Assembly (NCBI RefSeq): GCF_029643425.1
Contig: NZ_CP119106.1
Location: forward strand, 124,001 to 188,000
Length of the DNA: 64,000 nucleotides
Direction: 5' to 3'
Origin: Isoptericola sp. AK164
Lineage (GTDB): Bacteria; Actinomycetota; Actinomycetes; Actinomycetales; Cellulomonadaceae
Below, one piece after another: positions 1 through 64,000 of this stretch. A program made the translations under genes and the position numbers. How positions within the stretch are numbered: the first letter of the stretch is position 1; each line of letters begins with the position of its first letter. The notes beneath the pieces were generated by a model that saw nothing but the letters and a program-made list of their open reading frames with translations, did not search any database and was not told the DNA's origin.

Positions 1-132
1 GAACAGGGCCGAGCCGACCACGAACCACAGGCCGATGAGGATGTCGTTGACGATGCTGAGGGTCTCGTAGCGCTGGCGCACCACGAGCTCCTCGTGGCCG
101 ATGCGCAGGGTGAGGTCGTCGTCCTGGGGCAC
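1..132 (-). CDS. YrhK-like domain protein, N-terminal fragment (cut by window edge)
   Basis: The minus strand reads from a GTG at 132 into the window edge: about 44 residues beginning VPQDDDLTLRIGHEELVVRQ and running into a hydrophobic stretch (IVNDILIGLWFVVGSALF). The pattern of a short polar beta segment, an RYET motif and a membrane helix is what I know from YrhK-domain proteins, which are small membrane proteins of unknown function. No in-frame stop lies just upstream of the GTG, so the true start could be further to the right. The ORF is too short for automated calling because its 3' part lies outside the window. Family call is from memory of the motif, not a search. Confidence 0.55.
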   Translation of the reverse strand, partial: MPQDDDLTLRIGHEELVVRQRYETLSIVNDILIGLWFVVGSALF

Positions 133-190
133 GGTGCCATGGTGGCCCCGGCGGTCGGCGGTCGCACCCGTGGCACGGCATCATGCGCCC

Positions 191-1438
191 ATGACTGCGC
201 TGACCACCGCCGAGCTGACGGCCGTCTACACCGACCTGCACGCCCACCCCGAGCTCGCCTTCGCCGAGCACCGCACCGCGGGCATCGTCGCGGACCGGCT
301 GCGCCGCGACGGCTTCACGGTGCACACCGGGATCGGCGGCACGGGTGTCGTGGGCGTGCTGGCCAACGGCGACGGCCCGACGGTGCTGCTGCGCGCCGAC
401 ATGGACGGGCTGCCGGTCACCGAGGACACCGGGCTGCCGTACGCCTCGCGCGAGGCCGGCACCATGCACGCCTGCGGCCACGACGTGCACGTCACCTGCC
501 TGCTGGGCGCGGCCACCGAGCTGGCCGGGCGCCGGGCGGAGTGGTCGGGCACGCTGCAGGTGCTGTTCCAGCCCGCCGAGGAGGTCGGGGCCGGCGCCCG
601 GGCGATGCTCGCCGACGGCCTGTACGACCGCGTCGGGACCCCCGACGTCGTGCTCGGCCAGCACGTCATGCCGTTCCCCGTGGGCACGGTGAGCCTCACG
701 CCGGGGCCCGCGATGGCCGCCGCGGACTCGCTGCGCATCACGTTGCACGGCAAGGGCGGGCACGGCTCGTCCCCGGAGGGCACCGTCGACCCGGTGCTGA
801 TGGCCGCCGCGACGGTGCAGCGGCTGCAGGGCATCGTGTCCCGCGAGGTCGGGGCGGGGGAGAAGGCGGTGGTCACCGTCGGGTCGCTGCGGGCGGGGAC
901 CCGGGCGAACATCATCCCCGACCGGGCCGAGCTGCTGGTCAACGTCCGCTCCTTCGACGAGGGCGTGCGCGAGCGGGTGCTCGCGGCGGTCCGCCGGATC
1001 GTCGACGCCGAGGCCGCGGCCTCCGGCGCCCCGCGTGCCCCGGAGTACGAGGAGATCGCCACGTTCCACCTGCTGGTCAACGACCCGGCGGCCTCCGAGC
1101 GCACGGGAGCGGTCCTGGCCTCCGCCCTCGGTGCGCACCGCGAGGCGATCCAGGAGGCCGGCAACGTGCCCACCGTCGTCGCGCTGCCGCCGCTGGCGGG
1201 GTCGGAGGACGTCGGCGACCTGGCCACCGCCGCGGGGGCGCCGCTCGTCTACTGGCACCTGGGCGGGTTCGACCCGGCCCTGTTCGCCGGCTTCGACCCC
1301 GGGGCGGCGACCGGGATGGGATCCCTGCCCGACGGCGTCGCCCCGAACCACTCCCCGCGGTTCGCGCCTGTGGCGGGACCGACGCTCGGGCTCGGCGTCG
1401 CGCTGCTGGTCGCCGCGGCGACCGAGTGGCTGGACTGA
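191..1438 (+). CDS. M20 family amidohydrolase (HipO/AmaA-like peptidase)
   Basis: This 415-residue protein is a soluble zinc amidohydrolase of the M20D group, which cleaves N-acyl amino acids or amide-linked substrates in the cytoplasm. It shows the LLRADMDGLPV strand, the MHACGHDVH metal and catalytic motif near residue 95, a PAEE motif near 130, the lid-domain GKGGHGSSPEGTVDPV segment and a C-terminal NHSPRF motif. The full family length is present. I chose ATG 191 over upstream in-frame starts because residues from MTALTTAEL begin the family alignment and a CATCAT hexamer lies 6 bp before it, compatible with a leaderless transcript. Substrate cannot be assigned; hippurate, N-acetyl or indole-acetyl amino acids are all possible. 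Confidence 0.9.
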   Translation: MTALTTAELTAVYTDLHAHPELAFAEHRTAGIVADRLRRDGFTVHTGIGGTGVVGVLANGDGPTVLLRADMDGLPVTEDTGLPYASREAGTMHACGHDVHVTCLLGAATELAGRRAEWSGTLQVLFQPAEEVGAGARAMLADGLYDRVGTPDVVLGQHVMPFPVGTVSLTPGPAMAAADSLRITLHGKGGHGSSPEGTVDPVLMAAATVQRLQGIVSREVGAGEKAVVTVGSLRAGTRANIIPDRAELLVNVRSFDEGVRERVLAAVRRIVDAEAAASGAPRAPEYEEIATFHLLVNDPAASERTGAVLASALGAHREAIQEAGNVPTVVALPPLAGSEDVGDLATAAGAPLVYWHLGGFDPALFAGFDPGAATGMGSLPDGVAPNHSPRFAPVAGPTLGLGVALLVAAATEWLD

Positions 1439-1456
1439 GCCCGGCCGCCGGAGCCG

Positions 1457-1945
1457 TCAGGCCGCGGCGTCCTCGGTCTCGCCGCGCAGCTCGTCGATCT
1501 GGGTCTGCAGCTGCGCCAGCAGGTCCGCCACCTGGTCGGCGCCGGCGGTGCGGGCCTCCTCGGTGACGTGCTTGACCTCGGCCGAGGCGGCCTCGAGCGC
1601 CACCTGGGCGTCCTGCAGCGCCACCATCGCGCCGTCCTCGGACTCGGCGGCCTGCTCGAGAGCGCCGCGCGCCTCGTCCGTCGCGGCCTGCGCCGAGGCG
1701 ACGGCGTCGGTCACGGACCCCTGCAGCTCGTCGGGGACACCGGTCACCTGCTCCTCGAGCTCGCGCAGGTCACCCTCGATGGCCTCGGCCTGGCCCTGCG
1801 CGTCGTCGATGAACTGCTGTACGTCCGTCGGGGCGGAGCAGGCGCCGAGCATCATCGCCAGGGCGACGAGACTGGCGGCGGCGAACCGGGTGGTGGCCCC
1901 GCGCTGCCTCGTCGGGGCGGTCTGAGTGGTCGGCACTGACGTCAT
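1457..1945 (-). CDS. Coiled-coil lipoprotein
   Basis: A 162-residue predicted lipoprotein. A positively charged N-terminus and a hydrophobic stretch (FAAASLVALAMMLGAC) end in a lipobox with the lipidated cysteine at residue 36. The mature part is almost entirely Glu/Gln/Ala-rich and heptad-like (VQQFIDDAQGQAEAIEGDL and onward), so it should form one long alpha-helical coiled coil on the outer face of the membrane. No enzymatic motif is visible. An upstream start exists at 2017, but the MTSVPTT start gives a normal signal-peptide length. It converges on the M20 gene with only 18 bp between the stops. Function unknown. Confidence 0.75.
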   Translation of the reverse strand: MTSVPTTQTAPTRQRGATTRFAAASLVALAMMLGACSAPTDVQQFIDDAQGQAEAIEGDLRELEEQVTGVPDELQGSVTDAVASAQAATDEARGALEQAAESEDGAMVALQDAQVALEAASAEVKHVTEEARTAGADQVADLLAQLQTQIDELRGETEDAAA

Positions 1946-2034
1946 GGACCGATTCTGCCTGGTCAGCGTCGGGATCCCCAGCCGTTCTGCGGTGCGATTC
2001 GTGGAGATCCTGCGCACAGGTCAGGCGGAGGTCG

Positions 2035-3618
2035 TCACGCCTCGACCACCCGGCAGCGGATCCGTGCCCCCGGCGGGATCTGCCCGAGCAGCCACCGGTG
2101 CGACGCCGCGACCGTGGCGATCACCGGGTAGCCGCCGGTCAGGGGGTGGTCGGGACCGAACAGCACCGGCTGCCCGTCGGGCGGGACCTGGAACGCCCCG
2201 GTCACGGCGGCCTCGCTGGGCAGCTCGGCGTCCCGCGTGGCGGCCGTCCGCGTCAGCGGGCGCTCCCCGTGCAGCCGCAGCCCGATGCGGTCCGACCGGG
2301 GCGTGACCTCCCACTCCTGGCTCGTGAGCAGGGCGAGGGCGTCGGCCGGGAACCAGTCGGCGCGCGGGCCCGGCACGACGGGCAGGGTGACGACCTCGCC
2401 GGGGGCCGGCAGGCGGTCCGGGTCCGGGGCCCCCGGGTCTGCGGTCGCGACGGCGCCGACGTCGTCCGGTGCCGCGCCCAGGACGTCCCCGGTGGCCAGG
2501 GCGGCCGGACCCAGACCGGCGAGGACGTCCGCCGAGCGCGATCCCAGCACCGGCGCCACGTCCAGGCCGCCGCGCACCGCCACGTAGGTGCGCAGGCCCC
2601 GGCGGGGGGATCCCAGCAACAGCTCCTGACCGGCGCCCAGCACGAACGGCCGGCCGAGGGGCGGCATCCGCGGGGGCGCGTCGTCGGACACCACCTCGAG
2701 GTCGGCCGGGGCGCCCGTGACCGCGACGACGACGGTCCGCAGGGCCCGCAGGCGGAGCCCGCCGAGCGTCTCCAGCGCGGCGGCGTCGGTGCGGTTGCCG
2801 ACGGCCCGCTGCGCGGCCCGGGCGCTGCGGGGGTCGGCCGCCCCGGAGGCGGACACGCCCACGTCGACGCTCCCGGGGCGGCCGAGGTCCTGCACCAGGG
2901 TCTGCAGGCCCGGGGACACCACCTCGAGCACCGGGTCGGCGGGCGAGGGGGTCGACGGCGGGGCGGACGCCGCGGGCCGGGCCACCGTGACGAGCTCGCG
3001 GGCCGGCCGGAAGCGGACGGCGTCGCCGGGTGCCCACAGCGCCGGTGCCTCGCGGGCGACGTCCCAGACGACGGCGTCGGTCCGGCCCAGGAGCTGCCAC
3101 CCGCCCGGGCTCTCGCGCGGGTAGACGCCGCTGTAGCCGCCCGCCATCGCGACCGCCCCGACGGGGACCCGCGTGCGCGGCGAGGAGCGGCGCGGGAGCT
3201 CCAGTGCCGGGTCGTCCCCGCTCAGGTAGCCGAACCCCGGGGCGAACCCCATGAACGCCACCCGCCAGGTGGCCGCGGTGTGCCGACGGACGAGCTCGTC
3301 CGCCGACCAGCCGAGCAGCTCGGCCGCGACGGCGAGGTCCTCGCCGTCGTACACCACCGCGATCTCGTGCCGGCGGACCTGCGCGGCCCCCGCGGAGGCG
3401 GGCTCCGCGATGCGGGCCCGCAGCTCCCGGGCGAGCCGGGCGGGGTCGGTGCGTCCCGGGGTGAACGGGACGAGCAGCGTGCGCGCCCCCGGCACCGTGG
3501 GGCCGACGCCGGGCACCGGACGGGCGCGCAGGGACCGGTGCAGCGCCACGGCGGCCTCGGCGGTGTCCAGCGTGACCAGCAGCGCGTCGTCGCCGGCGGG
3601 GCGGACCTGCGACGTCAT
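2035..3618 (-). CDS. pxpBC: 5-oxoprolinase subunits B and C fused (PxpB-PxpC)
   Basis: A 527-residue fusion of the two subunits that, with PxpA, form the bacterial ATP-dependent 5-oxoprolinase, which opens pyroglutamate to glutamate. Residues 1-205 are PxpB (allophanate hydrolase subunit 1 fold: [46 protein letters not shown]). A Pro/Ala linker near 210-225 joins PxpC ([71 protein letters not shown]). PxpB and PxpC are separate genes in many bacteria, and fusions are common in actinobacteria. Its ATG overlaps the pxpA stop by 4 bp, so the two are translationally coupled. No transporter gene accompanies them. Confidence 0.93.
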
Positions 3619-4403
3619 GGCGTGACGAAGGGCCGCAGGCTCACCCCGGCCCCGGTCAGCACCTCGCGCAGGCGGGCCGCCATCGCGGCGGCGCCGAGCG
3701 TGTCGCCGTGCACGCAGATGGAGTCGGCGACGACCTGCACGTCGGTGCCCTCGATCGAGCGGACGACACCCTCGTGGACGAGCCGCAGCATGCGGGCGGC
3801 GACCTCCTCGGGGTCGTGCAGGACGGCGCCCTCGACGCCGCGGGGCACGAGCCGGCCCTCGGCGGTGTAGGCCCGGTCGGCGAACGCCTCGCTCGCCGTG
3901 ACCAGGCCGGCCGCGCGGGCGGCGTCGAGCGCGACGCTGCCGGGCAGGCCCAGCAGGACGAGCTCGGGATCCACCGTGACGATCGCGGCGGCGACGTCCT
4001 CGGCGACCTGCGGGTCGACGGCCGCCGTGTTGTAGAGGGCGCCGTGCGGTTTCACGTAGCGGACCGAGGTGCCGGCGGTGCGGGCGATCTCGCGGATCGC
4101 GCCGAGCTGGTAGACGAGGTCCGCGCGCAGCTCGTCGCTGGGGACGGCGAGGTCCCGGCGCCCGAACCCCTCGCGGTCGTTGTAGGCGACGTGCGCGCCC
4201 ACGGACACCCCGCGCCGGACGGCGGCGTGCACCGTGCGGTGGATCGTCGCCGGGTCGCCGGCGTGGAAGGCGCAGGCGACGTTCGCGCTCGAGACGATCT
4301 CGAGCATGCGGGCGTCGCCGGCGTGCTCCGCGGGGTCGGTGCCCTCGCCGAGGTCGCTGTTCAGGTCGATGCTCCGCGGGGCGGTCGCGTCGGACGTCCT
4401 CAT
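3615..4403 (-). CDS. pxpA: 5-oxoprolinase subunit PxpA (LamB/YcsF family)
   Basis: A 262-residue LamB/YcsF-family protein, subunit A of the 5-oxoprolinase complex. Signature segments are [10 protein letters not shown] at the N-terminus, [14 protein letters not shown] near residue 45, [26 protein letters not shown] near 115 and the C-terminal SICVHGDT motif. Length is typical for the family. ATG 4403 was preferred to an upstream GTG-rich extension because the conserved strand starts 10 residues later and because CACACT lies 6 bp upstream, a possible -10 for a leaderless mRNA. It is the first gene of the pxpA-pxpBC pair, and its promoter shares the 182-bp gap with the divergent M15 peptidase gene. 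Confidence 0.93.
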
Positions 4404-4585
4404 ATCGCCAGTGTGCCCCGTCCGGCGCGAGGACAGACTTCGCCCGCTCCCCGGGCGCGACCGGGTGGCGTACGTCACAGCCGTCCACAAGAGTGGGTGG
4501 TGGAATGTGACAGCGGCCACGTATCCTCGAGATCCTGTGCGAGGATGCGACCAGCCAGAACGGGCGGCGGGCGAGAAGGGTAGAC

Positions 4586-7039
4586 GTGGCGGACGAGGGC
4601 GAATCGACGGAGATCGACGGCGGGCACGCGGTGCGGGCGGAAGCGCCCCGCGACGCCCGCGCCGTCGCCTCGCGTCGAGGTGCCCCGCGCCGGGGCTGGC
4701 GTGTCGTCGGCGCCGGTGCCGGCGCCCTCGTCCTCGCAGCCGGTTTCATGGTCGGCTCCGTGGCGAGCACGCCCTGGAACGACTTCTCCCAGCACCCCAC
4801 CTTTACCGCGCCGGTCGAGACGGAACCGCTCGAGCTCGGCGTGGTCGGCGGTGCCTCTCCGACGGGTCCGACGTCGATCGACCAGCTCCTCGGCGTGATC
4901 GAGGACGCCGAGCTCGCCGCTCTCGAGAGCGGCCGTGAGCTCGGCCCCGAGGTGCAGCAGGCGGCCGCCGAGCTGGGGGCCCTCCTGACCACCTACGTCG
5001 CCCAGCAGCAGGCCGACCACGTCCCGGGTCTCGGCGACCTGGACCTGCCGCAGGCTCCCGACCCGGCGACCCCCGCGGTACCGGACGAGATCCCGCCGGC
5101 CGGACCGCCGTCGTCGGACGACCAGCACCTCGACCCGCCGGAGAGCACGCCCGGAGACCCGCTGCGCCCGCCGGCCGAGGCCATGCCGACGCCGTCCCCG
5201 TCACCCTCGCACGCACCGGCACCCTCAGCATCTGCGGCCCCGTCGGCGGAGCCGTCCGTCGCCCCGGAGCCGTCGGCCGCGCCCGACGACGACGCTGACG
5301 TGCTGCAGGCCGGCGGCCCGCGCGGACCGGTCGACGACGCACCCGCCGAGGTGGACGACCTGGCCCCGCTGCCGCAGGAGGTCGGGACGTTCCAGGGCGC
5401 CGGGCTGCAGCTGCCCACCTGGGAGGGTCTCGTCGGGGGCGACGGCACGTTCCAGGTCGGCAACGGGTTCGACCAGGACGTCGCCACCGACGACGAGACG
5501 ACGTCCGACGCCGGGCTGGAGCTCGCGCACGCCGAGGACGGCGAGGAGCACGACCACGCGCACGGCGACGAGCGCATCACCTTCGACGACATCGTCGTGG
5601 CGGCGACCCACCTGGCCTCGCTGCTGAACCCCGCCACCGCCTCCGTCGTCGTCGACGTCCGACCCGCGGTCACCCAGCTGCCCGACGGCAGCTTCGTCTC
5701 CGACGACGGCGTGGCCGTGGCCTCGAACGGCCTGCCGCTGGCGAGCGGTGCCGCCGGCAGCGGCTCGCTGTCCGCGACCCTGCAGGCGGTCGTGGGCCAG
5801 CACGCCTCCTCGACCGCCGGCTACAGCAACGGACGGATCCCGACCTCGGTGCTGTGCAGCATCACCACGGCCCCCGGGCACATGCTCCGGTGCGACGCCG
5901 CGGCCCAGTTCGCCGCGCTCAACGCGGAGTACCGGGACCGCTTCGGCGTGGACATCCCGCTCACCGACTCCTACCGGTCGTACGACGCGCAGGTCGCGGT
6001 CCGCGCCGCGAAGCCGCACCTGGCGGCCGTGCCCGGCACGTCGAACCACGGCTGGGGCCTGGCCCTGGACCTGAGCACGCCGATCTCCGGCGGGCACTCC
6101 GCCGAGTACGTCTGGCTGCGGGTGCACGCCCCGGACTTCGGGTGGGACAACCCCGTCTGGGCCCGTCCGAACGGCAGCAAGCCCGAGCCGTGGCACTGGG
6201 AGTTCTTCGCCGCGGGCCCGGTCCCCGACCGCGCCACGTCGCACGCCGACGTCACCACCGCCGGCGGGTCCGGATCGTCCGGCGGCTCGTCGACCGGGTC
6301 CGGCTCGTCGAAGGGTTCCGGTGCGAAGGCCCCGAGCGGGAAGGGCGACGGCGGCGCGAAGGGAACCTCGCAGGGCGACACGACGGGCAAGGGCTCGAAG
6401 GGCGACAAGGCCGACGGTGAGAAGCCGAAGCCGAAGCCGACTCCGAAGCCGTCCACGAGCCCGAGCCCGAAGCCCTCGGCGAGCCCGTCGCCGTCGCCGA
6501 AGCCGTCGGCCGAGCCGGAGCCGTCCACGAGCCCGAGCCCGAAGCCCTCGGCGAGCCCGTCGCCGTCGCCGAAGCCGTCGGCCGAGCCGGAGCCGTCCAC
6601 GAGCCCGAGCCCGGAGCCCTCGGCCAGTCCGTCCCCGGGGACGGACTCCTCGCCGGAGCCGTCCTCGGAGCCGTCGCCGACGGCGGGGGCCGGTGACGAG
6701 GGCAGCACCGAGCTGTCGGACCCGGAGTCGTCGAGCACGGAGACCTCGGGCACCGAGTCGTCGAGCTCGACCACGTCGAGCACCGAGTCGTCGAGCACCG
6801 AGTCGAGCACGGCGACCTCGAGCACGGAGTCCTCGACCTCGGGTGAGGACGCGACGGCGCCGACCGGCGACAGCGAGGTGGCGCAGCGCGAGGACGAGAT
6901 GCTCGGCTCGCGGACCGACGGCAGCGGTGACGAGGGCGACGCGCTTCCCTCCGGGGACGGCGACGACTCGTCCGGCGACGGGTCCGTGGACAGCACCGAC
7001 GACGGTGCCGTGGCGTACGGGGCCGACGGGACCGAGTGA
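4586..7039 (+). CDS. Membrane-anchored M15 (VanY-like) peptidase with Pro/Ser-rich tail
   Basis: An 817-residue surface protein. A cytoplasmic N-terminus of about 35 residues is followed by one membrane anchor ([18 protein letters not shown]), an acidic and proline-rich spacer to about residue 410, and an M15 D-Ala-D-Ala carboxypeptidase domain at about 415-545. Zinc and catalytic residues are visible: [10 protein letters not shown] gives H488 and D495, and EPWHWEF gives H537. It should trim peptidoglycan stem peptides outside the membrane. The last 270 residues are Lys/Gly/Ser-rich, then a [10 protein letters not shown] module duplicated exactly, then a Ser/Thr/Glu-rich tail; there is no LPXTG anchor. 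The GTG start has a GAGAAGGG ribosome site 5 bp upstream. The following gene overlaps it by 4 bp. Confidence 0.85.
6451..6594 (+). repeat. Perfect 72-bp tandem duplication inside the M15 peptidase gene
   Basis: Two copies of a 72-bp unit (6451-6522 and 6523-6594) are identical as read by eye, and a partial third copy starts at 6595. Each encodes 24 residues of the [20 protein letters not shown] type. Because 72 is a multiple of three, copy-number change would lengthen or shorten the wall-spanning tail without breaking the frame. Confidence 0.9.
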
Positions 7040-7374
7040 GCCGGATGGGCCATGCCGACGACCCGCGGCGGTTCCTCGTCGACGGACGCCTCGACCGCAG
7101 CCCGCGCCGGTGGCGCGACAAGGTGGCGGTGACCCGGTACCTGGCGACCGTGGCGATGCCGCGGCTGCTCGAGCCGATCTCCGAGCGGGACCTGACCGAT
7201 CGCCTCGCCGAGCTGGCGCGCGACCCGGTCGCGCTGCGCCGTGCCATGGTCGACCTGGGGCTCGTGAGCCGGACCCGGGACGGTGCCGAGTACTGGCGCA
7301 CGGAGCGGACCGAGCACGACCCGGAACCCGACGCGGTGGAGATCGCCGACCGCGCGCTCGGCGAGTCCCCGTGA
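7036..7374 (+). CDS. DUF2087 domain protein
   Basis: A 112-residue basic protein of the DUF2087 family, recognised by the pattern FLVDGRLDRSPRRWRDKVAVTRYLA and a following winged-helix-like helical part (ISERDLTDRLAELARDPVALRRAMVDLGLVSR). DUF2087 domains often stand alone or are fused to regulators, and the fold suggests nucleic-acid binding; the function is not established. The GTG start overlaps the stop of the M15 peptidase gene (GTGA), and its own stop overlaps the start of the YbaK gene in the same way, so the three genes form one translationally coupled operon. A second start at ATG 7045 is possible. Confidence 0.75.
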   Translation: MSRMGHADDPRRFLVDGRLDRSPRRWRDKVAVTRYLATVAMPRLLEPISERDLTDRLAELARDPVALRRAMVDLGLVSRTRDGAEYWRTERTEHDPEPDAVEIADRALGESP

Positions 7375-7868
7375 CCGGGGGCGAGCCGGAGCCGGAACGC
7401 CGCGCGCGGGAAGCCCTCGAGGCGTCCGGCGCGGAGTTCGTCATCACGCGCCACGGACGCGTGGGTTCCCTGGCCGAGGCGGCGGCCGCGCGCGGCGTCG
7501 CACCGGACCGCCTGCTCAAGACGATCGTGGTGCGCCGGGCCGCCGACGACTACCTCTTCGTCCTCGTCCCCGGGGGCCGGACGATCTCCTGGCCGCGGCT
7601 GCGGGCGCTGCTGGGGGTGAACCGGCTCTCCCTGCCGGACGCCGAGGTGGCCCGCGAGGTGACGGGCTACGAACGCGGCACGATCACGCCGTTCGGGTCG
7701 TGGCACCGCTGGCCGGTCGTGGCCGATGCGAGCATCCCGGCAGGGGGTACCGTGTCTGTCGGGGCCGGCGGTCACGGTGTCGGGGCGACGCTGGACGCGG
7801 ATGTCCTGCTACGGGTGCTCGACGCACGGGTGGCGGACGTGACCGACCCCGAGGCATCACCCGCGTGA
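7371..7868 (+). CDS. YbaK/EbsC-type aminoacyl-tRNA deacylase
   Basis: A 165-residue YbaK/ProX-family protein that should hydrolyse mischarged aminoacyl-tRNA (for example Cys- or Ala-tRNA(Pro)) in the cytoplasm. Seen in the sequence: EFVITRHGRVGSLAEAAAARG, the catalytic-lysine strand LLKTIVVRRA near residue 50, the LVPGGRTISWPRLRALLG segment, and the GTITPFGSWHRWPVVAD motif near 110. The family's usual length is present. Start GTG 7371 overlaps the DUF2087 stop by 4 bp. Its stop is itself overlapped by a GTGA that opens an 18-codon frame. The exact mischarged substrate cannot be read from sequence. Confidence 0.85.
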   Translation: MTGGEPEPERRAREALEASGAEFVITRHGRVGSLAEAAAARGVAPDRLLKTIVVRRAADDYLFVLVPGGRTISWPRLRALLGVNRLSLPDAEVAREVTGYERGTITPFGSWHRWPVVADASIPAGGTVSVGAGGHGVGATLDADVLLRVLDARVADVTDPEASPA

Positions 7869-7921
7869 ACTTCTTCCACTTCCTGACCGTGTTCCACTGG
7901 ACGCATCGGCGCGGGGGGTGA
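7865..7921 (+). CDS. Possible translationally coupled 18-residue aromatic peptide
   Basis: A GTG overlapping the YbaK stop (GTGA, the same junction as the two genes before) opens an 18-codon frame, MNFFHFLTVFHWTHRRGG. Its first 12 codons all end in G or C, as in neighbouring coding genes. The peptide has an aromatic, membrane-prone front and a basic tail. No known family is recognised. This may be chance, since short open frames are easy to find; the coupling geometry is the main reason to list it. Confidence 0.25.
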   Translation: MNFFHFLTVFHWTHRRGG

Positions 7922-8000
7922 ACACTCGATCCGTGGTCCGGGCGGTGGGGGCACCCCGGTCACGTGGCCACCGTTGGCACGACAGGAGTACGACACCCCG

Positions 8001-8372
8001 ATGGATATCGACAGCGCGACGGATCTGGACCCTGACGCAGGGTCCGGTATCTCCTGCCAGCACGATGAGAACGGGACCCTGCTGACGCTGTGGGGCGAGG
8101 TCGACGCTGCCCTGCGCGAGTCGGCCAGCGACGCCATGGCCTCGGTGGCGGCCCGGCCCGGGGCGGCCCCGATCGTGCTCGACGCCCGCGACGTGAGCTT
8201 CATCGACTCCTCGGGCGTCGCCTTCGTCCTGCAGATCTACATGTTCGGCCAGGAGATGGGTGCTCCGGTCCAGCTCCTCGCACCGTCGGAGGCCGTGACC
8301 GAGGTGCTCGAGATGGTCGGGATGGCGGGGCGGATCCCCGTGATCCCCGAGGAGCAGCCCGCCGGCACCTGA
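8001..8372 (+). CDS. STAS-domain anti-sigma factor antagonist
   Basis: A 123-residue single STAS domain, like SpoIIAA/RsbV antagonists, which bind an anti-sigma kinase and release a sigma factor when unphosphorylated. The phosphoacceptor loop is intact (DVSFIDSSGVAFVLQ, D69-S70-S71-G72), and the LLAPSEAVTEVLEMVGM helix that closes the fold follows. ATG 8001 has AGGAG about 12 bp upstream; an in-frame TTG at 7974 would add nine residues. No kinase or sigma factor is adjacent, so its partner must be encoded elsewhere. The 80-bp gap upstream holds no recognised element. Confidence 0.85.
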   Translation: MDIDSATDLDPDAGSGISCQHDENGTLLTLWGEVDAALRESASDAMASVAARPGAAPIVLDARDVSFIDSSGVAFVLQIYMFGQEMGAPVQLLAPSEAVTEVLEMVGMAGRIPVIPEEQPAGT

Positions 8373-8387
8373 CGCGCGGCCGGCGGT

Positions 8388-9410
8388 TCACGGCGACGGG
8401 GCCGCCCGCGATGCACGCGACGTCCCCCGCTCGACCAGGTGCACCGGGCTGACGAGATGCTGGGGCGCGCTGTCCCGGTCGGCGATCCGACGGTCGAGCG
8501 CTGCCACCGCGTTCTCGACGATCCAGGCGTTGCTGGGGTCGATCGTCGTCAGGCCCGGCATCGTGAACTCCCCGAGCGCGAGGTTGTCGAAGCCGACGAC
8601 CTGGACGTCGTCCGGGACGCGGAGGCCCGCGTCGTGGATGCCGGCCAGCACGCCCATCGCGACCTGGTCCGTGATGGCGAAGAACGCGTCGATCGACGGG
8701 TCGCGGGCGAGGAGCGCCCGCACCGCGATCCGGGCGCTCGACATCTCGAAGCGGTCGAGGGGGAGGACCGCGGCGTCGTCCACGGGTACGCCCCGCTCCT
8801 GCTGCGCGAGCTCCCAGCCCCGCGTCCTGAGCGTGACCATCGAGGCGTGGCCCTCGTCGCCGCCGCCGACCATGACGATCCGTCGTGCGCCGCGGTCGAG
8901 CAGGTGCTCCGTCGCCAGCCGGGCGCCCGTGATGTTGTCGATGTGGATCTGGTCGAAGCGCGGCGGCATGTGCTGCTCGCCCAGGAGCACCACCGGGAAC
9001 GACGGGCGGATCCGGTCGATGTCGTCGTAGCCCAGGCCGACGACGCTGAGGATGACGCCGTCGTAGGTCTGCAGGCGCGCGAGCGAGAGCGCGGCGAGCT
9101 CGCCCTCCTTGCTCGCGTCGCTCTGCTCGACGGCGAGGTGGCGTCCTGTGGACGCGAGCGCCGACGACAGCCGCGCGGCGAGATCGCCGAAGTACGGGTG
9201 GTCGAACCGCGGGACGACGAGCCCGATCGCCCCCGTGCGTCCTGAGCGCAGCCGCCGCGCGCTGAGGTTGATCTCGTAGCCCAGCTCGTCGACCACCTCC
9301 AGCACGCGCAGACGCGTCTCGGCTCCCACCCGCGGCTTGCCGTTCAGCACGTTCGAGACGGTCATGACGGAGACGCCGGCGGCACGGGCGACGTCGCTCA
9401 TCGTGGGCAT
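8388..9410 (-). CDS. LacI-family repressor of the arabinoside locus
   Basis: A 340-residue LacI/GalR regulator: N-terminal helix-turn-helix and hinge (MSDVARAAGVSVMTVSNVLN, residues 4-23, then LSARRLRSGRTG), and a periplasmic-binding-protein-like effector domain with IGLVVPRFDHPYF and VVGFDNLALGEFTMPGLTTI. It should bind a sugar, probably arabinose or an arabino-oligosaccharide, and repress the divergent transporter/GH51 operon; that effector is inferred from neighbours only. The 124-bp divergent gap carries an imperfect palindrome of the expected LacI type at 9473-9494. Full length, no odd features. Confidence 0.9.
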   Translation of the reverse strand: MPTMSDVARAAGVSVMTVSNVLNGKPRVGAETRLRVLEVVDELGYEINLSARRLRSGRTGAIGLVVPRFDHPYFGDLAARLSSALASTGRHLAVEQSDASKEGELAALSLARLQTYDGVILSVVGLGYDDIDRIRPSFPVVLLGEQHMPPRFDQIHIDNITGARLATEHLLDRGARRIVMVGGGDEGHASMVTLRTRGWELAQQERGVPVDDAAVLPLDRFEMSSARIAVRALLARDPSIDAFFAITDQVAMGVLAGIHDAGLRVPDDVQVVGFDNLALGEFTMPGLTTIDPSNAWIVENAVAALDRRIADRDSAPQHLVSPVHLVERGTSRASRAAPSP

Positions 9411-9472
9411 GGCTCCCCTTCTCCAGCGGGTGTTGGCGCCTTGGGCGCTGTGGGGTTACAGTGTCTCATCAC

Positions 9473-9494
9473 TGGGGTATAACGATAAACCTCA
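9473..9494. promoter_or_regulatory. Candidate LacI-family operator
   Basis: The core GGTATAACGATAAACC (9476-9491) matches its own reverse complement at 12 of 16 positions, with the central CG typical of LacI-family sites. An outer T-A and G-C pair extend it to 9473-9494. It lies between the divergent repressor gene and the binding-protein gene, 41 bp before the latter's start, where it would block transcription. Confidence 0.6.
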
Positions 9495-9534
9495 GCCGTT
9501 CAGGGCACAGCCGCCCGATCGAAGGAGTTCGAAG

Positions 9535-10779
9535 ATGAAGTCACCCATGCGGATGGTGGTCGCAGGTATCGCCGTGACGGCGCTCGCAGGCTCGCTCGGT
9601 GCCTGCAGCGGCGACTCCGGCGAGGCCGACGGCACCACCACGGTCTCGTTCCTCTCCTGGACCGGCCAGGAGCAGATGGAGCCGATGATCGAGGCGTTCG
9701 AGGCGGAGAACCCCGACGTCACGATCGAAGCCTCCTACTCGCCCCCGGTGGCCGAGTACATCCAGACCCTCCAGACGCGGGTGCTGTCGGGCACCGCGCC
9801 GGACGTGTTCGTCGTGGCGGCCGAGAACAAGACCAACCTCATCGAGGCCGGCGCCGTGGTGGACCTGAGCGGCGAGCCCTTCATGGAGGGCATCCAGCAG
9901 TTCAACCTCGACACCTACGGCAGGGACGGGGCCGAGTACGGGCTGTCCCTGTCCTCCTGGGCGGCGGGCTACGCCTACAACAAGGAGATGCTCGCCGACG
10001 TCGGGTACGACGGCATCCCCGAGACCTGGGACGAGTTCCTCGTCATGCTCCAGGACCTCCAGGACGCCGGCTACACGCCGTTCCTCGAGAGCGTCGACCA
10101 GATGCCGACCACCGTCTCGGCCATGCTCGGCGCGAAGACCTCGCAGAGCGACCCGAGCGTGGACGACCAGATCTTCGACGGTTCGTCGACCTTCGCGGAG
10201 CAGTGGACGCCGATCCTCGAGGAGTACAACCGCCTCTACACCGAGGGGCTCGTCTCCGCGGACGTCGTCGCGCTCGACGGCGACCAGGTGCGCGACGAGT
10301 TCGCCAACGAGCGGGTCGCCGTCATCAACGCCGGTCCCTGGATCATCAACGCCGTCCAGGAGGCCAACCCCGAGCTGGACTGGGAGTTCGGCCAGGTCCC
10401 CGGGCTGCCCGACGGGATGCCGTTCCAGGCGGGAGCGGCGGCCCCCGGCTACGCGATCAGCGCGAGCTCGGACGAGGAGACGCAGGAGGCGGCCAAGACC
10501 TTCCTGACCTGGCTCGCCTCCGAGCAGGGCGTGGAGATGTTCCACGAGGCGACGAACGACGTGACGGTGACCGAGAACTTCACCCCGGAGGTCGACCCGG
10601 TCTTCGAGCCCATGGTGGAGCCGATCCGGGACGGCGACCTCTACCTGCCGATGATCGCCTGGCAGCGTGACGAGGACGTCCTGAACGTCGAGGCCGTGGC
10701 GCAGGTCCAGCGCATGATCCAGGGGCAGATCGGCCCCGAGGACGTCGCGGCTGCGCTCGACGCGAAGCTCTCGAGCTGA
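9535..10779 (+). CDS. Sugar ABC transporter substrate-binding lipoprotein (family 1)
   Basis: A 414-residue lipoprotein. The signal peptide ends in SLGAC with the lipidated Cys24, then an acidic mature N-terminus and a CUT1-type solute-binding fold (VSFLSWTGQEQMEPMIEAFE, GTAPDVFVVAAENKTNL, PETWDEFLVMLQDLQDAGYTP). Position next to two MalF/MalG-type permeases and a GH51 enzyme argues for arabino-oligosaccharide capture at the membrane surface. ATG 9535 has AAGGAG 7 bp upstream. A 15-bp hairpin follows the stop, likely stabilising the transcript so that more binding protein than permease is made. No ATPase gene is present; such actinobacterial systems usually borrow a shared MsiK-type ATPase. 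Confidence 0.92.
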   Translation: MKSPMRMVVAGIAVTALAGSLGACSGDSGEADGTTTVSFLSWTGQEQMEPMIEAFEAENPDVTIEASYSPPVAEYIQTLQTRVLSGTAPDVFVVAAENKTNLIEAGAVVDLSGEPFMEGIQQFNLDTYGRDGAEYGLSLSSWAAGYAYNKEMLADVGYDGIPETWDEFLVMLQDLQDAGYTPFLESVDQMPTTVSAMLGAKTSQSDPSVDDQIFDGSSTFAEQWTPILEEYNRLYTEGLVSADVVALDGDQVRDEFANERVAVINAGPWIINAVQEANPELDWEFGQVPGLPDGMPFQAGAAAPGYAISASSDEETQEAAKTFLTWLASEQGVEMFHEATNDVTVTENFTPEVDPVFEPMVEPIRDGDLYLPMIAWQRDEDVLNVEAVAQVQRMIQGQIGPEDVAAALDAKLSS

Positions 10780-10793
10780 GCCGATCGGGTCCA

Positions 10794-10826
10794 CGAGCGC
10801 CCGGGGCCGACGGCCCCGGGCGCTCG
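10794..10826 (+). terminator. Intercistronic hairpin after the binding-protein gene
   Basis: A perfect 15-bp G/C stem (arms 10794-10808 and 10812-10826, GCGCCCGGGG type) with a GAC loop lies between the binding-protein stop and the first permease start. There is no T-tract. Such hairpins in sugar ABC operons usually act as partial terminators or RNA stabilisers; that role is inferred. Confidence 0.75.
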
Positions 10827-10843
10827 CCGAGAGAGGTCACCCC

Positions 10844-11803
10844 ATGACGACACTGACGACTCCGACGTCGAGTGGCGCGTCCGCGCCCACCGCCAGGAAG
10901 CGCCGACGCCGATCCGTCGAGGGCGGCTGGAAGCAGATCACGATCAACAGGGCGTTCCTGATCCCTGCGATCGTCGTCTTCGTCTTCCTGTTCGTGGTCC
11001 CGCTGCTCCAGGGCCTGTACTGGAGCTTCACGGACTTCACCGGCTACAGCCCCGAGGCGAACTTCATCGGCTGGGACAACTACGTCCAGATCCTCAACGA
11101 CCCCTCGATGCTCTCGGGGCTGACCTTCACGCTGCTGTTCGCCGTCGGCACCACCCTGCTGGTCACCTGCCTGGCCATCCCCCTCGCGGTGCAGCTCAAC
11201 AAGGCCTTCGTCGGGCGCAACGTCGTGCGCTCGCTCTGGTTCTTCCCGGCGGTGCCCAGCATGGCCATCCTGGGCCTGGTCTGGAGCTACATCCTGTCCC
11301 CGCTGCCGTCCGGGGTGCTCAACACCCTGCTGTCCAACTGGTTCGGCATCGAGGCGGTCTCGTGGCTGTCGGACAACACCCTGGCGCGGTTCTCGGTGAT
11401 CATGGTCGGCGTGTGGGCGCAGACCGGCTGGCACGCCGTGCTCTACCTCGCCTACCTCCAGTCGATCCCGCAGGAGTACTACGAGGTCGCGAAGATCGAC
11501 GGTGCGTCGCCGCGCCAGCAGTTCTTCGCCATCACCCTGCCGCTGCTGATGCCGGCGATGGTGGTCAGCTCCTTCCTGCTGCTCACCAACGGTCTGAAGG
11601 TGTTCGACCTGCCGTACACGCTGACCAACGGCGGACCCGGGTTCGCGACGTACACCATCACCCAGTCGCTCGTCGTCACCGGCGTCGGCCAGGGGGAGTA
11701 CGGGCTGTCGTCGGCGCTCGCCGTGATGTTCACCGTGGCGGTCGGCGTCATCGGGTTCACCCAGCTCCGCATCACGAGCCGCATCGGGAGGCGATTCGCA
11801 TGA
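10844..11803 (+). CDS. Sugar ABC transporter permease (MalF type)
   Basis: A 319-residue integral membrane protein of the CUT1 sugar transporter permease family. After a basic cytoplasmic N-terminus, six hydrophobic segments are visible (first: [20 protein letters not shown]). The EAA loop that contacts the ATPase reads [20 protein letters not shown], near residue 210. ATG 10844 has a GAGAGAGG ribosome site. Its stop overlaps the start of the second permease by 4 bp, giving coupled synthesis of the heterodimer. Substrate inferred from the arabinofuranosidase downstream. Confidence 0.92.
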
Positions 11804-12624
11804 CCACGGCCCTCTGGCGGCGCACGCTGCTGAGCATCGGGATGATCGCGCTCGCGCTGATCATCGGTGTGCCGCTCTACTACATCGTCATCAACACGTT
11901 CAAGACCCAGGCCGACATGGTGTCCTCGCCGCTCGGTCTGCCGGAGACCTGGTCGTTCGCGAACTGGTCGTCCGCCCTGGGCGACATGTCGATCTACCAG
12001 GCCTTCGGCAACACGCTGTACGTGACGGTCCTGGCGGTGCTGGCGCAGCTCCTCGTGGGGGCGATGGCCGCGTACGCCATGATCATCGCGCGCAACCGGA
12101 CGACCAGGATCCTCGGCAGCCTGCTGCTCGTCGGGTTCATCATCCCGCCGCAGTCCACGATGATCCCGCTCTACCGGACCCTCGTCGGCTTCGAGCTGGT
12201 CGACAGCCTGAACGGCCTGGTCATCATGTACATGGGCGGGGCGATCTTCTGCTTCTTCCTCATCCAGGGCTACATGCGCACCCTGCCGTACGAGGTGATC
12301 GAGGCCGCGCGGATCGACGGGGCCGGGACCAACCAGATCTTCTGGCGGATCGTCCTGCCCCTCATCAAGCCGATCCTGGTGACCGTGGGCGTGTTCCAGA
12401 CCATGTGGGTCTGGAACGACTTCCTCCTGCCGACGGTCTTCCTGTCCTCGCCGCAGAAGGAGACCATCGTGCTCCAGGTGTACAGCGCCGTCTCGGAGTT
12501 CACGACCGACTGGCCGGCCTTCATGACGATCACGGTGATCGCCCTGATCCCGATGGTGATCTTCTTCGTCTTCACCCAGCGACACATCGTCAGCGGACTG
12601 CTCGCGGGAAGCGTCAAGGGCTGA
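11800..12624 (+). CDS. Sugar ABC transporter permease (MalG type)
   Basis: A 274-residue inner-membrane permease, partner of the preceding gene. Six membrane segments, the MalG-type start ([21 protein letters not shown]), the EAA loop [20 protein letters not shown] and a C-terminal [14 protein letters not shown] tail are visible; this last motif is common to MalG homologues. The ATG overlaps the previous stop. Standard length. Together with the binding protein and a remote ATPase it would import arabinose-containing oligosaccharides. Confidence 0.92.
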
Positions 12625-12662
12625 CGAGCACGCACCACCCACCCCAGAACTCCAGGAGCACC

Positions 12663-14198
12663 ATGCCGCAGGACCAGTCCACCGCCATCATCGACCTCGA
12701 CGTCCCGGGCCCGCGCATCTCCCGGCACGTCTACGGCCACTTCGCCGAGCACCTCGGCCGCTGCATCTACGACGGCTTCTACGTCGGGGAGGACGCCGAC
12801 GTCCCGCACGTCCGGGGGATCCGGACCGACGTCGTCGAGGCGCTGCGGGCCCTGCAGATCCCCAACCTGCGGTGGCCCGGCGGCTGCTTCGCCGACGACT
12901 ACCACTGGCGCGACGGCATCGGCCCGCGCGACCAGCGCCCCCGCATGGTCAACTCCCACTGGGGCGACGTCGTCGAGGACAACTCGTTCGGGACCCACGA
13001 GTTCATGGACCTGTGCGAGCTGCTCGGCGCCGACGCCTACATCAGCGGGAACGTCGGGTCCGGGTCCGTCGCGGAGATGAGCGAGTGGATCGAGTACCTC
13101 ACCCGCGCCGACGACTCGCCGATGGCGGCCCTGCGCCGCGAGAACGGGCGCGACGAGCCGTGGAAGGTGCCGTTCTTCGGCATCGGCAACGAGGCGTGGG
13201 GCTGCGGCGGCAACCTGCGGGTCGAGCAGTTCGCCTCGCTGGCCCGCCAGTACTCCACCTACGTGCGCAACCACGGCGAGAACACGACGTACCGGATCGC
13301 CGCGGGCGCCTCCGACGCCGACCTGCACTGGACCGAGGTCCTCATGCGGTCGTTCGACGCCCTGGACGACCCCGCGGACGCGGACAAGCCCGGCGACCCG
13401 TTCCAGGCGATCTCGCTGCACTACTACACGATGACCGGGCCGTGGCAGGACAAGGGCAGCGCGACCGAGTTCAGCGAGGACGAGTGGTACCTCGCCCTGC
13501 AGCGCGCCGCGTTCATGGAGCGCCTGCTCACCCGCCACGGCCAGGTGATGGACCGCTACGACCCGCACCGGCGCATCGGGCTGGTCGTGGACGAGTGGGG
13601 CACCTGGTGGAACGTGGAGCCGGGGACCAACCCCGGGTTCCTGTACCAGCAGAACACCCTGCGCGACGCGCTGGTCGCGTCGGTGCACTTCGACGCCTTC
13701 CACCGGCACGCCGACCGTGTGGTGATGACCAACATCGCCCAGACGGTCAACGTGCTGCAGGCGATGCTGCTCACCGACCCCGAGACGGGCGCCCTCGTGC
13801 GGACCCCGAGCTACCACGTCTTCGCGATGAACACCCCGCACCACGACGCGGACTCGCTCGCCGTCCACCTGCAGGGGGCGCCCACGCGGACGACGGACGG
13901 CGCGGAGCTGCCGCTGGTCTCGGCGTCGGCCTCGGTCTCGGGGGACCGTGCAACCGTGTCGCTGACCAACCTGGACGCCGAGGCCGAGCGCACGATCGTG
14001 CTCGACCTGCGCGGTCGTGAGGTCACGGGGCACGAGGGTCGGGTCCTGACCGCGCCGGAGCTGGCCACGCACAACAGCCCGGACGCGCCCGACGCCGTCG
14101 CCCCGGTGGCCCTGGAGTCGGTCCGCCCGCACGAGCGCGGGCTCGAGGTGACGCTCCCGGCGCACTCCTACGCCACGGTGTCGCTCACGCTCGCCTGA
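12663..14198 (+). CDS. abfA: GH51 alpha-L-arabinofuranosidase
   Basis: A 511-residue intracellular glycoside hydrolase of family 51, releasing L-arabinofuranose from imported arabino-oligosaccharides. The (beta/alpha)8 barrel starts with [20 protein letters not shown]. The acid/base glutamate is E177 in [11 protein letters not shown] and the nucleophile is E311 in [10 protein letters not shown], both in the expected contexts. The C-terminal beta domain ([21 protein letters not shown] onward) is complete. There is no signal peptide, consistent with uptake by the ABC transporter before cleavage. ATG 12663 has an AGGAG ribosome site 6 bp upstream. Last gene of the LacI-controlled operon. Confidence 0.95.
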
Positions 14199-14251
14199 CC
14201 CAGGCAAGCCCAGCCCAGCCCAGCCCCTCCCCGCCCCGGCGCTCCCCGGCG

Positions 14252-14311
14252 CTGTGGGCAGGAAATCTGCACCCTCACACCCCTGAGGACCTGCAGATTT
14301 CCTGCCCACAG
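14252..14311. repeat. Long perfect inverted repeat (20-bp arms)
   Basis: Arms 14252-14271 (CTGTGGGCAGGAAATCTGCA) and 14292-14311 are exact reverse complements separated by 20 bp. It lies in the 212-bp gap between the GH51 and alditol oxidase genes, after a CCCAG-rich low-complexity run. No T-tract follows, so it may be a bidirectional structural terminator or an inserted palindromic element. The rest of the gap shows nothing I recognise. Confidence 0.85.
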
Positions 14312-14410
14312 GGCGGGGCGGGGGTGGCCGGTCCGCCTGGCACCTCGTACGGCGGTCGGACTGGCGGACTTCCTGCGCGCGCCCTGACCAGCCATGGCAC
14401 CCTGGGGCCC

Positions 14411-15664
14411 ATGCGGAACTGGGCCGGGAACCTCGCCTACGCCGCGCACGACCTCGTGCGCCCGACATCCCTGGAGGAGCTCGCTGACGTACTGGCGGTC
14501 GGCGGGCCCGTGCGCGCGCTGGGGTCGCGCCACTCGTTCAACGACCTGGCCGACACGACCGGGACGCACGTGCAGGTCGACGGGCTGGACGACGGCCGTC
14601 CGGCCGTGGACCTGGACACCGGTACCGGCGTCGTCTCCGTCAACGCGGGACTGCGGTACGGCGAGCTGTCGCGCGCCCTGGAGGTCGAGGGGCGCGCGGT
14701 GACCCAGCTGGCCTCCCTGCCGCACATCTCCGTGGCCGGGGCGGTCGCCACGGCCACGCACGGGTCCGGGGACGCCAACCGGTCGCTGGCGAGCGCCGTC
14801 GTGGGGCTCGAGCTGATGACCACCGCCGGGGAGCTGCGCCGGATCACCCGGGACACCGACCCGGAGGTCTTCGCCGGCACGGTCGTGTCCCTCGGTGCGC
14901 TCGGTATCGTCACGCGCCTGGAGCTCGCCACGGTGCCCGCGTTCCAGGTGCGCCAGGACGTCGCCCTCGACCTGCCGTGGCAGACGGTGCTCGAGCACTT
15001 CGACGCCGTGACCGGGTCGGCCTACTCCGTCAGCCTCTTCACGAGCTGGGACGAGCCCGCCGTCCGGGCGGCCTGGTTCAAGTCCGTCGTGGCCGACGGC
15101 GCGGGCCGTCGCCCCGAGCCCGTGCCCGGGCTGCGGTGGGCCGACGAGGACGTGCACCCGGTCCCGGGCGTCGACCCGGCCGCCTGCACCGCGCAGCACG
15201 GCGTACCGGGGCCCTCGCACGAGCGGCTCAGCCACTTCCGGCTCGACCACACGCCGTCGGCCGGGGAGGAGCTGCAGAGCGAGTACCTGCTGCCGCGGCG
15301 GTACGCCGCCGAGGCGATCGAGGCGATGCGCGCCCTCGGGCCCCGGGTCGGGCCGCTGCTGCTGACCGGGGAGATCCGCACCGTCGCCGCCGACGATCTC
15401 TGGCTCAGCCCCTTCGGCGAGGACTCGATCGGCCTGCACTTCACCTGGCACCCCCGGGGTGCCGAGGTCGCGGGGCTGCTGCCGGTGATCGAGGACGCCC
15501 TGGCGCCGTTCGGCGCCCGGCCGCACTGGGGCAAGGTGTTCGCCGCGGACCCCGTCGCCCTGCGCGCGGCGTACCCGCGGTTCGAGGACTTCCGCGCGCT
15601 GGCCGACCGGTTCGACCCGCAGGGCCGGCTGCGCGGCGGGTACGTCGCGCGACTGCTCGGCTGA
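14411..15664 (+). CDS. FAD-linked alditol oxidase (AldO/xylitol oxidase-like)
   Basis: A 417-residue oxidase, almost the length of Streptomyces AldO. An N-terminal PCMH-type FAD domain shows ALGSRHSFND, in which H41 matches the histidine that carries FAD covalently in AldO, and SVAGAVATATHGSG near residue 115. The C-terminal ALO-type domain holds the substrate-pocket strands (LLTGEIRTVAADDLWLSPF, LHFTWHP) and ends HWGKVFAADP with RFDPQGRLRGGYV. It would oxidise sugar alcohols (xylitol, sorbitol, perhaps arabitol) with O2, giving H2O2. Placement after the arabinoside operon fits pentitol use, but a long hairpin separates them and co-transcription is uncertain. Confidence 0.88.
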   Translation: MRNWAGNLAYAAHDLVRPTSLEELADVLAVGGPVRALGSRHSFNDLADTTGTHVQVDGLDDGRPAVDLDTGTGVVSVNAGLRYGELSRALEVEGRAVTQLASLPHISVAGAVATATHGSGDANRSLASAVVGLELMTTAGELRRITRDTDPEVFAGTVVSLGALGIVTRLELATVPAFQVRQDVALDLPWQTVLEHFDAVTGSAYSVSLFTSWDEPAVRAAWFKSVVADGAGRRPEPVPGLRWADEDVHPVPGVDPAACTAQHGVPGPSHERLSHFRLDHTPSAGEELQSEYLLPRRYAAEAIEAMRALGPRVGPLLLTGEIRTVAADDLWLSPFGEDSIGLHFTWHPRGAEVAGLLPVIEDALAPFGARPHWGKVFAADPVALRAAYPRFEDFRALADRFDPQGRLRGGYVARLLG

Positions 15665-15776
15665 CCGGCGCCGACGCACCTGTCGCCTCGACATGCCGAG
15701 GACCGCGATGTCGCGCATGATCACCAGGAGAGAACGGTTTGACGAAGCGGCGACCAGCGCGGAAGGTGTGTGACCC

Positions 15777-17351
15777 GTGAGTGCACAACACAAGTCCGCC
15801 CCGCGGGAGCAGTTCACCGGGCAGGTGGGGTTCATCCTGTCGGCGATCGGCTCGGCCGTGGGTCTCGGCAACATCTGGCGGTTCCCCGGCGTGGCCTACG
15901 AGAACGGTGGCGGCGCGTTCCTCGTGCCCTACCTCATCGCGCTGCTGACGGCGGGCATCCCGATCCTCTTCCTCGACTACGCGATCGGTCACCGGTTCCG
16001 CGGTGGCGCCCCCCAGGCGTTCCGCCGGATCAAGGGCTGGCTGGAGACCCTGGGCTGGTTCCAGGTGATGATCTGCATCGTCATCGCCGTCTACTACGCC
16101 GCGGTCGTGGCGTGGGCGGCGAGCTTCTTCGTCTACTCCTTCGGCCTCGACTGGGGCGACGACCCCGCCACGTTCTTCATCGGGGAGCACCTGCAGCTCG
16201 CCGACGCAGGGGGGGCCGACCCGTGGCTGACCTTCGACTTCGTGGCCGCCGTGCTGATCCCGCTGGCACTCGTCTGGCTGGTCGTCGTCGCGGTGCTCGC
16301 CGCGGGCGTGGTCAAGGGGGTCCAGCGCGCCAACATCGTCTTCATCCCGCTGCTGCTCGTCTCGTTCGGCGCCCTGGTGGTCCGGGCTCTGTTCCTCGAC
16401 GGCGCCGGCGACGGCCTGAACGCGCTGTTCACCCCGCAGTGGGACGCGCTGGCCGACCCTGAGGTGTGGATCGCCGCCTACGGGCAGATCTTCTTCTCGC
16501 TGTCCGTGGCGTTCGGCATCATGATCACCTACGCCTCGTACCGGCGCCGTCGGTCGAACATGACGGGCCCCGGCCTGGTGGTGGCGTTCTCCAACTCCGG
16601 CTTCGAGATGCTGGCCGGCCTCGGCGTGTTCTCCGCTCTCGGTTTCCTCGCCCTGGAGCAGGGAGTCGCACTGGAGGAACTGAACCTCACTGGAGTCACC
16701 CTCGCGTTCATCACGTTCCCGGCGATCGTCTCCGAGATGCCGGCCGGCGCCCTGTTCGGTGCGCTCTTCTTCGGCTCGCTGGTGATGGCCGGGTTCACGT
16801 CGCTGGTCTCGATCCTCCAGGTCGTCTCCGCGGCCCTGCAGGAGAAGTTCGCCCTGTCCCGGACCGCTGCCGTGCTGTGGCTCGGCGGTGTCCTGGGCGT
16901 GGTCTCGGTGGTCGGCTTCAGCACCACGACGGGACTCTTCCTGCTCGACACCGTCGACCACTGGGTCAACAACATGGGCATCGTGGCCTCGGCGATCCTC
17001 ATGTGCGTCTTCGTCGTGTGGGTCTACCGCCGGGCGCCCGAGCTGCGCTACCACCTCAACGCCGTCTCGACGACGCAGCTCGGCGCGTGGTGGTACGCCT
17101 GCGTCGGCGTCATCATCCCCGTGATGCTCACGATCATGCTGGTCCAGACGGTCCGGGTGCGCATCAGTGAGCCCTACGAGGGATACGATGAGACGTACCT
17201 GCTCTATGCAGGCTGGGGCACCGTGGCGCTGCTGGTGGTCGGGTCGCTCGCCTTCTGGGCGTTCCGTTGGCGCGGACCGGGTCTGTACCGCGCCTGGCCG
17301 CCGTACCCGCCGGTCGAGGACCCCGCCGTGCGGAAGGAGGCGTCGCGATGA
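15777..17351 (+). CDS. metP: Sodium-dependent NSS amino-acid transporter (MetP-like)
   Basis: A 524-residue neurotransmitter:sodium symporter family protein. The diagnostic first membrane segment (FILSAIGSAVGLGNIWRFPG) carries the unwound Na+/substrate site, followed by NGGGAFLVPYL. About 12 hydrophobic helices can be traced to the C-terminal AFRWRGPGLYRAWPPYPP. The next gene encodes a tiny membrane subunit, an arrangement I know from MetP/MetS of Corynebacterium glutamicum, a Na+-coupled methionine/alanine importer; the substrate is inferred from that. GTG 15777 has GGAAGG 10 bp upstream. Stop overlaps the metS start by 4 bp. Confidence 0.87.
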   Translation: MSAQHKSAPREQFTGQVGFILSAIGSAVGLGNIWRFPGVAYENGGGAFLVPYLIALLTAGIPILFLDYAIGHRFRGGAPQAFRRIKGWLETLGWFQVMICIVIAVYYAAVVAWAASFFVYSFGLDWGDDPATFFIGEHLQLADAGGADPWLTFDFVAAVLIPLALVWLVVVAVLAAGVVKGVQRANIVFIPLLLVSFGALVVRALFLDGAGDGLNALFTPQWDALADPEVWIAAYGQIFFSLSVAFGIMITYASYRRRRSNMTGPGLVVAFSNSGFEMLAGLGVFSALGFLALEQGVALEELNLTGVTLAFITFPAIVSEMPAGALFGALFFGSLVMAGFTSLVSILQVVSAALQEKFALSRTAAVLWLGGVLGVVSVVGFSTTTGLFLLDTVDHWVNNMGIVASAILMCVFVVWVYRRAPELRYHLNAVSTTQLGAWWYACVGVIIPVMLTIMLVQTVRVRISEPYEGYDETYLLYAGWGTVALLVVGSLAFWAFRWRGPGLYRAWPPYPPVEDPAVRKEASR

Positions 17352-17515
17352 GCACCACCGCGATCATCATGATGGCGGTCGCCCTGATCGTCGTCTGGGG
17401 CGGCCTGATCCTCGCGATCGTGGCCCTGCGCAGCCGGCCGGAGCGGACGGAGTTCCCGCCCGGCGGCGAGGACGACCACCGCGAGGACATGGGGATCATC
17501 GAGCACGACACGTAG
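17348..17515 (+). CDS. metS: MetS-like small subunit of NSS transporter
   Basis: A 55-residue protein with one membrane helix (TTAIIMMAVALIVVWGGLILAI is the hydrophobic core, given here in part) and a hydrophilic acidic tail ending HREDMGIIEHDT. Small MetS subunits accompany MetP-type transporters and are needed for transport in C. glutamicum. The ATG overlaps the metP stop (ATGA), so translation is coupled. Function is inferred from position, size and topology. Confidence 0.8.
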   Translation: MSTTAIIMMAVALIVVWGGLILAIVALRSRPERTEFPPGGEDDHREDMGIIEHDT

Positions 17516-17884
17516 GTCTCGCTCCGGTTCCGAGGTCCGTTCGAGGTCCGGGTCCTTCCGTGGCGCCGCCGCGCTCACGGGCGCTGCGCGCCCTGCGCTT
17601 CCCGTCTGACGACGGCGCCACGGAAGGACCCGGACCTTTGTCGTCCGTCCCCGGCCTGCTTGTCGCGGCTGCCGGGCCGGGGCGTGTCTCGCTCGACGCG
17701 GTGCGGCGACGGCCGGGCTTTCGAGACGGCCACGCGGGGCGGGAGGTGACGGGGGTGCGTGATCGATGTCATGGGGCTCGGGTTTGGGAACGCTATGTAT
17801 AGGTATGCATACTGCCGCATAGACGCTCCGAGGCCCTGACCGGGCGCGGGCGTCGTCCCCCTCCACGCGATCCCTGGAGCCGTC
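17516..17884. other. 369-bp intergenic region
   Basis: Between metS and the amino-acid binding-protein gene. The first half holds a 25-bp perfect inverted repeat (17544-17637). At 17792-17813 there is an AT-rich stretch with the 10-bp palindrome GTATGCATAC (17803-17812), the likely promoter/operator region for the downstream ABC operon. No convincing coding frame was found. Confidence 0.6.
17544..17637. repeat. Long perfect inverted repeat (25-bp arms)
   Basis: Left arm 17544-17568 begins AGGTCCGGGTCCTTCCGTGG; right arm 17613-17637 is its exact reverse complement; a 44-bp centre separates them. It is the most likely terminator of metPS, although the wide loop and lack of a T-tract are unusual. 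Confidence 0.85.
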
Positions 17885-18820
17885 ATGCGCGCCCGTACCG
17901 TCCTGCCCCTGTCCGCCGTCGCCGTCGTCGCCCTGCTCGCCGGCTGCACCACCGCCTCGGAGGACCTCGGCTCCGCCACCGGCGACGCCGCGTCGGACGG
18001 CTCCTCGGCCGCGCCGGCCGCGGCGTTCGACGCCTCGACCGTCGAGGCCGACGACGAGCTGGCCGCGCTGGTCCCCGCCGCGGTGGCCGAGGACGGCGTG
18101 CTCACCGTCGGCGCCGAGCTCTCGTACGCCCCGGCCGAGTTCCTCGCGTCCGACGGCGTCACCCCGGTCGGGTTCGACGTCGACATCGCCCACGCGGTCG
18201 CCGCCACCCTCGGCCTGGAGGCCGAGATCGAGCCGTCCACGTTCGACGCGATCATCCCGGCCGTCGGCACCAAGTACGACGTCGGCATCTCCGGCTTCAC
18301 CATCGACGCCGAGCGGCTGCAGGTCGCCCACATGGTCAGCTACTTCGACGCCGGCTCCCAGCTCGCCGTCGCCACCGGCAACCCGGACGGCGTGGACCCC
18401 GCCGACCTGTGCGGCGTCACCGTGGGCGTCCAGACCGGCACCGTCCAGCAGGGCGCGCTCGAGGACGTCTCGGCGAGCTGCGAGGCCGACGGCGCCGAGC
18501 CCGTCGAGGTGCTGCCCTACGACTCCCAGGCCGACGTCACCACCAACCTCGTCGGCGGCAAGGTCCAGGCCATGTACGCCGACTCCCCGGTGACGGCCTA
18601 CGCCGTGGAGCAGACCGAGGGCTCGATCGAGACGCTCGGCGAGATCGCCGACGCCGCGCCGTACGGGGTCGTCGTGGCCCAGGACGACGACGCGCTCGCC
18701 GAGGCGATCCAGGGCGCGCTGCAGCAGCTCATGGACGACGGCACCCTGACCGAGATCCTCGCCGGCTGGGGCAACGCCGAGGGCGCGCTGGCCACCGCCG
18801 AGCTCGACCCCGGCGTCTGA
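17885..18820 (+). CDS. Amino-acid ABC transporter binding lipoprotein (family 3)
   Basis: A 311-residue lipoprotein: signal peptide to LLAGC with lipidated Cys21, an acidic Ala/Ser/Asp spacer to about residue 55, then a family 3 solute-binding domain ([76 protein letters not shown]). It should capture a polar or basic amino acid outside the membrane. It heads a three-gene operon with the permease 2 bp downstream. Ligand cannot be told from sequence. Confidence 0.92.
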
Positions 18821-18822
18821 CG

Positions 18823-19863
18823 ATGACCACGCACGTCACCGGCTCCCCGCACACCGGGGCGCCGTCGTCGGACCTGCCCGCGCCCCTGCGCGCCCGGCCC
18901 GTCCCGCGCCCCGGGCGCTGGCTGTCGGCCGCCGTGCTGCTCGTGCTCGCCGCGATGGTGGTGCACGCGCTGGTCACCAACCCGAACTTCCGCTGGGACA
19001 CCGTCTGGCTGTACCTGCGCGACGTCAACGTCGTGCGCGGGGTGGGCTGGACGCTCGTGCTGACCTTCGGCTCCATGGCGATCGCCGTCGTGCTCGCGGT
19101 GCTGCTCGCGATCATGCGGCGCAGCGACAACCCGGTGATGCGCTCGGTCTCCTGGGCCTACATCTGGTTCTTCCGCGGCACCCCGATCTACACCCAGCTC
19201 GTGTTCTGGGGACTGGTCTCGGTGCTGTACCCGCGCCTCAGCCTCGGCATCCCGTTCGGGCCCGAGTTCTTCGTGTTCGACACCCGCGACGTCATCACCG
19301 CCTTCTGGGCGGCGCTGATCGGGCTGGCCCTCAACGAGGCCGCCTACCTCGCCGAGATCGTGCGCGCGGGGCTCGGCTCGGTCGACCCCGGCCAGGCCGA
19401 GGCGGCCCGCGCCCTGGGGATGAAGGAGCCGCGCATCCTGCGCCGCATCGTGCTGCCGCAGGCGATGCGCGTCATCGTGCCGCCCACCGGCAACGAGACG
19501 ATCTCCATGCTCAAGACGACGTCCCTGGTGGTCGCCGTGCCGTTCACGCTGGAGATCACCTACGCCACGTCCGCGATCGGCACCCGCACCTTCCAGCCCA
19601 TCCCGCTGCTCATCGTGGCAGCGCTGTGGTACCTGCTCATCACGTCGGTGCTCATGGTCGGCCAGTACTACGTCGAGCGGTACTACGGGCGCGGGTTCGA
19701 CGGCGGCGCCACCGGACCGCGGCGCGGTGCCGGACGGCGCGGCCCCGGCAGCGCCGGCGGCTCCGGCAGCTCCGGTCGGCGGGCCGGGCGACTGAGCCGG
19801 CAGGCGACGATCCGCGGTGCCGGCACCACGAAGGACGACCCGTTCGCGGAGGTGACCCCATGA
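18823..19863 (+). CDS. Amino-acid ABC transporter permease (HisM/GlnP family)
   Basis: A 346-residue permease. Membrane segments begin [19 protein letters not shown]; the conserved EAA loop reads [20 protein letters not shown] and is followed by [19 protein letters not shown], diagnostic of polar amino-acid permeases. One polypeptide probably forms a homodimer, since no second permease is present. It has about 50 extra C-terminal residues ([20 protein letters not shown] and on), basic and Gly/Ser-rich, beyond the usual family end; their role is unknown. The stop overlaps the ATPase start by 4 bp. Confidence 0.92.
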
Positions 19864-20681
19864 GCGCGACGACCGCTTCGCCGTCGGACGCGACGCCGAT
19901 GGCCGAGACGCCGATGGTCGAGGCACGCGGCGTCCACAAGGTGTTCGGCCAGGGCGCCGACGCGCTGCACGTGCTGCGGGGCGTCGACCTCGTGGTGCCG
20001 CCGGGGTCGGTGACCGTGGTGCTCGGCCCGTCGGGCTCCGGCAAGTCCACCCTGCTGCGCTGCCTCAACGAGCTGGAGCAGATCACCGCCGGCTCCGTGC
20101 ACGTCGACGGCGAGCTGCTCGGCTACCGCCACGACGCCCAGGGCGTCCTGCACCGGCTGCACCCCCACCGCATCGCCGCGCAGCGCTCGCGGATCGGGAT
20201 GGTGTTCCAGCGGTTCCACCTGTTCGGGCACATGACCGCGCTGGAGAACGTGGCCGAGGCGCCGGTGCAGGTCCGCGGGCTGTCGAAGGCCGCGGCGCGC
20301 GAGCGGGCGGCCGAGCTGCTCGACCGGGTGGGACTGTCCGACCGGGTCGACCACTACCCGGCCCAGCTCTCCGGCGGCCAGCAGCAGCGGGTCGCCATCG
20401 CCCGGGCGCTGGCGATGGAGCCCGAGCTGATGCTCTTCGACGAGCCCACCTCGGCGCTGGACCCCGAGCTCGTCGGCGAGGTGCTGGCCGTCATGCAGGA
20501 CCTCGCCCGGTCCGGGATGACGATGGTCGTGGTGACCCACGAGATCGGGTTCGCCCGCGAGGTCGCGGACCACGTCGTGTTCATGGACGACGGCGTCGTG
20601 GTCGAGCAGGGGCCGCCGGGTGCCGTGCTGGAGAACCCGACCGAGCCGCGGCTGCAGGAGTTCCTCGCCCACGTCCTGTGA
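19860..20681 (+). CDS. Amino-acid ABC transporter ATPase (GlnQ type)
   Basis: A 273-residue nucleotide-binding subunit of the polar amino-acid importer. Walker A is GPSGSGKST (K62), the Q-loop [19 protein letters not shown], the ABC signature [16 protein letters not shown] and Walker [16 protein letters not shown]; the switch histidine is in [10 protein letters not shown]. The N-terminus has about 20 extra residues before the first strand, so a later start (second Met) is possible. Last gene of the operon, closed by a 15-bp hairpin at 20687-20724. Confidence 0.94.
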
Positions 20682-20686
20682 GCCGA

Positions 20687-20724
20687 CCCCGGCGCCGCGG
20701 TGCTCCACGACCGCGGCGCCGGGG
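20687..20724. terminator. Bidirectional hairpin terminator
   Basis: A perfect 15-bp stem (arms 20687-20701 CCCCGGCGCCGCGGT and 20710-20724) with an 8-bp loop fills the 51-bp gap between the convergent ATPase and secreted-protein genes, so it can serve both strands. Confidence 0.8.
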
Positions 20725-20732
20725 AGGGCCGC

Positions 20733-21512
20733 TCAGAGCTTCGAGCAGGTGCTGCCCCAGTCGGTGTGCCCGTGCCACACCTTCTTCCAGATGTGCGCCG
20801 AGTAGCCCGAGTACGTCGTGCGCGTCTTGGAGATGCTGCGCGTCATGCCGCTGCTCCACGTCCGCGACGGGCCCGTGAGCCACGTGCTGCCGCGGTAGCA
20901 GCTCGAGGCCGACGTCGAGATCTGGTAGATCCGCAGGAACCCCGAGACGCTGCCCGACCCGCGGTACTTCCACGAGGAGTAGATCCGCCCGCTGGACTTG
21001 TAGATACAGATGGTGCCCGGGCCCTTGGTGCTGTCGCAGTCGCTGCCGGACCCGATCGCGGTCGTGCTCGCCGTACCGTCCCCGGTCTCGAGCGTCATCC
21101 CGCCCGACTCGGCCGGGCCCTCGCAGCTCTCCACCATCTCGACCCGGTGCGTGGCCAGGTCGGCCGGGGCGCCCATCGCCTCGTTGTAGGCGGCGTCGAC
21201 CTCGTCGACGATCGAGACCTCCACCAGCTCGCACCCGCGGGCGGCCGAGTCGGCCTCCCAGTCGGTGGCCTCGGCCTCGGCGCGCTCCGCGGCGGCCCAG
21301 GCGACCCACTCGTCCGCGGCGCTGCCGGGCTCGGGCACGCCGGGCAGGTTCCCGTCGGGCAGGTTCTCGCCGTCGGACGACCCCTCGCCGATCGTGCCGA
21401 TCGGTTCGCCGATGTCCGCCATCGCCGGTGCCGTGGCGACCAGGCCCGTCCCCAGGGCCAGCACCGTCGCGCCGACGCCGGCAGCCACGGTCCGGGAAAG
21501 TCTCGTGCGCAT
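20733..21512 (-). CDS. Secreted protein of unknown function
   Basis: A 259-residue protein with a Sec signal peptide (TVAAGVGATVLALGTGLVATAPAMA is the hydrophobic region and cleavage site, shown by its residues at about 8-33). The mature part has an acidic N-terminal half (EWVAWAAAERAEAEATDWEA) and a C-terminal domain of about 100 residues rich in Ser, Tyr and Trp, with paired cysteines (GSDCDS, TICIYKSS, SSCYRGS, STCSKL) likely to form two disulfides. No family is recognised. ATG 21512 is preferred over a GTG five codons upstream because GAGGAG lies 7 bp before it. It is divergent from the ECF sigma gene and could be part of its regulon, which is speculation. Confidence 0.7.
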   Translation of the reverse strand: MRTRLSRTVAAGVGATVLALGTGLVATAPAMADIGEPIGTIGEGSSDGENLPDGNLPGVPEPGSAADEWVAWAAAERAEAEATDWEADSAARGCELVEVSIVDEVDAAYNEAMGAPADLATHRVEMVESCEGPAESGGMTLETGDGTASTTAIGSGSDCDSTKGPGTICIYKSSGRIYSSWKYRGSGSVSGFLRIYQISTSASSCYRGSTWLTGPSRTWSSGMTRSISKTRTTYSGYSAHIWKKVWHGHTDWGSTCSKL

Positions 21513-21669
21513 CCTGACGCTCCTCACGTCGTCGTCGAGGACGCGCGTCGGCGTCCGCCGTCCTGCACGAGGGTAGCGAGGGCGTCGAGAGGGGCAACCG
21601 TTTCCCAGTACGGTGTAGCAGCACCGGCCCTGCCGGCCATGAACGGGACGAGGGATCGAGAGGACGACC

Positions 21670-22206
21670 GTGGACGACGCCTCGGCCCGCGAGCGCCTGA
21701 CGCGCCTGTGGGTGGACCATCGCGAGCAGGTGGTGCGGTTCGTCGCGCGCCGGGCCGCGCCGGAGATCGTCGACGACGTCGTCTCGGAGACCTACCTGGT
21801 CGCCTGGCGGAGGGTGGAGGACGTGCCGACCGAAGCGCGCGCGTGGCTGTTCGGCGTCGCGCGCAAGGTCCTGTCCACCCAGGTCCGCACGCGGGGCCGC
21901 TGGCAGGCCCTCGGGGTGCGGCTGGAGCGGGAGCCGACGGCGCAGGTGCCGGGGGCGGACGACACCGCGGCCGAGCGCGCCGACCTGCGCCGCGCCTGGG
22001 ACCTGCTCAGCGACGCCGACCGGGAGGTCCTGGCGCTGGTGGCCTGGGACGGACTCTCCGCGCGGGAGGCCGCCCAGGTGCTGGAGTGCCGCCCCTCCAC
22101 GTTCTCGGTGCGGCTCACCCGCGCCCGCAAGCGGCTGCTGGCGTACTCCGAGGTGCGCCGCGACACCGCGACCGTGCTGCGCAGACTGCAGGAGGAGAGG
22201 CCATGA
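21670..22206 (+). CDS. ECF-type RNA polymerase sigma factor
   Basis: A 178-residue sigma-70 family ECF factor. Region 2 runs from LTRLWVDHREQVVRFVARRA to ETYLVAWRR near residue 45 and region 4 from SDADREVLALVAWDGLSARE to STFSVRLTRARKRL, the helix-turn-helix that reads the -35 box. A linker of about 35 residues lies between. GTG 21670. The downstream gene overlaps by 4 bp and encodes a membrane protein with a cytoplasmic N-terminus, the usual place for an anti-sigma partner. Target genes are unknown; the divergent secreted-protein gene is one candidate. Confidence 0.9.
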   Translation: MDDASARERLTRLWVDHREQVVRFVARRAAPEIVDDVVSETYLVAWRRVEDVPTEARAWLFGVARKVLSTQVRTRGRWQALGVRLEREPTAQVPGADDTAAERADLRRAWDLLSDADREVLALVAWDGLSAREAAQVLECRPSTFSVRLTRARKRLLAYSEVRRDTATVLRRLQEERP

Positions 22207-23012
22207 GGTCACCGCTGCTGGACGACCTGAGCGGCCTGGACCCGGCACGGCACCTGCGTGCCCCGGGACACCCCGACGACCCCGCCCTGGCACGGGTGCT
22301 GGCCGCCGACCGGACCGTGCCGGACCGGTACCGCGCCCCGGTGCGGCGCTCGCGGACCGCGGTGGCCACCGGCGCCGTCGCGGGGGTCGCGGTGGCCGTG
22401 GCCGCGGGGGTCGTGGTGACGACGACGTTCGGGGGCCCCGAGGCGTACGCGTCGTGGACGCCGACCCCGCAGGTCGTCGACCCTGCCGCCGCGGTGCAGG
22501 ACGCGGCCTCGTGCCCGACGGCGGCCCACGCCGTCGACGAGGACGCCGCCGACCAGGGGTCGCCGATCACCGAGATCCCGGTGGACCCGGTGCTGGCCGA
22601 GGTGCGCGGCGACTACACCTACGTGCTGCTGTCCGGGGACGGGGCGCTGGCGGAGTGCTTCGTGACGACGACGGACGGCTCCTCCCAGGTGTACTCCTCG
22701 GAGTCCGTCGGCGGTACGCCCGTCCCGCAGCCGGGACCGCGCGAGCTGGTCGTGGCGGAGTCCGGGACGGCGTCCTGGTCGGACGGTCCCAACGGGGAGG
22801 GCGCGGTGACCGCCGCGTTCGGCCGCGTCGGCGACGAGATCGAGGCGGTCACGGTCGCCACGGCCGACGGCGAGCAGGTCGCGGCGTCGGTGGACGACGG
22901 CTGGTTCGCGCTGTGGGCGCCGGGGGAGGAGACCTTCTCCGCGCTCGCGCAGGTCACCTACGCCGACGGCACGACGGAGGAGGTCCCGCTGGAGGTCAGG
23001 CCGGCAGGGTGA
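22203..23012 (+). CDS. Membrane protein coupled to ECF sigma factor (possible anti-sigma)
   Basis: A 269-residue protein with a 50-residue cytoplasmic N-terminus (PLLDDLSGLDPARHLRAPGH), one membrane helix at about 52-72 and an extracellular domain of about 195 residues with two cysteines (DAASCPTAAHA, LAECFVTTT). The start overlaps the sigma gene stop (ATGA). Architecture and coupling fit a membrane regulator of the sigma factor, but no zinc-type HxxxCxxC anti-sigma motif is present, so a standard ZAS anti-sigma is excluded. Its 3' end overlaps the convergent histidine-kinase gene by 17 bp. Confidence 0.7.
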   Translation: MRSPLLDDLSGLDPARHLRAPGHPDDPALARVLAADRTVPDRYRAPVRRSRTAVATGAVAGVAVAVAAGVVVTTTFGGPEAYASWTPTPQVVDPAAAVQDAASCPTAAHAVDEDAADQGSPITEIPVDPVLAEVRGDYTYVLLSGDGALAECFVTTTDGSSQVYSSESVGGTPVPQPGPRELVVAESGTASWSDGPNGEGAVTAAFGRVGDEIEAVTVATADGEQVAASVDDGWFALWAPGEETFSALAQVTYADGTTEEVPLEVRPAG

Positions 23013-24015
23013 GGGTGAAGCGGCAGCCGCCTCCGCCGTCGGCCAGCTCGACGTTGTGGACCTCGACGCCGCCGCCGTGCGTCGCGGCGACCGACCGCAC
23101 GATGGACAGCCCGATGCCCGCCCCGCCCGAGCCGGGGGTGCGGGCGGCGGTGCCGCGCCAGCCGGCCTCGAACACGCGCGGCAGGTCGTCGGCGGGGATG
23201 CCGCCGCAGCCGTCGGTGACCTCGACGACGGCGGCGGGGCCGTCGGTGTCGCGGGTGGACACCCGCACGTGGACGGTGCCGCCGGCCGGGGTGTGCCGCA
23301 CCGCGTTGGACAGCAGGTTGCCGAGCGCCCGGGCGACCTCGCGGGCGTCCACGGGTACGACGACGGGGGCAGCCACCTCCCCGGTGAGGCGCACCCCGGC
23401 GGCCTCGGCGGCCGGTCCGGCGGCCGCGAGCGCGTCGGAGGCGAGGTCGCCGACGTCGGTCGGGGTGCGGGTCAGCTCGAACCCGGGCGACTGCAGCCGG
23501 GACAGGGCGAGCAGGTCGTCGACCATGTCGCTCATGCGGCGGTTCTCCGCCAGGATGCCGGTCGCGGCGTCGGCGGGGCGGGTCACCTCGTCCTCCATCG
23601 CCTCGGCCAGCGCGCGCACGGCGGCCAGCGGGGTGCGCAGGTCGTGGGACACCCACGCCACCAGCTCGCGGCGTCGGGCCTCCACCTCCCGGTCCCGGTC
23701 GCGGGCGGCGACCGCCGCGGCCCGCTCCGTGGCGAGATGGTGCGTGCGCCGTGCGAGCGCGAGGCCGATGACGAGCGCGACCGGCACCGTGGCCAGCAGC
23801 AGCCACAGCACGGTGGTGGAGTCCTGCTCGGACAGGAACATCGCCCGCGCGCTGGCGTAGACGCCGGCCGCGACCGAGGCGACCACCACGAGCGGGGCCA
23901 GCACGGCGGCCGCCGAGGGGCGCCGTCGTCCCAGCGCCAGCACCCCGGCCGCCCCGGCGAGCCCGACGGCGGCGGCGACCCCGGCCGAGAGGACGACACC
24001 CTCCAGCGGGGTCAC
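22996..24015 (-). CDS. Two-component sensor histidine kinase
   Basis: A 339-residue membrane histidine kinase. Four hydrophobic segments occupy roughly residues 5-90 with very short loops and no extracellular sensor domain. The DHp domain has the H-box VSHDLRTPL with phosphoacceptor H124. The catalytic domain carries the N-box LGNLLSNAVRHTPAGG, the G1 box VEVTDGCGGIP and the G2 segment GSGGAGIGLSIVRS. GTG 24015 overlaps the stop of the response-regulator gene (regulator first, kinase second). Its signal is probably sensed within the membrane; this is inferred from topology. Confidence 0.92.
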   Translation of the reverse strand: MTPLEGVVLSAGVAAAVGLAGAAGVLALGRRRPSAAAVLAPLVVVASVAAGVYASARAMFLSEQDSTTVLWLLLATVPVALVIGLALARRTHHLATERAAAVAARDRDREVEARRRELVAWVSHDLRTPLAAVRALAEAMEDEVTRPADAATGILAENRRMSDMVDDLLALSRLQSPGFELTRTPTDVGDLASDALAAAGPAAEAAGVRLTGEVAAPVVVPVDAREVARALGNLLSNAVRHTPAGGTVHVRVSTRDTDGPAAVVEVTDGCGGIPADDLPRVFEAGWRGTAARTPGSGGAGIGLSIVRSVAATHGGGVEVHNVELADGGGGCRFTLTLPA

Positions 24016-24815
24016 GGGGCGCTCCCGGGCTGCGCCTGGACGGACGGTTCGCGGGCGTCCCAGCGGTAGCCGACCCCGAACACGGTCACCAGCCGCGTCG
24101 GGGCCGACGGGTCGGCCTCGACCTTCTCGCGCAGGCGCCGCACGTGCACCGTCACCGTGGACCGGTCGCCGTACTCCCAGCCCCACACCTCGCGCAGCAG
24201 CGCCTCGCGGTCGTGCACCTGGCCGGGGTGGGCGAGGAACCAGGCCAGCAGGTCGAACTCGCGGGCCGTGAGCGCCAGCTCGTCGCCGCCGCGCAGCACC
24301 CGGTGGGCGGCGACGTCCAGGGTCAGGTCGCCGTCGCTCAGGGTGCCCGACGGCGCGGCGGGCGCCGGGTGGGTGGCGCCCGGTCCGGCGGTGGCCGGGG
24401 TGCCGCCCGCCGGGGTGCCGTCGTCGGGCCGCGTGCCGCCGTCGGCCGGGGTGCCCGCGCGCCGCAGCACCGACTGCACCCGCAGGGTCAGCTCGCGGGG
24501 GCTGAACGGTTTGGTCACGTAGTCGTCGGCGCCGACCTCCAGGCCGGTGATGCGGTCGTCCTCCTCGCCGCGGGCGGTGAGCATGAGCACCGGCAGCCGG
24601 GGGCGGTCCGCGCGCAGCCGCCGGCACACCTCGATGCCGTCCAGGCCCGGCAGCATGAGGTCCAGGACGACGGCGTCCGGCGGGCGCTCGCGGGCGGCGA
24701 CGAGGGCGTCGACGCCGTCGGCCACGTGCTCGGCCGTCATCCCGGCGCGCTCCAGGTAGGCGACCACCACGTCGGCGACGGTGGTGTCGTCGTCGACCAC
24801 GAGGACCCGGACCAT
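24012..24815 (-). CDS. OmpR-family response regulator
   Basis: A 267-residue regulator. The receiver domain has D8-D9-D10, phosphoacceptor D52 (VVLDLMLPG) and the YVTKPFSP lysine. A Thr/Pro/Gly-rich linker at about 128-160 is longer than usual. The winged-helix DNA-binding domain reads LTAREFDLLAWFLAHPGQVH, VWGWEYGDRSTVTVHVRRLR and GVGYRWD. AGCCTA at 24822-24827 (TAGGCT on this strand) lies 6 bp before the ATG, so the mRNA is probably leaderless. The divergent gap contains three direct repeats that may be its binding site. Confidence 0.93.
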   Translation of the reverse strand: MVRVLVVDDDTTVADVVVAYLERAGMTAEHVADGVDALVAARERPPDAVVLDLMLPGLDGIEVCRRLRADRPRLPVLMLTARGEEDDRITGLEVGADDYVTKPFSPRELTLRVQSVLRRAGTPADGGTRPDDGTPAGGTPATAGPGATHPAPAAPSGTLSDGDLTLDVAAHRVLRGGDELALTAREFDLLAWFLAHPGQVHDREALLREVWGWEYGDRSTVTVHVRRLREKVEADPSAPTRLVTVFGVGYRWDAREPSVQAQPGSAP

Positions 24816-24870
24816 GCGTTCAGCCTAGGCCGCGCACCCGGCCCCAGGGGCTCGTGACCGGCCGCGTCAG

Positions 24871-24900
24871 GACCCCGTGAGGACCCCGTAAGACCCCCGT
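24871..24900. promoter_or_regulatory. Triple direct repeat, candidate OmpR-type regulator site
   Basis: GACCCCGT occurs at 24871 and 24882, and GACCCCCGT at 24892, spacing 11 and 10 bp. OmpR/PhoB-type regulators bind direct repeats with this spacing. It lies between the response-regulator gene and the divergent secreted-protein gene. Confidence 0.45.
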
Positions 24901-24982
24901 CATGGACCTGGGCCACCCTGCGCGGTGGGCTGGAGGCAGCGGGTCGGCCACCGGGGCTCGGCCCCTCACGAGGAGGACGATC

Positions 24983-25441
24983 ATGCACCGCAACCGCACG
25001 CTCGCCGTCGCCGGGTCCGTGGCGCTCGCCGCCGGAGCCGTCCTGGTGCCGGCCGCGGCCGCCCAGGCCGGGGTCAGCGAGGGCACTGCGTTCTACGTCG
25101 ACGGGGTGGCGTACCGCACCGTCGCGACGCCGAACGACCTGTCCGGCACGGGGGCGCCGGACCACTCGTTCGACGTCATCTACGCCCTGGGCACCGACAC
25201 CCAGGCCAACGTCGCCGAGGCCGCGCCGGGCGACACCGACTACAACGGCGGCCGGTGGCAGGTCCACGCCCTGGTGTACGACGACTTCGACGCCGTGCTG
25301 GCCGCCGGGGACACCGACGGGGACGGCATCCTCGGATCCGTCGAGGAGGTCCACGCCGCGATCGACGCCGGGGTGGCGTCCGACGGCGGCGTCGTCGCGT
25401 CGTTCACCTGCCCGGTCATCCCGTTCCCCGGCGGGCGCTGA
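24983..25441 (+). CDS. Small secreted protein of unknown function
   Basis: A 152-residue protein with a clear Sec signal peptide (NRTLAVAGSVALAAGAVLVP, cleavage near AQAG at about 28). The mature chain of about 120 residues contains GTAFYVDGVAYRTVATPNDL, SFDVIYALGTDTQANVAEAA and a Ca-loop-like DTDGDGILGSVEEVHAA, ending TCPVIPFPGG with one cysteine. The D-x-D-x-D-G loop followed by a helix resembles a single EF-hand or dockerin-like calcium site. No family recognised. AGGAGG lies 6 bp before ATG 24983. It may be a target of the divergent two-component system. Confidence 0.7.
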   Translation: MHRNRTLAVAGSVALAAGAVLVPAAAAQAGVSEGTAFYVDGVAYRTVATPNDLSGTGAPDHSFDVIYALGTDTQANVAEAAPGDTDYNGGRWQVHALVYDDFDAVLAAGDTDGDGILGSVEEVHAAIDAGVASDGGVVASFTCPVIPFPGGR

Positions 25442-25465
25442 GCCGGGGCCGGCGCCTCGGCGTCT

Positions 25466-25531
25466 CCGGTCGGCGGTTCGTCGTCGGGGCGGCACTTTGA
25501 CATGCCGACCCGGCGACGAACTGCCGACCGG
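25466..25531. repeat. Long near-perfect inverted repeat (29-bp arms)
   Basis: Arms 25466-25494 and 25503-25531 pair at 26 of 29 positions; two of the three differences are G-U compatible in RNA, leaving one true mismatch. The loop is CTTTGACA. It occupies most of the 114-bp gap between two convergent genes and may terminate both. Confidence 0.8.
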
Positions 25532-25555
25532 ATCACCGACCGGGCGGCGCGCCCG

Positions 25556-26476
25556 CTACTCCCCGCCCTCGCAGGCGATGCCGTTGCCGTTCGGGTCGAG
25601 ACCGCCGCGGTAGCCGGGCTCGCCCTGCCGGATCGGGGCCGCACCGTCCTTCCGCGCGTCGTCGCAGCTCCAGTACCACCACTGGCCGCCGCCACCGTCG
25701 TCGTCGCGCTGCTCCTGCTGCTCGCGCTGCTGCCGATCCTCTTCGGCCTGGGCCGCCTGCTCGTCGAGCTCGTTCTGGCGGCTGACGAGCTGGGACTCCT
25801 TCTCGGCGACCGCGGACTCGCGGTCCTTGAGCTGGTTCTCCCGCTCGTCCAGGGAGGCGGCCCGCTCGTCGAGCGCCGCCTTGTCCTCGGTGACCTCGGC
25901 CTCCAGCGCCGCGGCGGCCTCCACCTCGCGCTCGGCGTCGGCGATGGCCTGCCGTGCGTCGGAGGTCTGCACCATCGAGAACATCACCCCGACGATGACG
26001 CCCAGCGCGAGGCAGGCGACCGCCACCCCGGCGACGAGAACGTTGGTCGGACGCCGCGACCGGGTGCCGCGCGACTCGGTGCGGGTCGCCGCAGGCTGCT
26101 GCGGGGCGGCCGCGGGTGCGGGTCGGGCGGCCTGATGCGGCGGGGGGACGGGAGCCGTCCCGCGGAGCGTCGGGTGCGGGTCTCCGCCCGACGGAGGACC
26201 GGGCGGCGGCGGGGCGGCCGCGGCCGGCGTCGGCCCGGAGGGCACGGGCGCCATGACGGTCGTCGCCGACGGGTCGGGTGCGCGACCGGCGGGCGGGGCA
26301 CCCGCGGGGCGGATCGTCGAGGTGCGGGCAGGCTGCGGCGCGGGGGCGGCGTCCTCCACCCAGTACTGCCATCCCGGGGGCGCCGGCGGCCACGCAGGGT
26401 CGGGCGTCCAGCCGGCGTCGGGCCGGAATCCCGGGGGGACCTGCCAGCCGGGCGGGGGGTTGAATCGCACGGTCAT
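25556..26476 (-). CDS. Membrane protein with coiled coil and Excalibur calcium-binding domain
   Basis: A 306-residue protein in four parts: a Pro/Ala-rich cytoplasmic N-terminus with PPGWQVPPGF and PPAPPGWQYWVED repeats (about 1-140), one membrane helix (NVLVAGVAVACLALGVIVGV), an extracellular coiled coil of about 75 residues (DAREREV-type heptads, LDERENQLKDRESAVAEKES), and a C-terminal Excalibur domain (SCDDARKDG, then GLDPNGNGIACE). Excalibur domains bind calcium through DPNxNGxxCE and are found on actinobacterial and bacillary surface proteins. ATG 26476 has GAAGGAG upstream. Role in the envelope is unknown. Confidence 0.85.
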   Translation of the reverse strand: MTVRFNPPPGWQVPPGFRPDAGWTPDPAWPPAPPGWQYWVEDAAPAPQPARTSTIRPAGAPPAGRAPDPSATTVMAPVPSGPTPAAAAPPPPGPPSGGDPHPTLRGTAPVPPPHQAARPAPAAAPQQPAATRTESRGTRSRRPTNVLVAGVAVACLALGVIVGVMFSMVQTSDARQAIADAEREVEAAAALEAEVTEDKAALDERAASLDERENQLKDRESAVAEKESQLVSRQNELDEQAAQAEEDRQQREQQEQRDDDGGGGQWWYWSCDDARKDGAAPIRQGEPGYRGGLDPNGNGIACEGGE

Positions 26477-26561
26477 GGGTCTCCTTCGGCGTCGTGCGGC
26501 CCCACTATGGCCGAAACATCCCCCTCAGGTCCATGTCGGCGGCCGCTGGTAGACCTGGGTC

Positions 26562-29500
26562 ATGTTCCTCCTGGACGGTCCGGACGGGTCCCGGCTCGTG
26601 CACTCGGCCAGCGACCTGGTGGTCGCCGCCGAGTGCGAGCACGCGTTGCTGCGGCGGCTCGACGAGGTCCTGGGGCGGGTCCCGCAGCGGCCGCGCGAGA
26701 CCGACGAGATGCTGGCGCGCACCGTCGCTCTCGGTGAGGCGCACGAGCAGGCCGTCCTGGAGGACTTCCGGTCGCGGTACGGCACGGCGTCCGACGACGG
26801 CGGCCCGGGCGGGGTGCTGGAGGTCCCGCCGCCGCAGCACCTGACGTACGACGGGCTGGTCGCGGCGCACTCGGCGACGCTCGCCGCGCTCGAGCAGGGG
26901 GCCGACGTCGTCTACCAGGCGGCGTTCTTCGACGGGCGGTTCCACGGCCGGGCGGACTTCCTGGTGCGCGACGCCGGTGCGGCCCGGGACGGGCGGCCGC
27001 GCTACGCCGTGTGGGACACCAAGCTCGCCAAGCGGGAGAAGGTGCGCGCGGTGCTGCAGCTCGCGGCGTACGCCGACCAGCTCCTCGCTGCCGGGATCGA
27101 CCCGACCGAGCACGCCCACCTGGTGCTCGGCACGGGCGAGCTGACCGAGCACGCCCTGGCCGAGGTGCTGCCGGTGTTCCGGGCTCGGCGCGACCGGCTG
27201 CTCGACGTCGTCGCCCGGCACGTCGACGCCGAGGCACCGGTGGCGTGGGACGCCCCGGGGCACGCGGCCTGCCAGCGGCTCGGGGCCTGCCCGGACTGCG
27301 CCGAGTCCGCGGCGGCGCACGACGACGTGCTGCTCGTGGCCGGGGTGTACGCCCCGCAGCGGGCGCGACTGGCGGCGTCCGGTCTGACGACGATGAAGGA
27401 CCTGGCCGGCGCGGAGCAGCCGCCGGCGGGGATGACGGCGGACCGGTTCGCCGGCCTGCAGCGGCAGGCCGCGCTGCAGCTGGGCACCGACCCGGGTGAC
27501 GGCTCGGTGCTGCTGGAGACGCCCGAGGGCCCCCGCGAGCTGCGCTGGGCGCTGACCGACCCCGCGCCGGTGGAGCGGCTGCCGCCGCCGAGCGAGGGTG
27601 ACGTGTTCTTCGACTTCGAGGGCGACCCGCTGTGGACGCCCGACGACGCCCTGACGCCGGGGGAGTCGGGGATCGACTACCTGTTCGGCTGGGTCACCCG
27701 CGACCTCGACGCCGAGGGTCGGCCAGCCTTCCACGCCCTGTGGGCGGACACCTGGGCCGAGGAGGCCGAGGCGCTGGTGCGGTTCGTCGACGACATGGCC
27801 GAGCGCCGTCGTCGGTGGCCGGACATGCACGTCTACCACTACGCCGCCTACGAGCGGACGCACCTGCTGTCCATCGCCGCCCGGCACGGGGTCTACGAGG
27901 ACGAGGTCGACGAGCTCCTGCGCTCCGGGGTGCTCGTCGACCTGTACGCGACGGTCCGGTCGGCCATCCGGATCTCGGACCGGTCCCGCTCGATCAAGAA
28001 GCTCGAGCCGTTGTACATGGGCGACGAGGCGGCGCGCTCCGGGGTGACCGACGCGGCGACGTCGGTGGTCGAGTACGCGGAGTACTGCGACCTGCTCGCC
28101 GCGGGGGACCAGGAGGAGGCGGCCCAGCGTCGCGAGGAGATCCTCGACTACAACCGCTACGACTGCCTGTCCACGCTGCGGCTGCTGGACTGGCTGCGCT
28201 GGGCGCACGACGAGGTCGTCGGACCCGTCGAACGTCCCGTCGCCGAGCCGCTGCCCCTGGAGGAGCCGCCAGAGAACCCGGAGAAGGCCGCCCGCGAGGC
28301 GCTCGAGGCCGAGATCCGTGACGCCGTCGCGCACGCCCATCCCCACGAGCCCGCCGACCGCGCGGCCGCACGCGCACTGAGCCTGCTCGGTGCCGCCGTT
28401 GGGTACCACCGGCGCGAGAGCAAGCAGTTCTGGCAGGCGCACTTCTCCCGCATGCAGCTCCCGCCCGCCGAGTGGCCGGGTCGCCGCGCCGCCGTCGTCG
28501 TCGAGAGCGGTCGGGTCCTGAGCGACTGGGAGAAGGAGCCCGGACGCCGGGCGCCGTCGCGGATGCTGGCCCTGCGGTGCGCGGCCGTCGAGGGCAGCGA
28601 GCTGCGCGCCGGGGCGAACGCCTTCCTGCTCTACGACGTGCCGTGCCCGCCGGTGGTGACCGGCGTCGGACCGCTGGCGGAACGCTGGTTCCACAGCAAG
28701 ATGGCGATCACCGACGTCGAGCGGGTCGCCGACGGTGAGCAGGAGTGGGAGGTGTTCACGGTGCGCGAGCACGTGGGCAGCGGCCAGGAGACGCACGACG
28801 ACCTGCCGTGCGCGCTGAGCGTCAACAGCCACGTGCCGCCCGGCCCGTTGGAGACGGCGACGGCCGAGGCCGGCCGGGCCGCGTTGGAGGCCTGGCGTGC
28901 CGGGGAGACGGCCGGCGCGCCGTTGGCGGACCGGCTGCCCGCCGGGCCGATGACGGACCTGCTGCAGCGACGTCCCGCCCGGGTGGCCGGTGGCCTGCCC
29001 GCGGCACCCGTCGGTCCCGACGGCGAACCCGACGTCGTCGCCGCCGTCGAGCGGGCGGTGCGGGCGCTCGACCGGTCCTACCTCGCCGTGCAGGGACCGC
29101 CCGGGACCGGCAAGACGTACCTGGCCTCGCACGTCATCGCGGCGCTGGTCGCCGACGGCTGGCGGGTCGGGGTCGTGGCCCAGTCGCACGCCGTGGTGGA
29201 GAACCTCCTGCACGGCGTGCTCGGGGCAGGGGTCCCGCCCGAGCAGGTCGCCAAGAAGCGGCCGTCGACCGTCTCGTCGGCCCGGGCCGACTCCCCCTGG
29301 CAGGACGTCACCGCCGACGGGCTCGAGACGTTCGCGGCCGAGGCCGACGACGCCGGGCGCGGCTGCGTCGTCGGGGGTACGGCCTGGGACTTCGCGCACG
29401 AGCGCTGGGCGCCCGACGGGCTCGACCTGCTCGTCATCGACGAGGCGGGCCAGTTCGCGATCGCCAACACCGTCGCCGTCGCGCGGGCCGCGTCGAGGCT

Positions 29501-30260
29501 GCTGCTGCTCGGCGACCCGCAGCAGCTCCCGCAGGTCTCCCAGGGCGCGCACCCCGACCCCGGGGTCGCCGGGTCGGCGCTCGGGTGGCTGGCCGACGGC
29601 CACGAGACGCTGCCCGAGGAGTTCGGCTACTTCCTGCCGGCGTCGCGGCGCATGCACCCCGACCTGTGCTCCGCGGTCTCCGAGCTCGCCTACTCCGGGA
29701 AGCTGCACGCCCACGCCACGGTCCACGGCCGGACGCTGGACCCGGTGGCGCCCGGCGTGCACGAGGTGCTGGTCGACCACGCGGGTCGCGCGGTGTCGTC
29801 TCTCGAGGAGGCGGACGAGGTGGTCCGGCAGGTCCGGGCGGTGCTCGGGCGCCCGTGGGTCCGGTCCGCCGGGGCGGAGCCGCGCGCGCTCGGGCCCGCG
29901 GACGTCATCGTCGTGGCGGCCTACAACGCGCAGGTCCACACGATCCGGCGTGCGCTGGCTGCGGCCGGGCTGGAGGACGTCCGGGTCGGCACGGTCGACA
30001 AGTTCCAGGGGCAGGAGGCGCCGGTCGCGGTGCTGTCCATGGCGGCGTCGTCACCGGACGAGGTGCCGCGCGGCATGGGCTTCCTGCTCAGCCGGAACCG
30101 GCTCAACGTGGCGGTCTCGCGGGGCCAGTGGTGCGCCGTCGTCGTCCGCTCACCGCGGCTGACGGACTACCTGCCGACGTCGGTCACGGACCTGGAGCAG
30201 CTGGGCGCGTTCCTGCGCCTCACCTCCCCCGCCGAGGTAGGCAACTCTCCCGCGAGGTAG
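26562..30260 (+). CDS. TM0106-type Cas4/RecB-like nuclease fused to SF1 helicase
   Basis: A 1232-residue nuclease-helicase. Residues 1-250 are a RecB/Cas4-like PD-(D/E)xK nuclease with HGRADFLV and VWDTKLAKRE (D152, K154), bracketed by a probable Fe-S cluster: C25 at the N-terminus and C237, C243, C246 (CQRLGACPDC). Residues about 340-550 form a DEDD exonuclease-like domain (VFFDFEGDPLW, HVYHYAAYERTH, YNRYDCLSTLRLL). Residues about 835-1225 are a UPF1-like SF1 helicase: Walker A GPPGTGKT (K851), motif II VIDEAGQ (D960-E961), and a C-terminal VDKFQGQEAPVAVLSM. It should process DNA or RNA ends, probably in repair or defence. Its last codons and TAG stop are formed by a unit of the 20-bp repeat array. 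TAGACC 6 bp before ATG suggests a leaderless start. Confidence 0.88.
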   Translation: MFLLDGPDGSRLVHSASDLVVAAECEHALLRRLDEVLGRVPQRPRETDEMLARTVALGEAHEQAVLEDFRSRYGTASDDGGPGGVLEVPPPQHLTYDGLVAAHSATLAALEQGADVVYQAAFFDGRFHGRADFLVRDAGAARDGRPRYAVWDTKLAKREKVRAVLQLAAYADQLLAAGIDPTEHAHLVLGTGELTEHALAEVLPVFRARRDRLLDVVARHVDAEAPVAWDAPGHAACQRLGACPDCAESAAAHDDVLLVAGVYAPQRARLAASGLTTMKDLAGAEQPPAGMTADRFAGLQRQAALQLGTDPGDGSVLLETPEGPRELRWALTDPAPVERLPPPSEGDVFFDFEGDPLWTPDDALTPGESGIDYLFGWVTRDLDAEGRPAFHALWADTWAEEAEALVRFVDDMAERRRRWPDMHVYHYAAYERTHLLSIAARHGVYEDEVDELLRSGVLVDLYATVRSAIRISDRSRSIKKLEPLYMGDEAARSGVTDAATSVVEYAEYCDLLAAGDQEEAAQRREEILDYNRYDCLSTLRLLDWLRWAHDEVVGPVERPVAEPLPLEEPPENPEKAAREALEAEIRDAVAHAHPHEPADRAAARALSLLGAAVGYHRRESKQFWQAHFSRMQLPPAEWPGRRAAVVVESGRVLSDWEKEPGRRAPSRMLALRCAAVEGSELRAGANAFLLYDVPCPPVVTGVGPLAERWFHSKMAITDVERVADGEQEWEVFTVREHVGSGQETHDDLPCALSVNSHVPPGPLETATAEAGRAALEAWRAGETAGAPLADRLPAGPMTDLLQRRPARVAGGLPAAPVGPDGEPDVVAAVERAVRALDRSYLAVQGPPGTGKTYLASHVIAALVADGWRVGVVAQSHAVVENLLHGVLGAGVPPEQVAKKRPSTVSSARADSPWQDVTADGLETFAAEADDAGRGCVVGGTAWDFAHERWAPDGLDLLVIDEAGQFAIANTVAVARAASRLLLLGDPQQLPQVSQGAHPDPGVAGSALGWLADGHETLPEEFGYFLPASRRMHPDLCSAVSELAYSGKLHAHATVHGRTLDPVAPGVHEVLVDHAGRAVSSLEEADEVVRQVRAVLGRPWVRSAGAEPRALGPADVIVVAAYNAQVHTIRRALAAAGLEDVRVGTVDKFQGQEAPVAVLSMAASSPDEVPRGMGFLLSRNRLNVAVSRGQWCAVVVRSPRLTDYLPTSVTDLEQLGAFLRLTSPAEVGNSPAR

Positions 30261-30320
30261 GCAACTTCCGGCCGAGGTAGGCAACGCTCAGCCGAGGTAG
30301 GCAACTTCCCTGCGAGGTAG
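30234..30320 (+). repeat. 20-bp-period tandem array A (5 units, core GAGGTAGGC)
   Basis: GAGGTAG starts at 30234, 30254, 30274, 30294 and 30314, an exact 20-bp period. Units read GAGGTAGGCAACTCTCCCGC, GAGGTAGGCAACTTCCGGCC and similar; the last unit ends GAGGTAGCACG. The TAG of the second unit is the stop codon of the nuclease-helicase gene. The array fills the gap up to the convergent gene's stop at 30328. Orientation is sense to the helicase gene. Confidence 0.95.
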
Positions 30321-30327
30321 CACGGGC

Positions 30328-31122
30328 TCAGAAGTCGAACCCGCCTCCGCCGTCGCCCCCGAAGAAGTCCCCGAGGCCACCGCCGCCGCCGTCGTCGCCG
30401 CCGAAGAGGCCACCGAACATGCCGCCGTCGCCGGCCGCGTCGGCTCCACCGGCGTCGGCCCCGCCGTCCGCGAAGGCTCCGCCGTCCCCGCCGTCGGCTC
30501 CAGGATCCCCGGCGCCGGGATCGCCCTCGCCGCCGGCGTCACCGCCGGCCGCCGCGTCCTCCGCCACCGGCGTCGTCGGGTCGCCGAACGCCGGGCCGAA
30601 CATCGCGTTGGCCACGGCGGACCCGATGACGACACCGGCGACGGTCCCGAGCAGGCTGGACCCCATCATCGACCCGAAGCTCGGGCCGCCGGCGCCCGCC
30701 ATCGCACCGGGGCCGCCGGAGCGGAACGTGTTCTCCAGGGTGCCGGGGCTGCGCGTCTCGGCACGCGTGGCCATCCGGGCCAGCGACTGCGGGTCGTCGG
30801 AGGTGGCGCGCTCGGACGCGGGCACCGTGGCGCCGACCTCCGAGAGGACCTGGCGCCGCTGCTCCGGGGTGAGCTGGGCGAACGCCTCGGCGTGCGCCTG
30901 TTCGACGGCGTCCGGGGGAGCGGTGCGCAGCAGGTAGCGGTAGCGGTCGATCGCCACGTCGTCCGGCGAGCGGTGCGACGACGCCGCGGGTGCGGCGCCC
31001 GGCCCGGAGCCGGAGCCGGAGGGCGTGGGCGGGCCGTACCCGCGCGGAGTGCCTCCGCCGGTCATGCCGGGGATGGAGCGCTCGTCACGTGACCTGCCGA
31101 GGAGTCGGTCGAGGAATCCCAT
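30328..31122 (-). CDS. Glycine-rich protein of unknown function
   Basis: A 264-residue protein. The N-terminus (MGFLDRLLGRSRDERSIPGM) is amphipathic and basic, then a Gly/Ser/Pro linker, a helical middle (DVAIDRYRYLLRTAPPDAVE, QAHAEAFAQLTPEQRRQVLS, near 55-95), a hydrophobic Gly/Ala-rich stretch (GSSLLGTVAGVVIGSAVANA) resembling glycine-zipper membrane segments, and a low-complexity tail of Gly, Asp and Phe ending FFGGDGGGGFDF. I recognise proteins of this layout as common actinobacterial hypotheticals, often annotated as cation-transporting-ATPase-like without basis. Function unknown. Confidence 0.7.
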   Translation of the reverse strand: MGFLDRLLGRSRDERSIPGMTGGGTPRGYGPPTPSGSGSGPGAAPAASSHRSPDDVAIDRYRYLLRTAPPDAVEQAHAEAFAQLTPEQRRQVLSEVGATVPASERATSDDPQSLARMATRAETRSPGTLENTFRSGGPGAMAGAGGPSFGSMMGSSLLGTVAGVVIGSAVANAMFGPAFGDPTTPVAEDAAAGGDAGGEGDPGAGDPGADGGDGGAFADGGADAGGADAAGDGGMFGGLFGGDDGGGGGLGDFFGGDGGGGFDF

Positions 31123-31225
31123 GGTGGAGGAACGATCTGCCGTGCCCGCGGGTTCCCGGCGGCACGCCCGGCGGCCCGTCCGACGGCATGCCCGGCGTCG
31201 ACCCGGACCCGTGCGGAGACGACGA

Positions 31226-31265
31226 CGGCCCGCACTCCCTGCCGTGAGGCAGCGAGTGCGGGCCG
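31226..31265. terminator. Strong hairpin terminator downstream of cspA
   Basis: A 12-bp stem (arms 31226-31237 and 31254-31265), one C-C mismatch, then a 5-bp inner stem (31239-31243, 31248-31252) and a GTGA loop. Second hairpin after cspA, which reads right to left here. Confidence 0.75.
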
Positions 31266-31280
31266 TGCGAGTCTCAGGTG

Positions 31281-31302
31281 CGGGCCGCCGTCAGGCGGCC
31301 CG
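31281..31302. terminator. Hairpin immediately after cspA
   Basis: CGGGCCGCC (31281-31289) and GGCGGCCCG (31294-31302) form a perfect 9-bp stem with a 4-bp loop, 10 bp beyond the cspA stop on the minus strand. Confidence 0.75.
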
Positions 31303-31311
31303 CCGACGAGA

Positions 31312-31515
31312 TCAGAGCGGGCGGACGTTCTCCGCCTGCGGGCCCTTCGGGCCCTGCGTGACGTCGAACTCGACCTTCTGCTCCTCGTCCAGGGTGCGGT
31401 AGCCCTGCGTCTGGATGGCGGAGAAGTGGACGAACACGTCAGCGGTGCCGTCCTCGGGGGCGATGAAGCCGTAGCCCTTCTCGCTGTTGAACCACTTCAC
31501 GGTACCGGTGGCCAT
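31312..31515 (-). CDS. cspA: Cold-shock protein CspA family
   Basis: A 67-residue single cold-shock domain, a small beta-barrel that binds single-stranded RNA/DNA and melts mRNA structure. RNP1 is KGYGFIAPE (residues about 13-21) and RNP2 is DVFVHFSAI (27-35). The length is standard. AAGGAG lies 6 bp before the ATG. A leader of unknown length reaches into the 228-bp gap shared with the divergent aldo/keto reductase gene; long structured leaders are typical of csp mRNAs. Two hairpins close the gene downstream. Whether it is cold-induced or constitutive cannot be read. Confidence 0.96.
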
Positions 31516-31743
31516 GGGTACTCCTTCAAGAGCTCGCGGGCCCCGCCTGTCGGGGACCGCGCATCACGGTGTTCGTCGTCAAACTCTTGTGGAACCAAGG
31601 TCCGCCGGTGTGCGTGGTCAATCCTGAACGACCCCGCCTCCCGACGCAGGACGGGGGTCCGTCCGGTACGAGCAAGACACTGCAACGCCCTTACGGTACG
31701 CGAGCGGATGACGTCGCACCAGCACAACGGCAAGATTGCTGGC

Positions 31744-32577
31744 ATGAGTGTCCCCAACATCACCCTCGACAACGATGTGAAGATCCCTCAGGTCGGTCTC
31801 GGCGTCTTCCAGGTGCCCGACGACGGCACCCAGCGGTGCGTCGAGAGCGCCCTGGAGCTCGGGTACCGGCACATCGACACGGCGGCCGGCTACGGCAACG
31901 AGGCCGGCGTCGGTGCGGCGCTGCGCGCCTCGGGCCTGCCGCGCGAGGAGGTCTTCGTGACCACGAAGCTCCGCAACGGCGACCAGGGGTACGACAACGC
32001 CCTGCAGGCGTTCGAGCACTCCCGCCGCGAGCTCGGGCTCGACCAGGTCGACCTGTACCTCGTGCACTGGCCGGTGCCGAGCCTCGACCGCTACGTGGAG
32101 ACGTGGAAGGCCTTCGAGAAGCTGCTCGCCGACGGCGCGGTCCGGTCGATCGGCGTGTCGAACTTCCTGCCCGAGCACCTCGAACGCCTGGTCAGCGAGA
32201 CGGCCGTGGTCCCGGCGGTCAACCAGATCGAGATCCACCCGCGGTTCCAGCAGGCCGCGGTGCAGGCCGCGTGCCGCGAGCACGGGATCGCCGTCGAGGC
32301 GTACTCGCCGCTCGGCCGCGGCGCCGACCTCGAGGCGCCGGCGGTGACCTCGATCGCCGCCGAGCTGGGCGTCACGCCGGCCCAGGTGGTGCTGCGGTGG
32401 GAGGTGCAGCAGGGGATCGTCGTCATCCCCAAGTCGGTCTCGGCGCACCGCCAGGAGACCAACCTCGACCTGTTCTCGTTCGAGCTGAGCGACGAGCAGA
32501 TGGCCGCCCTGACGGCTCTCGAGGCGGGCACGGAGGGCCGCACCGGAGCCGACCCCGCGACGATGGAGGCCGTGTAG
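31744..32577 (+). CDS. Aldo/keto reductase (AKR5-like, 2,5-diketo-gluconate reductase type)
   Basis: A 277-residue NADPH-dependent aldo/keto reductase. The full catalytic tetrad is visible: D45 and Y50 (GYRHIDTAAGYGNE), K75 (VFVTTKLRN) and H108 (DLYLVHWP). The cofactor-binding end reads IVVIPKSVSAHRQETN. Typical length. I chose ATG 31744 rather than the far upstream in-frame start because the family begins at PNITLDNDVKIPQVGLG; AAGATT lies 6 bp before it, suggesting a leaderless mRNA. Substrate is unknown; enzymes of this group reduce keto-sugars, methylglyoxal and other aldehydes. Confidence 0.92.
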   Translation: MSVPNITLDNDVKIPQVGLGVFQVPDDGTQRCVESALELGYRHIDTAAGYGNEAGVGAALRASGLPREEVFVTTKLRNGDQGYDNALQAFEHSRRELGLDQVDLYLVHWPVPSLDRYVETWKAFEKLLADGAVRSIGVSNFLPEHLERLVSETAVVPAVNQIEIHPRFQQAAVQAACREHGIAVEAYSPLGRGADLEAPAVTSIAAELGVTPAQVVLRWEVQQGIVVIPKSVSAHRQETNLDLFSFELSDEQMAALTALEAGTEGRTGADPATMEAV

Positions 32578-32605
32578 CTCGGCGTCGGTCCGCGAGTCCG
32601 TCTCA

Positions 32606-32634
32606 TGATCTGTCTCTCGAGATGAGACAGATCA
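32606..32634. promoter_or_regulatory. 11-bp inverted repeat between reductase and livK
   Basis: TGATCTGTCTC (32606-32616) and GAGACAGATCA (32624-32634) are perfect arms around a 7-bp centre. It can act as terminator of the reductase gene or as an operator for livK, 127 bp upstream of its start. The outer half-site TGATCTG resembles that of the livH palindrome at 39990-40016. Confidence 0.5.
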
Positions 32635-32760
32635 CAGGTTCGTCACGATCTTTCCGGAGTGACGCATCTGACACATGAACGTCACACAACCGGACTAGTT
32701 TCAGCGCCACTACATGCGGCATTGAGTGCCGTGGCACGTCCGACCCCGAAAGGGAAACTG

Positions 32761-34068
32761 ATGACTCGACGCATGACGGCCGCCAAGGGCCTCGCCCTCG
32801 CTGCGGCTCTCAGCCTGGGCCTCACGGCCTGCGGCTCCGACGAACCGGCCGAGGAGACCTCCTCGGACGAGTCGACCGAGGAGTCGATGGACGAAGGCTC
32901 AGCCGAGCCTCTGACCATCGGCACGATCCTGCCGGTCACCGGCACGCTGTCCTTCCTCGGGCCCCCCGAGATCGCCGGCGTCGGTCTGGCGATCGACGAC
33001 ATCAACGAGGCCGGGGGCGTGCTCGGCAACGACGTCGTGGTCGAGTGGGGCGACTCGGGTGACAACACCGACATGACGGTGGCCAACTCGACCGTGACGG
33101 ACCTCGTGAACAAGGGTGCCGATGCGGTCATCGGTGCGGCCTCCTCGTCCGTGTCGCTCGGTGTCGTCGACGCCTTCGCCGAGGCCCAGATCATGCAGAT
33201 CTCCCCGGCGAACACCGCCGCGGACCTGTCGGGCTACGGAGACTTCTACACCCGCACCGCGCCGCCGGACACCGTCCAGGGCGCCGCCCTCGGCTCGCTG
33301 ATCCTCGACGGCGGTCACCAGAGCGTCGCGATGATCGTCCTCAACGACGCCTACGGCACCGGCCTGCGCGACCACACGCAGGACGCGATCGAGGCCGGCG
33401 GCGGCGAGGTCGTCTACGGCGCCAACGGCGCCGGCGAGGAGTTCCCTCCCGGTGAGACGAACTTCGGCTCGCAGGTCTCGGCCGCTCTGGCGACCGAGCC
33501 CGACGCCCTCGTCATCATCGCCTTCGAGGAGACGGTGGCCGCGGTGAACGAGCTCGTCGCCCAGGGCTGGGACTTCGACGGCACCACGTACTTCACGGAC
33601 GGCAACCTGTCCGACTACTCCGAGGACTTCGACGAGGGCACCCTCGCCGGCATCCAGGGCACCCTGCCGGGCGCTCAGGCCGACGACGACTTCAAGGAGC
33701 GCCTGAACACCTGGCACTCCGAGAACGAGGGCGCGGAGCTCGACGGGTTCTCCTACTCCGCCGAGTCGTACGACGCCACGATCCTCGCGGCTCTGGCCGC
33801 CGTGCGTGGCGAGGGCACCGACGGTGTGACCATCTCCGAGAACATCCGCGCCGTCTCCGGCTCGGAGGGTGGCACCGAGGTCACCACGTTCGCCGAGGGC
33901 GTCGAGGCGCTCGAGGCCGGCGAGGAGATCAACTACACCGGTCCGTCCGGCACGGGCCCGCTGAACGAGGACAACGACCCGTCGTCCGCGTTCATCGGCA
34001 TCTACGAGTACGACGGCAGCAACGCGTACTCCTACGTGCGGCAGATCGAGGGCCAGATCGGCGGCTGA
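32761..34068 (+). CDS. livK: Branched-chain amino-acid binding lipoprotein
   Basis: A 435-residue type I solute-binding protein of the Leu/Ile/Val family. Signal peptide to GLTAC with lipidated Cys24, an acidic spacer (Glu/Ser/Asp, to about 48), then PLTIGTILPVTGTLSFLGPP, the NEAGGVLGNDVVVEWGD strand, and VIGAASSSVSLGVVDAFAEA lining the ligand cleft. The operon partners livHMGF lie 1.6 kb away on the opposite strand, converging on it, with a foreign-looking gene between. GAAAGGGAAA precedes the ATG. Ligand (Leu/Ile/Val or an amide) is inferred. Confidence 0.92.
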   Translation: MTRRMTAAKGLALAAALSLGLTACGSDEPAEETSSDESTEESMDEGSAEPLTIGTILPVTGTLSFLGPPEIAGVGLAIDDINEAGGVLGNDVVVEWGDSGDNTDMTVANSTVTDLVNKGADAVIGAASSSVSLGVVDAFAEAQIMQISPANTAADLSGYGDFYTRTAPPDTVQGAALGSLILDGGHQSVAMIVLNDAYGTGLRDHTQDAIEAGGGEVVYGANGAGEEFPPGETNFGSQVSAALATEPDALVIIAFEETVAAVNELVAQGWDFDGTTYFTDGNLSDYSEDFDEGTLAGIQGTLPGAQADDDFKERLNTWHSENEGAELDGFSYSAESYDATILAALAAVRGEGTDGVTISENIRAVSGSEGGTEVTTFAEGVEALEAGEEINYTGPSGTGPLNEDNDPSSAFIGIYEYDGSNAYSYVRQIEGQIGG

Positions 34069-34115
34069 CGCCGGTCGAGCCCGCTGAGAGGCATCGCCTC
34101 TCGGTCTGACCCACG

Positions 34116-34151
34116 ACGGCCCGGTCCCCTCCGCGGAGGGGGCCGGGCCGT
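34116..34151. terminator. livK terminator hairpin
   Basis: A 9-bp outer stem (ACGGCCCGG / CCGGGCCGT), a single mismatch and a 7-bp inner stem (CCCCTCC / GGAGGGG) with a 2-bp centre. It ends 11 bp before the first unit of array B. Confidence 0.85.
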
Positions 34152-34162
34152 CGTCGTCCCGC

Positions 34163-34270
34163 GAGGTAGGCAACCTTCCGCCGAGGTAGGCAAATCTTCC
34201 ACGAGGTAGGCCGGTCCGGGCCGAGGTAGGCGCCCCTCCGCCGAGGTAGGCAACTTTCTTGCCAGGTAGG
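34163..34270 (+). repeat. 20-bp-period tandem array B (6 units)
   Basis: GAGGTAGG begins at 34163, 34183, 34203, 34223 and 34243, and a variant CAGGTAGG at 34263: an exact 20-bp period. Spacer parts vary (CAACCTTCCGCC, CAAATCTTCCAC, CCGGTCCGGGCC, CGCCCCTCCGCC) while the core is fixed. It lies downstream of livK and its terminator, in the sense direction. Confidence 0.95.
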
Positions 34271-34383
34271 CGAGGTCGGTACGACGGCGTCGGGCCGTAC
34301 GGCGCTCGTCCACAGGGTGGTGTTGTCCACAGGCGCCGCCCGACGGCGGTCCCTGCCCGGCGCGGTTCGGCCAGAGTCGCCTC

Positions 34384-35415
34384 ATGGCCCCTCGCGAACC
34401 CGCCCACGCACCCGCCGTCCGCCGTCTGACGACGATCCTCGCGCAGATGCGAGCACCGGACTCGCCGTTGCGCGGGATGCTCGCAGCCGACCGGCTGCCG
34501 CCGCAGGTGCCGTTGACCGTCGAGCCGGCGCTGGCGGACGTGGCCGCGATCCGACGACGTCTCGAGACCGGTCACCTGTCGGCCGTCCGCGGGTCGCTCG
34601 TCGCGGCGTCGCCTGACGACGGTCACGAGGAGCTCATCCTGCGCGAGGTGCGTGGCCTCGCCGCCTCGGCGCGCGGCGAGCACTGGTTCAGCCACTCCAC
34701 GGCGGCCCTGCTGCACGGCGCCTGGACCTACGCGACTCCGCCGCTCGTGCACGTCACGCACGAGGCCAACCCGCACGTCCGACGGCGGCTCGAGCCCGAC
34801 GTGCGGCGTCACCACACGCGGCTCCTGCCCCGCGATCGCGACGTCGTCGACGGGATCCCCGTCACGTCGAAGGAGCGGACGCTCGTCGACTGCCTCCGGA
34901 CGATGCGGCCCCCGGCGGCACTGGTCGTCGCCGACTCCCTGTTCCGGCTGCGGGCCGACCCGGCCGAGGTGGGCCGGATCATGGCCGACTCGGTCGGCAA
35001 GCGTGGGATGGTGCAGGCTCGCCGGCTCCTCGAGCTGTGCGACCCGCGCTCCGGGTCCCCCGGCGAGACGGTGGCCCGCCTGGCTGCCATCGACGACGGT
35101 CTGCCCCGCCCGGTGTGCCAGATGCCGGTGGAGACGCGCTCGGGGACCCGGTACGTGGACTTCGGGTGGCCGGAGGTCGGGGCCGGGGTGGAGTTCGACG
35201 GCGACGTGAAGTACTCCGGCGGCGAGTACGGCCTGCCCGACGATGTGCTTCGTCGGCAGCAGCAGCGGCACGAGGACATCGAGGCCGCCGGCGTCGACCT
35301 CGTGCGCGTCAGCTGGCCGGCACTGCGCGACACCGAGCAGCTCGGCCTGCGGCTCCGGAGCCTGTACGACACGGCGCTGTTCCGCACGCGCGAGCGCCGC
35401 CGTCGGACCACGTGA
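34384..35415 (+). CDS. Orphan AbiEi-like/DUF559-type protein
   Basis: A 343-residue protein of a group common in actinobacteria. The N-terminal two thirds resemble AbiEi-type antitoxin regions (HWFSHSTAALLHGAWTYATP, PLVHVTHEANPHVRRRL, DGIPVTSKERTLVDCLRTM). The last 120 residues look like a Vsr/DUF559 PD-(D/E)xK fold (YVDFGWPEVGAGVEFDGDVK, then RRQQQRHEDIEAAGVDLVRV), with D, E and K candidates present. No AbiEii toxin gene is next to it. It sits alone between convergent livK and livF, flanked by arrays of the 20-bp repeat in inverted orientation. CAGAGT lies 6 bp before the ATG (leaderless candidate). Role unknown; toxin-antitoxin function should not be assumed. Confidence 0.75.
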   Translation: MAPREPAHAPAVRRLTTILAQMRAPDSPLRGMLAADRLPPQVPLTVEPALADVAAIRRRLETGHLSAVRGSLVAASPDDGHEELILREVRGLAASARGEHWFSHSTAALLHGAWTYATPPLVHVTHEANPHVRRRLEPDVRRHHTRLLPRDRDVVDGIPVTSKERTLVDCLRTMRPPAALVVADSLFRLRADPAEVGRIMADSVGKRGMVQARRLLELCDPRSGSPGETVARLAAIDDGLPRPVCQMPVETRSGTRYVDFGWPEVGAGVEFDGDVKYSGGEYGLPDDVLRRQQQRHEDIEAAGVDLVRVSWPALRDTEQLGLRLRSLYDTALFRTRERRRRTT

Positions 35416-35448
35416 CCACTCGCCTCGGGCGAAGGGGTGCGGAAGGTG

Positions 35449-35516
35449 CCTACCTCGCGCCGAGGTCGCCTACCTCGCCGGGAGCTCGCCTACCTCGCGC
35501 CGAGGTTGCCTACCTC
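35449..35516 (-). repeat. 20-bp-period tandem array C (4 units)
   Basis: CCTACCTC (GAGGTAGG on the minus strand) begins at 35449, 35469, 35489 and 35509, an exact 20-bp period. In one unit the dyad CCGAGGT-AGGCA-ACCTCGG is perfect, so a unit can fold as a small hairpin. Distal block of the two found beyond livF. Confidence 0.95.
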
Positions 35517-35560
35517 GGCGATGGCGGGGCGTTCCTGGTCAGCGCGCGGGCCCCGGGACG

Positions 35561-35600
35561 ACGACGGCGGCCCGCGGTCGAAACCGCGGGCCGCCGTCGT
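35561..35600. terminator. Very stable hairpin between arrays C and D
   Basis: A perfect 18-bp stem (arms 35561-35578 and 35583-35600) with a CGAA loop, which is UUCG in livF-sense RNA, a known extra-stable tetraloop. Probable terminator for livF and, on the other strand, for the AbiEi-like gene. Confidence 0.85.
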
Positions 35601-35668
35601 ACTACCTCGCCGGAGAGCTGCCTACCTCGCCAGAAGGTTGCCTACCTGGCCGGAGGGTTGCCTACTTC
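35601..35668 (-). repeat. 20-bp-period tandem array D (4 units) overlapping the livF stop
   Basis: Core positions 35601, 35621, 35641 and 35661 (minus-strand GAGGTAGT, GAGGTAGG, CAGGTAGG, GAAGTAGG). The 35661 unit supplies the last codon and TAG stop of livF (GCG AAG TAG). The hairpin at 35561-35600 directly adjoins it. Confidence 0.93.
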
Positions 35669-36507
35669 GCGGGGGTGTCACCCGCCTCGCGGGAGTCGGC
35701 GGCCGCCGACTCCGCGGCCTCGGCCTCCTCGACGTCCTCGGCCAGCGTGCCCAGGTAGAGCGAGATGACCTTCGGGTCGTTGAGCAGCTCGCGACCCGGA
35801 CCGGAGTAGGCGTCCGTGCCCTGGTCGAGCACGTACCCCCGGTCGCAGATCTGCAGGCAGCGGCGCGCGTTCTGCTCGACCATGATCACCGAGACGCCGG
35901 CCTTGTTGATCATCCGCGTGCGCAGGAACGTCTCGTCCTGACGCACCGGGGACAGACCGGCCGACGGCTCGTCGAGCAGCAGGACCGACGGGTTCATCAT
36001 GAGCGCCCGGGCCATGGCGACCATCTGACGCTCACCGCCCGACATGGCGCCCGCCCGCTGCGACCGGCGGTCGTGCAGCACCGGGAACAGGTCCCCGATG
36101 AACTGCCAGCGCTCGGCGAAGATCTTCGGCTTGAGGAACGTGCCCATCCGCATGTTCTCCTCGACGGTCAGCGAGGGGAACACGTTGTTGTTCTGCGGCA
36201 CGAACCCGACACCCTGGGCGACCAGCTTGTTGGCCTTCATCCCGGTGATGTCCTTGCCCTGCAGCGTCACGGTGCCGGAGTGGATCTTCACCAGCCCGAA
36301 GAGCGCCTTGAGCAGGGTCGACTTGCCGGCGCCGTTGGGGCCGATGATCCCCACGAGCTCGCCCTGGCGGACCTTGAGCGAGCACTCGTTGAGGATGTTC
36401 ACCCCGGGCAGGTAGCCGGCCACGAGGTTGTCGGCGTGGAGCAGCAGCTCGTCCGCGGGCACGTCGTCGATCGACGTCTCCTGCGGCGCGGTGGTGGTCT
36501 GGCTCAT
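35662..36507 (-). CDS. livF: Branched-chain amino-acid ABC transporter ATPase LivF
   Basis: A 281-residue ATPase. Walker A is GPNGAGKST, the Q-loop VPQNNNVFPSLTVEENM, the signature MSGGERQMVAMARALM and Walker B VLLLDEPSAGLSP, then VEQNARRCLQICDRGYVLDQ as in LivF. About 20 extra N-terminal and 30 extra acidic C-terminal residues (EDVEEAEAAESAAADSREAG) exceed the usual 235-240 residues. The ATG overlaps the livG stop by 4 bp. The stop codon lies in a unit of repeat array D. Last gene of livHMGF. Confidence 0.94.
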   Translation of the reverse strand: MSQTTTAPQETSIDDVPADELLLHADNLVAGYLPGVNILNECSLKVRQGELVGIIGPNGAGKSTLLKALFGLVKIHSGTVTLQGKDITGMKANKLVAQGVGFVPQNNNVFPSLTVEENMRMGTFLKPKIFAERWQFIGDLFPVLHDRRSQRAGAMSGGERQMVAMARALMMNPSVLLLDEPSAGLSPVRQDETFLRTRMINKAGVSVIMVEQNARRCLQICDRGYVLDQGTDAYSGPGRELLNDPKVISLYLGTLAEDVEEAEAAESAAADSREAGDTPAK

Positions 36508-37418
36508 CGCTTCTCCTCCTCGGCCTCGAGCCGGGCGAGGACCTCGGGATCGAGCAGGGCGTCGTCCCCGAGGTCGGTGTCGTGGTGCGCGCCGAGGTAG
36601 GCGTCCACCACGGCCTGGTCCTTCATCACGGTGCTGGGCGGGCCCTCGGCCACGATGCGGCCCTCGGCCATCACCACGACCCAGTCCGAGATGTGCCGCA
36701 CGGCGTGCATGTCGTGCTCGACGAAGAGCACGGTCATGCCCTCGTCGCGCAGCGCCTGGACGTGTCCCAGCAGGGACTGCACCAGGGCGGGGTTCACCCC
36801 CGCCATCGGCTCGTCCAGCATGATCATCGTGGGGTCGGTCATCAGGGCGCGGGCCATCTCGAGGAGCTTGCGCTGACCCCCGGAGAGCGAGCCGGCGTAG
36901 TCGGCCGCCTTCGCGTCCAGCTTGAACCGGGCCAGGATCTCCATGGCCTTCTCGGTGGCCTCGGCCTCGTGCCTCTTCCACAGGAACGGCAGCCACGACA
37001 GCCCGAGCTTCTCGCCCGGGTTGTTCGGCGAGGCCAGCAGCATGTTCTGCAGCACCGTCAGGCGGCCCAGCGCCTTGGTGAGCTGGAAGGTGCGCACCAC
37101 GCCGGCCTTGGCCACGGCCGCGCCGCTCTTGCCGCTCAGCGAGTGGCCCTGGAAGCTCCACTCGCCGGTGTTCGGGGTGTCGAACCCGGTGAGCAGGTTG
37201 AACAGCGTGGTCTTGCCGGCGCCGTTCGGCCCGATGAGGGCGGTGATGACGCCCTCCTGGACCTCCAGGTGGTCGACGTCGACCGCGGTCATGCCGCCGA
37301 ACCGGCGCACGACGTGGTCGGCCTTGAGGATGGGGTCGTTCTTGGCGGCGCCGGGCTTGTGGGCGACGTGCGCCAGAGCCTCGCTCCGGGCCGCCGTCGT
37401 CGTCTCGTCAACGGACAT
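36504..37418 (-). CDS. livG: Branched-chain amino-acid ABC transporter ATPase LivG
   Basis: A 304-residue ATPase. Walker A GPNGAGKTT, the LivG-specific GVVRTFQLTKALGRLTVLQN region, signature LSGGQRKLLEMARALM, Walker B MIMLDEPMAGVNP and H-loop FVEHDMHAVRHISD are present; the usual terminal AYLG motif is followed by an extra acidic tail of about 30 residues. An N-terminal extension of about 28 residues precedes the first strand. The start overlaps the livM 3' end by 11 bp. Works as heterodimer with LivF at the cytoplasmic face. Confidence 0.94.
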   Translation of the reverse strand: MSVDETTTAARSEALAHVAHKPGAAKNDPILKADHVVRRFGGMTAVDVDHLEVQEGVITALIGPNGAGKTTLFNLLTGFDTPNTGEWSFQGHSLSGKSGAAVAKAGVVRTFQLTKALGRLTVLQNMLLASPNNPGEKLGLSWLPFLWKRHEAEATEKAMEILARFKLDAKAADYAGSLSGGQRKLLEMARALMTDPTMIMLDEPMAGVNPALVQSLLGHVQALRDEGMTVLFVEHDMHAVRHISDWVVVMAEGRIVAEGPPSTVMKDQAVVDAYLGAHHDTDLGDDALLDPEVLARLEAEEEKR

Positions 37419-38412
37419 TGAACGCCAGCTCCTTCTTGTTCCCGAGGATGCCCTGAGGTCGGAAGATCACCAGGCACATCAGGGTGATGCCGACCAGCAT
37501 GCCGCCGATGAACTCCACCTGGGTGGTCGAGATGAAGTTCCCGAGCGCCGTGTCCTCGGACAGGGTGCGCATGCCGGTGCGCATGAACATGTAGGCGGTG
37601 AAGAAGATCATCGACCCGAGGACCGGACCGAACACGGTCGCGGCGCCACCGAGCAGCAGGATCGTCCACACGAAGAAGGTCATCGTGCGGCCGCCCATCG
37701 CGTCCGGCGAGATCGCCGTCGGGATGGCGTAGACGACGCCGCCGAGGGCGCCGATCGCGCCACCGATGACCAGGGCCTGCAGCTTGTACGAGTAGACGTT
37801 CTTGCCGAGCGCGCGCACGGCGTCCTCGTCCTCACGGATGCCCTTGAGGACGCGGCCCCACGGGCTGCGCGTGATGAGCCAGACGAACAGCAGCAGCAGC
37901 GCGACCAGGCCCCAGGCGAAGATCCGGGTGAACCAGGAGTCCGAGCCGGTGTTGATGTACTCGAACGGCCCGAGGGCGAACCGCCCCTCCGGCAGGAACG
38001 ACAGGGCGTGGAACGGGTCCTTGAAGTAGCGACCCTGGAGGCCCGACGCGCCGCCGGTCCACTCCTGCCAGAGGGTGGAGCGGCCGAACCATCGGACGAT
38101 CTCCGCCGCGGAGATCGTCACGATCGCCAGGTAGTCGCCGCGCAGCTGCAGCGTGGGCATGCCCAGCAGCAGCGCGAACATGACGCCGGCGGCGACGGCG
38201 ATGAGGAAGGCGAGCCAGATCGGTCCGCCGAGGGTCAGCGTGATGCCGAAGCCGTAGGCGCCGAGCAGCATGAACCCGGCCTGACCCATGTTGAGCAGTC
38301 CGGTGTACCCGAAGTGCAGGTTGAGCCCGATCGCGGCGATGGCCATCGCGGCCGTCGTCGGGGCGAGGATCTCGCCGAGCGACTGGGTGAGGATGCGCAG
38401 GAACTCGTCCAT
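37408..38412 (-). CDS. livM: Branched-chain amino-acid ABC transporter permease LivM
   Basis: A 334-residue permease with about eight to nine hydrophobic segments. LivM signatures: GLNLHFGYTGLLNMGQAGFM, LQLRGDYLAIVTISAAEIVR near 125, and the EAA-like cytoplasmic loop TRSPWGRVLKGIREDEDAVR. The C-terminus ends MCLVIFRPQGILGNKKELAF. ATG 38412 follows livH by 13 bp with GAAGGGAG upstream. Forms the membrane pore with LivH. Confidence 0.93.
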   Translation of the reverse strand: MDEFLRILTQSLGEILAPTTAAMAIAAIGLNLHFGYTGLLNMGQAGFMLLGAYGFGITLTLGGPIWLAFLIAVAAGVMFALLLGMPTLQLRGDYLAIVTISAAEIVRWFGRSTLWQEWTGGASGLQGRYFKDPFHALSFLPEGRFALGPFEYINTGSDSWFTRIFAWGLVALLLLFVWLITRSPWGRVLKGIREDEDAVRALGKNVYSYKLQALVIGGAIGALGGVVYAIPTAISPDAMGGRTMTFFVWTILLLGGAATVFGPVLGSMIFFTAYMFMRTGMRTLSEDTALGNFISTTQVEFIGGMLVGITLMCLVIFRPQGILGNKKELAFNVR

Positions 38413-38425
38413 GATGTGTCTCCCT

Positions 38426-39847
38426 TCAGCCGATCCGCTCGCGGCGGCCGAGGATGCCCTGGGGCCGGAACAGGAGCACCAGGATGAGGATCACCAGCGC
38501 CGAGGCGTACCGCAGGTCGCTGGGGATGAAGAGGTTCGACAGCTCGACGACCTGCCCGATGAGCAGCGACCCGACGAACGCGCCGAGCGCGGTGCCGAGG
38601 CCGCCCAGGGTGACGGCGGCGAACATGAGCAGCAGGAGCTGGACGCCGAGCTGCCAGTTGAAGGACCCGAACGAGGCGCCCCACATCAGGCCGGCCAGGG
38701 CGGCGAAGCCGGTCGCCATGACCCACACGATGCGGATGATCTTGTCGGGGTCGATGCCGGTCGCGGAGGCCAGCGCCGGGTTGTCCGACACGGCGCGCGT
38801 GGCGCGGCCGATGCGGGTCCGGGTGAGGAACCAGGCGATGCCGAGCACGCACACCAGCGCGACGACCATGGAGATCCATGACGCGGCGCTCAGCGTGACG
38901 CCCGCGATGGTGAGCGGCCGCGGGTTCGACGAGAGGATCCGCTCCGACCCGCCGCCGATCAGCAGCTGGATCACGTACTGCAGCGTGATCGACAGACCGA
39001 TCGAGACGATCATCAGCTGCATCACCGGCACGTTGCGCTTGCGCAGCGGCCGCCAGATGCCGGCGTCCTGGGCGTAGCCGCTCAGCCCGCACACGGCGAT
39101 CGTGACGATCCCGCCGAGCCACAGCGGCATGCCCATCTGGTTGACGGTGATGAACCCGAGCGCGGCGCCGAGCGCGAACTGCTCGCCGTGGGCGAAGTTC
39201 GACAACCCGGTCGTGCCGAACACGAGGTTCAGTCCGATGGAGGCCAGCGCCAGCAGGAGCCCGAACCGGAGTCCGGAGCCCATCTGCTGCCACACCTGGC
39301 CCCAGTTGACGTCCACCAGGGAGGCGTCGCCCTCGGGGGCGGCTCCCACGCCGTCGTCGCCACCCGTGGTGCCGGCTCCGGCGGTCTCGCCGTCCTCGGC
39401 CGTCTCCGACGGAGCGGCCGGTGCCTCGACGCCGGCACCGACGCGGAAGGCCGCGCGGGCCGTGGCGCCGGTCTGGGCGACGACCTCGATCTCGGTCTCG
39501 GCGCCCTCCGGCAGCGGCTGGTCGTCCGGGAGCGTCGAGGCGTCGATGGCGACGACGTACCTGCCGACGTCGGGCACGGCGACCGCGACGGGGCGTTCGT
39601 CCGTGGTGACCAGGTCCGCGGTGAAGCCCTCGCCGGTGACGGTGAGGTCCACACCCCCGACCTGGTCGTTGTCCTCGTTGAGCACCATGCCGGCCACGCA
39701 GGCCGTGTCGGCGTCGGGCTGGCAGGTGGCGTCGTCGGTGCTCGCCGTCGCAGGTGGTGCGACGAGCATCGCCGGTAGCAACGCGAGGGCGACGGCGGTG
39801 ATGGCGCGCCGCGTCCTCCTCGCGAGGTCGAGTCGGTCCGCTGTCAT
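38426..39847 (-). CDS. livH: LivH permease with an extra secreted N-terminal domain
   Basis: A 473-residue permease; LivH is normally about 290-310. Residues from about 190 are ordinary LivH (GLLLALASIGLNLVFGTTGL, SNFAHGEQFALGAALGFITV, EAA-like RTRIGRATRAVSDNPALASA, LVLLFRPQGILGRRER). Before it lie a Sec-type signal segment (AITAVALALLPAMLVAPPAT), two cysteines (TCQPDADTACVAG), a carboxypeptidase-regulatory-like beta fold (MVLNEDNDQVGGVDLTVTGE, VGRYVVAIDASTLP) and an Ala/Gly/Thr linker. The extra part of about 140 residues should face outside and could dock the binding protein. First gene of livHMGF; a palindrome covers its predicted -35. Confidence 0.92.
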   Translation of the reverse strand: MTADRLDLARRTRRAITAVALALLPAMLVAPPATASTDDATCQPDADTACVAGMVLNEDNDQVGGVDLTVTGEGFTADLVTTDERPVAVAVPDVGRYVVAIDASTLPDDQPLPEGAETEIEVVAQTGATARAAFRVGAGVEAPAAPSETAEDGETAGAGTTGGDDGVGAAPEGDASLVDVNWGQVWQQMGSGLRFGLLLALASIGLNLVFGTTGLSNFAHGEQFALGAALGFITVNQMGMPLWLGGIVTIAVCGLSGYAQDAGIWRPLRKRNVPVMQLMIVSIGLSITLQYVIQLLIGGGSERILSSNPRPLTIAGVTLSAASWISMVVALVCVLGIAWFLTRTRIGRATRAVSDNPALASATGIDPDKIIRIVWVMATGFAALAGLMWGASFGSFNWQLGVQLLLLMFAAVTLGGLGTALGAFVGSLLIGQVVELSNLFIPSDLRYASALVILILVLLFRPQGILGRRERIG

Positions 39848-39973
39848 CGGACGAGTCCTCCGGTGGGTCAGGTCGTGCGCCCGGGGGCAACCCGGGTCTG
39901 CGCTGCACCGACGTCTGCCATACAGCGCCGCTGAAGGCCCTGTTGACGAAGTCGTGGTGTCAACGTGCCGGGC

Positions 39974-40016
39974 AGTGTAGCGGCGAGTTGTGACCTGGAT
40001 GACACGTCCAGATCAC
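39974..40016 (-). promoter_or_regulatory. livH promoter with overlapping operator palindrome
   Basis: Minus-strand TACACT (39979-39974) is a good -10. About 10 bp upstream, GTGACCTGGA (39990-39999) and TCCAGATCAC (40007-40016) form a 9/10 palindrome around a 7-bp centre, covering the -35 position. A repressor bound there would block livHMGF. Confidence 0.5.
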
Positions 40017-40186
40017 ACCGGGGAGTCGGACAGGGCCGACGGGCCGGACAGAACGGTCGCGACGGGCCTTCTGCGGCTCTCCGGGCGTCGAAACCGTTGC
40101 TGAGCCGTAATCAAGCCGGGCCGCGGGGCGTCGGCGCGGCACAGCACCGCTGTGACGCCACGCACAGCCGCGGTCGTCCACCGGCC

Positions 40187-40214
40187 GGTCCGACGGCGGT
40201 CCGACGGCGGTCCG
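40187..40214. repeat. 11-bp direct repeats upstream of oligopeptidase B
   Basis: GGTCCGACGGC at 40187 and 40198, and the first six bases again at 40209: one helical-turn spacing, lying at about -58 to -31 from the start codon and overlapping the expected -35 region. Confidence 0.4.
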
Positions 40215-40244
40215 CACCCGGCGCGCGACCCGTACGCTGGCGGG

Positions 40245-42461
40245 GTGCACGACGACGCCGCCACCGCGAGCCCGCACGAGCTCGCCGCCCCGCCGACCGC
40301 CGACCGCCGACCGATCTCCCGGACCCACCACGGCCACACGGTCGTCGACGACTACGAGTGGCTGCGTGCCAAGGAGGACCCCGAGGTGCTGGCGCACCTG
40401 GAGGCCGAGAACTCCTGGACGCAGGACCAGCTCGCCGGGCTGCGACCGCTGCGCGAGCGGATCTTCACCGAGATCAAGGACCGCACCCAGGAGACCGACC
40501 TGTCGGTCCCGACCCGTCTCGGCGACCACTGGTACTACGGGCGGTTCACCGCGGGGCAGCAGTACCCGGTGCGCGCCCGCGTCCCGGTGACCGACCCCGA
40601 CGACTGGACGCCGCCCGCGCTCGAGCCGGGGGAGGTCCCCGCCGGCGAGCAGGTGCTGCTCGACCAGAACGAGGCCGCGGCGGGTCACGACTTCTTCTCC
40701 CTGGGTTCGTTCTCCGTGGCCCCGCAGGGGGAGCGGCTCGCCTACGCCGTCGACACCACGGGCGACGAGCGCTACACGCTGCGCGTCCGGGACCTGAGCA
40801 CCGGTGCCGACCTGGCGGACGAGGTCGTCGGCACGTTCCCCGGCGCCGTGATCACCCCCGACGGCCGGTACGTCTTCTACCCGACCGTCGACGAGGCGTG
40901 GCGGCCGTGCACCGTCTGGCGGCACGAGGTCGGCACGCCGGTGGCCGACGACGTCCAGGTCTTCCACGAGCCCGACGAGCGGTTCTGGGTGGGGGTGGGG
41001 CTGTCCCGTTCCCAGCAGTACCTGCACGTCGAGCTCGGCTCGAAGATGACCAGCGAGTGCTGGGTGCTGGAGGCCGCCGACCCGACCGGTGCGTTCCGCC
41101 CCGTGTGGTGCCGCCGCGAGGGGGTCGAGTACACCGTCGAGCACGCCGTCCTGCCCGGGCGCGGCGACGCGTTGCTCGTGCTGCACAACGACGGCGCGCA
41201 GAACTTCGAGCTCGCCGTGACCGACGTGCCCCCGCGCCCGGCCGCGGGCGACGCCGGGGCGGCCGACGGGCTTGACCCGGCCGCCGCGCGCGTCGCCGTG
41301 GCTCACGACCCGCAGGTGCGGCTCGAGTCCGTGGACGCCTTCGCCGACCACGTCGTGCTCGGTGTGCGGCGGGACGCCACCCCGCGCGTCGCCGTCGTCA
41401 CGCTGGCGACCCTCGCCCCGGACGCCCCCTGGACGCCGCGCGAGCTGGACTTCCCCGAGGCGCTCTACAGCGCGGTGCCGGGCGAGACGCCGGAGTTCGC
41501 GGCCCCGCAGGTGCGCGTCGAGTACACCTCGTTCGTCACGCCCGCCACCGTCCTGGACGTGGAGGTCGCCACCGGGGAGCGCACCGTGCGCCGCCAGCAG
41601 CCCGTGCTGGGCGGCTACGACCCCGCCGACTACGTGCAGCAGCGGGAATGGGCGACGGCCGAGGACGGCACCCGCATCCCGGTCTCGCTGGTGTGGAAGC
41701 GCGACGCCGTGACGCTGGACTCGGCCGGGACCGGCGCCGACCCCGCGCCGCTGCTGCTGTACGGGTACGGCGCCTACGAGATCAGCGTCGACCCGTACTT
41801 CACGGTGCCGCGGCTGTCGCTGCTGGACCGTGGCGTCGTCTTCGCCGTCGCGCACGTCCGCGGCGGCGGCGAGATGGGCCGGGCCTGGTACGAGGGCGGC
41901 CGGCTGGAGCACAAGCGCAACACGTTCACCGACTTCGTCGCGTGCGCGCACCACCTGGTCGACGCCGGCTGGACCACGCCGCAGCGCATGGTGGCCGACG
42001 GCGGCAGCGCGGGCGGGCTGCTCATGGGCGCGGTGACGAACCTGGCGCCGGAGATGTTCGCCGGGGTGCTCGCCGGCGTGCCGTTCGTCGACGCGCTGAC
42101 GTCCATCCTCGACCCCTCCCTGCCGCTGACGGTCGTCGAGTGGGAGGAGTGGGGGAACCCGCTGGCAGATCCCGAGGTGTACGCGTACATGCGCTCGTAC
42201 AGCCCGTACGAGAACGTGCCCGACGACGCCTCGCACTACCCACGCATCCTCGCGGTGACCTCGCTGCACGACACGCGCGTGCTGTACGTCGAACCGGCGA
42301 AGTGGGTCGCGCGGCTGCGGGCCGCGGGCGCCCCCGCGCTGCTGAAGATCGAGATGTCGGCCGGCCACGGCGGCGTCTCGGGACGGTACGCGCGCTGGGA
42401 GGAGATCGCGTTCGAGCACGCCTGGACGCTGGACGTGCTGGGGCTGGCGCAGGAGGACTGA
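40245..42461 (+). CDS. ptrB: Oligopeptidase B (S9A prolyl-oligopeptidase family)
   Basis: A 738-residue cytoplasmic serine peptidase that cuts short peptides after basic residues. The N-terminal beta-propeller starts with the family motif HGHTVVDDYEWLRAKEDPEV; the C-terminal alpha/beta-hydrolase domain has GGSAGG with S588, D676 (TSLHDTRV) and H708 (SAGHGG). HVRGGGEMGRAWYEGGRL and EWEEWGNP match oligopeptidase B; the WEEWGNP acidic motif supports preference for Arg/Lys. Start GTG 40245: TACGCT (40233-40238) lies 6 bp upstream and no ribosome site is visible, so the mRNA is probably leaderless. Confidence 0.92.
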   Translation: MHDDAATASPHELAAPPTADRRPISRTHHGHTVVDDYEWLRAKEDPEVLAHLEAENSWTQDQLAGLRPLRERIFTEIKDRTQETDLSVPTRLGDHWYYGRFTAGQQYPVRARVPVTDPDDWTPPALEPGEVPAGEQVLLDQNEAAAGHDFFSLGSFSVAPQGERLAYAVDTTGDERYTLRVRDLSTGADLADEVVGTFPGAVITPDGRYVFYPTVDEAWRPCTVWRHEVGTPVADDVQVFHEPDERFWVGVGLSRSQQYLHVELGSKMTSECWVLEAADPTGAFRPVWCRREGVEYTVEHAVLPGRGDALLVLHNDGAQNFELAVTDVPPRPAAGDAGAADGLDPAAARVAVAHDPQVRLESVDAFADHVVLGVRRDATPRVAVVTLATLAPDAPWTPRELDFPEALYSAVPGETPEFAAPQVRVEYTSFVTPATVLDVEVATGERTVRRQQPVLGGYDPADYVQQREWATAEDGTRIPVSLVWKRDAVTLDSAGTGADPAPLLLYGYGAYEISVDPYFTVPRLSLLDRGVVFAVAHVRGGGEMGRAWYEGGRLEHKRNTFTDFVACAHHLVDAGWTTPQRMVADGGSAGGLLMGAVTNLAPEMFAGVLAGVPFVDALTSILDPSLPLTVVEWEEWGNPLADPEVYAYMRSYSPYENVPDDASHYPRILAVTSLHDTRVLYVEPAKWVARLRAAGAPALLKIEMSAGHGGVSGRYARWEEIAFEHAWTLDVLGLAQED

Positions 42462-42473
42462 CCCTCCCGGTGC

Positions 42474-43712
42474 TCAGCCGTCGAGGTCGGCCTTGACGGC
42501 GAGGACGCGCTCGACGGCGGCGTCGACCTGTGCCGCGAACTCCGGGTCGTCCTGCGCCCGAGCCACCAGCGCGTCGGCCATCTCCGGGACGACGGACGGG
42601 TCGGCGGAGGCCAGCACGAGGTCGACCCCGGCCTCGACGGCCGAGACCGCACGGTCGGCCGGCTGCCGGTCGTCGACCGCGGCGGCCGCCGAGACGTCGT
42701 CGGTGATGATGACGCCGTCGAACCCGAGGTCGTCGCGCAGGATCCGCACCACCGCGGGGGAGAACGTCGCGGGGCGGTCCGGGTCGATCTGCGTGTAGAC
42801 GGCGTTGGACAGCATGACGAACCGGGCTCCGGCGTCGATCCCGGCGCCGAACACCTCGACGTCCGCCGATCCTGCGGTGATGGTGTCGTCGACGACGTCC
42901 TCGGTGGTGTCGGTGTTCTCGGTGACCCGGCCGAGCCCGGGGAAGTGCTTGATCACCGGTTCGACACCGGCGGCCTGCATGCCGGCCGAGAACGCCGTCG
43001 CGGAGTCGACCACCGAGCGGGCCGTGGTGCCGTAGTTGCGCGAGAAGTAGCCGATCGGCGCGTTCGCGGACTGGTTGGCCGCCGGGACGAGGTCCATCAC
43101 GGGGGCGAGGTTGAGGTTGATGCCCGCGTCGGCGAGCTCGGTGCCCCAGGCGGTCGCCTCCCGCTCGAGCCGCGCCGGCGTCCACGTCGCCTGCTCGGTC
43201 GCGCGGGGGAGCTCGGAGAACCCCGGCCCGCGCAGCACCTGGACCAGGCCGCCCTCCTGGTCGGTCGCGACCAGCATCGGCGGGGCCGACGGCGGAGCGA
43301 GCGCCGTGGCGGCGTCCACCAGCTCGCGCGTGGCGTCGAGACCCGCCTCGCTGCGGCCGTGCAGGAACACGTTGCCGACGTGGTGGTCGACGACGGCGGT
43401 CCGTGTCGCCGGGCTGACGGCGTCGTCCGCGGCGGGCGTGCCCGCGACGAGCAGCTGGCCGACCTTCTCCTCCAGCGACAGGGCTGCGGCGGGGTCGTCG
43501 GGTTCCGGGGCGGCGCCGTTGGACGGACCGGGCGTGGGCGACGGCGCCGGGCTCGGTGACGGGCTCGGCGAGGCGGACGGCGACGCCGACGGTCCGGGCG
43601 TGCGCGACGGGCCCGCGCTGGGTTCCGGCGTCGTGCCCGGGGTGCTGCAGGCCGCCAGCGCGAGCACGGCCGTCGTGAGCAGGACCGTCGCGCGCCGGCG
43701 CGCGCCCGTCAT
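42474..43712 (-). CDS. GH3 beta-N-acetylglucosaminidase lipoprotein (LpqI/NagZ-like)
   Basis: A 412-residue lipoprotein with lipidated Cys22 (LALAAC), a Pro/Ser-rich spacer of about 50 residues ([20 protein letters not shown]), and a GH3 domain starting LSLEEKVGQLLVAGTP. TDQEGGLVQVLRGPGF, VEPVIKHFPGLGRVTENTDT and the nucleophile loop VIITDDVSAAAAV are present. It should remove GlcNAc from muropeptides outside the cell during wall recycling. The HFPGLGRVTxNTDT variant replaces the DSH of Gram-negative NagZ but is what I recall from actinobacterial LpqI, so loss of activity is not implied. ATG overlaps the SRPBCC gene stop by 4 bp. Confidence 0.88.
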   Translation of the reverse strand: MTGARRRATVLLTTAVLALAACSTPGTTPEPSAGPSRTPGPSASPSASPSPSPSPAPSPTPGPSNGAAPEPDDPAAALSLEEKVGQLLVAGTPAADDAVSPATRTAVVDHHVGNVFLHGRSEAGLDATRELVDAATALAPPSAPPMLVATDQEGGLVQVLRGPGFSELPRATEQATWTPARLEREATAWGTELADAGINLNLAPVMDLVPAANQSANAPIGYFSRNYGTTARSVVDSATAFSAGMQAAGVEPVIKHFPGLGRVTENTDTTEDVVDDTITAGSADVEVFGAGIDAGARFVMLSNAVYTQIDPDRPATFSPAVVRILRDDLGFDGVIITDDVSAAAAVDDRQPADRAVSAVEAGVDLVLASADPSVVPEMADALVARAQDDPEFAAQVDAAVERVLAVKADLDG

Positions 43713-44158
43713 GACCCCGCTGTCGGGGCGGCGTCGCGGTGGGCGAGTGTCGCGAGCGCCTCGCACCAGTGCTGCTCGGACCGCGTGGCGTGCTCGGCGG
43801 TGTCGATGTTCTGCTGGACCACCGAGACCCGGGTGCCGCCGTCGTCGGGCTCGAGGGTGATGCGGATCTCGTGGTAGTTCTCCGGCACGTCCGGCAGGTC
43901 GCCGAGCGGGGAGAAGTGCGTGAAGTGCAGCAGGCGGGGCCGCTCGACGGCGATCACCTGGCCCTTGTCGGCGAACTGCCGGCCGAAGAAGTGCCCCTCG
44001 AAGGTGACCGGGCTGCCGGGCCGGAAGTCGGTCTCGATGTTGGCGCCCAGCATCCAGCGGGCCCCGGGGTGCATGAGCTCGGCCCAGACCCGCTCCGGGG
44101 GCTCGGCGATGTGCGTGGACGCGGTGGCGGTGTGTCCGGTGGTGCCTGCGTCGGTCAT
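43709..44158 (-). CDS. SRPBCC/AHSA1-type domain protein
   Basis: A 149-residue START-like (Bet v1 fold) protein: TASTHIAEPPERVWAELMHP opens the fold, GSPVTFEGHFFGRQFADKGQ and PRLLHFTHFSPLGDLP form the sheet, and TRVSVVQQNIDTAEHATRSE the long C-terminal helix. AHSA1-type proteins bind hydrophobic ligands; no enzymatic residues are obvious. GAGGAGG precedes the ATG, and a 20-bp perfect palindrome lies 19 bp upstream. It is the first gene of a coupled pair with the GH3 lipoprotein, an unusual partner. Confidence 0.8.
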   Translation of the reverse strand: MTDAGTTGHTATASTHIAEPPERVWAELMHPGARWMLGANIETDFRPGSPVTFEGHFFGRQFADKGQVIAVERPRLLHFTHFSPLGDLPDVPENYHEIRITLEPDDGGTRVSVVQQNIDTAEHATRSEQHWCEALATLAHRDAAPTAGS

Positions 44159-44176
44159 GGCGCCTCCTCGGCCGGT

Positions 44177-44196
44177 GGTGCGGTCCGGACCGCACC
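44177..44196. promoter_or_regulatory. 20-bp perfect palindrome upstream of SRPBCC gene
   Basis: GGTGCGGTCCGGACCGCACC is an exact palindrome with no spacer, 18 bp before the start codon. Such gapless symmetry so close to a start suggests a dimeric repressor site. Confidence 0.55.
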
Positions 44197-44309
44197 GTCG
44201 CGACCCGTCGGCACGACGTTAACCCTGCTCGGCTGAGAGCGCCGAATCAGCCGGCCCCGGTCAGCGCGGACAAGACCGGGGAGGCGCGGGTCGGCTGCGG
44301 GCCCCGGGG

Positions 44310-45542
44310 TCACGCCACCTCGGCGGCGACGGCCGCGACGAACGCGTCGACGGCGTCGGCCGGGGTGTCCCACGAGCACATCCACCGCACCTCGACCCGG
44401 TCGGGGGTCTCCCCAGGCGCCCAGTCGTAGAACCGCGCCCGCGCCCGCAGCCGGTCGGCGGCCTCGCGCGGCAGCGTGGCGAAGACGGCGTTGGCCTCCA
44501 CGGGCCGGGTCACCCGGACCCCCTGGGGGACGACGAGCTCGCCGGGTTCGCCCGCGTCCGGTCCGTGCGTGGTGACGTCCAGGGCGTCGGCGGCCTCGAG
44601 CCCGTCGCGGAGCCGGCGGGCCATCGCGTTGGCGTGGGCGGCGTTGCGGTGCCACAGCGGCGCCGTCGCACCGTCGGCGCTCGCGGCCTCGGCGCTCGCG
44701 GCGTCCACCGGGCCTCCCGGCTCGCCGAGCAGGGCCAGGAGCTGGGCCGAGACGTACCGCGTCTTCGACACGAGCTGCATCGTCGCCTTGCGCAGGTACG
44801 GCACCGCCGCGGCCGCGGCGTGCCGCAGCCGGGCGCCGTCGTACCCGGACCCCGGCACGTGCGGGGCGTCGTCGGGGTCCAGGACGACGACGGCCTCGCC
44901 GAGCATCCCGCCGTTCTTCGCAGCACCGAGGGAGACGACGTCGACGCCGAGGTCGCGGGTCAGGGCGCCCAGGGAGCAGCCGAGGGAGGCGGCGGCGTTG
45001 GCCAGGCGGGAGCCGTCGACGTGCACGGCCATGCCGAGCCCGTGCGCGGCCTCGACGAGGGCGCGGGTGGCGTCGATCGAGTAGACGGTGCCGAGCTCGG
45101 TCGACTGCGTCAGCGTCAGCACGCCGGGGTGGGCGCGGTGCACGTCGTGGCGCTGCCCGGCCCAGCGGGCGACGTCGTCGGGCACGATCCGTCCGTCGCG
45201 CGACGGGCAGGCGAGGATCTTCAGCCCGCCGACCCGCTCGGGCGCCCCGTTCTCGTCGGTGTTGGCGTGCGCGAGGTCGGAGGCGACGACGCCGCCCCAC
45301 CGCTCGGACAGCGCCATGAGGGAGACCACGTTCGCCCCGGTGCCGTTGACCAGCGGGAACGCCAGCGCCCCGGGGCCGAACACCTCGGCCACCCGCGCGT
45401 CGAGGCGCGCGGTCCACGGGTCGTCCCCGTAGGCGACGGCGAACCCGTCGTTGGCCGCGGCGACGGCCGCGAGCACCTCGGGGTGGGTGCCGGCGTAGTT
45501 GTCGGAGGCGAACGGCGGGAGGGCGGTGGGTGTCTCGGGCAC
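44310..45542 (-). CDS. Low-specificity L-threonine aldolase family protein
   Basis: A 410-residue fold-type I PLP enzyme that splits L-threonine or L-allo-threonine to glycine and acetaldehyde. Motifs: FASDNYAGTHPEVLAAVAAA, AYGDDPWT, NGTGANVVSLMAL, HVDGSRLANAAASLG, and the PLP lysine in DVVSLGAAKNGGMLGEAVVV. It is about 60 residues longer than E. coli LtaE (about 333), with extra sequence in the DAASAEAASADGATAPLWHR region and before the C-terminus. GTG 45542 has TAGTCT 6 bp upstream (AGACTA at 45549-45554), so probably leaderless. Confidence 0.88.
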   Translation of the reverse strand: MPETPTALPPFASDNYAGTHPEVLAAVAAANDGFAVAYGDDPWTARLDARVAEVFGPGALAFPLVNGTGANVVSLMALSERWGGVVASDLAHANTDENGAPERVGGLKILACPSRDGRIVPDDVARWAGQRHDVHRAHPGVLTLTQSTELGTVYSIDATRALVEAAHGLGMAVHVDGSRLANAAASLGCSLGALTRDLGVDVVSLGAAKNGGMLGEAVVVLDPDDAPHVPGSGYDGARLRHAAAAAVPYLRKATMQLVSKTRYVSAQLLALLGEPGGPVDAASAEAASADGATAPLWHRNAAHANAMARRLRDGLEAADALDVTTHGPDAGEPGELVVPQGVRVTRPVEANAVFATLPREAADRLRARARFYDWAPGETPDRVEVRWMCSWDTPADAVDAFVAAVAAEVA

Positions 45543-45555
45543 GCGTCCAGACTAC

Positions 45556-45583
45556 GGGCGGCGGACGGGTCGCTCCGCCGCCC
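45556..45583. promoter_or_regulatory. 10-bp hairpin upstream of threonine aldolase
   Basis: GGGCGGCGGA (45556-45565) and TCCGCCGCCC (45574-45583) pair perfectly around an 8-bp loop, just upstream of the aldolase -10. Could be an operator or a terminator for transcripts from the ole side. Confidence 0.45.
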
Positions 45584-45793
45584 CTCGGACTCGTCCCGGT
45601 CTGCGCCGGTTCGCCCCTGTTCCCGGACGTCGTGGTGGACGACACAACAGCCGGACGGAACAGCGCGCGGGCCTCGAGCGTCCTACTCTCGAGGACGGGT
45701 GTCCTTGCGCCCGCGAAACCGACCGCCACGTGACGGTCCGGTGACATGTCGTCGTTCCGGCGCCGCACGGGCGTCCGGATGTCTGGAGCTCGT

Positions 45794-46816
45794 GTGTCTG
45801 GAAACGCCACCACCCGGTTCGGCAACGTCGCGCTGCTGTCCGTGACGCGCCGACTGCCGTCACGGGTCACGTCGTCGTCCGAGATCCAGCAGCGGCTCGC
45901 TCCCGCGCTGAAGCGGTTGCGGCTGCCGCGCAACCTGCTCGAACGGGTCGCGGGCGTCGAGGAGAGGCGCAACTGGGGACCCGATGAGGACGCCGACGCG
46001 GCCACGATCGCGGCCGGCCTGGACGCCCTCGACCGGGCCGGCGTCGAGCCGGACGAGGTCGGGCTGCTCATCAACACCTCGGTGACACGCAAGCACCTCG
46101 AGCCCTCGGTCGCCGTCGGCCTGCACCACGGGCTGGGGCTGCCGAGCTCGGCCGTGAACTTCGACGTCGCCAACGCCTGCCTCGGGTTCATCAACGGCAT
46201 GACGCTGGCCGCCGGCATGATCGAGTCCGGGCAGATCCGCTACGCGGTGATCGTCAACGGCGAGGACGCCGACGACATCCAGCACCACACCGTCGACCGG
46301 TTGCTCTCCCAGGACGTCGGCCGCGAGGGCTTCATGGAGGAGTTCGCGTCGCTGACCCTGGGCTCCGGGTCCGCGGCCGCCGTGCTCGGCCCGGCCGACG
46401 CCCACCCCGAGGGCCACCGTGTGCTCGGCGGCGTGACGCGCGCCGGCACCCAGCACCACCGGTTGTGCGTCGGCAGCCCGGAGGGCATGTTCACCGACGC
46501 CGAGGGGCTGCTCGAGGGTGGCCTGGAGCTGGTCGTGGACGCCTGGAAGGACGCCATCGCCGAGTGGGACTGGGAGGCGATGGACCGCTACGTCACCCAC
46601 CAGGTCTCCCGGGTGCACACCAACGCGATCGTCGAGGCCGTCGGCCTGGACCGCGCCAAGGTCCCCACGACGTACCCGACGCTCGGCAACGTCGGCCCGG
46701 CGTCGGTGCCCATCACCCTCGTCCAGGAGGCCGAGACCCTCAGCCGCGGCGACCGTGTGCTGCTCATGGGCGTCGGCTCCGGCATCAACACCGCCATGCT
46801 GGAGCTGGCCTGGTGA
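45794..46816 (+). CDS. oleA: OleA, head-to-head acyl-CoA condensing thiolase
   Basis: A 340-residue thiolase-superfamily enzyme that joins two fatty acyl-CoAs head to head into a 2-alkyl-3-ketoacid, the first step of long-chain olefin synthesis. The catalytic Cys-His-Asn are C129 (FDVANACLGFINGM), H275 (SRVHTNAIVEA) and N299 (TYPTLGNVGPAS). GTG 45794 was chosen because the protein then begins SGNATTRFGN, as I recall for Micrococcus OleA, with GGAG 5 bp upstream; in-frame starts at 45746 and 45779 remain possible. Coupled by a 4-bp overlap to oleBC. Confidence 0.92.
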   Translation: MSGNATTRFGNVALLSVTRRLPSRVTSSSEIQQRLAPALKRLRLPRNLLERVAGVEERRNWGPDEDADAATIAAGLDALDRAGVEPDEVGLLINTSVTRKHLEPSVAVGLHHGLGLPSSAVNFDVANACLGFINGMTLAAGMIESGQIRYAVIVNGEDADDIQHHTVDRLLSQDVGREGFMEEFASLTLGSGSAAAVLGPADAHPEGHRVLGGVTRAGTQHHRLCVGSPEGMFTDAEGLLEGGLELVVDAWKDAIAEWDWEAMDRYVTHQVSRVHTNAIVEAVGLDRAKVPTTYPTLGNVGPASVPITLVQEAETLSRGDRVLLMGVGSGINTAMLELAW

Positions 46817-49548
46817 CGCTGCGCCCCGCGAGCACCGTCCCGCCGGACCTGCCCGGCCTCGAGTCCCGGTTCAGCCACGTCCGTGGCGACTGGCACTACC
46901 TGGACAACGGCGCCGAGCTGTCGGCGCACGGCATCGAGCCGGTCGGCACCGTGCTGGCCGTGCACGGCAACCCCACGTGGTCCTACCTGTGGCGGGACCT
47001 GATCGAGACACTCACGGAGCGGGCGATCGAGACCTCCGCCGCCGTCGGTGAGTACCCCGACGGCGTCCGGGGCGCCTGGCGCGTCGTCGCCGTCGACCAG
47101 CTCGAGATGGGGCTGTCCGCCCGCACGGGACGACGCCGCACCCTGGCCGATCGCGTCGCCGACCTGTCCGCCTTCACCGCCGACCTCGGCCTGGACGGGC
47201 CGGTCGTCACGCTCGGGCACGACTGGGGCGGCGTCGTCTCGCTCGGCTGGGCCGTCGACCACCCCGACCGGCTCGCCGGGGTCGCGCTGCTCAACACCGC
47301 CGTGCACCAGCCCGACGACGTCGCGATCCCCGCCCCGCTGCGCCTCGCCCTGGCCCGGGGCGTCCACCGCTGGGGCACGCGCACCACGCGCGCCTTCCTG
47401 GAGACCACGCTGGGCCTCGCGCGCCCGCGGCTGGACCGCGACGTCGCCGACGCCTACCGGCTGCCCTACCGCTCCGCCGACGACCGCGACGGCATCGAGC
47501 AGTTCGTCGCCGACATCCCCGCCGCGCCGGACCACGTCAGCCGCCCCGAGCTGGACCGCATCGCCGACGGCGTGGCCGCGCTCGACGTCCCGGCGCTGCT
47601 GCTCTGGGGAGCCCACGACCCGGTGTTCTCCGACCGCTATCTCGACGACCTGCTGCGTCGGCTCCCGCACGCCGGGGTCCACCGGTTCGAGGACGCCGGG
47701 CACCTGATCGCCGAGGACGTCGACTACGCCGGGCCGGTGCTGAGCTGGTTGGGCTCGGCGGCGGCGGTTCCCGAGGGCTCCGGCGGAGACGCGTTCACGG
47801 GCCCTGGGGGTCCCTCCACTTCGGGGACGACGTCCCCGCCGGAGCCCTCGGGAACCACCGCGTCGTCGACGGCACCGGACAGCACGGAGTTCCGGCCGAT
47901 CTGGGCCGGGCTCGACGAGCGCGCCGCCGACCCCGTGTCGCGCACCGACCAGGCCGTCCTGGACCTCACCGCCACCGGCGCCGGACGCTTCGTGAGCTGG
48001 GGAGCGCTGGACCGGCAGGTGCGGCGCCTCGCCGCCGGCCTGCACGAGATCGGGGTGCGCCGCGGCGACCGGGTGTCGCTGCTGGTCCGGCCCGGGCCCA
48101 CGCTGACCGCGCTGGTGTACGCCTGCCTGCGGATCGGTGCGGTCGTCGTCGTGGCCGACGCCGGCCTGGGCCTGCGCGGGCTGACCCGCGCGCAGCGTGG
48201 GGCGTGGCCGCAGTACCTGATCGGGCAGACGACGGCGCTCGCGGCCGCCCGCGCGGCCGGCTGGCCTGGCGTGCGGATCGCCGTCGACCCTCTCGACCCG
48301 GTGCGACGCCGGGCGCTGGGCGTGGACCACGAGCTGATCGACGTCGCGCGCGCCGGCGAGGGCCTCGAGCTGCCGCCGGAACCCGGGCCGGACGACGACG
48401 CGGCCGTGCTGTTCACCTCCGGGTCGACGGGTCCGGCCAAGGGCGTGCTGTACACGCACCGCCGGTTGTCCGCGTTGCGCGACGTCCTGGCCGAGCACTT
48501 CGCGGTCGGCCCGGACACCGGGCTGGTCACCGGGTTCGCGCCGTTCGCGCTGCTCGGTCCGGCGCTCGGTACCCGCTCGGTGACGCCGGACATGGACGTC
48601 TCCGCGCCGCGCACGCTGACGGCTCGTGCGGTGGCCGACGCCGTGAAGGCCACCGACGCGCGCATGGTGTTCCTGTCCCCGGCGGCGATCCTGCACGTCG
48701 TCGACACGGCGGACCGGCTCACCGCCGTCGACCGGGAGGCGCTGGGGCGCGTCGAGACGTTCCTGTCCACGGGTGCGCCGATCGGCGCCGCGCTGCTCGA
48801 GGCCGCGCAGTCGCTCATGCCGGCGGCCGAGGCGCACACCCCGTACGGGATGACCGAGTGCTTGCTGGTCACCGACATCACGCTGGCTGGCATCCGCGAC
48901 GCCGCGGGCGCGCCCGACACCGGCGTCTGCGTGGGCCGGCCGATCGTCGACCCGGCCGACGGCGGCGTCCTGATCAGCGCGCTGGACGACGACGGCGCGG
49001 CCACCGGGCCGCCGTCGGCCGACCCCGGGGCGCTGGGCGAGGTGCTGGTCAGCGCGCCGCACCTCAAGGAGCGGTACGACCGGCGGTGGCTCACCGACGT
49101 CGCGGCCGAGCGGGACACCCCGCCGGGGCACTGGCACCGCACGGGCGACGTCGGCCACCTGGACGACGCCGGGCGGCTGTGGATCGAGGGGCGGCTCGCC
49201 CACGTGCTGACGACGTCGGCGGGTCCGCTGGCCCCGGTCGGTCCGGAGCAGTCGATCGAGCGGGTCGACGGCGTGCGCCGCGCCGCCGTCGTCGGTGTCG
49301 GACCGGCCGGGGTCCAGCAGGCCGTGGCCGTCGTCGAGCCGGAGCGCGCGAGCGGTCGGGTGCGGCCGGGGCTGGCGCCCGAGGCTCTCGACGCCGCGGT
49401 GCGGGAGTCCTCGTCCGTGCCGCCGGCCGCGGTGCTCGTGGTGCCGGAGATGCCGACCGACGTCCGCCACAACTCCAAGATCGACCGGGCCCGGCTCGCG
49501 GACTGGGCGTCCGGCGTCCTGGCGGGCGGCCGGGTGACCGCGCCATGA
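46813..49548 (+). CDS. oleBC: OleBC fusion: beta-lactone decarboxylase plus beta-lactone synthetase
   Basis: A 911-residue fusion. Residues 1-315 are OleB, an alpha/beta hydrolase of haloalkane-dehalogenase type: HGNPTWSYLWRD, nucleophile D137 (TLGHDWGG) and H297 (DAGHLIAED); it decarboxylates the beta-lactone to a cis-olefin. Residues about 360-911 are OleC, an AMP-forming ligase-like beta-lactone synthetase: P-loop FTSGSTGPAKG (K543), PYGMTECL and GDVGHLDDAGRLWIEGR. The 40-residue linker is Gly/Ser/Thr/Pro-rich and mostly encoded by a 21-bp inverted repeat. Fusion keeps the reactive beta-lactone between adjacent active sites; OleBC fusions are known in actinobacteria. Overlaps oleA and oleD by 4 bp each. 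Confidence 0.94.
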   Translation: MTLRPASTVPPDLPGLESRFSHVRGDWHYLDNGAELSAHGIEPVGTVLAVHGNPTWSYLWRDLIETLTERAIETSAAVGEYPDGVRGAWRVVAVDQLEMGLSARTGRRRTLADRVADLSAFTADLGLDGPVVTLGHDWGGVVSLGWAVDHPDRLAGVALLNTAVHQPDDVAIPAPLRLALARGVHRWGTRTTRAFLETTLGLARPRLDRDVADAYRLPYRSADDRDGIEQFVADIPAAPDHVSRPELDRIADGVAALDVPALLLWGAHDPVFSDRYLDDLLRRLPHAGVHRFEDAGHLIAEDVDYAGPVLSWLGSAAAVPEGSGGDAFTGPGGPSTSGTTSPPEPSGTTASSTAPDSTEFRPIWAGLDERAADPVSRTDQAVLDLTATGAGRFVSWGALDRQVRRLAAGLHEIGVRRGDRVSLLVRPGPTLTALVYACLRIGAVVVVADAGLGLRGLTRAQRGAWPQYLIGQTTALAAARAAGWPGVRIAVDPLDPVRRRALGVDHELIDVARAGEGLELPPEPGPDDDAAVLFTSGSTGPAKGVLYTHRRLSALRDVLAEHFAVGPDTGLVTGFAPFALLGPALGTRSVTPDMDVSAPRTLTARAVADAVKATDARMVFLSPAAILHVVDTADRLTAVDREALGRVETFLSTGAPIGAALLEAAQSLMPAAEAHTPYGMTECLLVTDITLAGIRDAAGAPDTGVCVGRPIVDPADGGVLISALDDDGAATGPPSADPGALGEVLVSAPHLKERYDRRWLTDVAAERDTPPGHWHRTGDVGHLDDAGRLWIEGRLAHVLTTSAGPLAPVGPEQSIERVDGVRRAAVVGVGPAGVQQAVAVVEPERASGRVRPGLAPEALDAAVRESSSVPPAAVLVVPEMPTDVRHNSKIDRARLADWASGVLAGGRVTAP
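47766..47856. repeat. Perfect 21-bp inverted repeat inside the oleB-oleC linker
   Basis: Left arm 47766-47786 begins GGTTCCCGAGGGCTCCGGCG; right arm 47836-47856 is its exact reverse complement; 49 bp lie between, including GGGGACG-A-CGTCCCC (47823-47837). It encodes residues 318-348, nearly the whole linker. Confidence 0.93.
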
Positions 49549-50546
49549 CCATGCTGGTCACGGGCGCGTCCGGGATGCTCGGCACGGGGGTGGCGCGCGC
49601 GTTGGTCGCGCGCGGCGAGTCCGTGCGCACCCTGCAGCGCCGTCCCTCCGGGGTGCCGGGCGTCGAGGACGTCCCCGGGTCGCTGACCGACCCGGCCGCG
49701 GTGGCCGACGCCGTCGACGGGGCCGACGCCGTCGTGCACCTCGCCGCGAAGGTGTCGCTGGCCGGGGACCCGGACGAGTTCACCGCGGTGAACGTCGACG
49801 GCACGCGCACCCTGCTGGACGCCGCCGAGCGGGCCGGGGTGCGGCGGTTCGTGCAGGTGTCCTCGCCGTCGGTGGCGCACGCCGGGACGTCACTGGTGGG
49901 CGTCGGGGCGGGACCGGCCGACCCCGAGCGGGCACGCGGCGAGTACGCCCGGACCAAGGCCGTCTCCGAGCTGCTGGCCCTGGCGCGGGACGGCGCGGGG
50001 TCCGACGGCGGGCTGCGGGTCGTGGCCGTGCGGCCGCACATCGTGTGGGGCCCGGGGGACACCCAGCTCGTCGAGCGGGTCGTCGATCGCGCGTCGTCGG
50101 GGCGCCTGCCGCTGCTCGGGCACGGCGCCGCGCTCATCGACACGACGTTCCTGGACAACGCGGCCGACGGGATCGTCGCCGCCCTGGACCGGCTGGACGA
50201 CACCCCCGAGGCCGTCCACGGCCGGGCGTACGTGATCACCAACGGGGAGCCGCGCCCGGTGGCCGACCTGCTGGCCGGCATCTGTCGCGCCGCCGGGGTG
50301 GAACCGCCCCGGTGGCGGGTGCCTGCCGGCCTGGCGAGGGTCGCGGGTGGCGCCGTCGAGGCCGTGTGGCGCGTGCGCCCCGGTACCGACGAGCCGCCGA
50401 TGACGCGGTTCCTGGCCGAGCAGCTCTCCACGGCGCACTGGTTCGACCAGCGTGAGACCTGGGCCGACCTGCGGTGGCGTCCCGCCGTCAGCATCGACGA
50501 GGGGCTCCGGCGGCTGGCCGCCTACTACGGCGGTACGGCGCCCTGA
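49545..50546 (+). CDS. oleD: OleD, 2-alkyl-3-oxoalkanoate reductase
   Basis: A 333-residue extended short-chain dehydrogenase that reduces the OleA product to the 2-alkyl-3-hydroxyacid used by OleC. The NADP-binding TGASGMLGTGVARAL starts at residue 6; the catalytic YARTK gives Y134 and K138; VRPHIVWGPGD and TTFLDNAADGIVAALD are typical of the 3-beta-HSD-like group. ATG 49545 overlaps the oleBC stop. The gene order oleA-oleBC-oleD encodes the complete pathway from acyl-CoA to long-chain internal olefin. No terminator-like hairpin is seen directly after it. Confidence 0.93.
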   Translation: MTMLVTGASGMLGTGVARALVARGESVRTLQRRPSGVPGVEDVPGSLTDPAAVADAVDGADAVVHLAAKVSLAGDPDEFTAVNVDGTRTLLDAAERAGVRRFVQVSSPSVAHAGTSLVGVGAGPADPERARGEYARTKAVSELLALARDGAGSDGGLRVVAVRPHIVWGPGDTQLVERVVDRASSGRLPLLGHGAALIDTTFLDNAADGIVAALDRLDDTPEAVHGRAYVITNGEPRPVADLLAGICRAAGVEPPRWRVPAGLARVAGGAVEAVWRVRPGTDEPPMTRFLAEQLSTAHWFDQRETWADLRWRPAVSIDEGLRRLAAYYGGTAP

Positions 50547-50614
50547 GCGCCGGGGCCGCGGCTCCGTCCGGAATTCCCGTGCGCGCCGCGGTCCCCGCTC
50601 GGCAGACTGCCCGC

Positions 50615-51121
50615 ATGCCGATGGTCCTGCGCCCGCCCCACCCCGACGACGAGGCCGCCCTGCGCCGCATCCACGCCGAGATGCTGGACGAGGGCTTCTC
50701 CTTCCTGCTCGCCGAGGGCACGTGGGACGAGATCCTCGATCGCGTCGCCCGGGACGCGGCCGGCGAGGACCTCCCGCCGGGGTGGGTGCGCGCGGACTGG
50801 CTCGTCGCCGAGGTCGACGGCGTGCCCGTGGGCCGGGTCTCGATCCGCCGCTCGCTCGGTACCGGGTTCCTGCGGGAGGTCGGCGGGCACGTGGGCTACG
50901 GCGTCGCGCCGGGGCACCGTCGCCGCGGGTACGCCACCGCGATGCTGCGGCTCGCCGTCGAGCGGCTGGCCGGCCTGGGCGTCGAGGAGGTGCTGGTCAC
51001 GTGCGACGACGACAACGTCGGCTCCGGCGCCGTCATCGAGGCCTGCGGCGGCGTGCTCGAGGGCCTGCGCCCGGTCGCGGGGGAGTCGCCCAAGCGGCGA
51101 TACTGGATCACCCCGCGGTGA
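50615..51121 (+). CDS. GNAT-family N-acetyltransferase
   Basis: A 168-residue acetyltransferase with the GNAT acetyl-CoA site VGYGVAPGHRRRGYATAML near residue 90 and the terminal CDDDNVGSGAVIEACGGVLE segment. The N-terminus LRPPHPDDEAALRRIHAEML resembles the RimJ/YjdJ-like group. Substrate unknown. ATG 50615 has CAGACT 6 bp upstream (leaderless candidate). It is probably a separate transcription unit from the ole operon, 68 bp before it. Confidence 0.87.
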   Translation: MPMVLRPPHPDDEAALRRIHAEMLDEGFSFLLAEGTWDEILDRVARDAAGEDLPPGWVRADWLVAEVDGVPVGRVSIRRSLGTGFLREVGGHVGYGVAPGHRRRGYATAMLRLAVERLAGLGVEEVLVTCDDDNVGSGAVIEACGGVLEGLRPVAGESPKRRYWITPR

Positions 51122-51125
51122 CCTG

Positions 51126-51166
51126 CCGGGTGCCGCCCCGCGCCCGCAGCGCGGGACAGCACCCGG
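51126..51166. terminator. Bidirectional terminator between convergent genes
   Basis: Outer stem CCGGGTGC / GCACCCGG (51126-51133, 51159-51166) and inner stem CCCGCGC / GCGCGGG (51137-51143, 51149-51155) with small internal loops fill the 54-bp gap. Confidence 0.75.
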
Positions 51167-51175
51167 GGCCGGTCC

Positions 51176-52423
51176 TCAGAGGGCCAGGTCGACCCAGACC
51201 AGCCGGTGGTCGCTGCTCGGGAACGGGTAGGTGCCGGTCAGCGCCGACAGCGGGTCGGCCTGCACCGGCCAGAAGACGCCCGCGTCCTGGACGCGCAGCC
51301 GGTGCTGTGAGGGCAGCACGTAGTCGACGCGCAGGTTGCCCGGCGCCCCGTCCGCGAAGTCCGCGGTGTCGTAGGCCGGGTCGCCGGTGTGGTCGTCGTT
51401 CGCGCCGCCCTGCAGGGCCCCGGCCTCGACGGCTCCCTCCGACGTCGGCAGCGGGTCGGTGATCCGCGGGTGCTCCAGGAGCTGGTCGATCGCGGCGTCG
51501 GAGGAGTCGCCGTCGTCCGGGTCGGCGTTCTGGTCGCCGAGGATCACGAACGGTGCGCCGGGCTGCAGACCGCCGCGACCGCCGTCGTCGTCGTAGATGT
51601 AGCGCGAGGCCTGGCCCGGGGTGACGTAGTCCGCCCAGAACCGGATCTCGTCGTGGTTGCGGCGACCGTTGCGGTCCTCCGGACCGTCGAACGTGGGCGG
51701 CGTGGGGTGCGAGGCGAGCACGTGCACCGTCGTGCCGTCGACCTCCACCGGCACGTCCCAGTGCGACTTGCTGGACAGCCGCACCACCTCGAGCTCCTCC
51801 GCGCTGAACCAGTCGGCCGGCTCCGGGGTGTCGAGGTCGTCGGGCAGCAGGGCGCCCGGCATGTCCTTCCACAGGAAGTCCTGGAAGGTGCGCACCTCGT
51901 CCGTCGCGATCGGGTGCTTCGACAGCACCGCCATGCCGTACTGGCCCGGGAAGAACCCGAAGCCGAACGCGTCGTCCGGCCCGCCGACCGAGCCGTCGTT
52001 GTTCAGGTCGTACCCGCTGGCCACGCCCGTGTTCGACGGCGCGGTGTAGGCGTACGGGTACTCCACCGGGGCGGCGCCACCCTGGGAGACTTCCAGGTAG
52101 TGCTCGCGGAACAGGTCGACGGCCTCGCCCGCGGCGTCGACGTCGAACTCGTTGAGGAGCACGACGTCCGGGTCCGTGCGCTGGATGATCTCCGCGACCG
52201 TGCGGGCCTGCGGGTTCGTCGGGGTCGAGAGATCGGTGACCAGCTCGCCCTCGGTGCCGCGGTTCAGCGACAGGTTGTAGGTCGCCACGCGCAGGGACTG
52301 CTGCCCGGGAGCGTCGCCGGAGCGGCCGTGGTCGGCGGCGTGCGCGGCGGCCGGGACGAGACAGGTGGTCAGGGCCACGGCGGTGGCCGTGGCGGCGGAC
52401 AGGGTGCGGCGTCGCATCGTCAT
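51176..52423 (-). CDS. Secreted endonuclease/exonuclease/phosphatase-family protein
   Basis: A 415-residue secreted phosphodiesterase. Signal peptide with RRR and TLSAATATAVALTTCLVPAA, cleaved near AHAA. The EEP fold shows LRVATYNLSLNRG (Asn), DVVLLNEFDVDAAG (metal Glu), LASHPTPPTFDG, PFVILGDQNADPDDGDSSDA (catalytic Asp/Asn) and SSDHRLVWVDL (catalytic Asp-His). It matches bacterial secreted EEP hydrolases of about 400 residues; substrate may be extracellular DNA or phospholipid headgroups. TAGCGT lies 6 bp before ATG 52423, supporting this start. Confidence 0.88.
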   Translation of the reverse strand: MTMRRRTLSAATATAVALTTCLVPAAAHAADHGRSGDAPGQQSLRVATYNLSLNRGTEGELVTDLSTPTNPQARTVAEIIQRTDPDVVLLNEFDVDAAGEAVDLFREHYLEVSQGGAAPVEYPYAYTAPSNTGVASGYDLNNDGSVGGPDDAFGFGFFPGQYGMAVLSKHPIATDEVRTFQDFLWKDMPGALLPDDLDTPEPADWFSAEELEVVRLSSKSHWDVPVEVDGTTVHVLASHPTPPTFDGPEDRNGRRNHDEIRFWADYVTPGQASRYIYDDDGGRGGLQPGAPFVILGDQNADPDDGDSSDAAIDQLLEHPRITDPLPTSEGAVEAGALQGGANDDHTGDPAYDTADFADGAPGNLRVDYVLPSQHRLRVQDAGVFWPVQADPLSALTGTYPFPSSDHRLVWVDLAL

Positions 52424-52635
52424 GACCTCACGCTAGACACCGCGGCGGCACCGGGGAAGGACCTCGGGGCGACGGCTGCGTGAACAACCGGTCCGCCGTC
52501 CGTGCTCCGCGCCGGGGACTACTCGCCGTCGGCGGATCGACAGGAGGACTCCTCTCCGGAGCGGGACGCAACGGGTCCTCCCCTGGTCCGGTCCCGAGCG
52601 CTCGCCGCCGGAGCGCGGGGTGACGTTTCGGCGCC

Positions 52636-53361
52636 TCAGGCCCGCCGTGCCTGGACGAACACCACCGAGTCGCCCAGCAGCGGCATCCGCTCCAGCGCCC
52701 GGGCGTCCTCCAGCCCGGCCGCCGTGAGCAGCTTCTCGATGCCCCCGTCGGCGTTGTCGGCGTCGTAGGCCGTGCTGCCGGGACCGTGCCCGGGCTGGTG
52801 CCCCTCGCCGCCGTGGCGGTGCCCGCGTCCGTGACCGGCGGCGTGGTCGCCGGCGTGGTCGCCGGCGAAGTCGGCGATCGTCACGAGCCCGCCCGGCCGC
52901 AGCACCCGCACCAGCTCCGCGGCGAGCTGCTGCTTCTCGGCCAGCGGGACGTGGTGCAGCGCCAGGGACGAGACGACGTGGTCCTGGCTGGCGTCCGGCA
53001 CGGGCAGGCGGTGCGCGAACCCGCGGATCAACGTCACGTCGCCGGAGCGCCGACGGCGCAGCTTGCGGGCCGCGCGGCGCAGGGAGTCGCCGTCGGGGTC
53101 CAGCCCGGTGACGACCGCGTCCGGCGTGGCACGCAGCACCTCGCGGCTCAGGTTGCCCGTGCCGCAGCCGACGTCGAGCACGTGCTGCCCCGCGGTGATC
53201 CCCGCGATCTCGACCGTGCGCCGGTAGAGGCGGTGCACGCCGCGCAGGCGGGCGGTCAGGTCGTACCAGGGCATGAGCCAGGCGCGCCGCATGCCGGGCA
53301 GGAAGTCGTGGTCGGACTCCTCGGGGCGGACGTCGTCGATCAGGCGGACGGTGGCGGGCAT
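52636..53361 (-). CDS. SAM-dependent methyltransferase with histidine-rich insert
   Basis: A 241-residue class I methyltransferase (UbiE/Methyltransf_11 type): motif I VLDVGCGTGNLSREVL, motif II GLDPDGD, SLALHHVPLAEKQQLAAELV and VLRPGGLVTIADFAGDH. Right after this strand comes an insert of about 30 residues with about ten histidines (GDHAGDHAAGHGRGHRHGGE is the first part), absent from usual family members, encoded by short GC-rich repeats. It may bind metal. ATG 53361 has GGAGG upstream. Substrate unknown. Confidence 0.82.
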   Translation of the reverse strand: MPATVRLIDDVRPEESDHDFLPGMRRAWLMPWYDLTARLRGVHRLYRRTVEIAGITAGQHVLDVGCGTGNLSREVLRATPDAVVTGLDPDGDSLRRAARKLRRRRSGDVTLIRGFAHRLPVPDASQDHVVSSLALHHVPLAEKQQLAAELVRVLRPGGLVTIADFAGDHAGDHAAGHGRGHRHGGEGHQPGHGPGSTAYDADNADGGIEKLLTAAGLEDARALERMPLLGDSVVFVQARRA

Positions 53362-53487
53362 CGGACCTCCGGTGGCGTGAGGCTTCATGGTGCCCCGCCG
53401 TCCGGCTGAGGGACAGCCGGTTTGCCGTTCCGGCAACCGTGCGACGATCGCCCGAGATCCGTTCCCGTGACCGAGAGGCAGGACATC

Positions 53488-54696
53488 GTGCTGCGCAGCA
53501 CCGACCGCATCGAGACCACCCACGCCGGCTCCCTGCCGCGCACCGCCGAGCTGCTCGCCGCCAACGCGGCCCGCGAGAGCGGGGACGCCGACGGCGACTT
53601 CGGCCGGTTGCTGCGCGACGCCGTCGCCGACGTCGTGCGCCGCCAGCAGGAGGCCGGGATCTCCGTGGTCGGCGACGGCGAGTACGGCAAGTCGATGTCC
53701 TCGCCGATGGACTTCGGCGCCTGGTGGTCGTACTCGTTCCAGCGCACCGGCGGGCTCGAGCTCGACACCGACGCGCAGTGGGTGCTGGCGGACGTGCAGT
53801 CCGCGCCCGGCGACGTGCGGCTGACCGGGTTCGGCAACCGCCGCGACCAGGCGCGGTTCCGCGAGGCGTACACCGACCCGACGTCGGGTATCTTCCACGG
53901 CGAGGGGCCGGGGCAGTTCCCGAAGGTCACCGGGCCGCTGACGTACACCGGGCAGGCCGCCGTCGCGCAGGACGCCGCGAACCTGCGGGCCGCTGCCGAC
54001 GCCGCCGGGGTGACCGACGCGTTCGTCACCTCGATCGCGCCCGGGTCGGCGACGCGGATCCACAACGAGCACTACGCGACGCACGAGGAGTACGCCTACG
54101 CGTGGGCCGACGTCCTGCGCGAGGAGTACCTCGCGATCGTCGACGCCGGGCTCATCGTGCAGATCGACGACCCGGGGCTGGCCGAGTCCTGGGACCAGGT
54201 CACGCCGGAGCCGACCGTCACCGACTACCTGGACTTCTCGCGGATCCACGTCGAGGCGCTCAACCACGCGCTGCGCGGCATCCCGCCGGAGAAGGTGCGG
54301 TACCACCTGTGCTGGGGATCGTGGCACGGGCCGCACTCCACGGACCTGCCGATGCGCGACATCGTCGGGCTCATGCTCGACATCGACGCCGGGGCGTACT
54401 CCTTCGAGGCGGCGAACGTGCGGCACGAGCACGAGTACCGCGTCTGGGATGACATCGAGCTGCCCGAGGGCAAGCTGATCCTGCCCGGCGTGGTCTCGCA
54501 CGCGACCAACGTGCTGGAGCACCCCGAGCTCGTCGCCGAGCGCATCGAGCGGTTCGCGCGGCGGGTCGGCCGGGAGAACGTGCTGGCCTCGACCGACTGC
54601 GGGCTCGGTGGGCGCGTGCACCCGCAGATCGCGTGGGCCAAGCTCGAGTCCCTGGCCGCCGGCGCGCGGATCGCCTCGGAGCGGCTCTGGGGCTGA
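53488..54696 (+). CDS. MetE C-terminal-like (cobalamin-independent methionine synthase family) protein
   Basis: A 402-residue protein with the zinc-dependent methyltransferase barrel of the MetE C-terminal domain, standing alone as in archaeal-type or YxjG/YxjH-like proteins. Start region TTHAGSLPR; GDGEYGKSM near 65; YHLCWGSWHG and STDCGLGGRVHPQIAWAKLE supply His, Cys and Cys candidate zinc ligands. It lacks the MetE N-terminal folate half, so it may use another methyl donor. GTG 53488 has GAGAGG 9 bp upstream; GTG 53467 is an alternative. Confidence 0.85.
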   Translation: MLRSTDRIETTHAGSLPRTAELLAANAARESGDADGDFGRLLRDAVADVVRRQQEAGISVVGDGEYGKSMSSPMDFGAWWSYSFQRTGGLELDTDAQWVLADVQSAPGDVRLTGFGNRRDQARFREAYTDPTSGIFHGEGPGQFPKVTGPLTYTGQAAVAQDAANLRAAADAAGVTDAFVTSIAPGSATRIHNEHYATHEEYAYAWADVLREEYLAIVDAGLIVQIDDPGLAESWDQVTPEPTVTDYLDFSRIHVEALNHALRGIPPEKVRYHLCWGSWHGPHSTDLPMRDIVGLMLDIDAGAYSFEAANVRHEHEYRVWDDIELPEGKLILPGVVSHATNVLEHPELVAERIERFARRVGRENVLASTDCGLGGRVHPQIAWAKLESLAAGARIASERLWG

Positions 54697-54707
54697 GCTG
54701 TCTCCCG

Positions 54708-54766
54708 TCGAGCGTCTCTGTTCCTCAGGAATCAGGTCGCGATTCCTGAGGAACAGAGACGCTCGA
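54708..54766. repeat. Long perfect inverted repeat (26-bp arms, 7-bp loop)
   Basis: Arms 54708-54733 (begins TCGAGCGTCTCTGTTCCTCA) and 54741-54766 pair exactly around AGGTCGC. It starts 12 bp after the MetE-like stop and is the best candidate for its terminator, though no T-tract follows. Confidence 0.88.
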
Positions 54767-54794
54767 TCGGGCGGTGCGCGGCCGAGTGGACTTC

Positions 54795-54810
54795 GATAGC
54801 ATGTGCTATC
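54795..54810. promoter_or_regulatory. Palindrome before the MNT gene (candidate autoregulatory operator)
   Basis: GATAGCA-TG-TGCTATC has perfect 7-bp arms and ends just where the GGAGGTGG ribosome site begins. Placement over promoter/leader and the HTH in the gene product suggest autorepression. Confidence 0.6.
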
Positions 54811-54822
54811 GGAGGTGGCCGC

Positions 54823-55356
54823 ATGGAAGGCGAGGAGTCGGCCGTCGAGCATGCGTTCGCGGACTATCTGGCAGGTCTGGGATCCCGTGCGGACGACCTG
54901 CGCGCCGAAGCGAGCCGGACGCTGGAACGCGGTGTCCGCCAGGCGCATGATCTCGGGTGGAGCCAGCGCCGGATCGCGCGGTCGTTGGGGCGCAGCCAGC
55001 CTGAGGTCAAGCGCCTCCTGGGCCGTGCCGTCGCCTCGGAGGCCGTAGCTCTTACCGAGGCGGGGGGCAGCAGCATGCTCGACGCGGTCCTTCGGCAGCA
55101 TCGGGACGACGTCGTCGATGCAGCGGCCAGGCGCGGAGTGCGTCACCTGCGCGTCTTCGGCTCCGTCGCTTCCGGCGAGGACGGCCCGGAATCGGACGTG
55201 GATCTGCTGGTCGACGTCGACGACGGCGTGGGCCTGTTCGCGCTGGGCGCGTTGGAGGCCGAGCTCTCGGCCATCCTGGGCCGGCCCGTGGACATCGTCC
55301 CCGAGCAGTCGCTCCGTCCCGCGGTGCGAGCATCCGTCGTGGCGATCCCGCTGTGA
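54823..55356 (+). CDS. MNT-type nucleotidyltransferase with N-terminal HTH (antitoxin-like)
   Basis: A 177-residue protein. Residues 25-75 form a helix-turn-helix (GWSQRRIARSLGRSQPEVKR); residues 85-177 form a minimal nucleotidyltransferase with G113-S114 (RVFGSVASG) and D125/D127 (ESDVDLLVDVDD), followed by LGRPVDIVPEQSLRP. MNT proteins pair with HEPN toxins and can AMPylate them. Here a GTGA overlap leads into only 19 codons of a HEPN-like start. ATG 54823 has GGAGGTGG. The antitoxin appears to have outlived its toxin. Confidence 0.85.
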   Translation: MEGEESAVEHAFADYLAGLGSRADDLRAEASRTLERGVRQAHDLGWSQRRIARSLGRSQPEVKRLLGRAVASEAVALTEAGGSSMLDAVLRQHRDDVVDAAARRGVRHLRVFGSVASGEDGPESDVDLLVDVDDGVGLFALGALEAELSAILGRPVDIVPEQSLRPAVRASVVAIPL

Positions 55357-55412
55357 GGCGCGACGACGTCGATCACGCCCTGGAGGCGCTCGAGCAGCTG
55401 ATCTCGCGGTGA
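55353..55412 (+). pseudogene. Truncated HEPN-like partner gene (19 codons)
   Basis: The GTG overlapping the MNT stop opens VRRDDVDHALEALEQLISR, then TGA. Start position, RRDD and an amphipathic first helix match the beginning of HEPN toxins partnered with MNT genes (normally about 110-140 residues). No continuation in another frame is visible before the hairpin at 55427, so the rest seems deleted. Confidence 0.5.
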
Positions 55413-55426
55413 TGTCCGTGTGTGAC

Positions 55427-55459
55427 GACGGCGCCCGACCCCGAGGGTCGAGCGCCGTC
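55427..55459. terminator. Hairpin terminator after the MNT locus
   Basis: GACGGCGC / GCGCCGTC (55427-55434, 55452-55459), a C-A mismatch, and CGACC / GGTCG inside with a CCGAG loop. Between convergent MNT and hsp20 genes. Confidence 0.75.
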
Positions 55460-55498
55460 GCCGTGCGCGGCCGGGCCGGGTGGCCCGGGATCTCGTGA

Positions 55499-55918
55499 TC
55501 AGGCCGCGGTGGTGACCTCGATGCGCTGCGGGGTCGTGCCGGCGAACACGCCGGCCACGGTGACCGTCAGGACACCGGCGTCGTAGGACGCCGTCACCGC
55601 GTCGGCCTCGACGGCCTTCGGCAGCGTGACGACGCGGCGGAAGGCGCCGAAGCGCACCTCCGAGACGCGGCGGCCCTCGGACTCCTCGCCGCGCTGGTCC
55701 TTGCGCTCGCCACGGACGACGAGCTTGCGGCCCTCGACCTCGACGGTGACGTCCTCGGCCGGGTCGATGCCCGGCAGGTCGAGGCGGGCGACGAGGTCCT
55801 CGCCCTCGCGGTACACGTCCGCGGCGGGCTTGGCATCGGTGGGGGCTGCCGGGCGCGGGGTCCACAGGTCGCGGAACAGCGCGTCGGTCAGCGGGGTGCG
55901 GGTCAGGGTGGCAGTCAT
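55499..55918 (-). CDS. Hsp20/alpha-crystallin small heat-shock protein
   Basis: A 139-residue small heat-shock protein, an ATP-independent holdase. Short N-terminal arm with LFRDLWTPRP, alpha-crystallin domain at about 33-130 (ADVYREGEDLVARLDLPGID, VEVEGRKLVVRGERKDQRGE, FGAFRRVVTLPKAVEADAVT, YDAGVLTVTVAG), and a short tail lacking a clear IxI motif. The start MTATLTR was chosen over an upstream ATG because of GAGGAG-like sequence and family length. The HAIR element 37 bp upstream puts it under HspR control. Confidence 0.92.
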   Translation of the reverse strand: MTATLTRTPLTDALFRDLWTPRPAAPTDAKPAADVYREGEDLVARLDLPGIDPAEDVTVEVEGRKLVVRGERKDQRGEESEGRRVSEVRFGAFRRVVTLPKAVEADAVTASYDAGVLTVTVAGVFAGTTPQRIEVTTAA

Positions 55919-55954
55919 GAGTGCTCCTCTCGTGGATGGTTCCGAGGAGTACAA

Positions 55955-55975
55955 CTTGAGTCACCCCGACTCAAT
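55955..55975. promoter_or_regulatory. HAIR element (HspR operator) upstream of hsp20
   Basis: CTTGAGT-CACCCCG-ACTCAAT matches the HspR-associated inverted repeat CTTGAGT-N7-ACTCAAG at all but the last base. HspR binds this element in Streptomyces and Mycobacterium to repress heat-shock genes. Confidence 0.88.
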
Positions 55976-56064
55976 TTCCGGGTTCGCCGTGGGCGGACGG
56001 CGGTGTCGGGTTCGCGCGGACGACAGGCCCCGGCCGGGCCCGGACGGTTCAGGGCCGTGACGGC

Positions 56065-56367
56065 TCAGTCGCGCAGCGGTGAGCCGACGACGTCGAACCG
56101 GAACCCGCCCATCTCCCCGGACAGCAGCGGCCTGGCCGCCGCGATGGACGCCTGCACGCCGGGCAGCTGCAGCGAGTCGCGGTGCGCCGCGGCCGACGTC
56201 CAGATCTCGGCGACGTAGACGGTGTCGGGGTGCTCGTCGTTCACGCCGACCTCGTAGGACAGGCAGCCGGCGTCAGCGAGCTCGTCGCTGCGGGCCGTGA
56301 GGTGGGCGACCAGCTCGTCGCGCTGGCCGGGAGCGGCACCGAGGGTACCGACGTTCACGAAGGTCAT
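56065..56367 (-). CDS. Antibiotic-biosynthesis-monooxygenase (ABM) domain protein
   Basis: A 100-residue dimeric ferredoxin-like ABM-domain protein: VNVGTLGAAPGQRDELVAHL, AGCLSYEVGVNDEHPDTVYV, EIWTSAAAHRDSLQLPGVQA. Members include quinol monooxygenases (YgiN) and haem-degrading or stress proteins; the exact activity cannot be read. TACCGT lies 7 bp before the ATG, so the transcript may be leaderless. 49 bp from the YchJ gene upstream. Confidence 0.85.
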   Translation of the reverse strand: MTFVNVGTLGAAPGQRDELVAHLTARSDELADAGCLSYEVGVNDEHPDTVYVAEIWTSAAAHRDSLQLPGVQASIAAARPLLSGEMGGFRFDVVGSPLRD

Positions 56368-56416
56368 GCCGGCGACGGTAGCGACGGCCCCCGACACGTC
56401 CCGGCTGGTCGGGGCG

Positions 56417-56809
56417 TCAGGGCCGGACGTCACCGTCGACGTAGAGCCACGTGCCGCCCTCGCGCACGAACCGGCTGAGCTCGTGCAGCCGGCCGCGGCC
56501 GCCGTCGTCGTCGGTGAACGTCGCGACGAACTCGACCTCGCCGGCGTCGTCGAACGGTCCGCCCGCACTGGTGCCGAGGATGTCCAGGCGCCGCCAGCGG
56601 CGGCCCGGGTCCAGGTCCAGCGACGACGGGCGGGTGCCCGGGTGCCAGGTCGCGCTCAGGTAGTCGGCGTCGCCGACGGCGAAGGCGCTGTAGCGGGACC
56701 GCATCAGCGCCTCGGCGGTCGGGGCGGTGCGCTCGCCGCGGTGCAGCGGGGCGCAGCACTCGCCGTAGGGCAGGCCGGACAGGCAGGGGCAGCGGGTCGC
56801 GTCGTCCAC
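56417..56809 (-). CDS. YchJ-family (UPF0225) SEC-C-type protein
   Basis: A 130-residue YchJ/UPF0225 protein. The N-terminal zinc motif reads CPCLSGLPYGECCAPLH (C-P-C ... C-C, SEC-C like), followed by ALMRSRYSAFAVGDADYLSA and TWHPGTRP, then an NTF2-like sheet (RRWRRLDILGTSAGG, GEVEFVATFTDD, HELSRFVREGGTWLYVDGD). Function unknown. GTG 56809 with GACCAT 6 bp upstream, a leaderless candidate. Confidence 0.88.
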   Translation of the reverse strand: MDDATRCPCLSGLPYGECCAPLHRGERTAPTAEALMRSRYSAFAVGDADYLSATWHPGTRPSSLDLDPGRRWRRLDILGTSAGGPFDDAGEVEFVATFTDDDGGRGRLHELSRFVREGGTWLYVDGDVRP

Positions 56810-56837
56810 AGGTCCATGGTCGCGTACTTGACCGGGA

Positions 56838-57506
56838 TCAGGCCGCGCGGTCCACGAGGACCGCGAGCTGCACCCGGTTCACCCCGAGCTTGTGGCAGGC
56901 CGTGCTGAGGTGGGTCTTCACGGTGGCCGCCCCGAGGTAGAGCTCGGCGCCGATCTGGGCGTTCGTCAGGCCCCGGGCCGCCTGGTGGGCGATCTCGCGC
57001 TCGCGGTCGGTGAGCCGTGCCAGCTCCGCGCGGGCCTCGTCCCGCCCTCGGGCGCCCGACGCCTTGCCGACCTGCTCCACGACCACCCGGGCGGCCCGTG
57101 GCGACAGGGCCCCGTCCCCGGCGGCGACGGCCTCGACGGCTGCGACCAGCTCGTCCGGGCCGGAGTCCTTGGCCAGGAACCCGGCGGCGCCGGCGTGCAC
57201 GGCGTCGAGGATGGCCGACTCCGTGTCGAAGGACGTCATGGCGACCACGCCCGGCGGGTCGGGCAGCTCGACGACGGCGGCGGTGGCGCGCACACCGTCG
57301 AGGCGTGCCATGCGCAGATCCATGAGCACGACGTCGGGACGGTGCGCCCGGACGGCGGCGACCACCTCGTCCCCGTCGGTGGCCTCGCCGACGACCTCCA
57401 GGCCGCGTGCGGTGAGGATCTGTCGCAGGAACTGCCGCACCATCGTGTCGTCGTCGACGACCAGAACCCGTGTCACGGCCTCGACACTACTGGTGACCTG
57501 CGACAT
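56838..57506 (-). CDS. NarL/LuxR-family response regulator
   Basis: A 222-residue regulator. Receiver: VLVVDDDTMVRQFLRQILTA with D18-D20, phosphoacceptor D63 (VVLMDLRMARLDG), MTSFD and AKDSGPDEL lysine. C-terminal LuxR helix-turn-helix: LTDREREIAHQAARGLTNAQ, IGAELYLGAATVKTHLSTAC. Start at 57506 or at the GTG of VTRVLVV (57476). It lies 72 bp downstream of the histidine kinase gene, same strand, forming a DesK/NarL-type two-component system. Confidence 0.92.
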   Translation of the reverse strand: MSQVTSSVEAVTRVLVVDDDTMVRQFLRQILTARGLEVVGEATDGDEVVAAVRAHRPDVVLMDLRMARLDGVRATAAVVELPDPPGVVAMTSFDTESAILDAVHAGAAGFLAKDSGPDELVAAVEAVAAGDGALSPRAARVVVEQVGKASGARGRDEARAELARLTDREREIAHQAARGLTNAQIGAELYLGAATVKTHLSTACHKLGVNRVQLAVLVDRAA

Positions 57507-57578
57507 CGTCGGAGCAGCTCCAGCCCGGGCCGGCCGCGGGAGTGGCGCGGGAGCGGCGCGGGCGCTGGACCTGCCCGG

Positions 57579-59099
57579 CTACGCCTCCGGCGTCGGCGAC
57601 CAGGGCAGGTGGGCGCGGACCAGGAACGAGTCGTCGTCCTGGCGGCCGGCGTCGAACGTGCCGCCGAGAGCCTCGCAGCGTTCCCGCATCCCGCGCAGGC
57701 CGGAGCCGCTCCCGGGCGCCGCCGCGGGCCCGGCGACCGGGAGGGTCGGATTGCGTACCGAGACGTCGATGCCGTCGACCGGTCGCGCCCGGACGCTGAC
57801 CGCGACCCGCGCGCCGGGGGCGTGCTTGGCCGCGTTGGTCAGCGACTCCTGCACCACGCGGTACACCGTGCGGGTCAGCGTCGGCGGCGCGGCGTCACCG
57901 TCGGTCACGAACACCGTCGCCACCAGGTCCACGCCCCGGTCCCCGGCGCCGTCGAGCAGGTCGGCCAGGTCGTCCAGGGTCCAGTCCCGACCCGCATAGT
58001 CCTCGGCGCCCTCGCGCAGGGACGTGATGAGCGTGCGCATCTCCTCCAGCGCACGGTGCGCCGAGGACCGCATCGACCGGGCGGCGTCCCCGGTCTCGGC
58101 GTCCTCCGACGACACCTCCAGGGCCGAGGCCTGCAGCGACATCAGGGAGAGCTGGTGCGCCACCGTGTCGTGCATCTCGCGGGCGATGAGGTCGCGCTCC
58201 TCCTGCCGCGAGAGCTCGGTCTGCAGCGTCTCGGACCGCGCCTGGAGCGTCGCAGCCCGTCGCGACTCGGCGGTGGCGACGGAACGGGCGGCGTCGGCGT
58301 CGGCCCCGGCCCGGGTGGCGACCCGTCGCAGCAGCCCGACGCCGACGGCGAGTCCCAGGGCCAGCACGCCGAGGATCAGGTAGCCGAGAGGCGTCATGTA
58401 GGAGGTCGCGCCGCCGTCCTCCGCGGTCGCGGAGAAGATGACGTTGTCGCCTTCGCGGGCGGCGTCGCGCCAGAACGTCGCGATCAGCGCGAGCGCCGTC
58501 GCGCCGCCGCACAGCAGGCTGCGCCGCAGGTCGGTGCGCGCCACCACCCAGGGCAGGGCGAGGAGCGGGGCGACGGCGCCGAGCGGGCTGACGATCCCGA
58601 CCGCGGCGGTCGCCAGGCACACCGCGACCGGGTGCGTGGTGCGCCACCACACGGCCGCTGCCACCCCGGCCGCGACGACGAACCAGAGCAGGAAGACGGC
58701 GACCTGGGTGTTGGTGAGCTCGGCCGGTGCCGCGAAGGCCGCGCCCGTGACGGCGCAGAACCAGGTGACCGCCACGGCGCCGATCGACCCCCACCGGCTC
58801 GCCGTGCGACGCCCCTGGCCGGGCGGCCTCGGTGCCGGTCCGGTGGGCGGGGGCCCGGGGTAGGGCGTGTGCGGCATCGGACCCGGGTACGGCGTCGGGC
58901 CGGGGTAGGGCGACGGCGGGTACGGCGACGGCGCAGCCCCACCGGCGTACGAGGCCGGGAAGGGCGCCGCGGACGAGCCGGCGTACGGATCGGGCGCGGC
59001 GGCTCCCTCGTGGGAGCCGGGGTAGCCCGGCACGGGGCCGCCCGGACCGCTGGCAGGGTCCGGCGGCGGCCCTCCCGGGGTGGGCGACGGCGGGTACAT
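57579..59099 (-). CDS. NarL-type sensor histidine kinase with Pro-rich N-terminus
   Basis: A 506-residue HisKA_3-family kinase. Residues 1-100 are a cytoplasmic Pro/Gly/Tyr-rich stretch (SPYPPSPYPGPTPYPGPMPH), unusual for these kinases. Four to six membrane helices follow (about 105-265), then a short coiled coil, the H-box AREMHDTVAHQLSLMSLQ with H310, and a HATPase_c domain (VVQESLTNAAKHAPGARVAV, GSGLRGMRERCEALGGTF). TACGCT lies 7 bp before the ATG. The Pro-rich part could bind partners or drive clustering. Confidence 0.9.
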   Translation of the reverse strand: MYPPSPTPGGPPPDPASGPGGPVPGYPGSHEGAAAPDPYAGSSAAPFPASYAGGAAPSPYPPSPYPGPTPYPGPMPHTPYPGPPPTGPAPRPPGQGRRTASRWGSIGAVAVTWFCAVTGAAFAAPAELTNTQVAVFLLWFVVAAGVAAAVWWRTTHPVAVCLATAAVGIVSPLGAVAPLLALPWVVARTDLRRSLLCGGATALALIATFWRDAAREGDNVIFSATAEDGGATSYMTPLGYLILGVLALGLAVGVGLLRRVATRAGADADAARSVATAESRRAATLQARSETLQTELSRQEERDLIAREMHDTVAHQLSLMSLQASALEVSSEDAETGDAARSMRSSAHRALEEMRTLITSLREGAEDYAGRDWTLDDLADLLDGAGDRGVDLVATVFVTDGDAAPPTLTRTVYRVVQESLTNAAKHAPGARVAVSVRARPVDGIDVSVRNPTLPVAGPAAAPGSGSGLRGMRERCEALGGTFDAGRQDDDSFLVRAHLPWSPTPEA

Positions 59100-59273
59100 A
59101 CCGGGCAGCGTACGGCGCGCCTCCGACGCCGGTCATCACCCGATCGGGTCGGCAGCGCGGCCCGAGGTTCCCCCGTTCGGGTCGGTGGGTCGAGCCGTCC
59201 GGGGGATCCGCCGTCGGGCACCCGGAGCCGAGGATCGATCTCGTTCGATCACCGGCTCGACGAAGGAGCGATC

Positions 59274-60086
59274 ATGTCCGACCAGCAGCAGCACCCCGCG
59301 TGGTCTCCGCAGACCCCGCAGCAGCCCGCCCCGCAGGGCCAGGTCCCCGCCCCGCAGGGACAGGTCCCGCAGCAGCCCGTTCCTTCGGGCGGGTCCGGAG
59401 CGCCGCAGGCTCCCGAGCCGGGGCCGCAGAAGAGCTGGTTCGCGCGCCACAAGGTCCTCACCGGCCTCGGCGTGCTCGTCGGGATCGCCGTCGTCGGCGC
59501 CGCGTTCGGCGGTGGCGGCGACGAGGCGCCGGCGGACGCGGGCACGACGGCGGAGGTCGCCTCCGAGGACGCCGCGACGACCGAGGACTCCGGTCAGGAC
59601 GCCGGGACCGACGACGGCGCGGCCGCGGACGGTCAGGACGCGGCCGATGCCGAGGAGCAGGCGGAGGATCCGGGCACCGACGCCGCGGACCTGCCGGGGC
59701 TCGGCGACGCCGCGCGCGACGGCAAGTTCGAGTTCACCGTGACCGAGCTCGAGGACGGCGTGGCGCAGATCGGGAACGAGTACCTCAACACCGAGGCGCA
59801 GGGACAGTTCGTGCTCGTCCACATGGCGGTGGAGAACATCGGCGACGAGGCGCAGTACTTCGACGGCAGCAGCCAGAAGCTCGTCGACACCGAGGGCCGC
59901 ACGCACTCGGCGGACTCCGAGGCGGCGATCTACCTCGACGACTCGAACAGCTTCCTCAACGAGATCAACCCGGGCAACACCGTGGACGGCGTCGTCGTCT
60001 TCGACGTCCCGACGGACGCGACGCCCGCGACGCTCGAGCTGCACGACTCGGCGTTCTCCGGCGGTGTCGAGGTCTCGGTGCAGTGA
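59274..60086 (+). CDS. DUF4352-type membrane-anchored protein
   Basis: A 270-residue protein: Gln/Pro-rich cytoplasmic N-terminus with repeats (PAPQGQVPAPQGQVPQQPVP), one membrane helix (VLTGLGVLVGIAVVGAAFGG, about 60-80), an acidic Asp/Ala/Thr linker to about 145, and an immunoglobulin-like DUF4352 (telomeric-repeat-like) domain (GKFEFTVTELEDGVAQIGNE, GQFVLVHMAVENIGDEAQYF, NPGNTVDGVVVFDVP). Such proteins are exported or membrane-bound, with no known activity. ATG 59274 with GAAGGAG. Divergent from the kinase gene. Confidence 0.82.
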   Translation: MSDQQQHPAWSPQTPQQPAPQGQVPAPQGQVPQQPVPSGGSGAPQAPEPGPQKSWFARHKVLTGLGVLVGIAVVGAAFGGGGDEAPADAGTTAEVASEDAATTEDSGQDAGTDDGAAADGQDAADAEEQAEDPGTDAADLPGLGDAARDGKFEFTVTELEDGVAQIGNEYLNTEAQGQFVLVHMAVENIGDEAQYFDGSSQKLVDTEGRTHSADSEAAIYLDDSNSFLNEINPGNTVDGVVVFDVPTDATPATLELHDSAFSGGVEVSVQ

Positions 60087-60100
60087 GACCGGACGTCCGG

Positions 60101-60127
60101 GGCGGGCCGTTCCGGTTGCGGCCCGCC
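60101..60127 (+). terminator. Hairpin after the DUF4352 gene
   Basis: GGCGGGCC (60101-60108) and GGCCCGCC (60120-60127) form an 8-bp stem, 14 bp beyond the stop. Confidence 0.65.
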
Positions 60128-60343
60128 TCCGGTGTCGGGTAGACATCTGCCCAGGTCAACGAGTGATCGGCGACACGTCCTCCGCGTGCCGATCCGGCAA
60201 CCGCGCTCCTCGCGCACGGTGCCTCAGGAGGAAGACCGGCCTCGCGCCGACCGGCGCGGGGAAGAGCGGGGTCGCTGACGGCCTCCGGGCTCGTTCGCGC
60301 GTCCGGGTGGCTGTCGGCCGGCTCCCCGGACGAAGGAGCAGAG

Positions 60344-60634
60344 ATGTTTCCCGAGCTCGACGAGCAGGTCCTCGCCCGGCTGCCATGGGAGATCCACGAG
60401 CAGCACAGGAACTCGTACCACCTGGCGATGTTGAGCTGTGCGGTGCGCGACCAGGCCGGGCTCGGGCTGCGGTGGGTGGACCGGCACCGCCTGGCGTCGT
60501 GGCGTGGGAGTCTGCGGGAGGTCAACGCGGTCGTCGTCTACGACTGGAAGACGCCCGACGGCTTCTACGTCGTCCCCAGGCTTGAGGGCGACGGCGACGT
60601 CACGCGCCCGCCGATGGTGGGGGAGGACCCGTGA
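60344..60634 (+). CDS. Small protein of unknown function
   Basis: A 96-residue soluble protein beginning MFPELDEQVLARLPWEIHEQ with many charged and aromatic residues (HRNSYHLAMLSCAVRDQAGL, VNAVVVYDWKTPDGFYVVPR). Codon use is like its neighbours. A GAAGGAG ribosome site precedes the ATG, which supports it being real. No family recognised. It is convergent with the PepSY lipoprotein gene, 26 bp apart. The 216-bp gap before it, beyond the hairpin, shows nothing clear. Confidence 0.6.
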   Translation: MFPELDEQVLARLPWEIHEQHRNSYHLAMLSCAVRDQAGLGLRWVDRHRLASWRGSLREVNAVVVYDWKTPDGFYVVPRLEGDGDVTRPPMVGEDP

Positions 60635-60660
60635 CCGCCGGGATCGCCGGTGTGCGGCCC

Positions 60661-61350
60661 CTACGACTCCCGCGAGAGCGTGCCGGTGGCGACGTCGACG
60701 CGGTAGTGCTCGTCGTCGTCCCCGAGGTCGACCTCGACCTCCCAGTAGGCGATGCCGTCGTCCTCCTCGAGCTCGGCCTTGTCGAGGACGCCGCCCGAGG
60801 ACTCGACGACACGGACGATCGCCTCGCTCAGGCTGACCTGCGCGCGTCCGAGGGCCTCGCGGTCGTCGTCGCCGAGGTCGTCGCGCTTCGTGTCGGTCGT
60901 CGCGATGCCGGTGTCGTTCGCCTCGGCCTTGACCTTGAGCCGGTCGCCGCCCTGCGTGAGCTCCAGCTTCCAGCGCGTGCCGTCGTCGTCGCCCTCGACC
61001 TTGAAGGCGCCCGCGCCGAATGTCGCCTCCATCGCGGCGATGGTCTGCAGGGCGCGGTCGGTGTGCGGGTCGAACGACGGGTAGGTGGGGGTGTCGGCCG
61101 GCGCGGGTTCCTCGGCCTGTGGGCTCGGGGTGTCCGACGGCGACGGGCTGGGGTCCGCCGACGGCTCGGTCGGCGTGCTGCTCGGTGCGGGCGACGTCTC
61201 CGCGGGGGTGGCAGCCGGCGTGGCCGCGTCGGGAGCGGGCGCCACGTCGGCGGAGCAGGCTGCGAGAGCGAGGGCTGCCGCGACGACGACGGCACCGGTG
61301 CGGGCCGCCCGTCGGGCCGGGGCGAGGCGGTGGGCAGGGCAGGACGGCAT
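60661..61350 (-). CDS. PepSY-like lipoprotein
   Basis: A 229-residue lipoprotein: basic N-terminus, hydrophobic stretch and lipobox LAAC (Cys32), a Thr/Pro/Ser-rich spacer of about 60 residues (SPAPSSTPTEPSADPSPSPS), then two PepSY-like repeats (ALQTIAAMEATFGAGAFKVE, and SLSEAIVRVVESSGGVLDKA with YWEVEVDLGDDDEHYRVDVA). PepSY domains may inhibit extracellular proteases. An ATG three codons upstream (61359) is equally possible. Confidence 0.8.
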   Translation of the reverse strand: MPSCPAHRLAPARRAARTGAVVVAAALALAACSADVAPAPDAATPAATPAETSPAPSSTPTEPSADPSPSPSDTPSPQAEEPAPADTPTYPSFDPHTDRALQTIAAMEATFGAGAFKVEGDDDGTRWKLELTQGGDRLKVKAEANDTGIATTDTKRDDLGDDDREALGRAQVSLSEAIVRVVESSGGVLDKAELEEDDGIAYWEVEVDLGDDDEHYRVDVATGTLSRES

Positions 61351-61452
61351 GGCGGCCATTGTGGCGGAGTTGGACGGGAGCGGGACAGGCGCTCGCTGCG
61401 AGACCTGGGGAACGTCCGTGACCTGAACCGATTCGTCGAGTACGAAGGGAGC

Positions 61453-63116
61453 ATGCCGCGCACGTACCCCTCGACGCCGGACTTCCCGGACGACGGCGGA
61501 GCCGAACGTGCGGTGTGGGAGGCGCTGCGCGCGGAGCTCCCGGACGACGTCGTCGTCTGCCACGGGGTGAACCTTCAGGAGTACGACCAGGAGTACGAGA
61601 TCGACCTGCTCGTCGCCTGGCCCGGCGTCGGGATCGCCGTCGTCGAGGTCAAGGGTGGGTACATCGAGCGGTCCGGCGGGTCCTGGTACCAGGGCAGCGG
61701 CGACGCGCGGCATCGCATCCAGCCGGTCCGGCAGGTGCAGAGCGCCCGCCACGTGCTGCAGGCGCTGCTGCGCGAGCGCGGCGAGCCGGCGTCGTCGTCG
61801 CGCACCGCGCACCTCGTGGCGTTCCCGCACCGCTACGTCTCGGGCGGGTGGGACTCGTTCGACCTGCCGCGGGACATGGTGATCGGGCGCGACGACCTCG
61901 AGAGTCCCGGCGGCGTGGCGGACCGCGTCAAGCACGCGATCGAGCGGCACGGCCAGGGGTACGCCCCGCTCGACGAGGACGCGCTGGACGGGCTCGTCGC
62001 CTGCGTGGCCGGCGGGTTCCCCAGCCAGTCGGAGCACCTGACGCGCGCGCTGGAGCACGAGACCCGGCTCGAGCAGATGACCCGAGACCAGGTGCAGATC
62101 CTGCGTGCCCTGTCGCAGGTGCGGCGGATGCGGGTGGTCGGCGGCGCCGGCTCGGGCAAGACCTACCTGGCGCTGGAGCAGGCCCGACGGCGGACCCGGG
62201 CGGGGGAGCGGGTGGCGCTGCTGTGCTACTCGCGGGGCCTCGGCCGGTACTTCCAGCGGATCACCGCGACCTGGCCCCGCCGCGACCGACCCGCCTACGT
62301 CGGCCTGTTCCACGAGCTGCCGGTCTCCTGGGGTGCCGTCGGCGGGCGCGACGACGACCCCGACTACTGGGAGCGGCACCTGCCGACCGAGCTGGGGCGG
62401 CTCGCGGCGCTGCGCGGACCGGACGAGCTGTTCGACGCCGTCGTCGTCGACGAGGCGCAGGACTTCGGCGACCTGTGGTGGCCCTCCCTGCTGCGGTGCC
62501 TGCGGGACGCCGACACCGGTGGGGTGTACGTGTTCCTCGACGACGCGCAGCGGGTCTTCCCCCGCGACGGCAGGTGCCGCTGGAGCTCACGCCGGTGACC
62601 CTGGACGAGAACCTGCGGTCCACCAAGCAGATCGCACAGGTCTTCGGTGCGCTGTCCGACGACGTGGTGAAGCCCCGAGGGCTCGACGGACCACCCGTGC
62701 GGGTGGTCGACGTGCCCGCCGAGGCCGCGGTCGAGGCGGCGGACGACGCCGTCGAGGCGCTGCTCGCCGAGGGATGGGAACCCGGCTCGATGGCGCTGCT
62801 CGCGACCGGACGCCGGCACCCCGAGCAGGTCAACGAGGTGGAACTCGGCGGGTAGGCGGAGTACTGGGACGCGTTCTTCGCCGAGCAGGACGTGTTCTAC
62901 GGGCACGTCCTCGGGTTCAAAGGGCTCGAGCGGTCGGTGGTGGTGCTGGCCGTCAACGGGGTGCGAGACCTCGAGCGGGCGCGGGAGATGCTGTACACCG
63001 GGCTGTCGCGGGCGCGGACGCTGCTCGTCGTGGTCGGGGATCGCGAGTGGATCGAGGTGATCGGCGGGGAAGCCGTGTGCAAGAGGCTGGAGAAGGCGGA
63101 GGGGTGGCGTGCATAG
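61453..63116 (+). pseudogene. Disrupted NERD-domain SF1 (UvrD-like) helicase
   Basis: Residues encoded from 61453 show an N-terminal NERD nuclease-related domain (YEIDLLVAWPGVGIAVVEVK), Walker A VVGGAGSGKTYLAL and motif II VVVDEAQDFGDLWW. Near 62571 the frame shifts: in frame the gene ends SSRR at 62598, but one base later it continues QVPLELTPVTLDENLRSTKQ, as a UvrD helicase should, so one C seems missing. That second frame then meets TAG at 62853-62855, yet coding resumes in the same frame (AEYWDAFFAEQDVFYGHVLG, MLYTGLSRARTLLVVV) to 63116. Two lesions imply a pseudogene unless the assembly is wrong. It would otherwise be a DNA repair or defence helicase. Confidence 0.85.
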
Positions 63117-63435
63117 TTCAGATCTCCGCAATGCTGCAAACTGGGTACCACATCCACGCCGTGAGTATTGTGGATTTGCAGGCTCTCTGAAGTTTACCGG
63201 GCGGAGAGACGAATCTCGAATACTTGGTGAGTATCGAGATTCAGCGCGACGACCGACCCGCTCAGGCAGACTATTGACTACTCTAGGAATCCGCCCAGGT
63301 GTCAGTCGCGGGACGCGGTGAACCGGGCCGCGCAACGAAAGTTTGAGCCGAACGCTAGCACGCAGCATGGGGCGGTCGATCGGACAGGCCTTGGAGCAGC
63401 AGAAGTGCTAGTTGGCCAATGAGAGACGAGGGCAA
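63117..63435. other. 319-bp non-coding stretch of changed base composition
   Basis: Directly after the broken helicase the sequence becomes clearly more AT-rich than the rest of the window. It holds one bulged hairpin (63211-63242) and no supported coding frame; short frames here lack ribosome sites and normal codon bias. Confidence 0.6.
63211..63242. repeat. Bulged 13-bp inverted repeat
   Basis: GAATCTCGAATACT (63211-63224) pairs with AGTATCGAGATTC (63230-63242) with one bulged A and a 5-bp loop. AT-richer than other hairpins in the window; could be an operator or part of an island end. Confidence 0.6.
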
Positions 63436-63837
63436 ATGGGAACTGAATGTATGCACGGGATGGAGGAGTCCTGGTGCGGGATTTGTCGGGGACTGGACCC
63501 GCAGGCAGGCGGCGACGGACGATCCGCAGGTCCCTACGGCGGGTGCACCAAGGAGGATCAGATCAACGAGATCTGCGACATTGTTGGGCACCCACGAGTC
63601 CACCTCCCGCGAGGTGGCGGTAGCAGCCTTCCATCTAGTGTCTTCTATGCCGCTGCGCAGCATGTTGGGGTGGCGGCGGGGTCAATGCCTGAAATTGCTG
63701 AGGCGATCGCACGAGAAGCAGGGATCGCATGGGGGTCCGATTGTGACAGCCGAGGCTCGATCTCGGGCGGCGGATCGACAGTTACTGCCAAGGGTCTCGA
63801 CGTCCTGATCAGGGCGCTCCGAATCCTGCGACCGTAG
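63436..63837 (+). CDS. Unknown protein with CxH/CxxC zinc-like motif
   Basis: A 133-residue protein beginning MGTECMHGMEESWCGICRG, where C-x-H-x6-C-x2-C looks like a small zinc site. A Gly/Asp linker precedes a second region (SSVFYAAAQHVGVAAGSMPE, then IAEAIAREAGIAWGSDCDSR and LDVLIRALRIL) that looks like a compact helical domain. No family recognised. GAGGG lies 3 bp before ATG 63436, which is close; TTG 63412 and ATG 63451 are alternatives. Codon use is less GC-biased than the rest of the window, suggesting transfer. Confidence 0.5.
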   Translation: MGTECMHGMEESWCGICRGLDPQAGGDGRSAGPYGGCTKEDQINEICDIVGHPRVHLPRGGGSSLPSSVFYAAAQHVGVAAGSMPEIAEAIAREAGIAWGSDCDSRGSISGGGSTVTAKGLDVLIRALRILRP

Positions 63838-64000
63838 GATCGGGCAGAGCAATCACTATGTCGGCGAGAGCGCCGATTCGTCGAAATGTGGTGATTGAGG
63901 AATGGAAAACAAAAACAACAGACCAATTATTCGGAGCGGCCAGAGATTCGCTGACTGCTAAGAGTTTCTGCGATCCTTGTTCTCAGGTCTCCGCCCGAAT

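Follow-up and report, generated by a model that had tools for sequence, protein, structure and literature searches.

The window, that is, the whole 64-kb stretch of DNA that was analysed, carries oleBC, a gene whose product, judged by its translation and by model matches, fuses OleB, of the hydrolase fold, to OleC, which resembles beta-lactone synthetases. Haloalkane-dehalogenase models match within residues 12-303 and OleC-type models match residues 394-901, all with scores below the curated cut-offs, and the neighbouring genes at 45794-46816 and 49545-50546 are presumably oleA and oleD. The linker between the two matched stretches had been singled out in a first-pass annotation for an inverted repeat with exact arms, and both the symmetry and its position are borne out: 47766-47786 (GGTTCCCGAGGGCTCCGGCGG) matches the reverse complement of 47836-47856 exactly, across a gap of 49 nt, and both arms lie between the OleB-like and the OleC-like parts. 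These arms extend to 31 nt with two mismatches (94% complementary), leaving a loop of 39 nt. The features are listed below, together with a second copy in the window.

46813..49548, + strand: oleBC, fused OleB and OleC, 911 amino acids
47761..47861, + strand: whole palindromic element in oleBC, 101 nt, in frame, residues 317-350 (AAVPEGSGGDAFTGPGGPSTSGTTSPPEPSGTTA)
47761..47791, + strand: 5' arm, 31 nt, with its perfect 21-bp part at 47766-47786
47792..47830, + strand: conserved core, 39 nt, a dispersed repeat with column conservation and covariation
47831..47861, + strand: 3' arm, 31 nt, complementary to the 5' arm
17544..17637, + strand: second copy, intergenic, after the stop of gene 17348-17515; arms of 28 nt, core at 17572-17609

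The core of the oleBC element consists, in order, of CGTTCAC, an inner stem, TCCACTTCGGG, variable bases and GA. The element coincides with a covariance-model match (G000:C1:171769-171854, E 1e-16; G-numbers denote genomes, G000 being the window's own, and L-numbers denote loci). It supplies 34 residues of the linker, which is thus made partly by the palindrome, as had been proposed.

Chance symmetry and other hairpins of the window

That the symmetry arose by chance or through codon bias in a GC-rich linker of Gly, Ser and Pro is an explanation whose probability we consider practically negligible. GC-rich linkers without the element do give hairpins of 8-16 bp (one mismatch; 19 linkers), and one of 18 bp in G009, but a perfect 21 bp never appeared in 200 codon shuffles of oleBC, the longest being 16, and the core recurs throughout the genome. 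Base shuffling of the window likewise failed to produce 21 bp in any of 20 trials (longest 17), and the RNA fold of the hairpin has a z-score of -7.45 against 200 dinucleotide shuffles. Of 80 inverted pairs that the window contains at distances up to 150 bp, the oleBC pair ranks first; the longest perfect inverted repeat of the window is another hairpin, of 26 bp, at 54708-54766. The earlier view that the palindrome is no accident is therefore upheld, since shuffles never attain its length, and so is its assignment to repeats that are mainly intergenic. The further remark that similar repeats lie between genes elsewhere in the window holds most exactly for the copy at 17544-17637, which is of the same family; the other long hairpins have other loops. 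A copy in G013 (L076) follows the same gene end as this second copy and has other arms, and the arms of L126 are nearly the same as those of the second copy.

Several features of the window stand apart from this family. The hairpin at 54708-54766, with a 7-nt loop, follows gene 53467-54696. A hairpin of L094 has its TCGAGCGTCTCTG too, and the two may belong to another repeat family. The stem sequence CGCTGTGGG is common to hairpins at 14249-14314 of the window, L105 (6429), L122 (2993) and L129 (1012), and may represent a third palindromic family. A SAM-IV riboswitch (Rfam RF00634, 68.3 bits) occupies 60154-60272, upstream of a predicted gene at 60344.

Distribution and anatomy of the repeat family

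When 121 bp around the oleBC hairpin were compared with their own genome (3.58 Mb, one contig), 15 matches were obtained at E <= 0.001, two of them the element itself on both strands, two covering the right-hand part only and 11 mainly the loop. The covariance model finds 30 places in this genome at E <= 1: 26 at E <= 5.3e-11, three weaker ones at 1.1e-6 to 0.0016 and one near chance (0.24). A weak match in HrpA was confirmed through orthologues. Model matches occur in 23 of 58 genomes, this one included, namely in all 18 of the genus Isoptericola, and in five of 18 from other genera of the family, while the 22 genomes that represent other families of the order have none. In a larger sample, filtered more strictly, 37 of 200 genomes and seven of 25 genera of the family gave matches, and the 36 stretches with the strict core pattern among named genomes all belong to Isoptericola. 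At L047 (G000:C1:1291958-1292020) there is a long hairpin with a 16-nt loop and a weak model match, perhaps a decaying copy.

Gene context was read with a simple codon-usage gene finder for 87 distinct copies, 52 of which lie between convergent genes and none between divergent genes. The 26 copies from the window's genome (25 of the 26 strong matches and the HrpA copy) comprise 17 convergent, seven codirectional and two intragenic cases; for the 61 copies of relatives the figures are 35, 15 and 10, with one more at a contig edge. The arms of intergenic copies begin shortly after stop codons. Where the flanking genes are codirectional (n = 22), the core runs in the gene sense in 16 cases and against the genes in six, so its orientation may be non-neutral. 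An origin from plasmids or phages was rejected, since the element has no plasmid or phage match and the strict core pattern has no exact match in IMG/VR. A known RNA family was likewise rejected, since in Rfam 15 the element has no match at the gathering score (the window has only SAM-IV, elsewhere, and the 10 weak matches in eight loci are all below it).

The element measures about 100 nt, its arms of about 28-31 nt enclosing a structured, conserved core of 37-42 nt. The consensus of the core, followed by most of the 87 copies, is CGYTCAC, then an inner stem of about 6 bp whose changes compensate each other, TSCRCTTCSSG, a few variable bases and GA. Covariation among 54 cores of 38 nt (36 distinct) is strongest between positions 10 and 20 (inner stem), 24 and 32 (C-G exchanged for G-C) and 3 and 26 (T-A exchanged for C-G); the 3-26 link would connect the small hairpin loop with the 5' strand in the manner of a pseudoknot. 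There are weaker links as well, e.g. 26-31. A pairing of columns 28-29 with 64-65 (alignment A1) was dropped by eye, as copies with a longer 3' loop show that side to be variable.

The arms are paired much more strictly than they are conserved. In an alignment of 13 copies, 94.0% of 403 cells are paired against 68.5% in shuffles, and the covariation score is 0.676 against 0.167 for shuffled and at most 0.134 for slid partners. Over 84 copies, pairing is 0.89-1.0 at stem positions 1-28 and then falls to 0.71, 0.64, 0.54, 0.35 and 0.21 at positions 29-33, a drop that lies outside the positions (1-22) by which these copies were selected. Of the stem positions of 85 copies 96.7% pair, and 41 stems are perfect. 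Stem length has a median of 31 (quartiles 30-33; 74 non-coding copies), and little sequence information is left beyond the inner 9 bp, where it is high; together these indicate that the length of the stem is held and its outer sequence is not. At positions 29-45 there are no conserved bases on either side (at most 0.33 bits).

Copies within proteins and the history of individual sites

OleBC is present in all 18 genomes of the genus and, in a wider draw, was matched in 13 of 61 genomes of the family. All 27 linkers read (18 from Isoptericola, nine from genomes of six other genera of the family) join fused proteins, and the element occurs in seven of the 18 and in none of the nine. It stands in the gene sense and in the same frame (DAFTGP.GPS.SG) in G000, G004, G010, G012, G013 and G014, and antisense in G008. 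The first-pass annotation had suggested that a hairpin once lying between separate oleB and oleC genes was read through and so created the fusion. Although the element is usually intergenic and does provide those 34 residues, we consider such an origin very improbable: 20 of the 27 fused linkers are free of it, including all nine from outside the genus, and the same element is found in HrpA, GcvP and a HemD-like protein. Since fused linkers without it are common, the fusion most likely predates the element. In OleBC the element lengthens the linker and probably has no catalytic role.

On a tree of five proteins with midpoint root, the seven element-bearing OleBC do not group together: clade A (support 1.0) has five among its eight genomes, the group of G014 and G004 two among six, and the third clade none among four. 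G002, the sister of G000, has no element in this gene, and by these sequences gains, losses or both have taken place at the site. The similar arms of G004, G012 and G014 suggest that these copies go back to one old insertion. Chance symmetry had been expected to reveal itself through linkers of near relatives that align base for base without any palindrome; what the element-bearing linkers keep is largely complementary, though differing, arms. The OleBC linker may accept hairpin elements repeatedly. That of G009 (L084, about 1850-1930) contains a different hairpin, of 18 bp with a 38-nt loop; GGTGCCGAACA is found both in its stem and in an intergenic hairpin of L058 (1387).

In HrpA the element lies in frame in eight of the 18 genomes of the genus by the core pattern, exactly those of clade A, and also in G023, of another genus; G009, G010 and G013 have it at a second place of this protein. 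A linker of GcvP carries it in five of 18 (G004, G005, G006, G011 and G014), none of which belongs to clade A or to the third clade, as well as in G031, of another genus; a HemD-like protein carries it in frame in G010. The names are from NCBIfam, with GcvP above its cut-off, HrpA at 611 bits on cut loci and so below 722.75, and the weak HemD name below cut-off (E 1.4e-14). Copies in the four proteins use both orientations and several frames and encode different peptides, which indicates that the nucleotide sequence is conserved and not the peptide.

Intergenic sites have varied histories as well. After crp the core is present in 13 of 18 species (degenerate in G004), always in one orientation, with arms that are mostly unlike but alike among G015, G016 and G001; G001 has kept the stem and has no core. 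At the same place G005 and G009 have other hairpins, and no hairpin of at least 10 bp is present in G006 and G011. The core occurs downstream of citrate synthase in four of 18 and after purU in two of 18. Empty-site comparisons yielded no clean junction at which a target-site duplication could be read: at citrate synthase G013 and G010 align, but a 20-bp repeat array surrounding the element blurs the boundary, and at crp G004, G006 and G011 align poorly.

Arrays and hairpins of other kinds accompany some of these sites. In G008 and G012, core copies are bordered by arrays of 20-bp period, each unit made of CGAGGTAGT and 11 variable bases, with up to 11.6 copies; the arrays stand on both sides of the core in L073, L105, L108, L114, L116, L137, L138 and L139, oppositely oriented on the two sides, and on one side in L052. 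Downstream of citrate synthase there is another 20-bp array (GAGTCAGCGCA), which surrounds the element in G013 and occurs without it in G010. After the same gene, L155 (G001), L156 (G016), L158 (G007) and L161 (G015) have core-less, terminator-like hairpins of 19-34 bp with at most one mismatch and loops of 4-18 nt.

Related copies reveal how arms change. The OleBC arms of G004 and G012 differ at five of 24 stem positions, and all five have changed on both arms; G004 and G014 show three compensated differences, one one-sided and one unpaired, and G010 and G013 four one-sided and none compensated. In 83 pairs of copies with similar arms, which are non-independent and not all orthologous, 324 differences are compensated, 118 one-sided and 29 two-sided but unpaired. 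In the 20 closest pairs (at most three differing positions) one-sided differences outnumber compensated ones (22 against 15), so that new changes would often be one-sided and be compensated or corrected later; correction is not immediate. Stem mismatches are more often of the G.U kind when read on the strand opposite the core (35 against 12, binomial p 0.001), which hints that selection acts on an RNA.

The core can also turn round. In HrpA the sister species G010 and G013 share the inner 18 nt of the 5' arm exactly while the core is inverted, which, at the level of sequence comparison, is direct evidence of inversion in place. Core orientation differs between sisters also in OleBC (G008 and G012) and after purU (G000 and G002); there the arms differ too, and separate insertions are possible.

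Known systems, host function and mobility

In behaviour the element comes closest to the Rickettsia palindromic elements (RPEs), which reportedly go back to Ogata and colleagues in 2000 and 2002. As far as the partial sources at hand describe them, RPEs are short palindromic repeats of many copies, both intergenic and in frame in unrelated genes, where the proteins tolerate them; the comparison is one of descriptions and not of sequences. They enter reading frames (PMC10969869, in part) and their repeat identity is lost with time (PMC6649704, in part). Unlike RPEs, the Isoptericola element conserves only its core and inner 9 bp, its outer arms varying yet staying complementary; it has no single conserved peptide, and its host is an actinobacterium. 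The RPEs of R. conorii have CGTC at one end, according to the excerpted text of PMC3733652; CGTC was not found at the outer ends of Isoptericola copies; it does occur on the non-core strand at the junction of inner stem and core, an internal position.

Other repeats share fewer traits. REPs and REPINs with their RAYTs are also repeated hairpins near gene ends with possible effects on transcript ends, and REPs form GTAG- and CGTC-tagged super-families, the CGTC repeats being assigned to five named phyla, Actinobacteria not among them in the available part of the source (PMC3733652). They measure 20-40 bp against about 100 nt here, where the outer stem is not conserved and has no end tag. A REP/RAYT system was rejected, there being no conserved tagged short stem and no Y1 transposase (PF01797, the one family searched) in any of the 18 genomes of the genus, with five of 14 control genomes positive. 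MITEs, too, are small non-autonomous repeats able to add in-frame protein segments, and in-frame fusions of intragenic ones are called 'not unusual' in the accessible text of PMC10969869; MITEs are defined by conserved terminal inverted repeats, whereas the outer arms here differ between most copies. The mitochondria of nematomorphs contain perfect long inverted repeats within reading frames, with gains and losses between species, and template switching has been proposed for their concerted arms (PMC6649704, in part). There, unlike here, both arms encode conserved amino acids, and a shared core or dispersed family is undescribed in the part of PMC6649704 at hand. Among the matches listed in a search of open-licence PMC papers, no paper dealt with the Isoptericola element.

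The most serious competitor of a mobile palindrome is a host-functional structured RNA or bidirectional terminator family, whose stem would end or protect convergent transcripts, whose core would bind a protein or form a tertiary motif, and whose coding copies would be stray duplicates; we hold it to be unlikely, though clearly worth weighing. Intrinsic (Rho-independent) terminators are GC-rich hairpins directly after stops, often between convergent genes, and the intergenic copies, unlike the coding ones, do place a stable hairpin behind genes. A host function is best supported by the constant stem length, the preference for gene ends (52 of 87 copies convergent, none divergent, arms starting shortly after stops) and the orientation bias in codirectional spacers (16 of 22 in gene sense). 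To these may be added the covarying core columns, sites common to several species, the one-strand G.U bias and a T content of 30% over the first 8 nt beyond the stem on the core strand, compared with 13% on the opposite one (74 copies). This enrichment is confined to one strand, however, and the stem of about 31 bp, the conserved 38-nt tip and the intragenic copies set the element apart from intrinsic terminators, as may the lack of a clear U-run on both sides. Copies within the reading frames of four proteins must be transcribed through, which argues against termination. Moreover, G001 has a stem without core after crp, the orientation of the core in HrpA differs between sister species, ordinary core-less hairpins occupy the same spacers in other species, and the G013 copy near citrate synthase comes after a separate ordinary hairpin.

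The oleBC hairpin is thus one in-frame member of a repetitive palindromic family found in Isoptericola and some relatives, and we regard it as probable that the element is selfish, i.e. mobile. The family is dispersed, its arms pair and covary, copies stand in frame, species differ in presence and absence, and in HrpA the core has been inverted in place. Mobility is suggested by one core in unrelated genes and spacers, by the lineage-limited presence in HrpA and GcvP and by in-frame use of both orientations. Such a DNA hairpin would persist where some 100 nt of hairpin are tolerated, just after stops and in interdomain linkers. Against this reading, neither a mobilising enzyme, within the Y1 search, nor a transposition event was seen, and many sites are old (crp in 13 of 18, HrpA in all eight of one clade), which fits host function too; the 16 to 6 orientation bias and the RNA-level selection hinted at by G.U opposite the core also weigh on that side.

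Because arms change together even inside reading frames, their complementarity may be kept at least partly by templated correction between arms, through strand switching in a DNA hairpin, a process proposed for nematomorph mitochondria in the part of PMC6649704 at hand. Templated correction alone does not predict a fixed stem length, and near-identical copies differ mostly on one arm. A bolder scheme, which we find rather doubtful, is that the element carries the core only and builds its arms by inverted copying of about 28-31 nt of host sequence across the core, which may flip later.

Coding palindromic elements are, by the partial sources cited, best known from Rickettsia; here an actinobacterial family occurs in four unrelated proteins and can be traced across 18 related species, and interdomain linkers are made from repeated DNA. 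Arms that are free in sequence, paired and fixed in length offer a case for telling selection on structure from templated correction. If arms are indeed copied from the host, this would explain their fixed length and free sequence, their joint change and both core orientations, and the element would be a natural machine for adding protein linkers.
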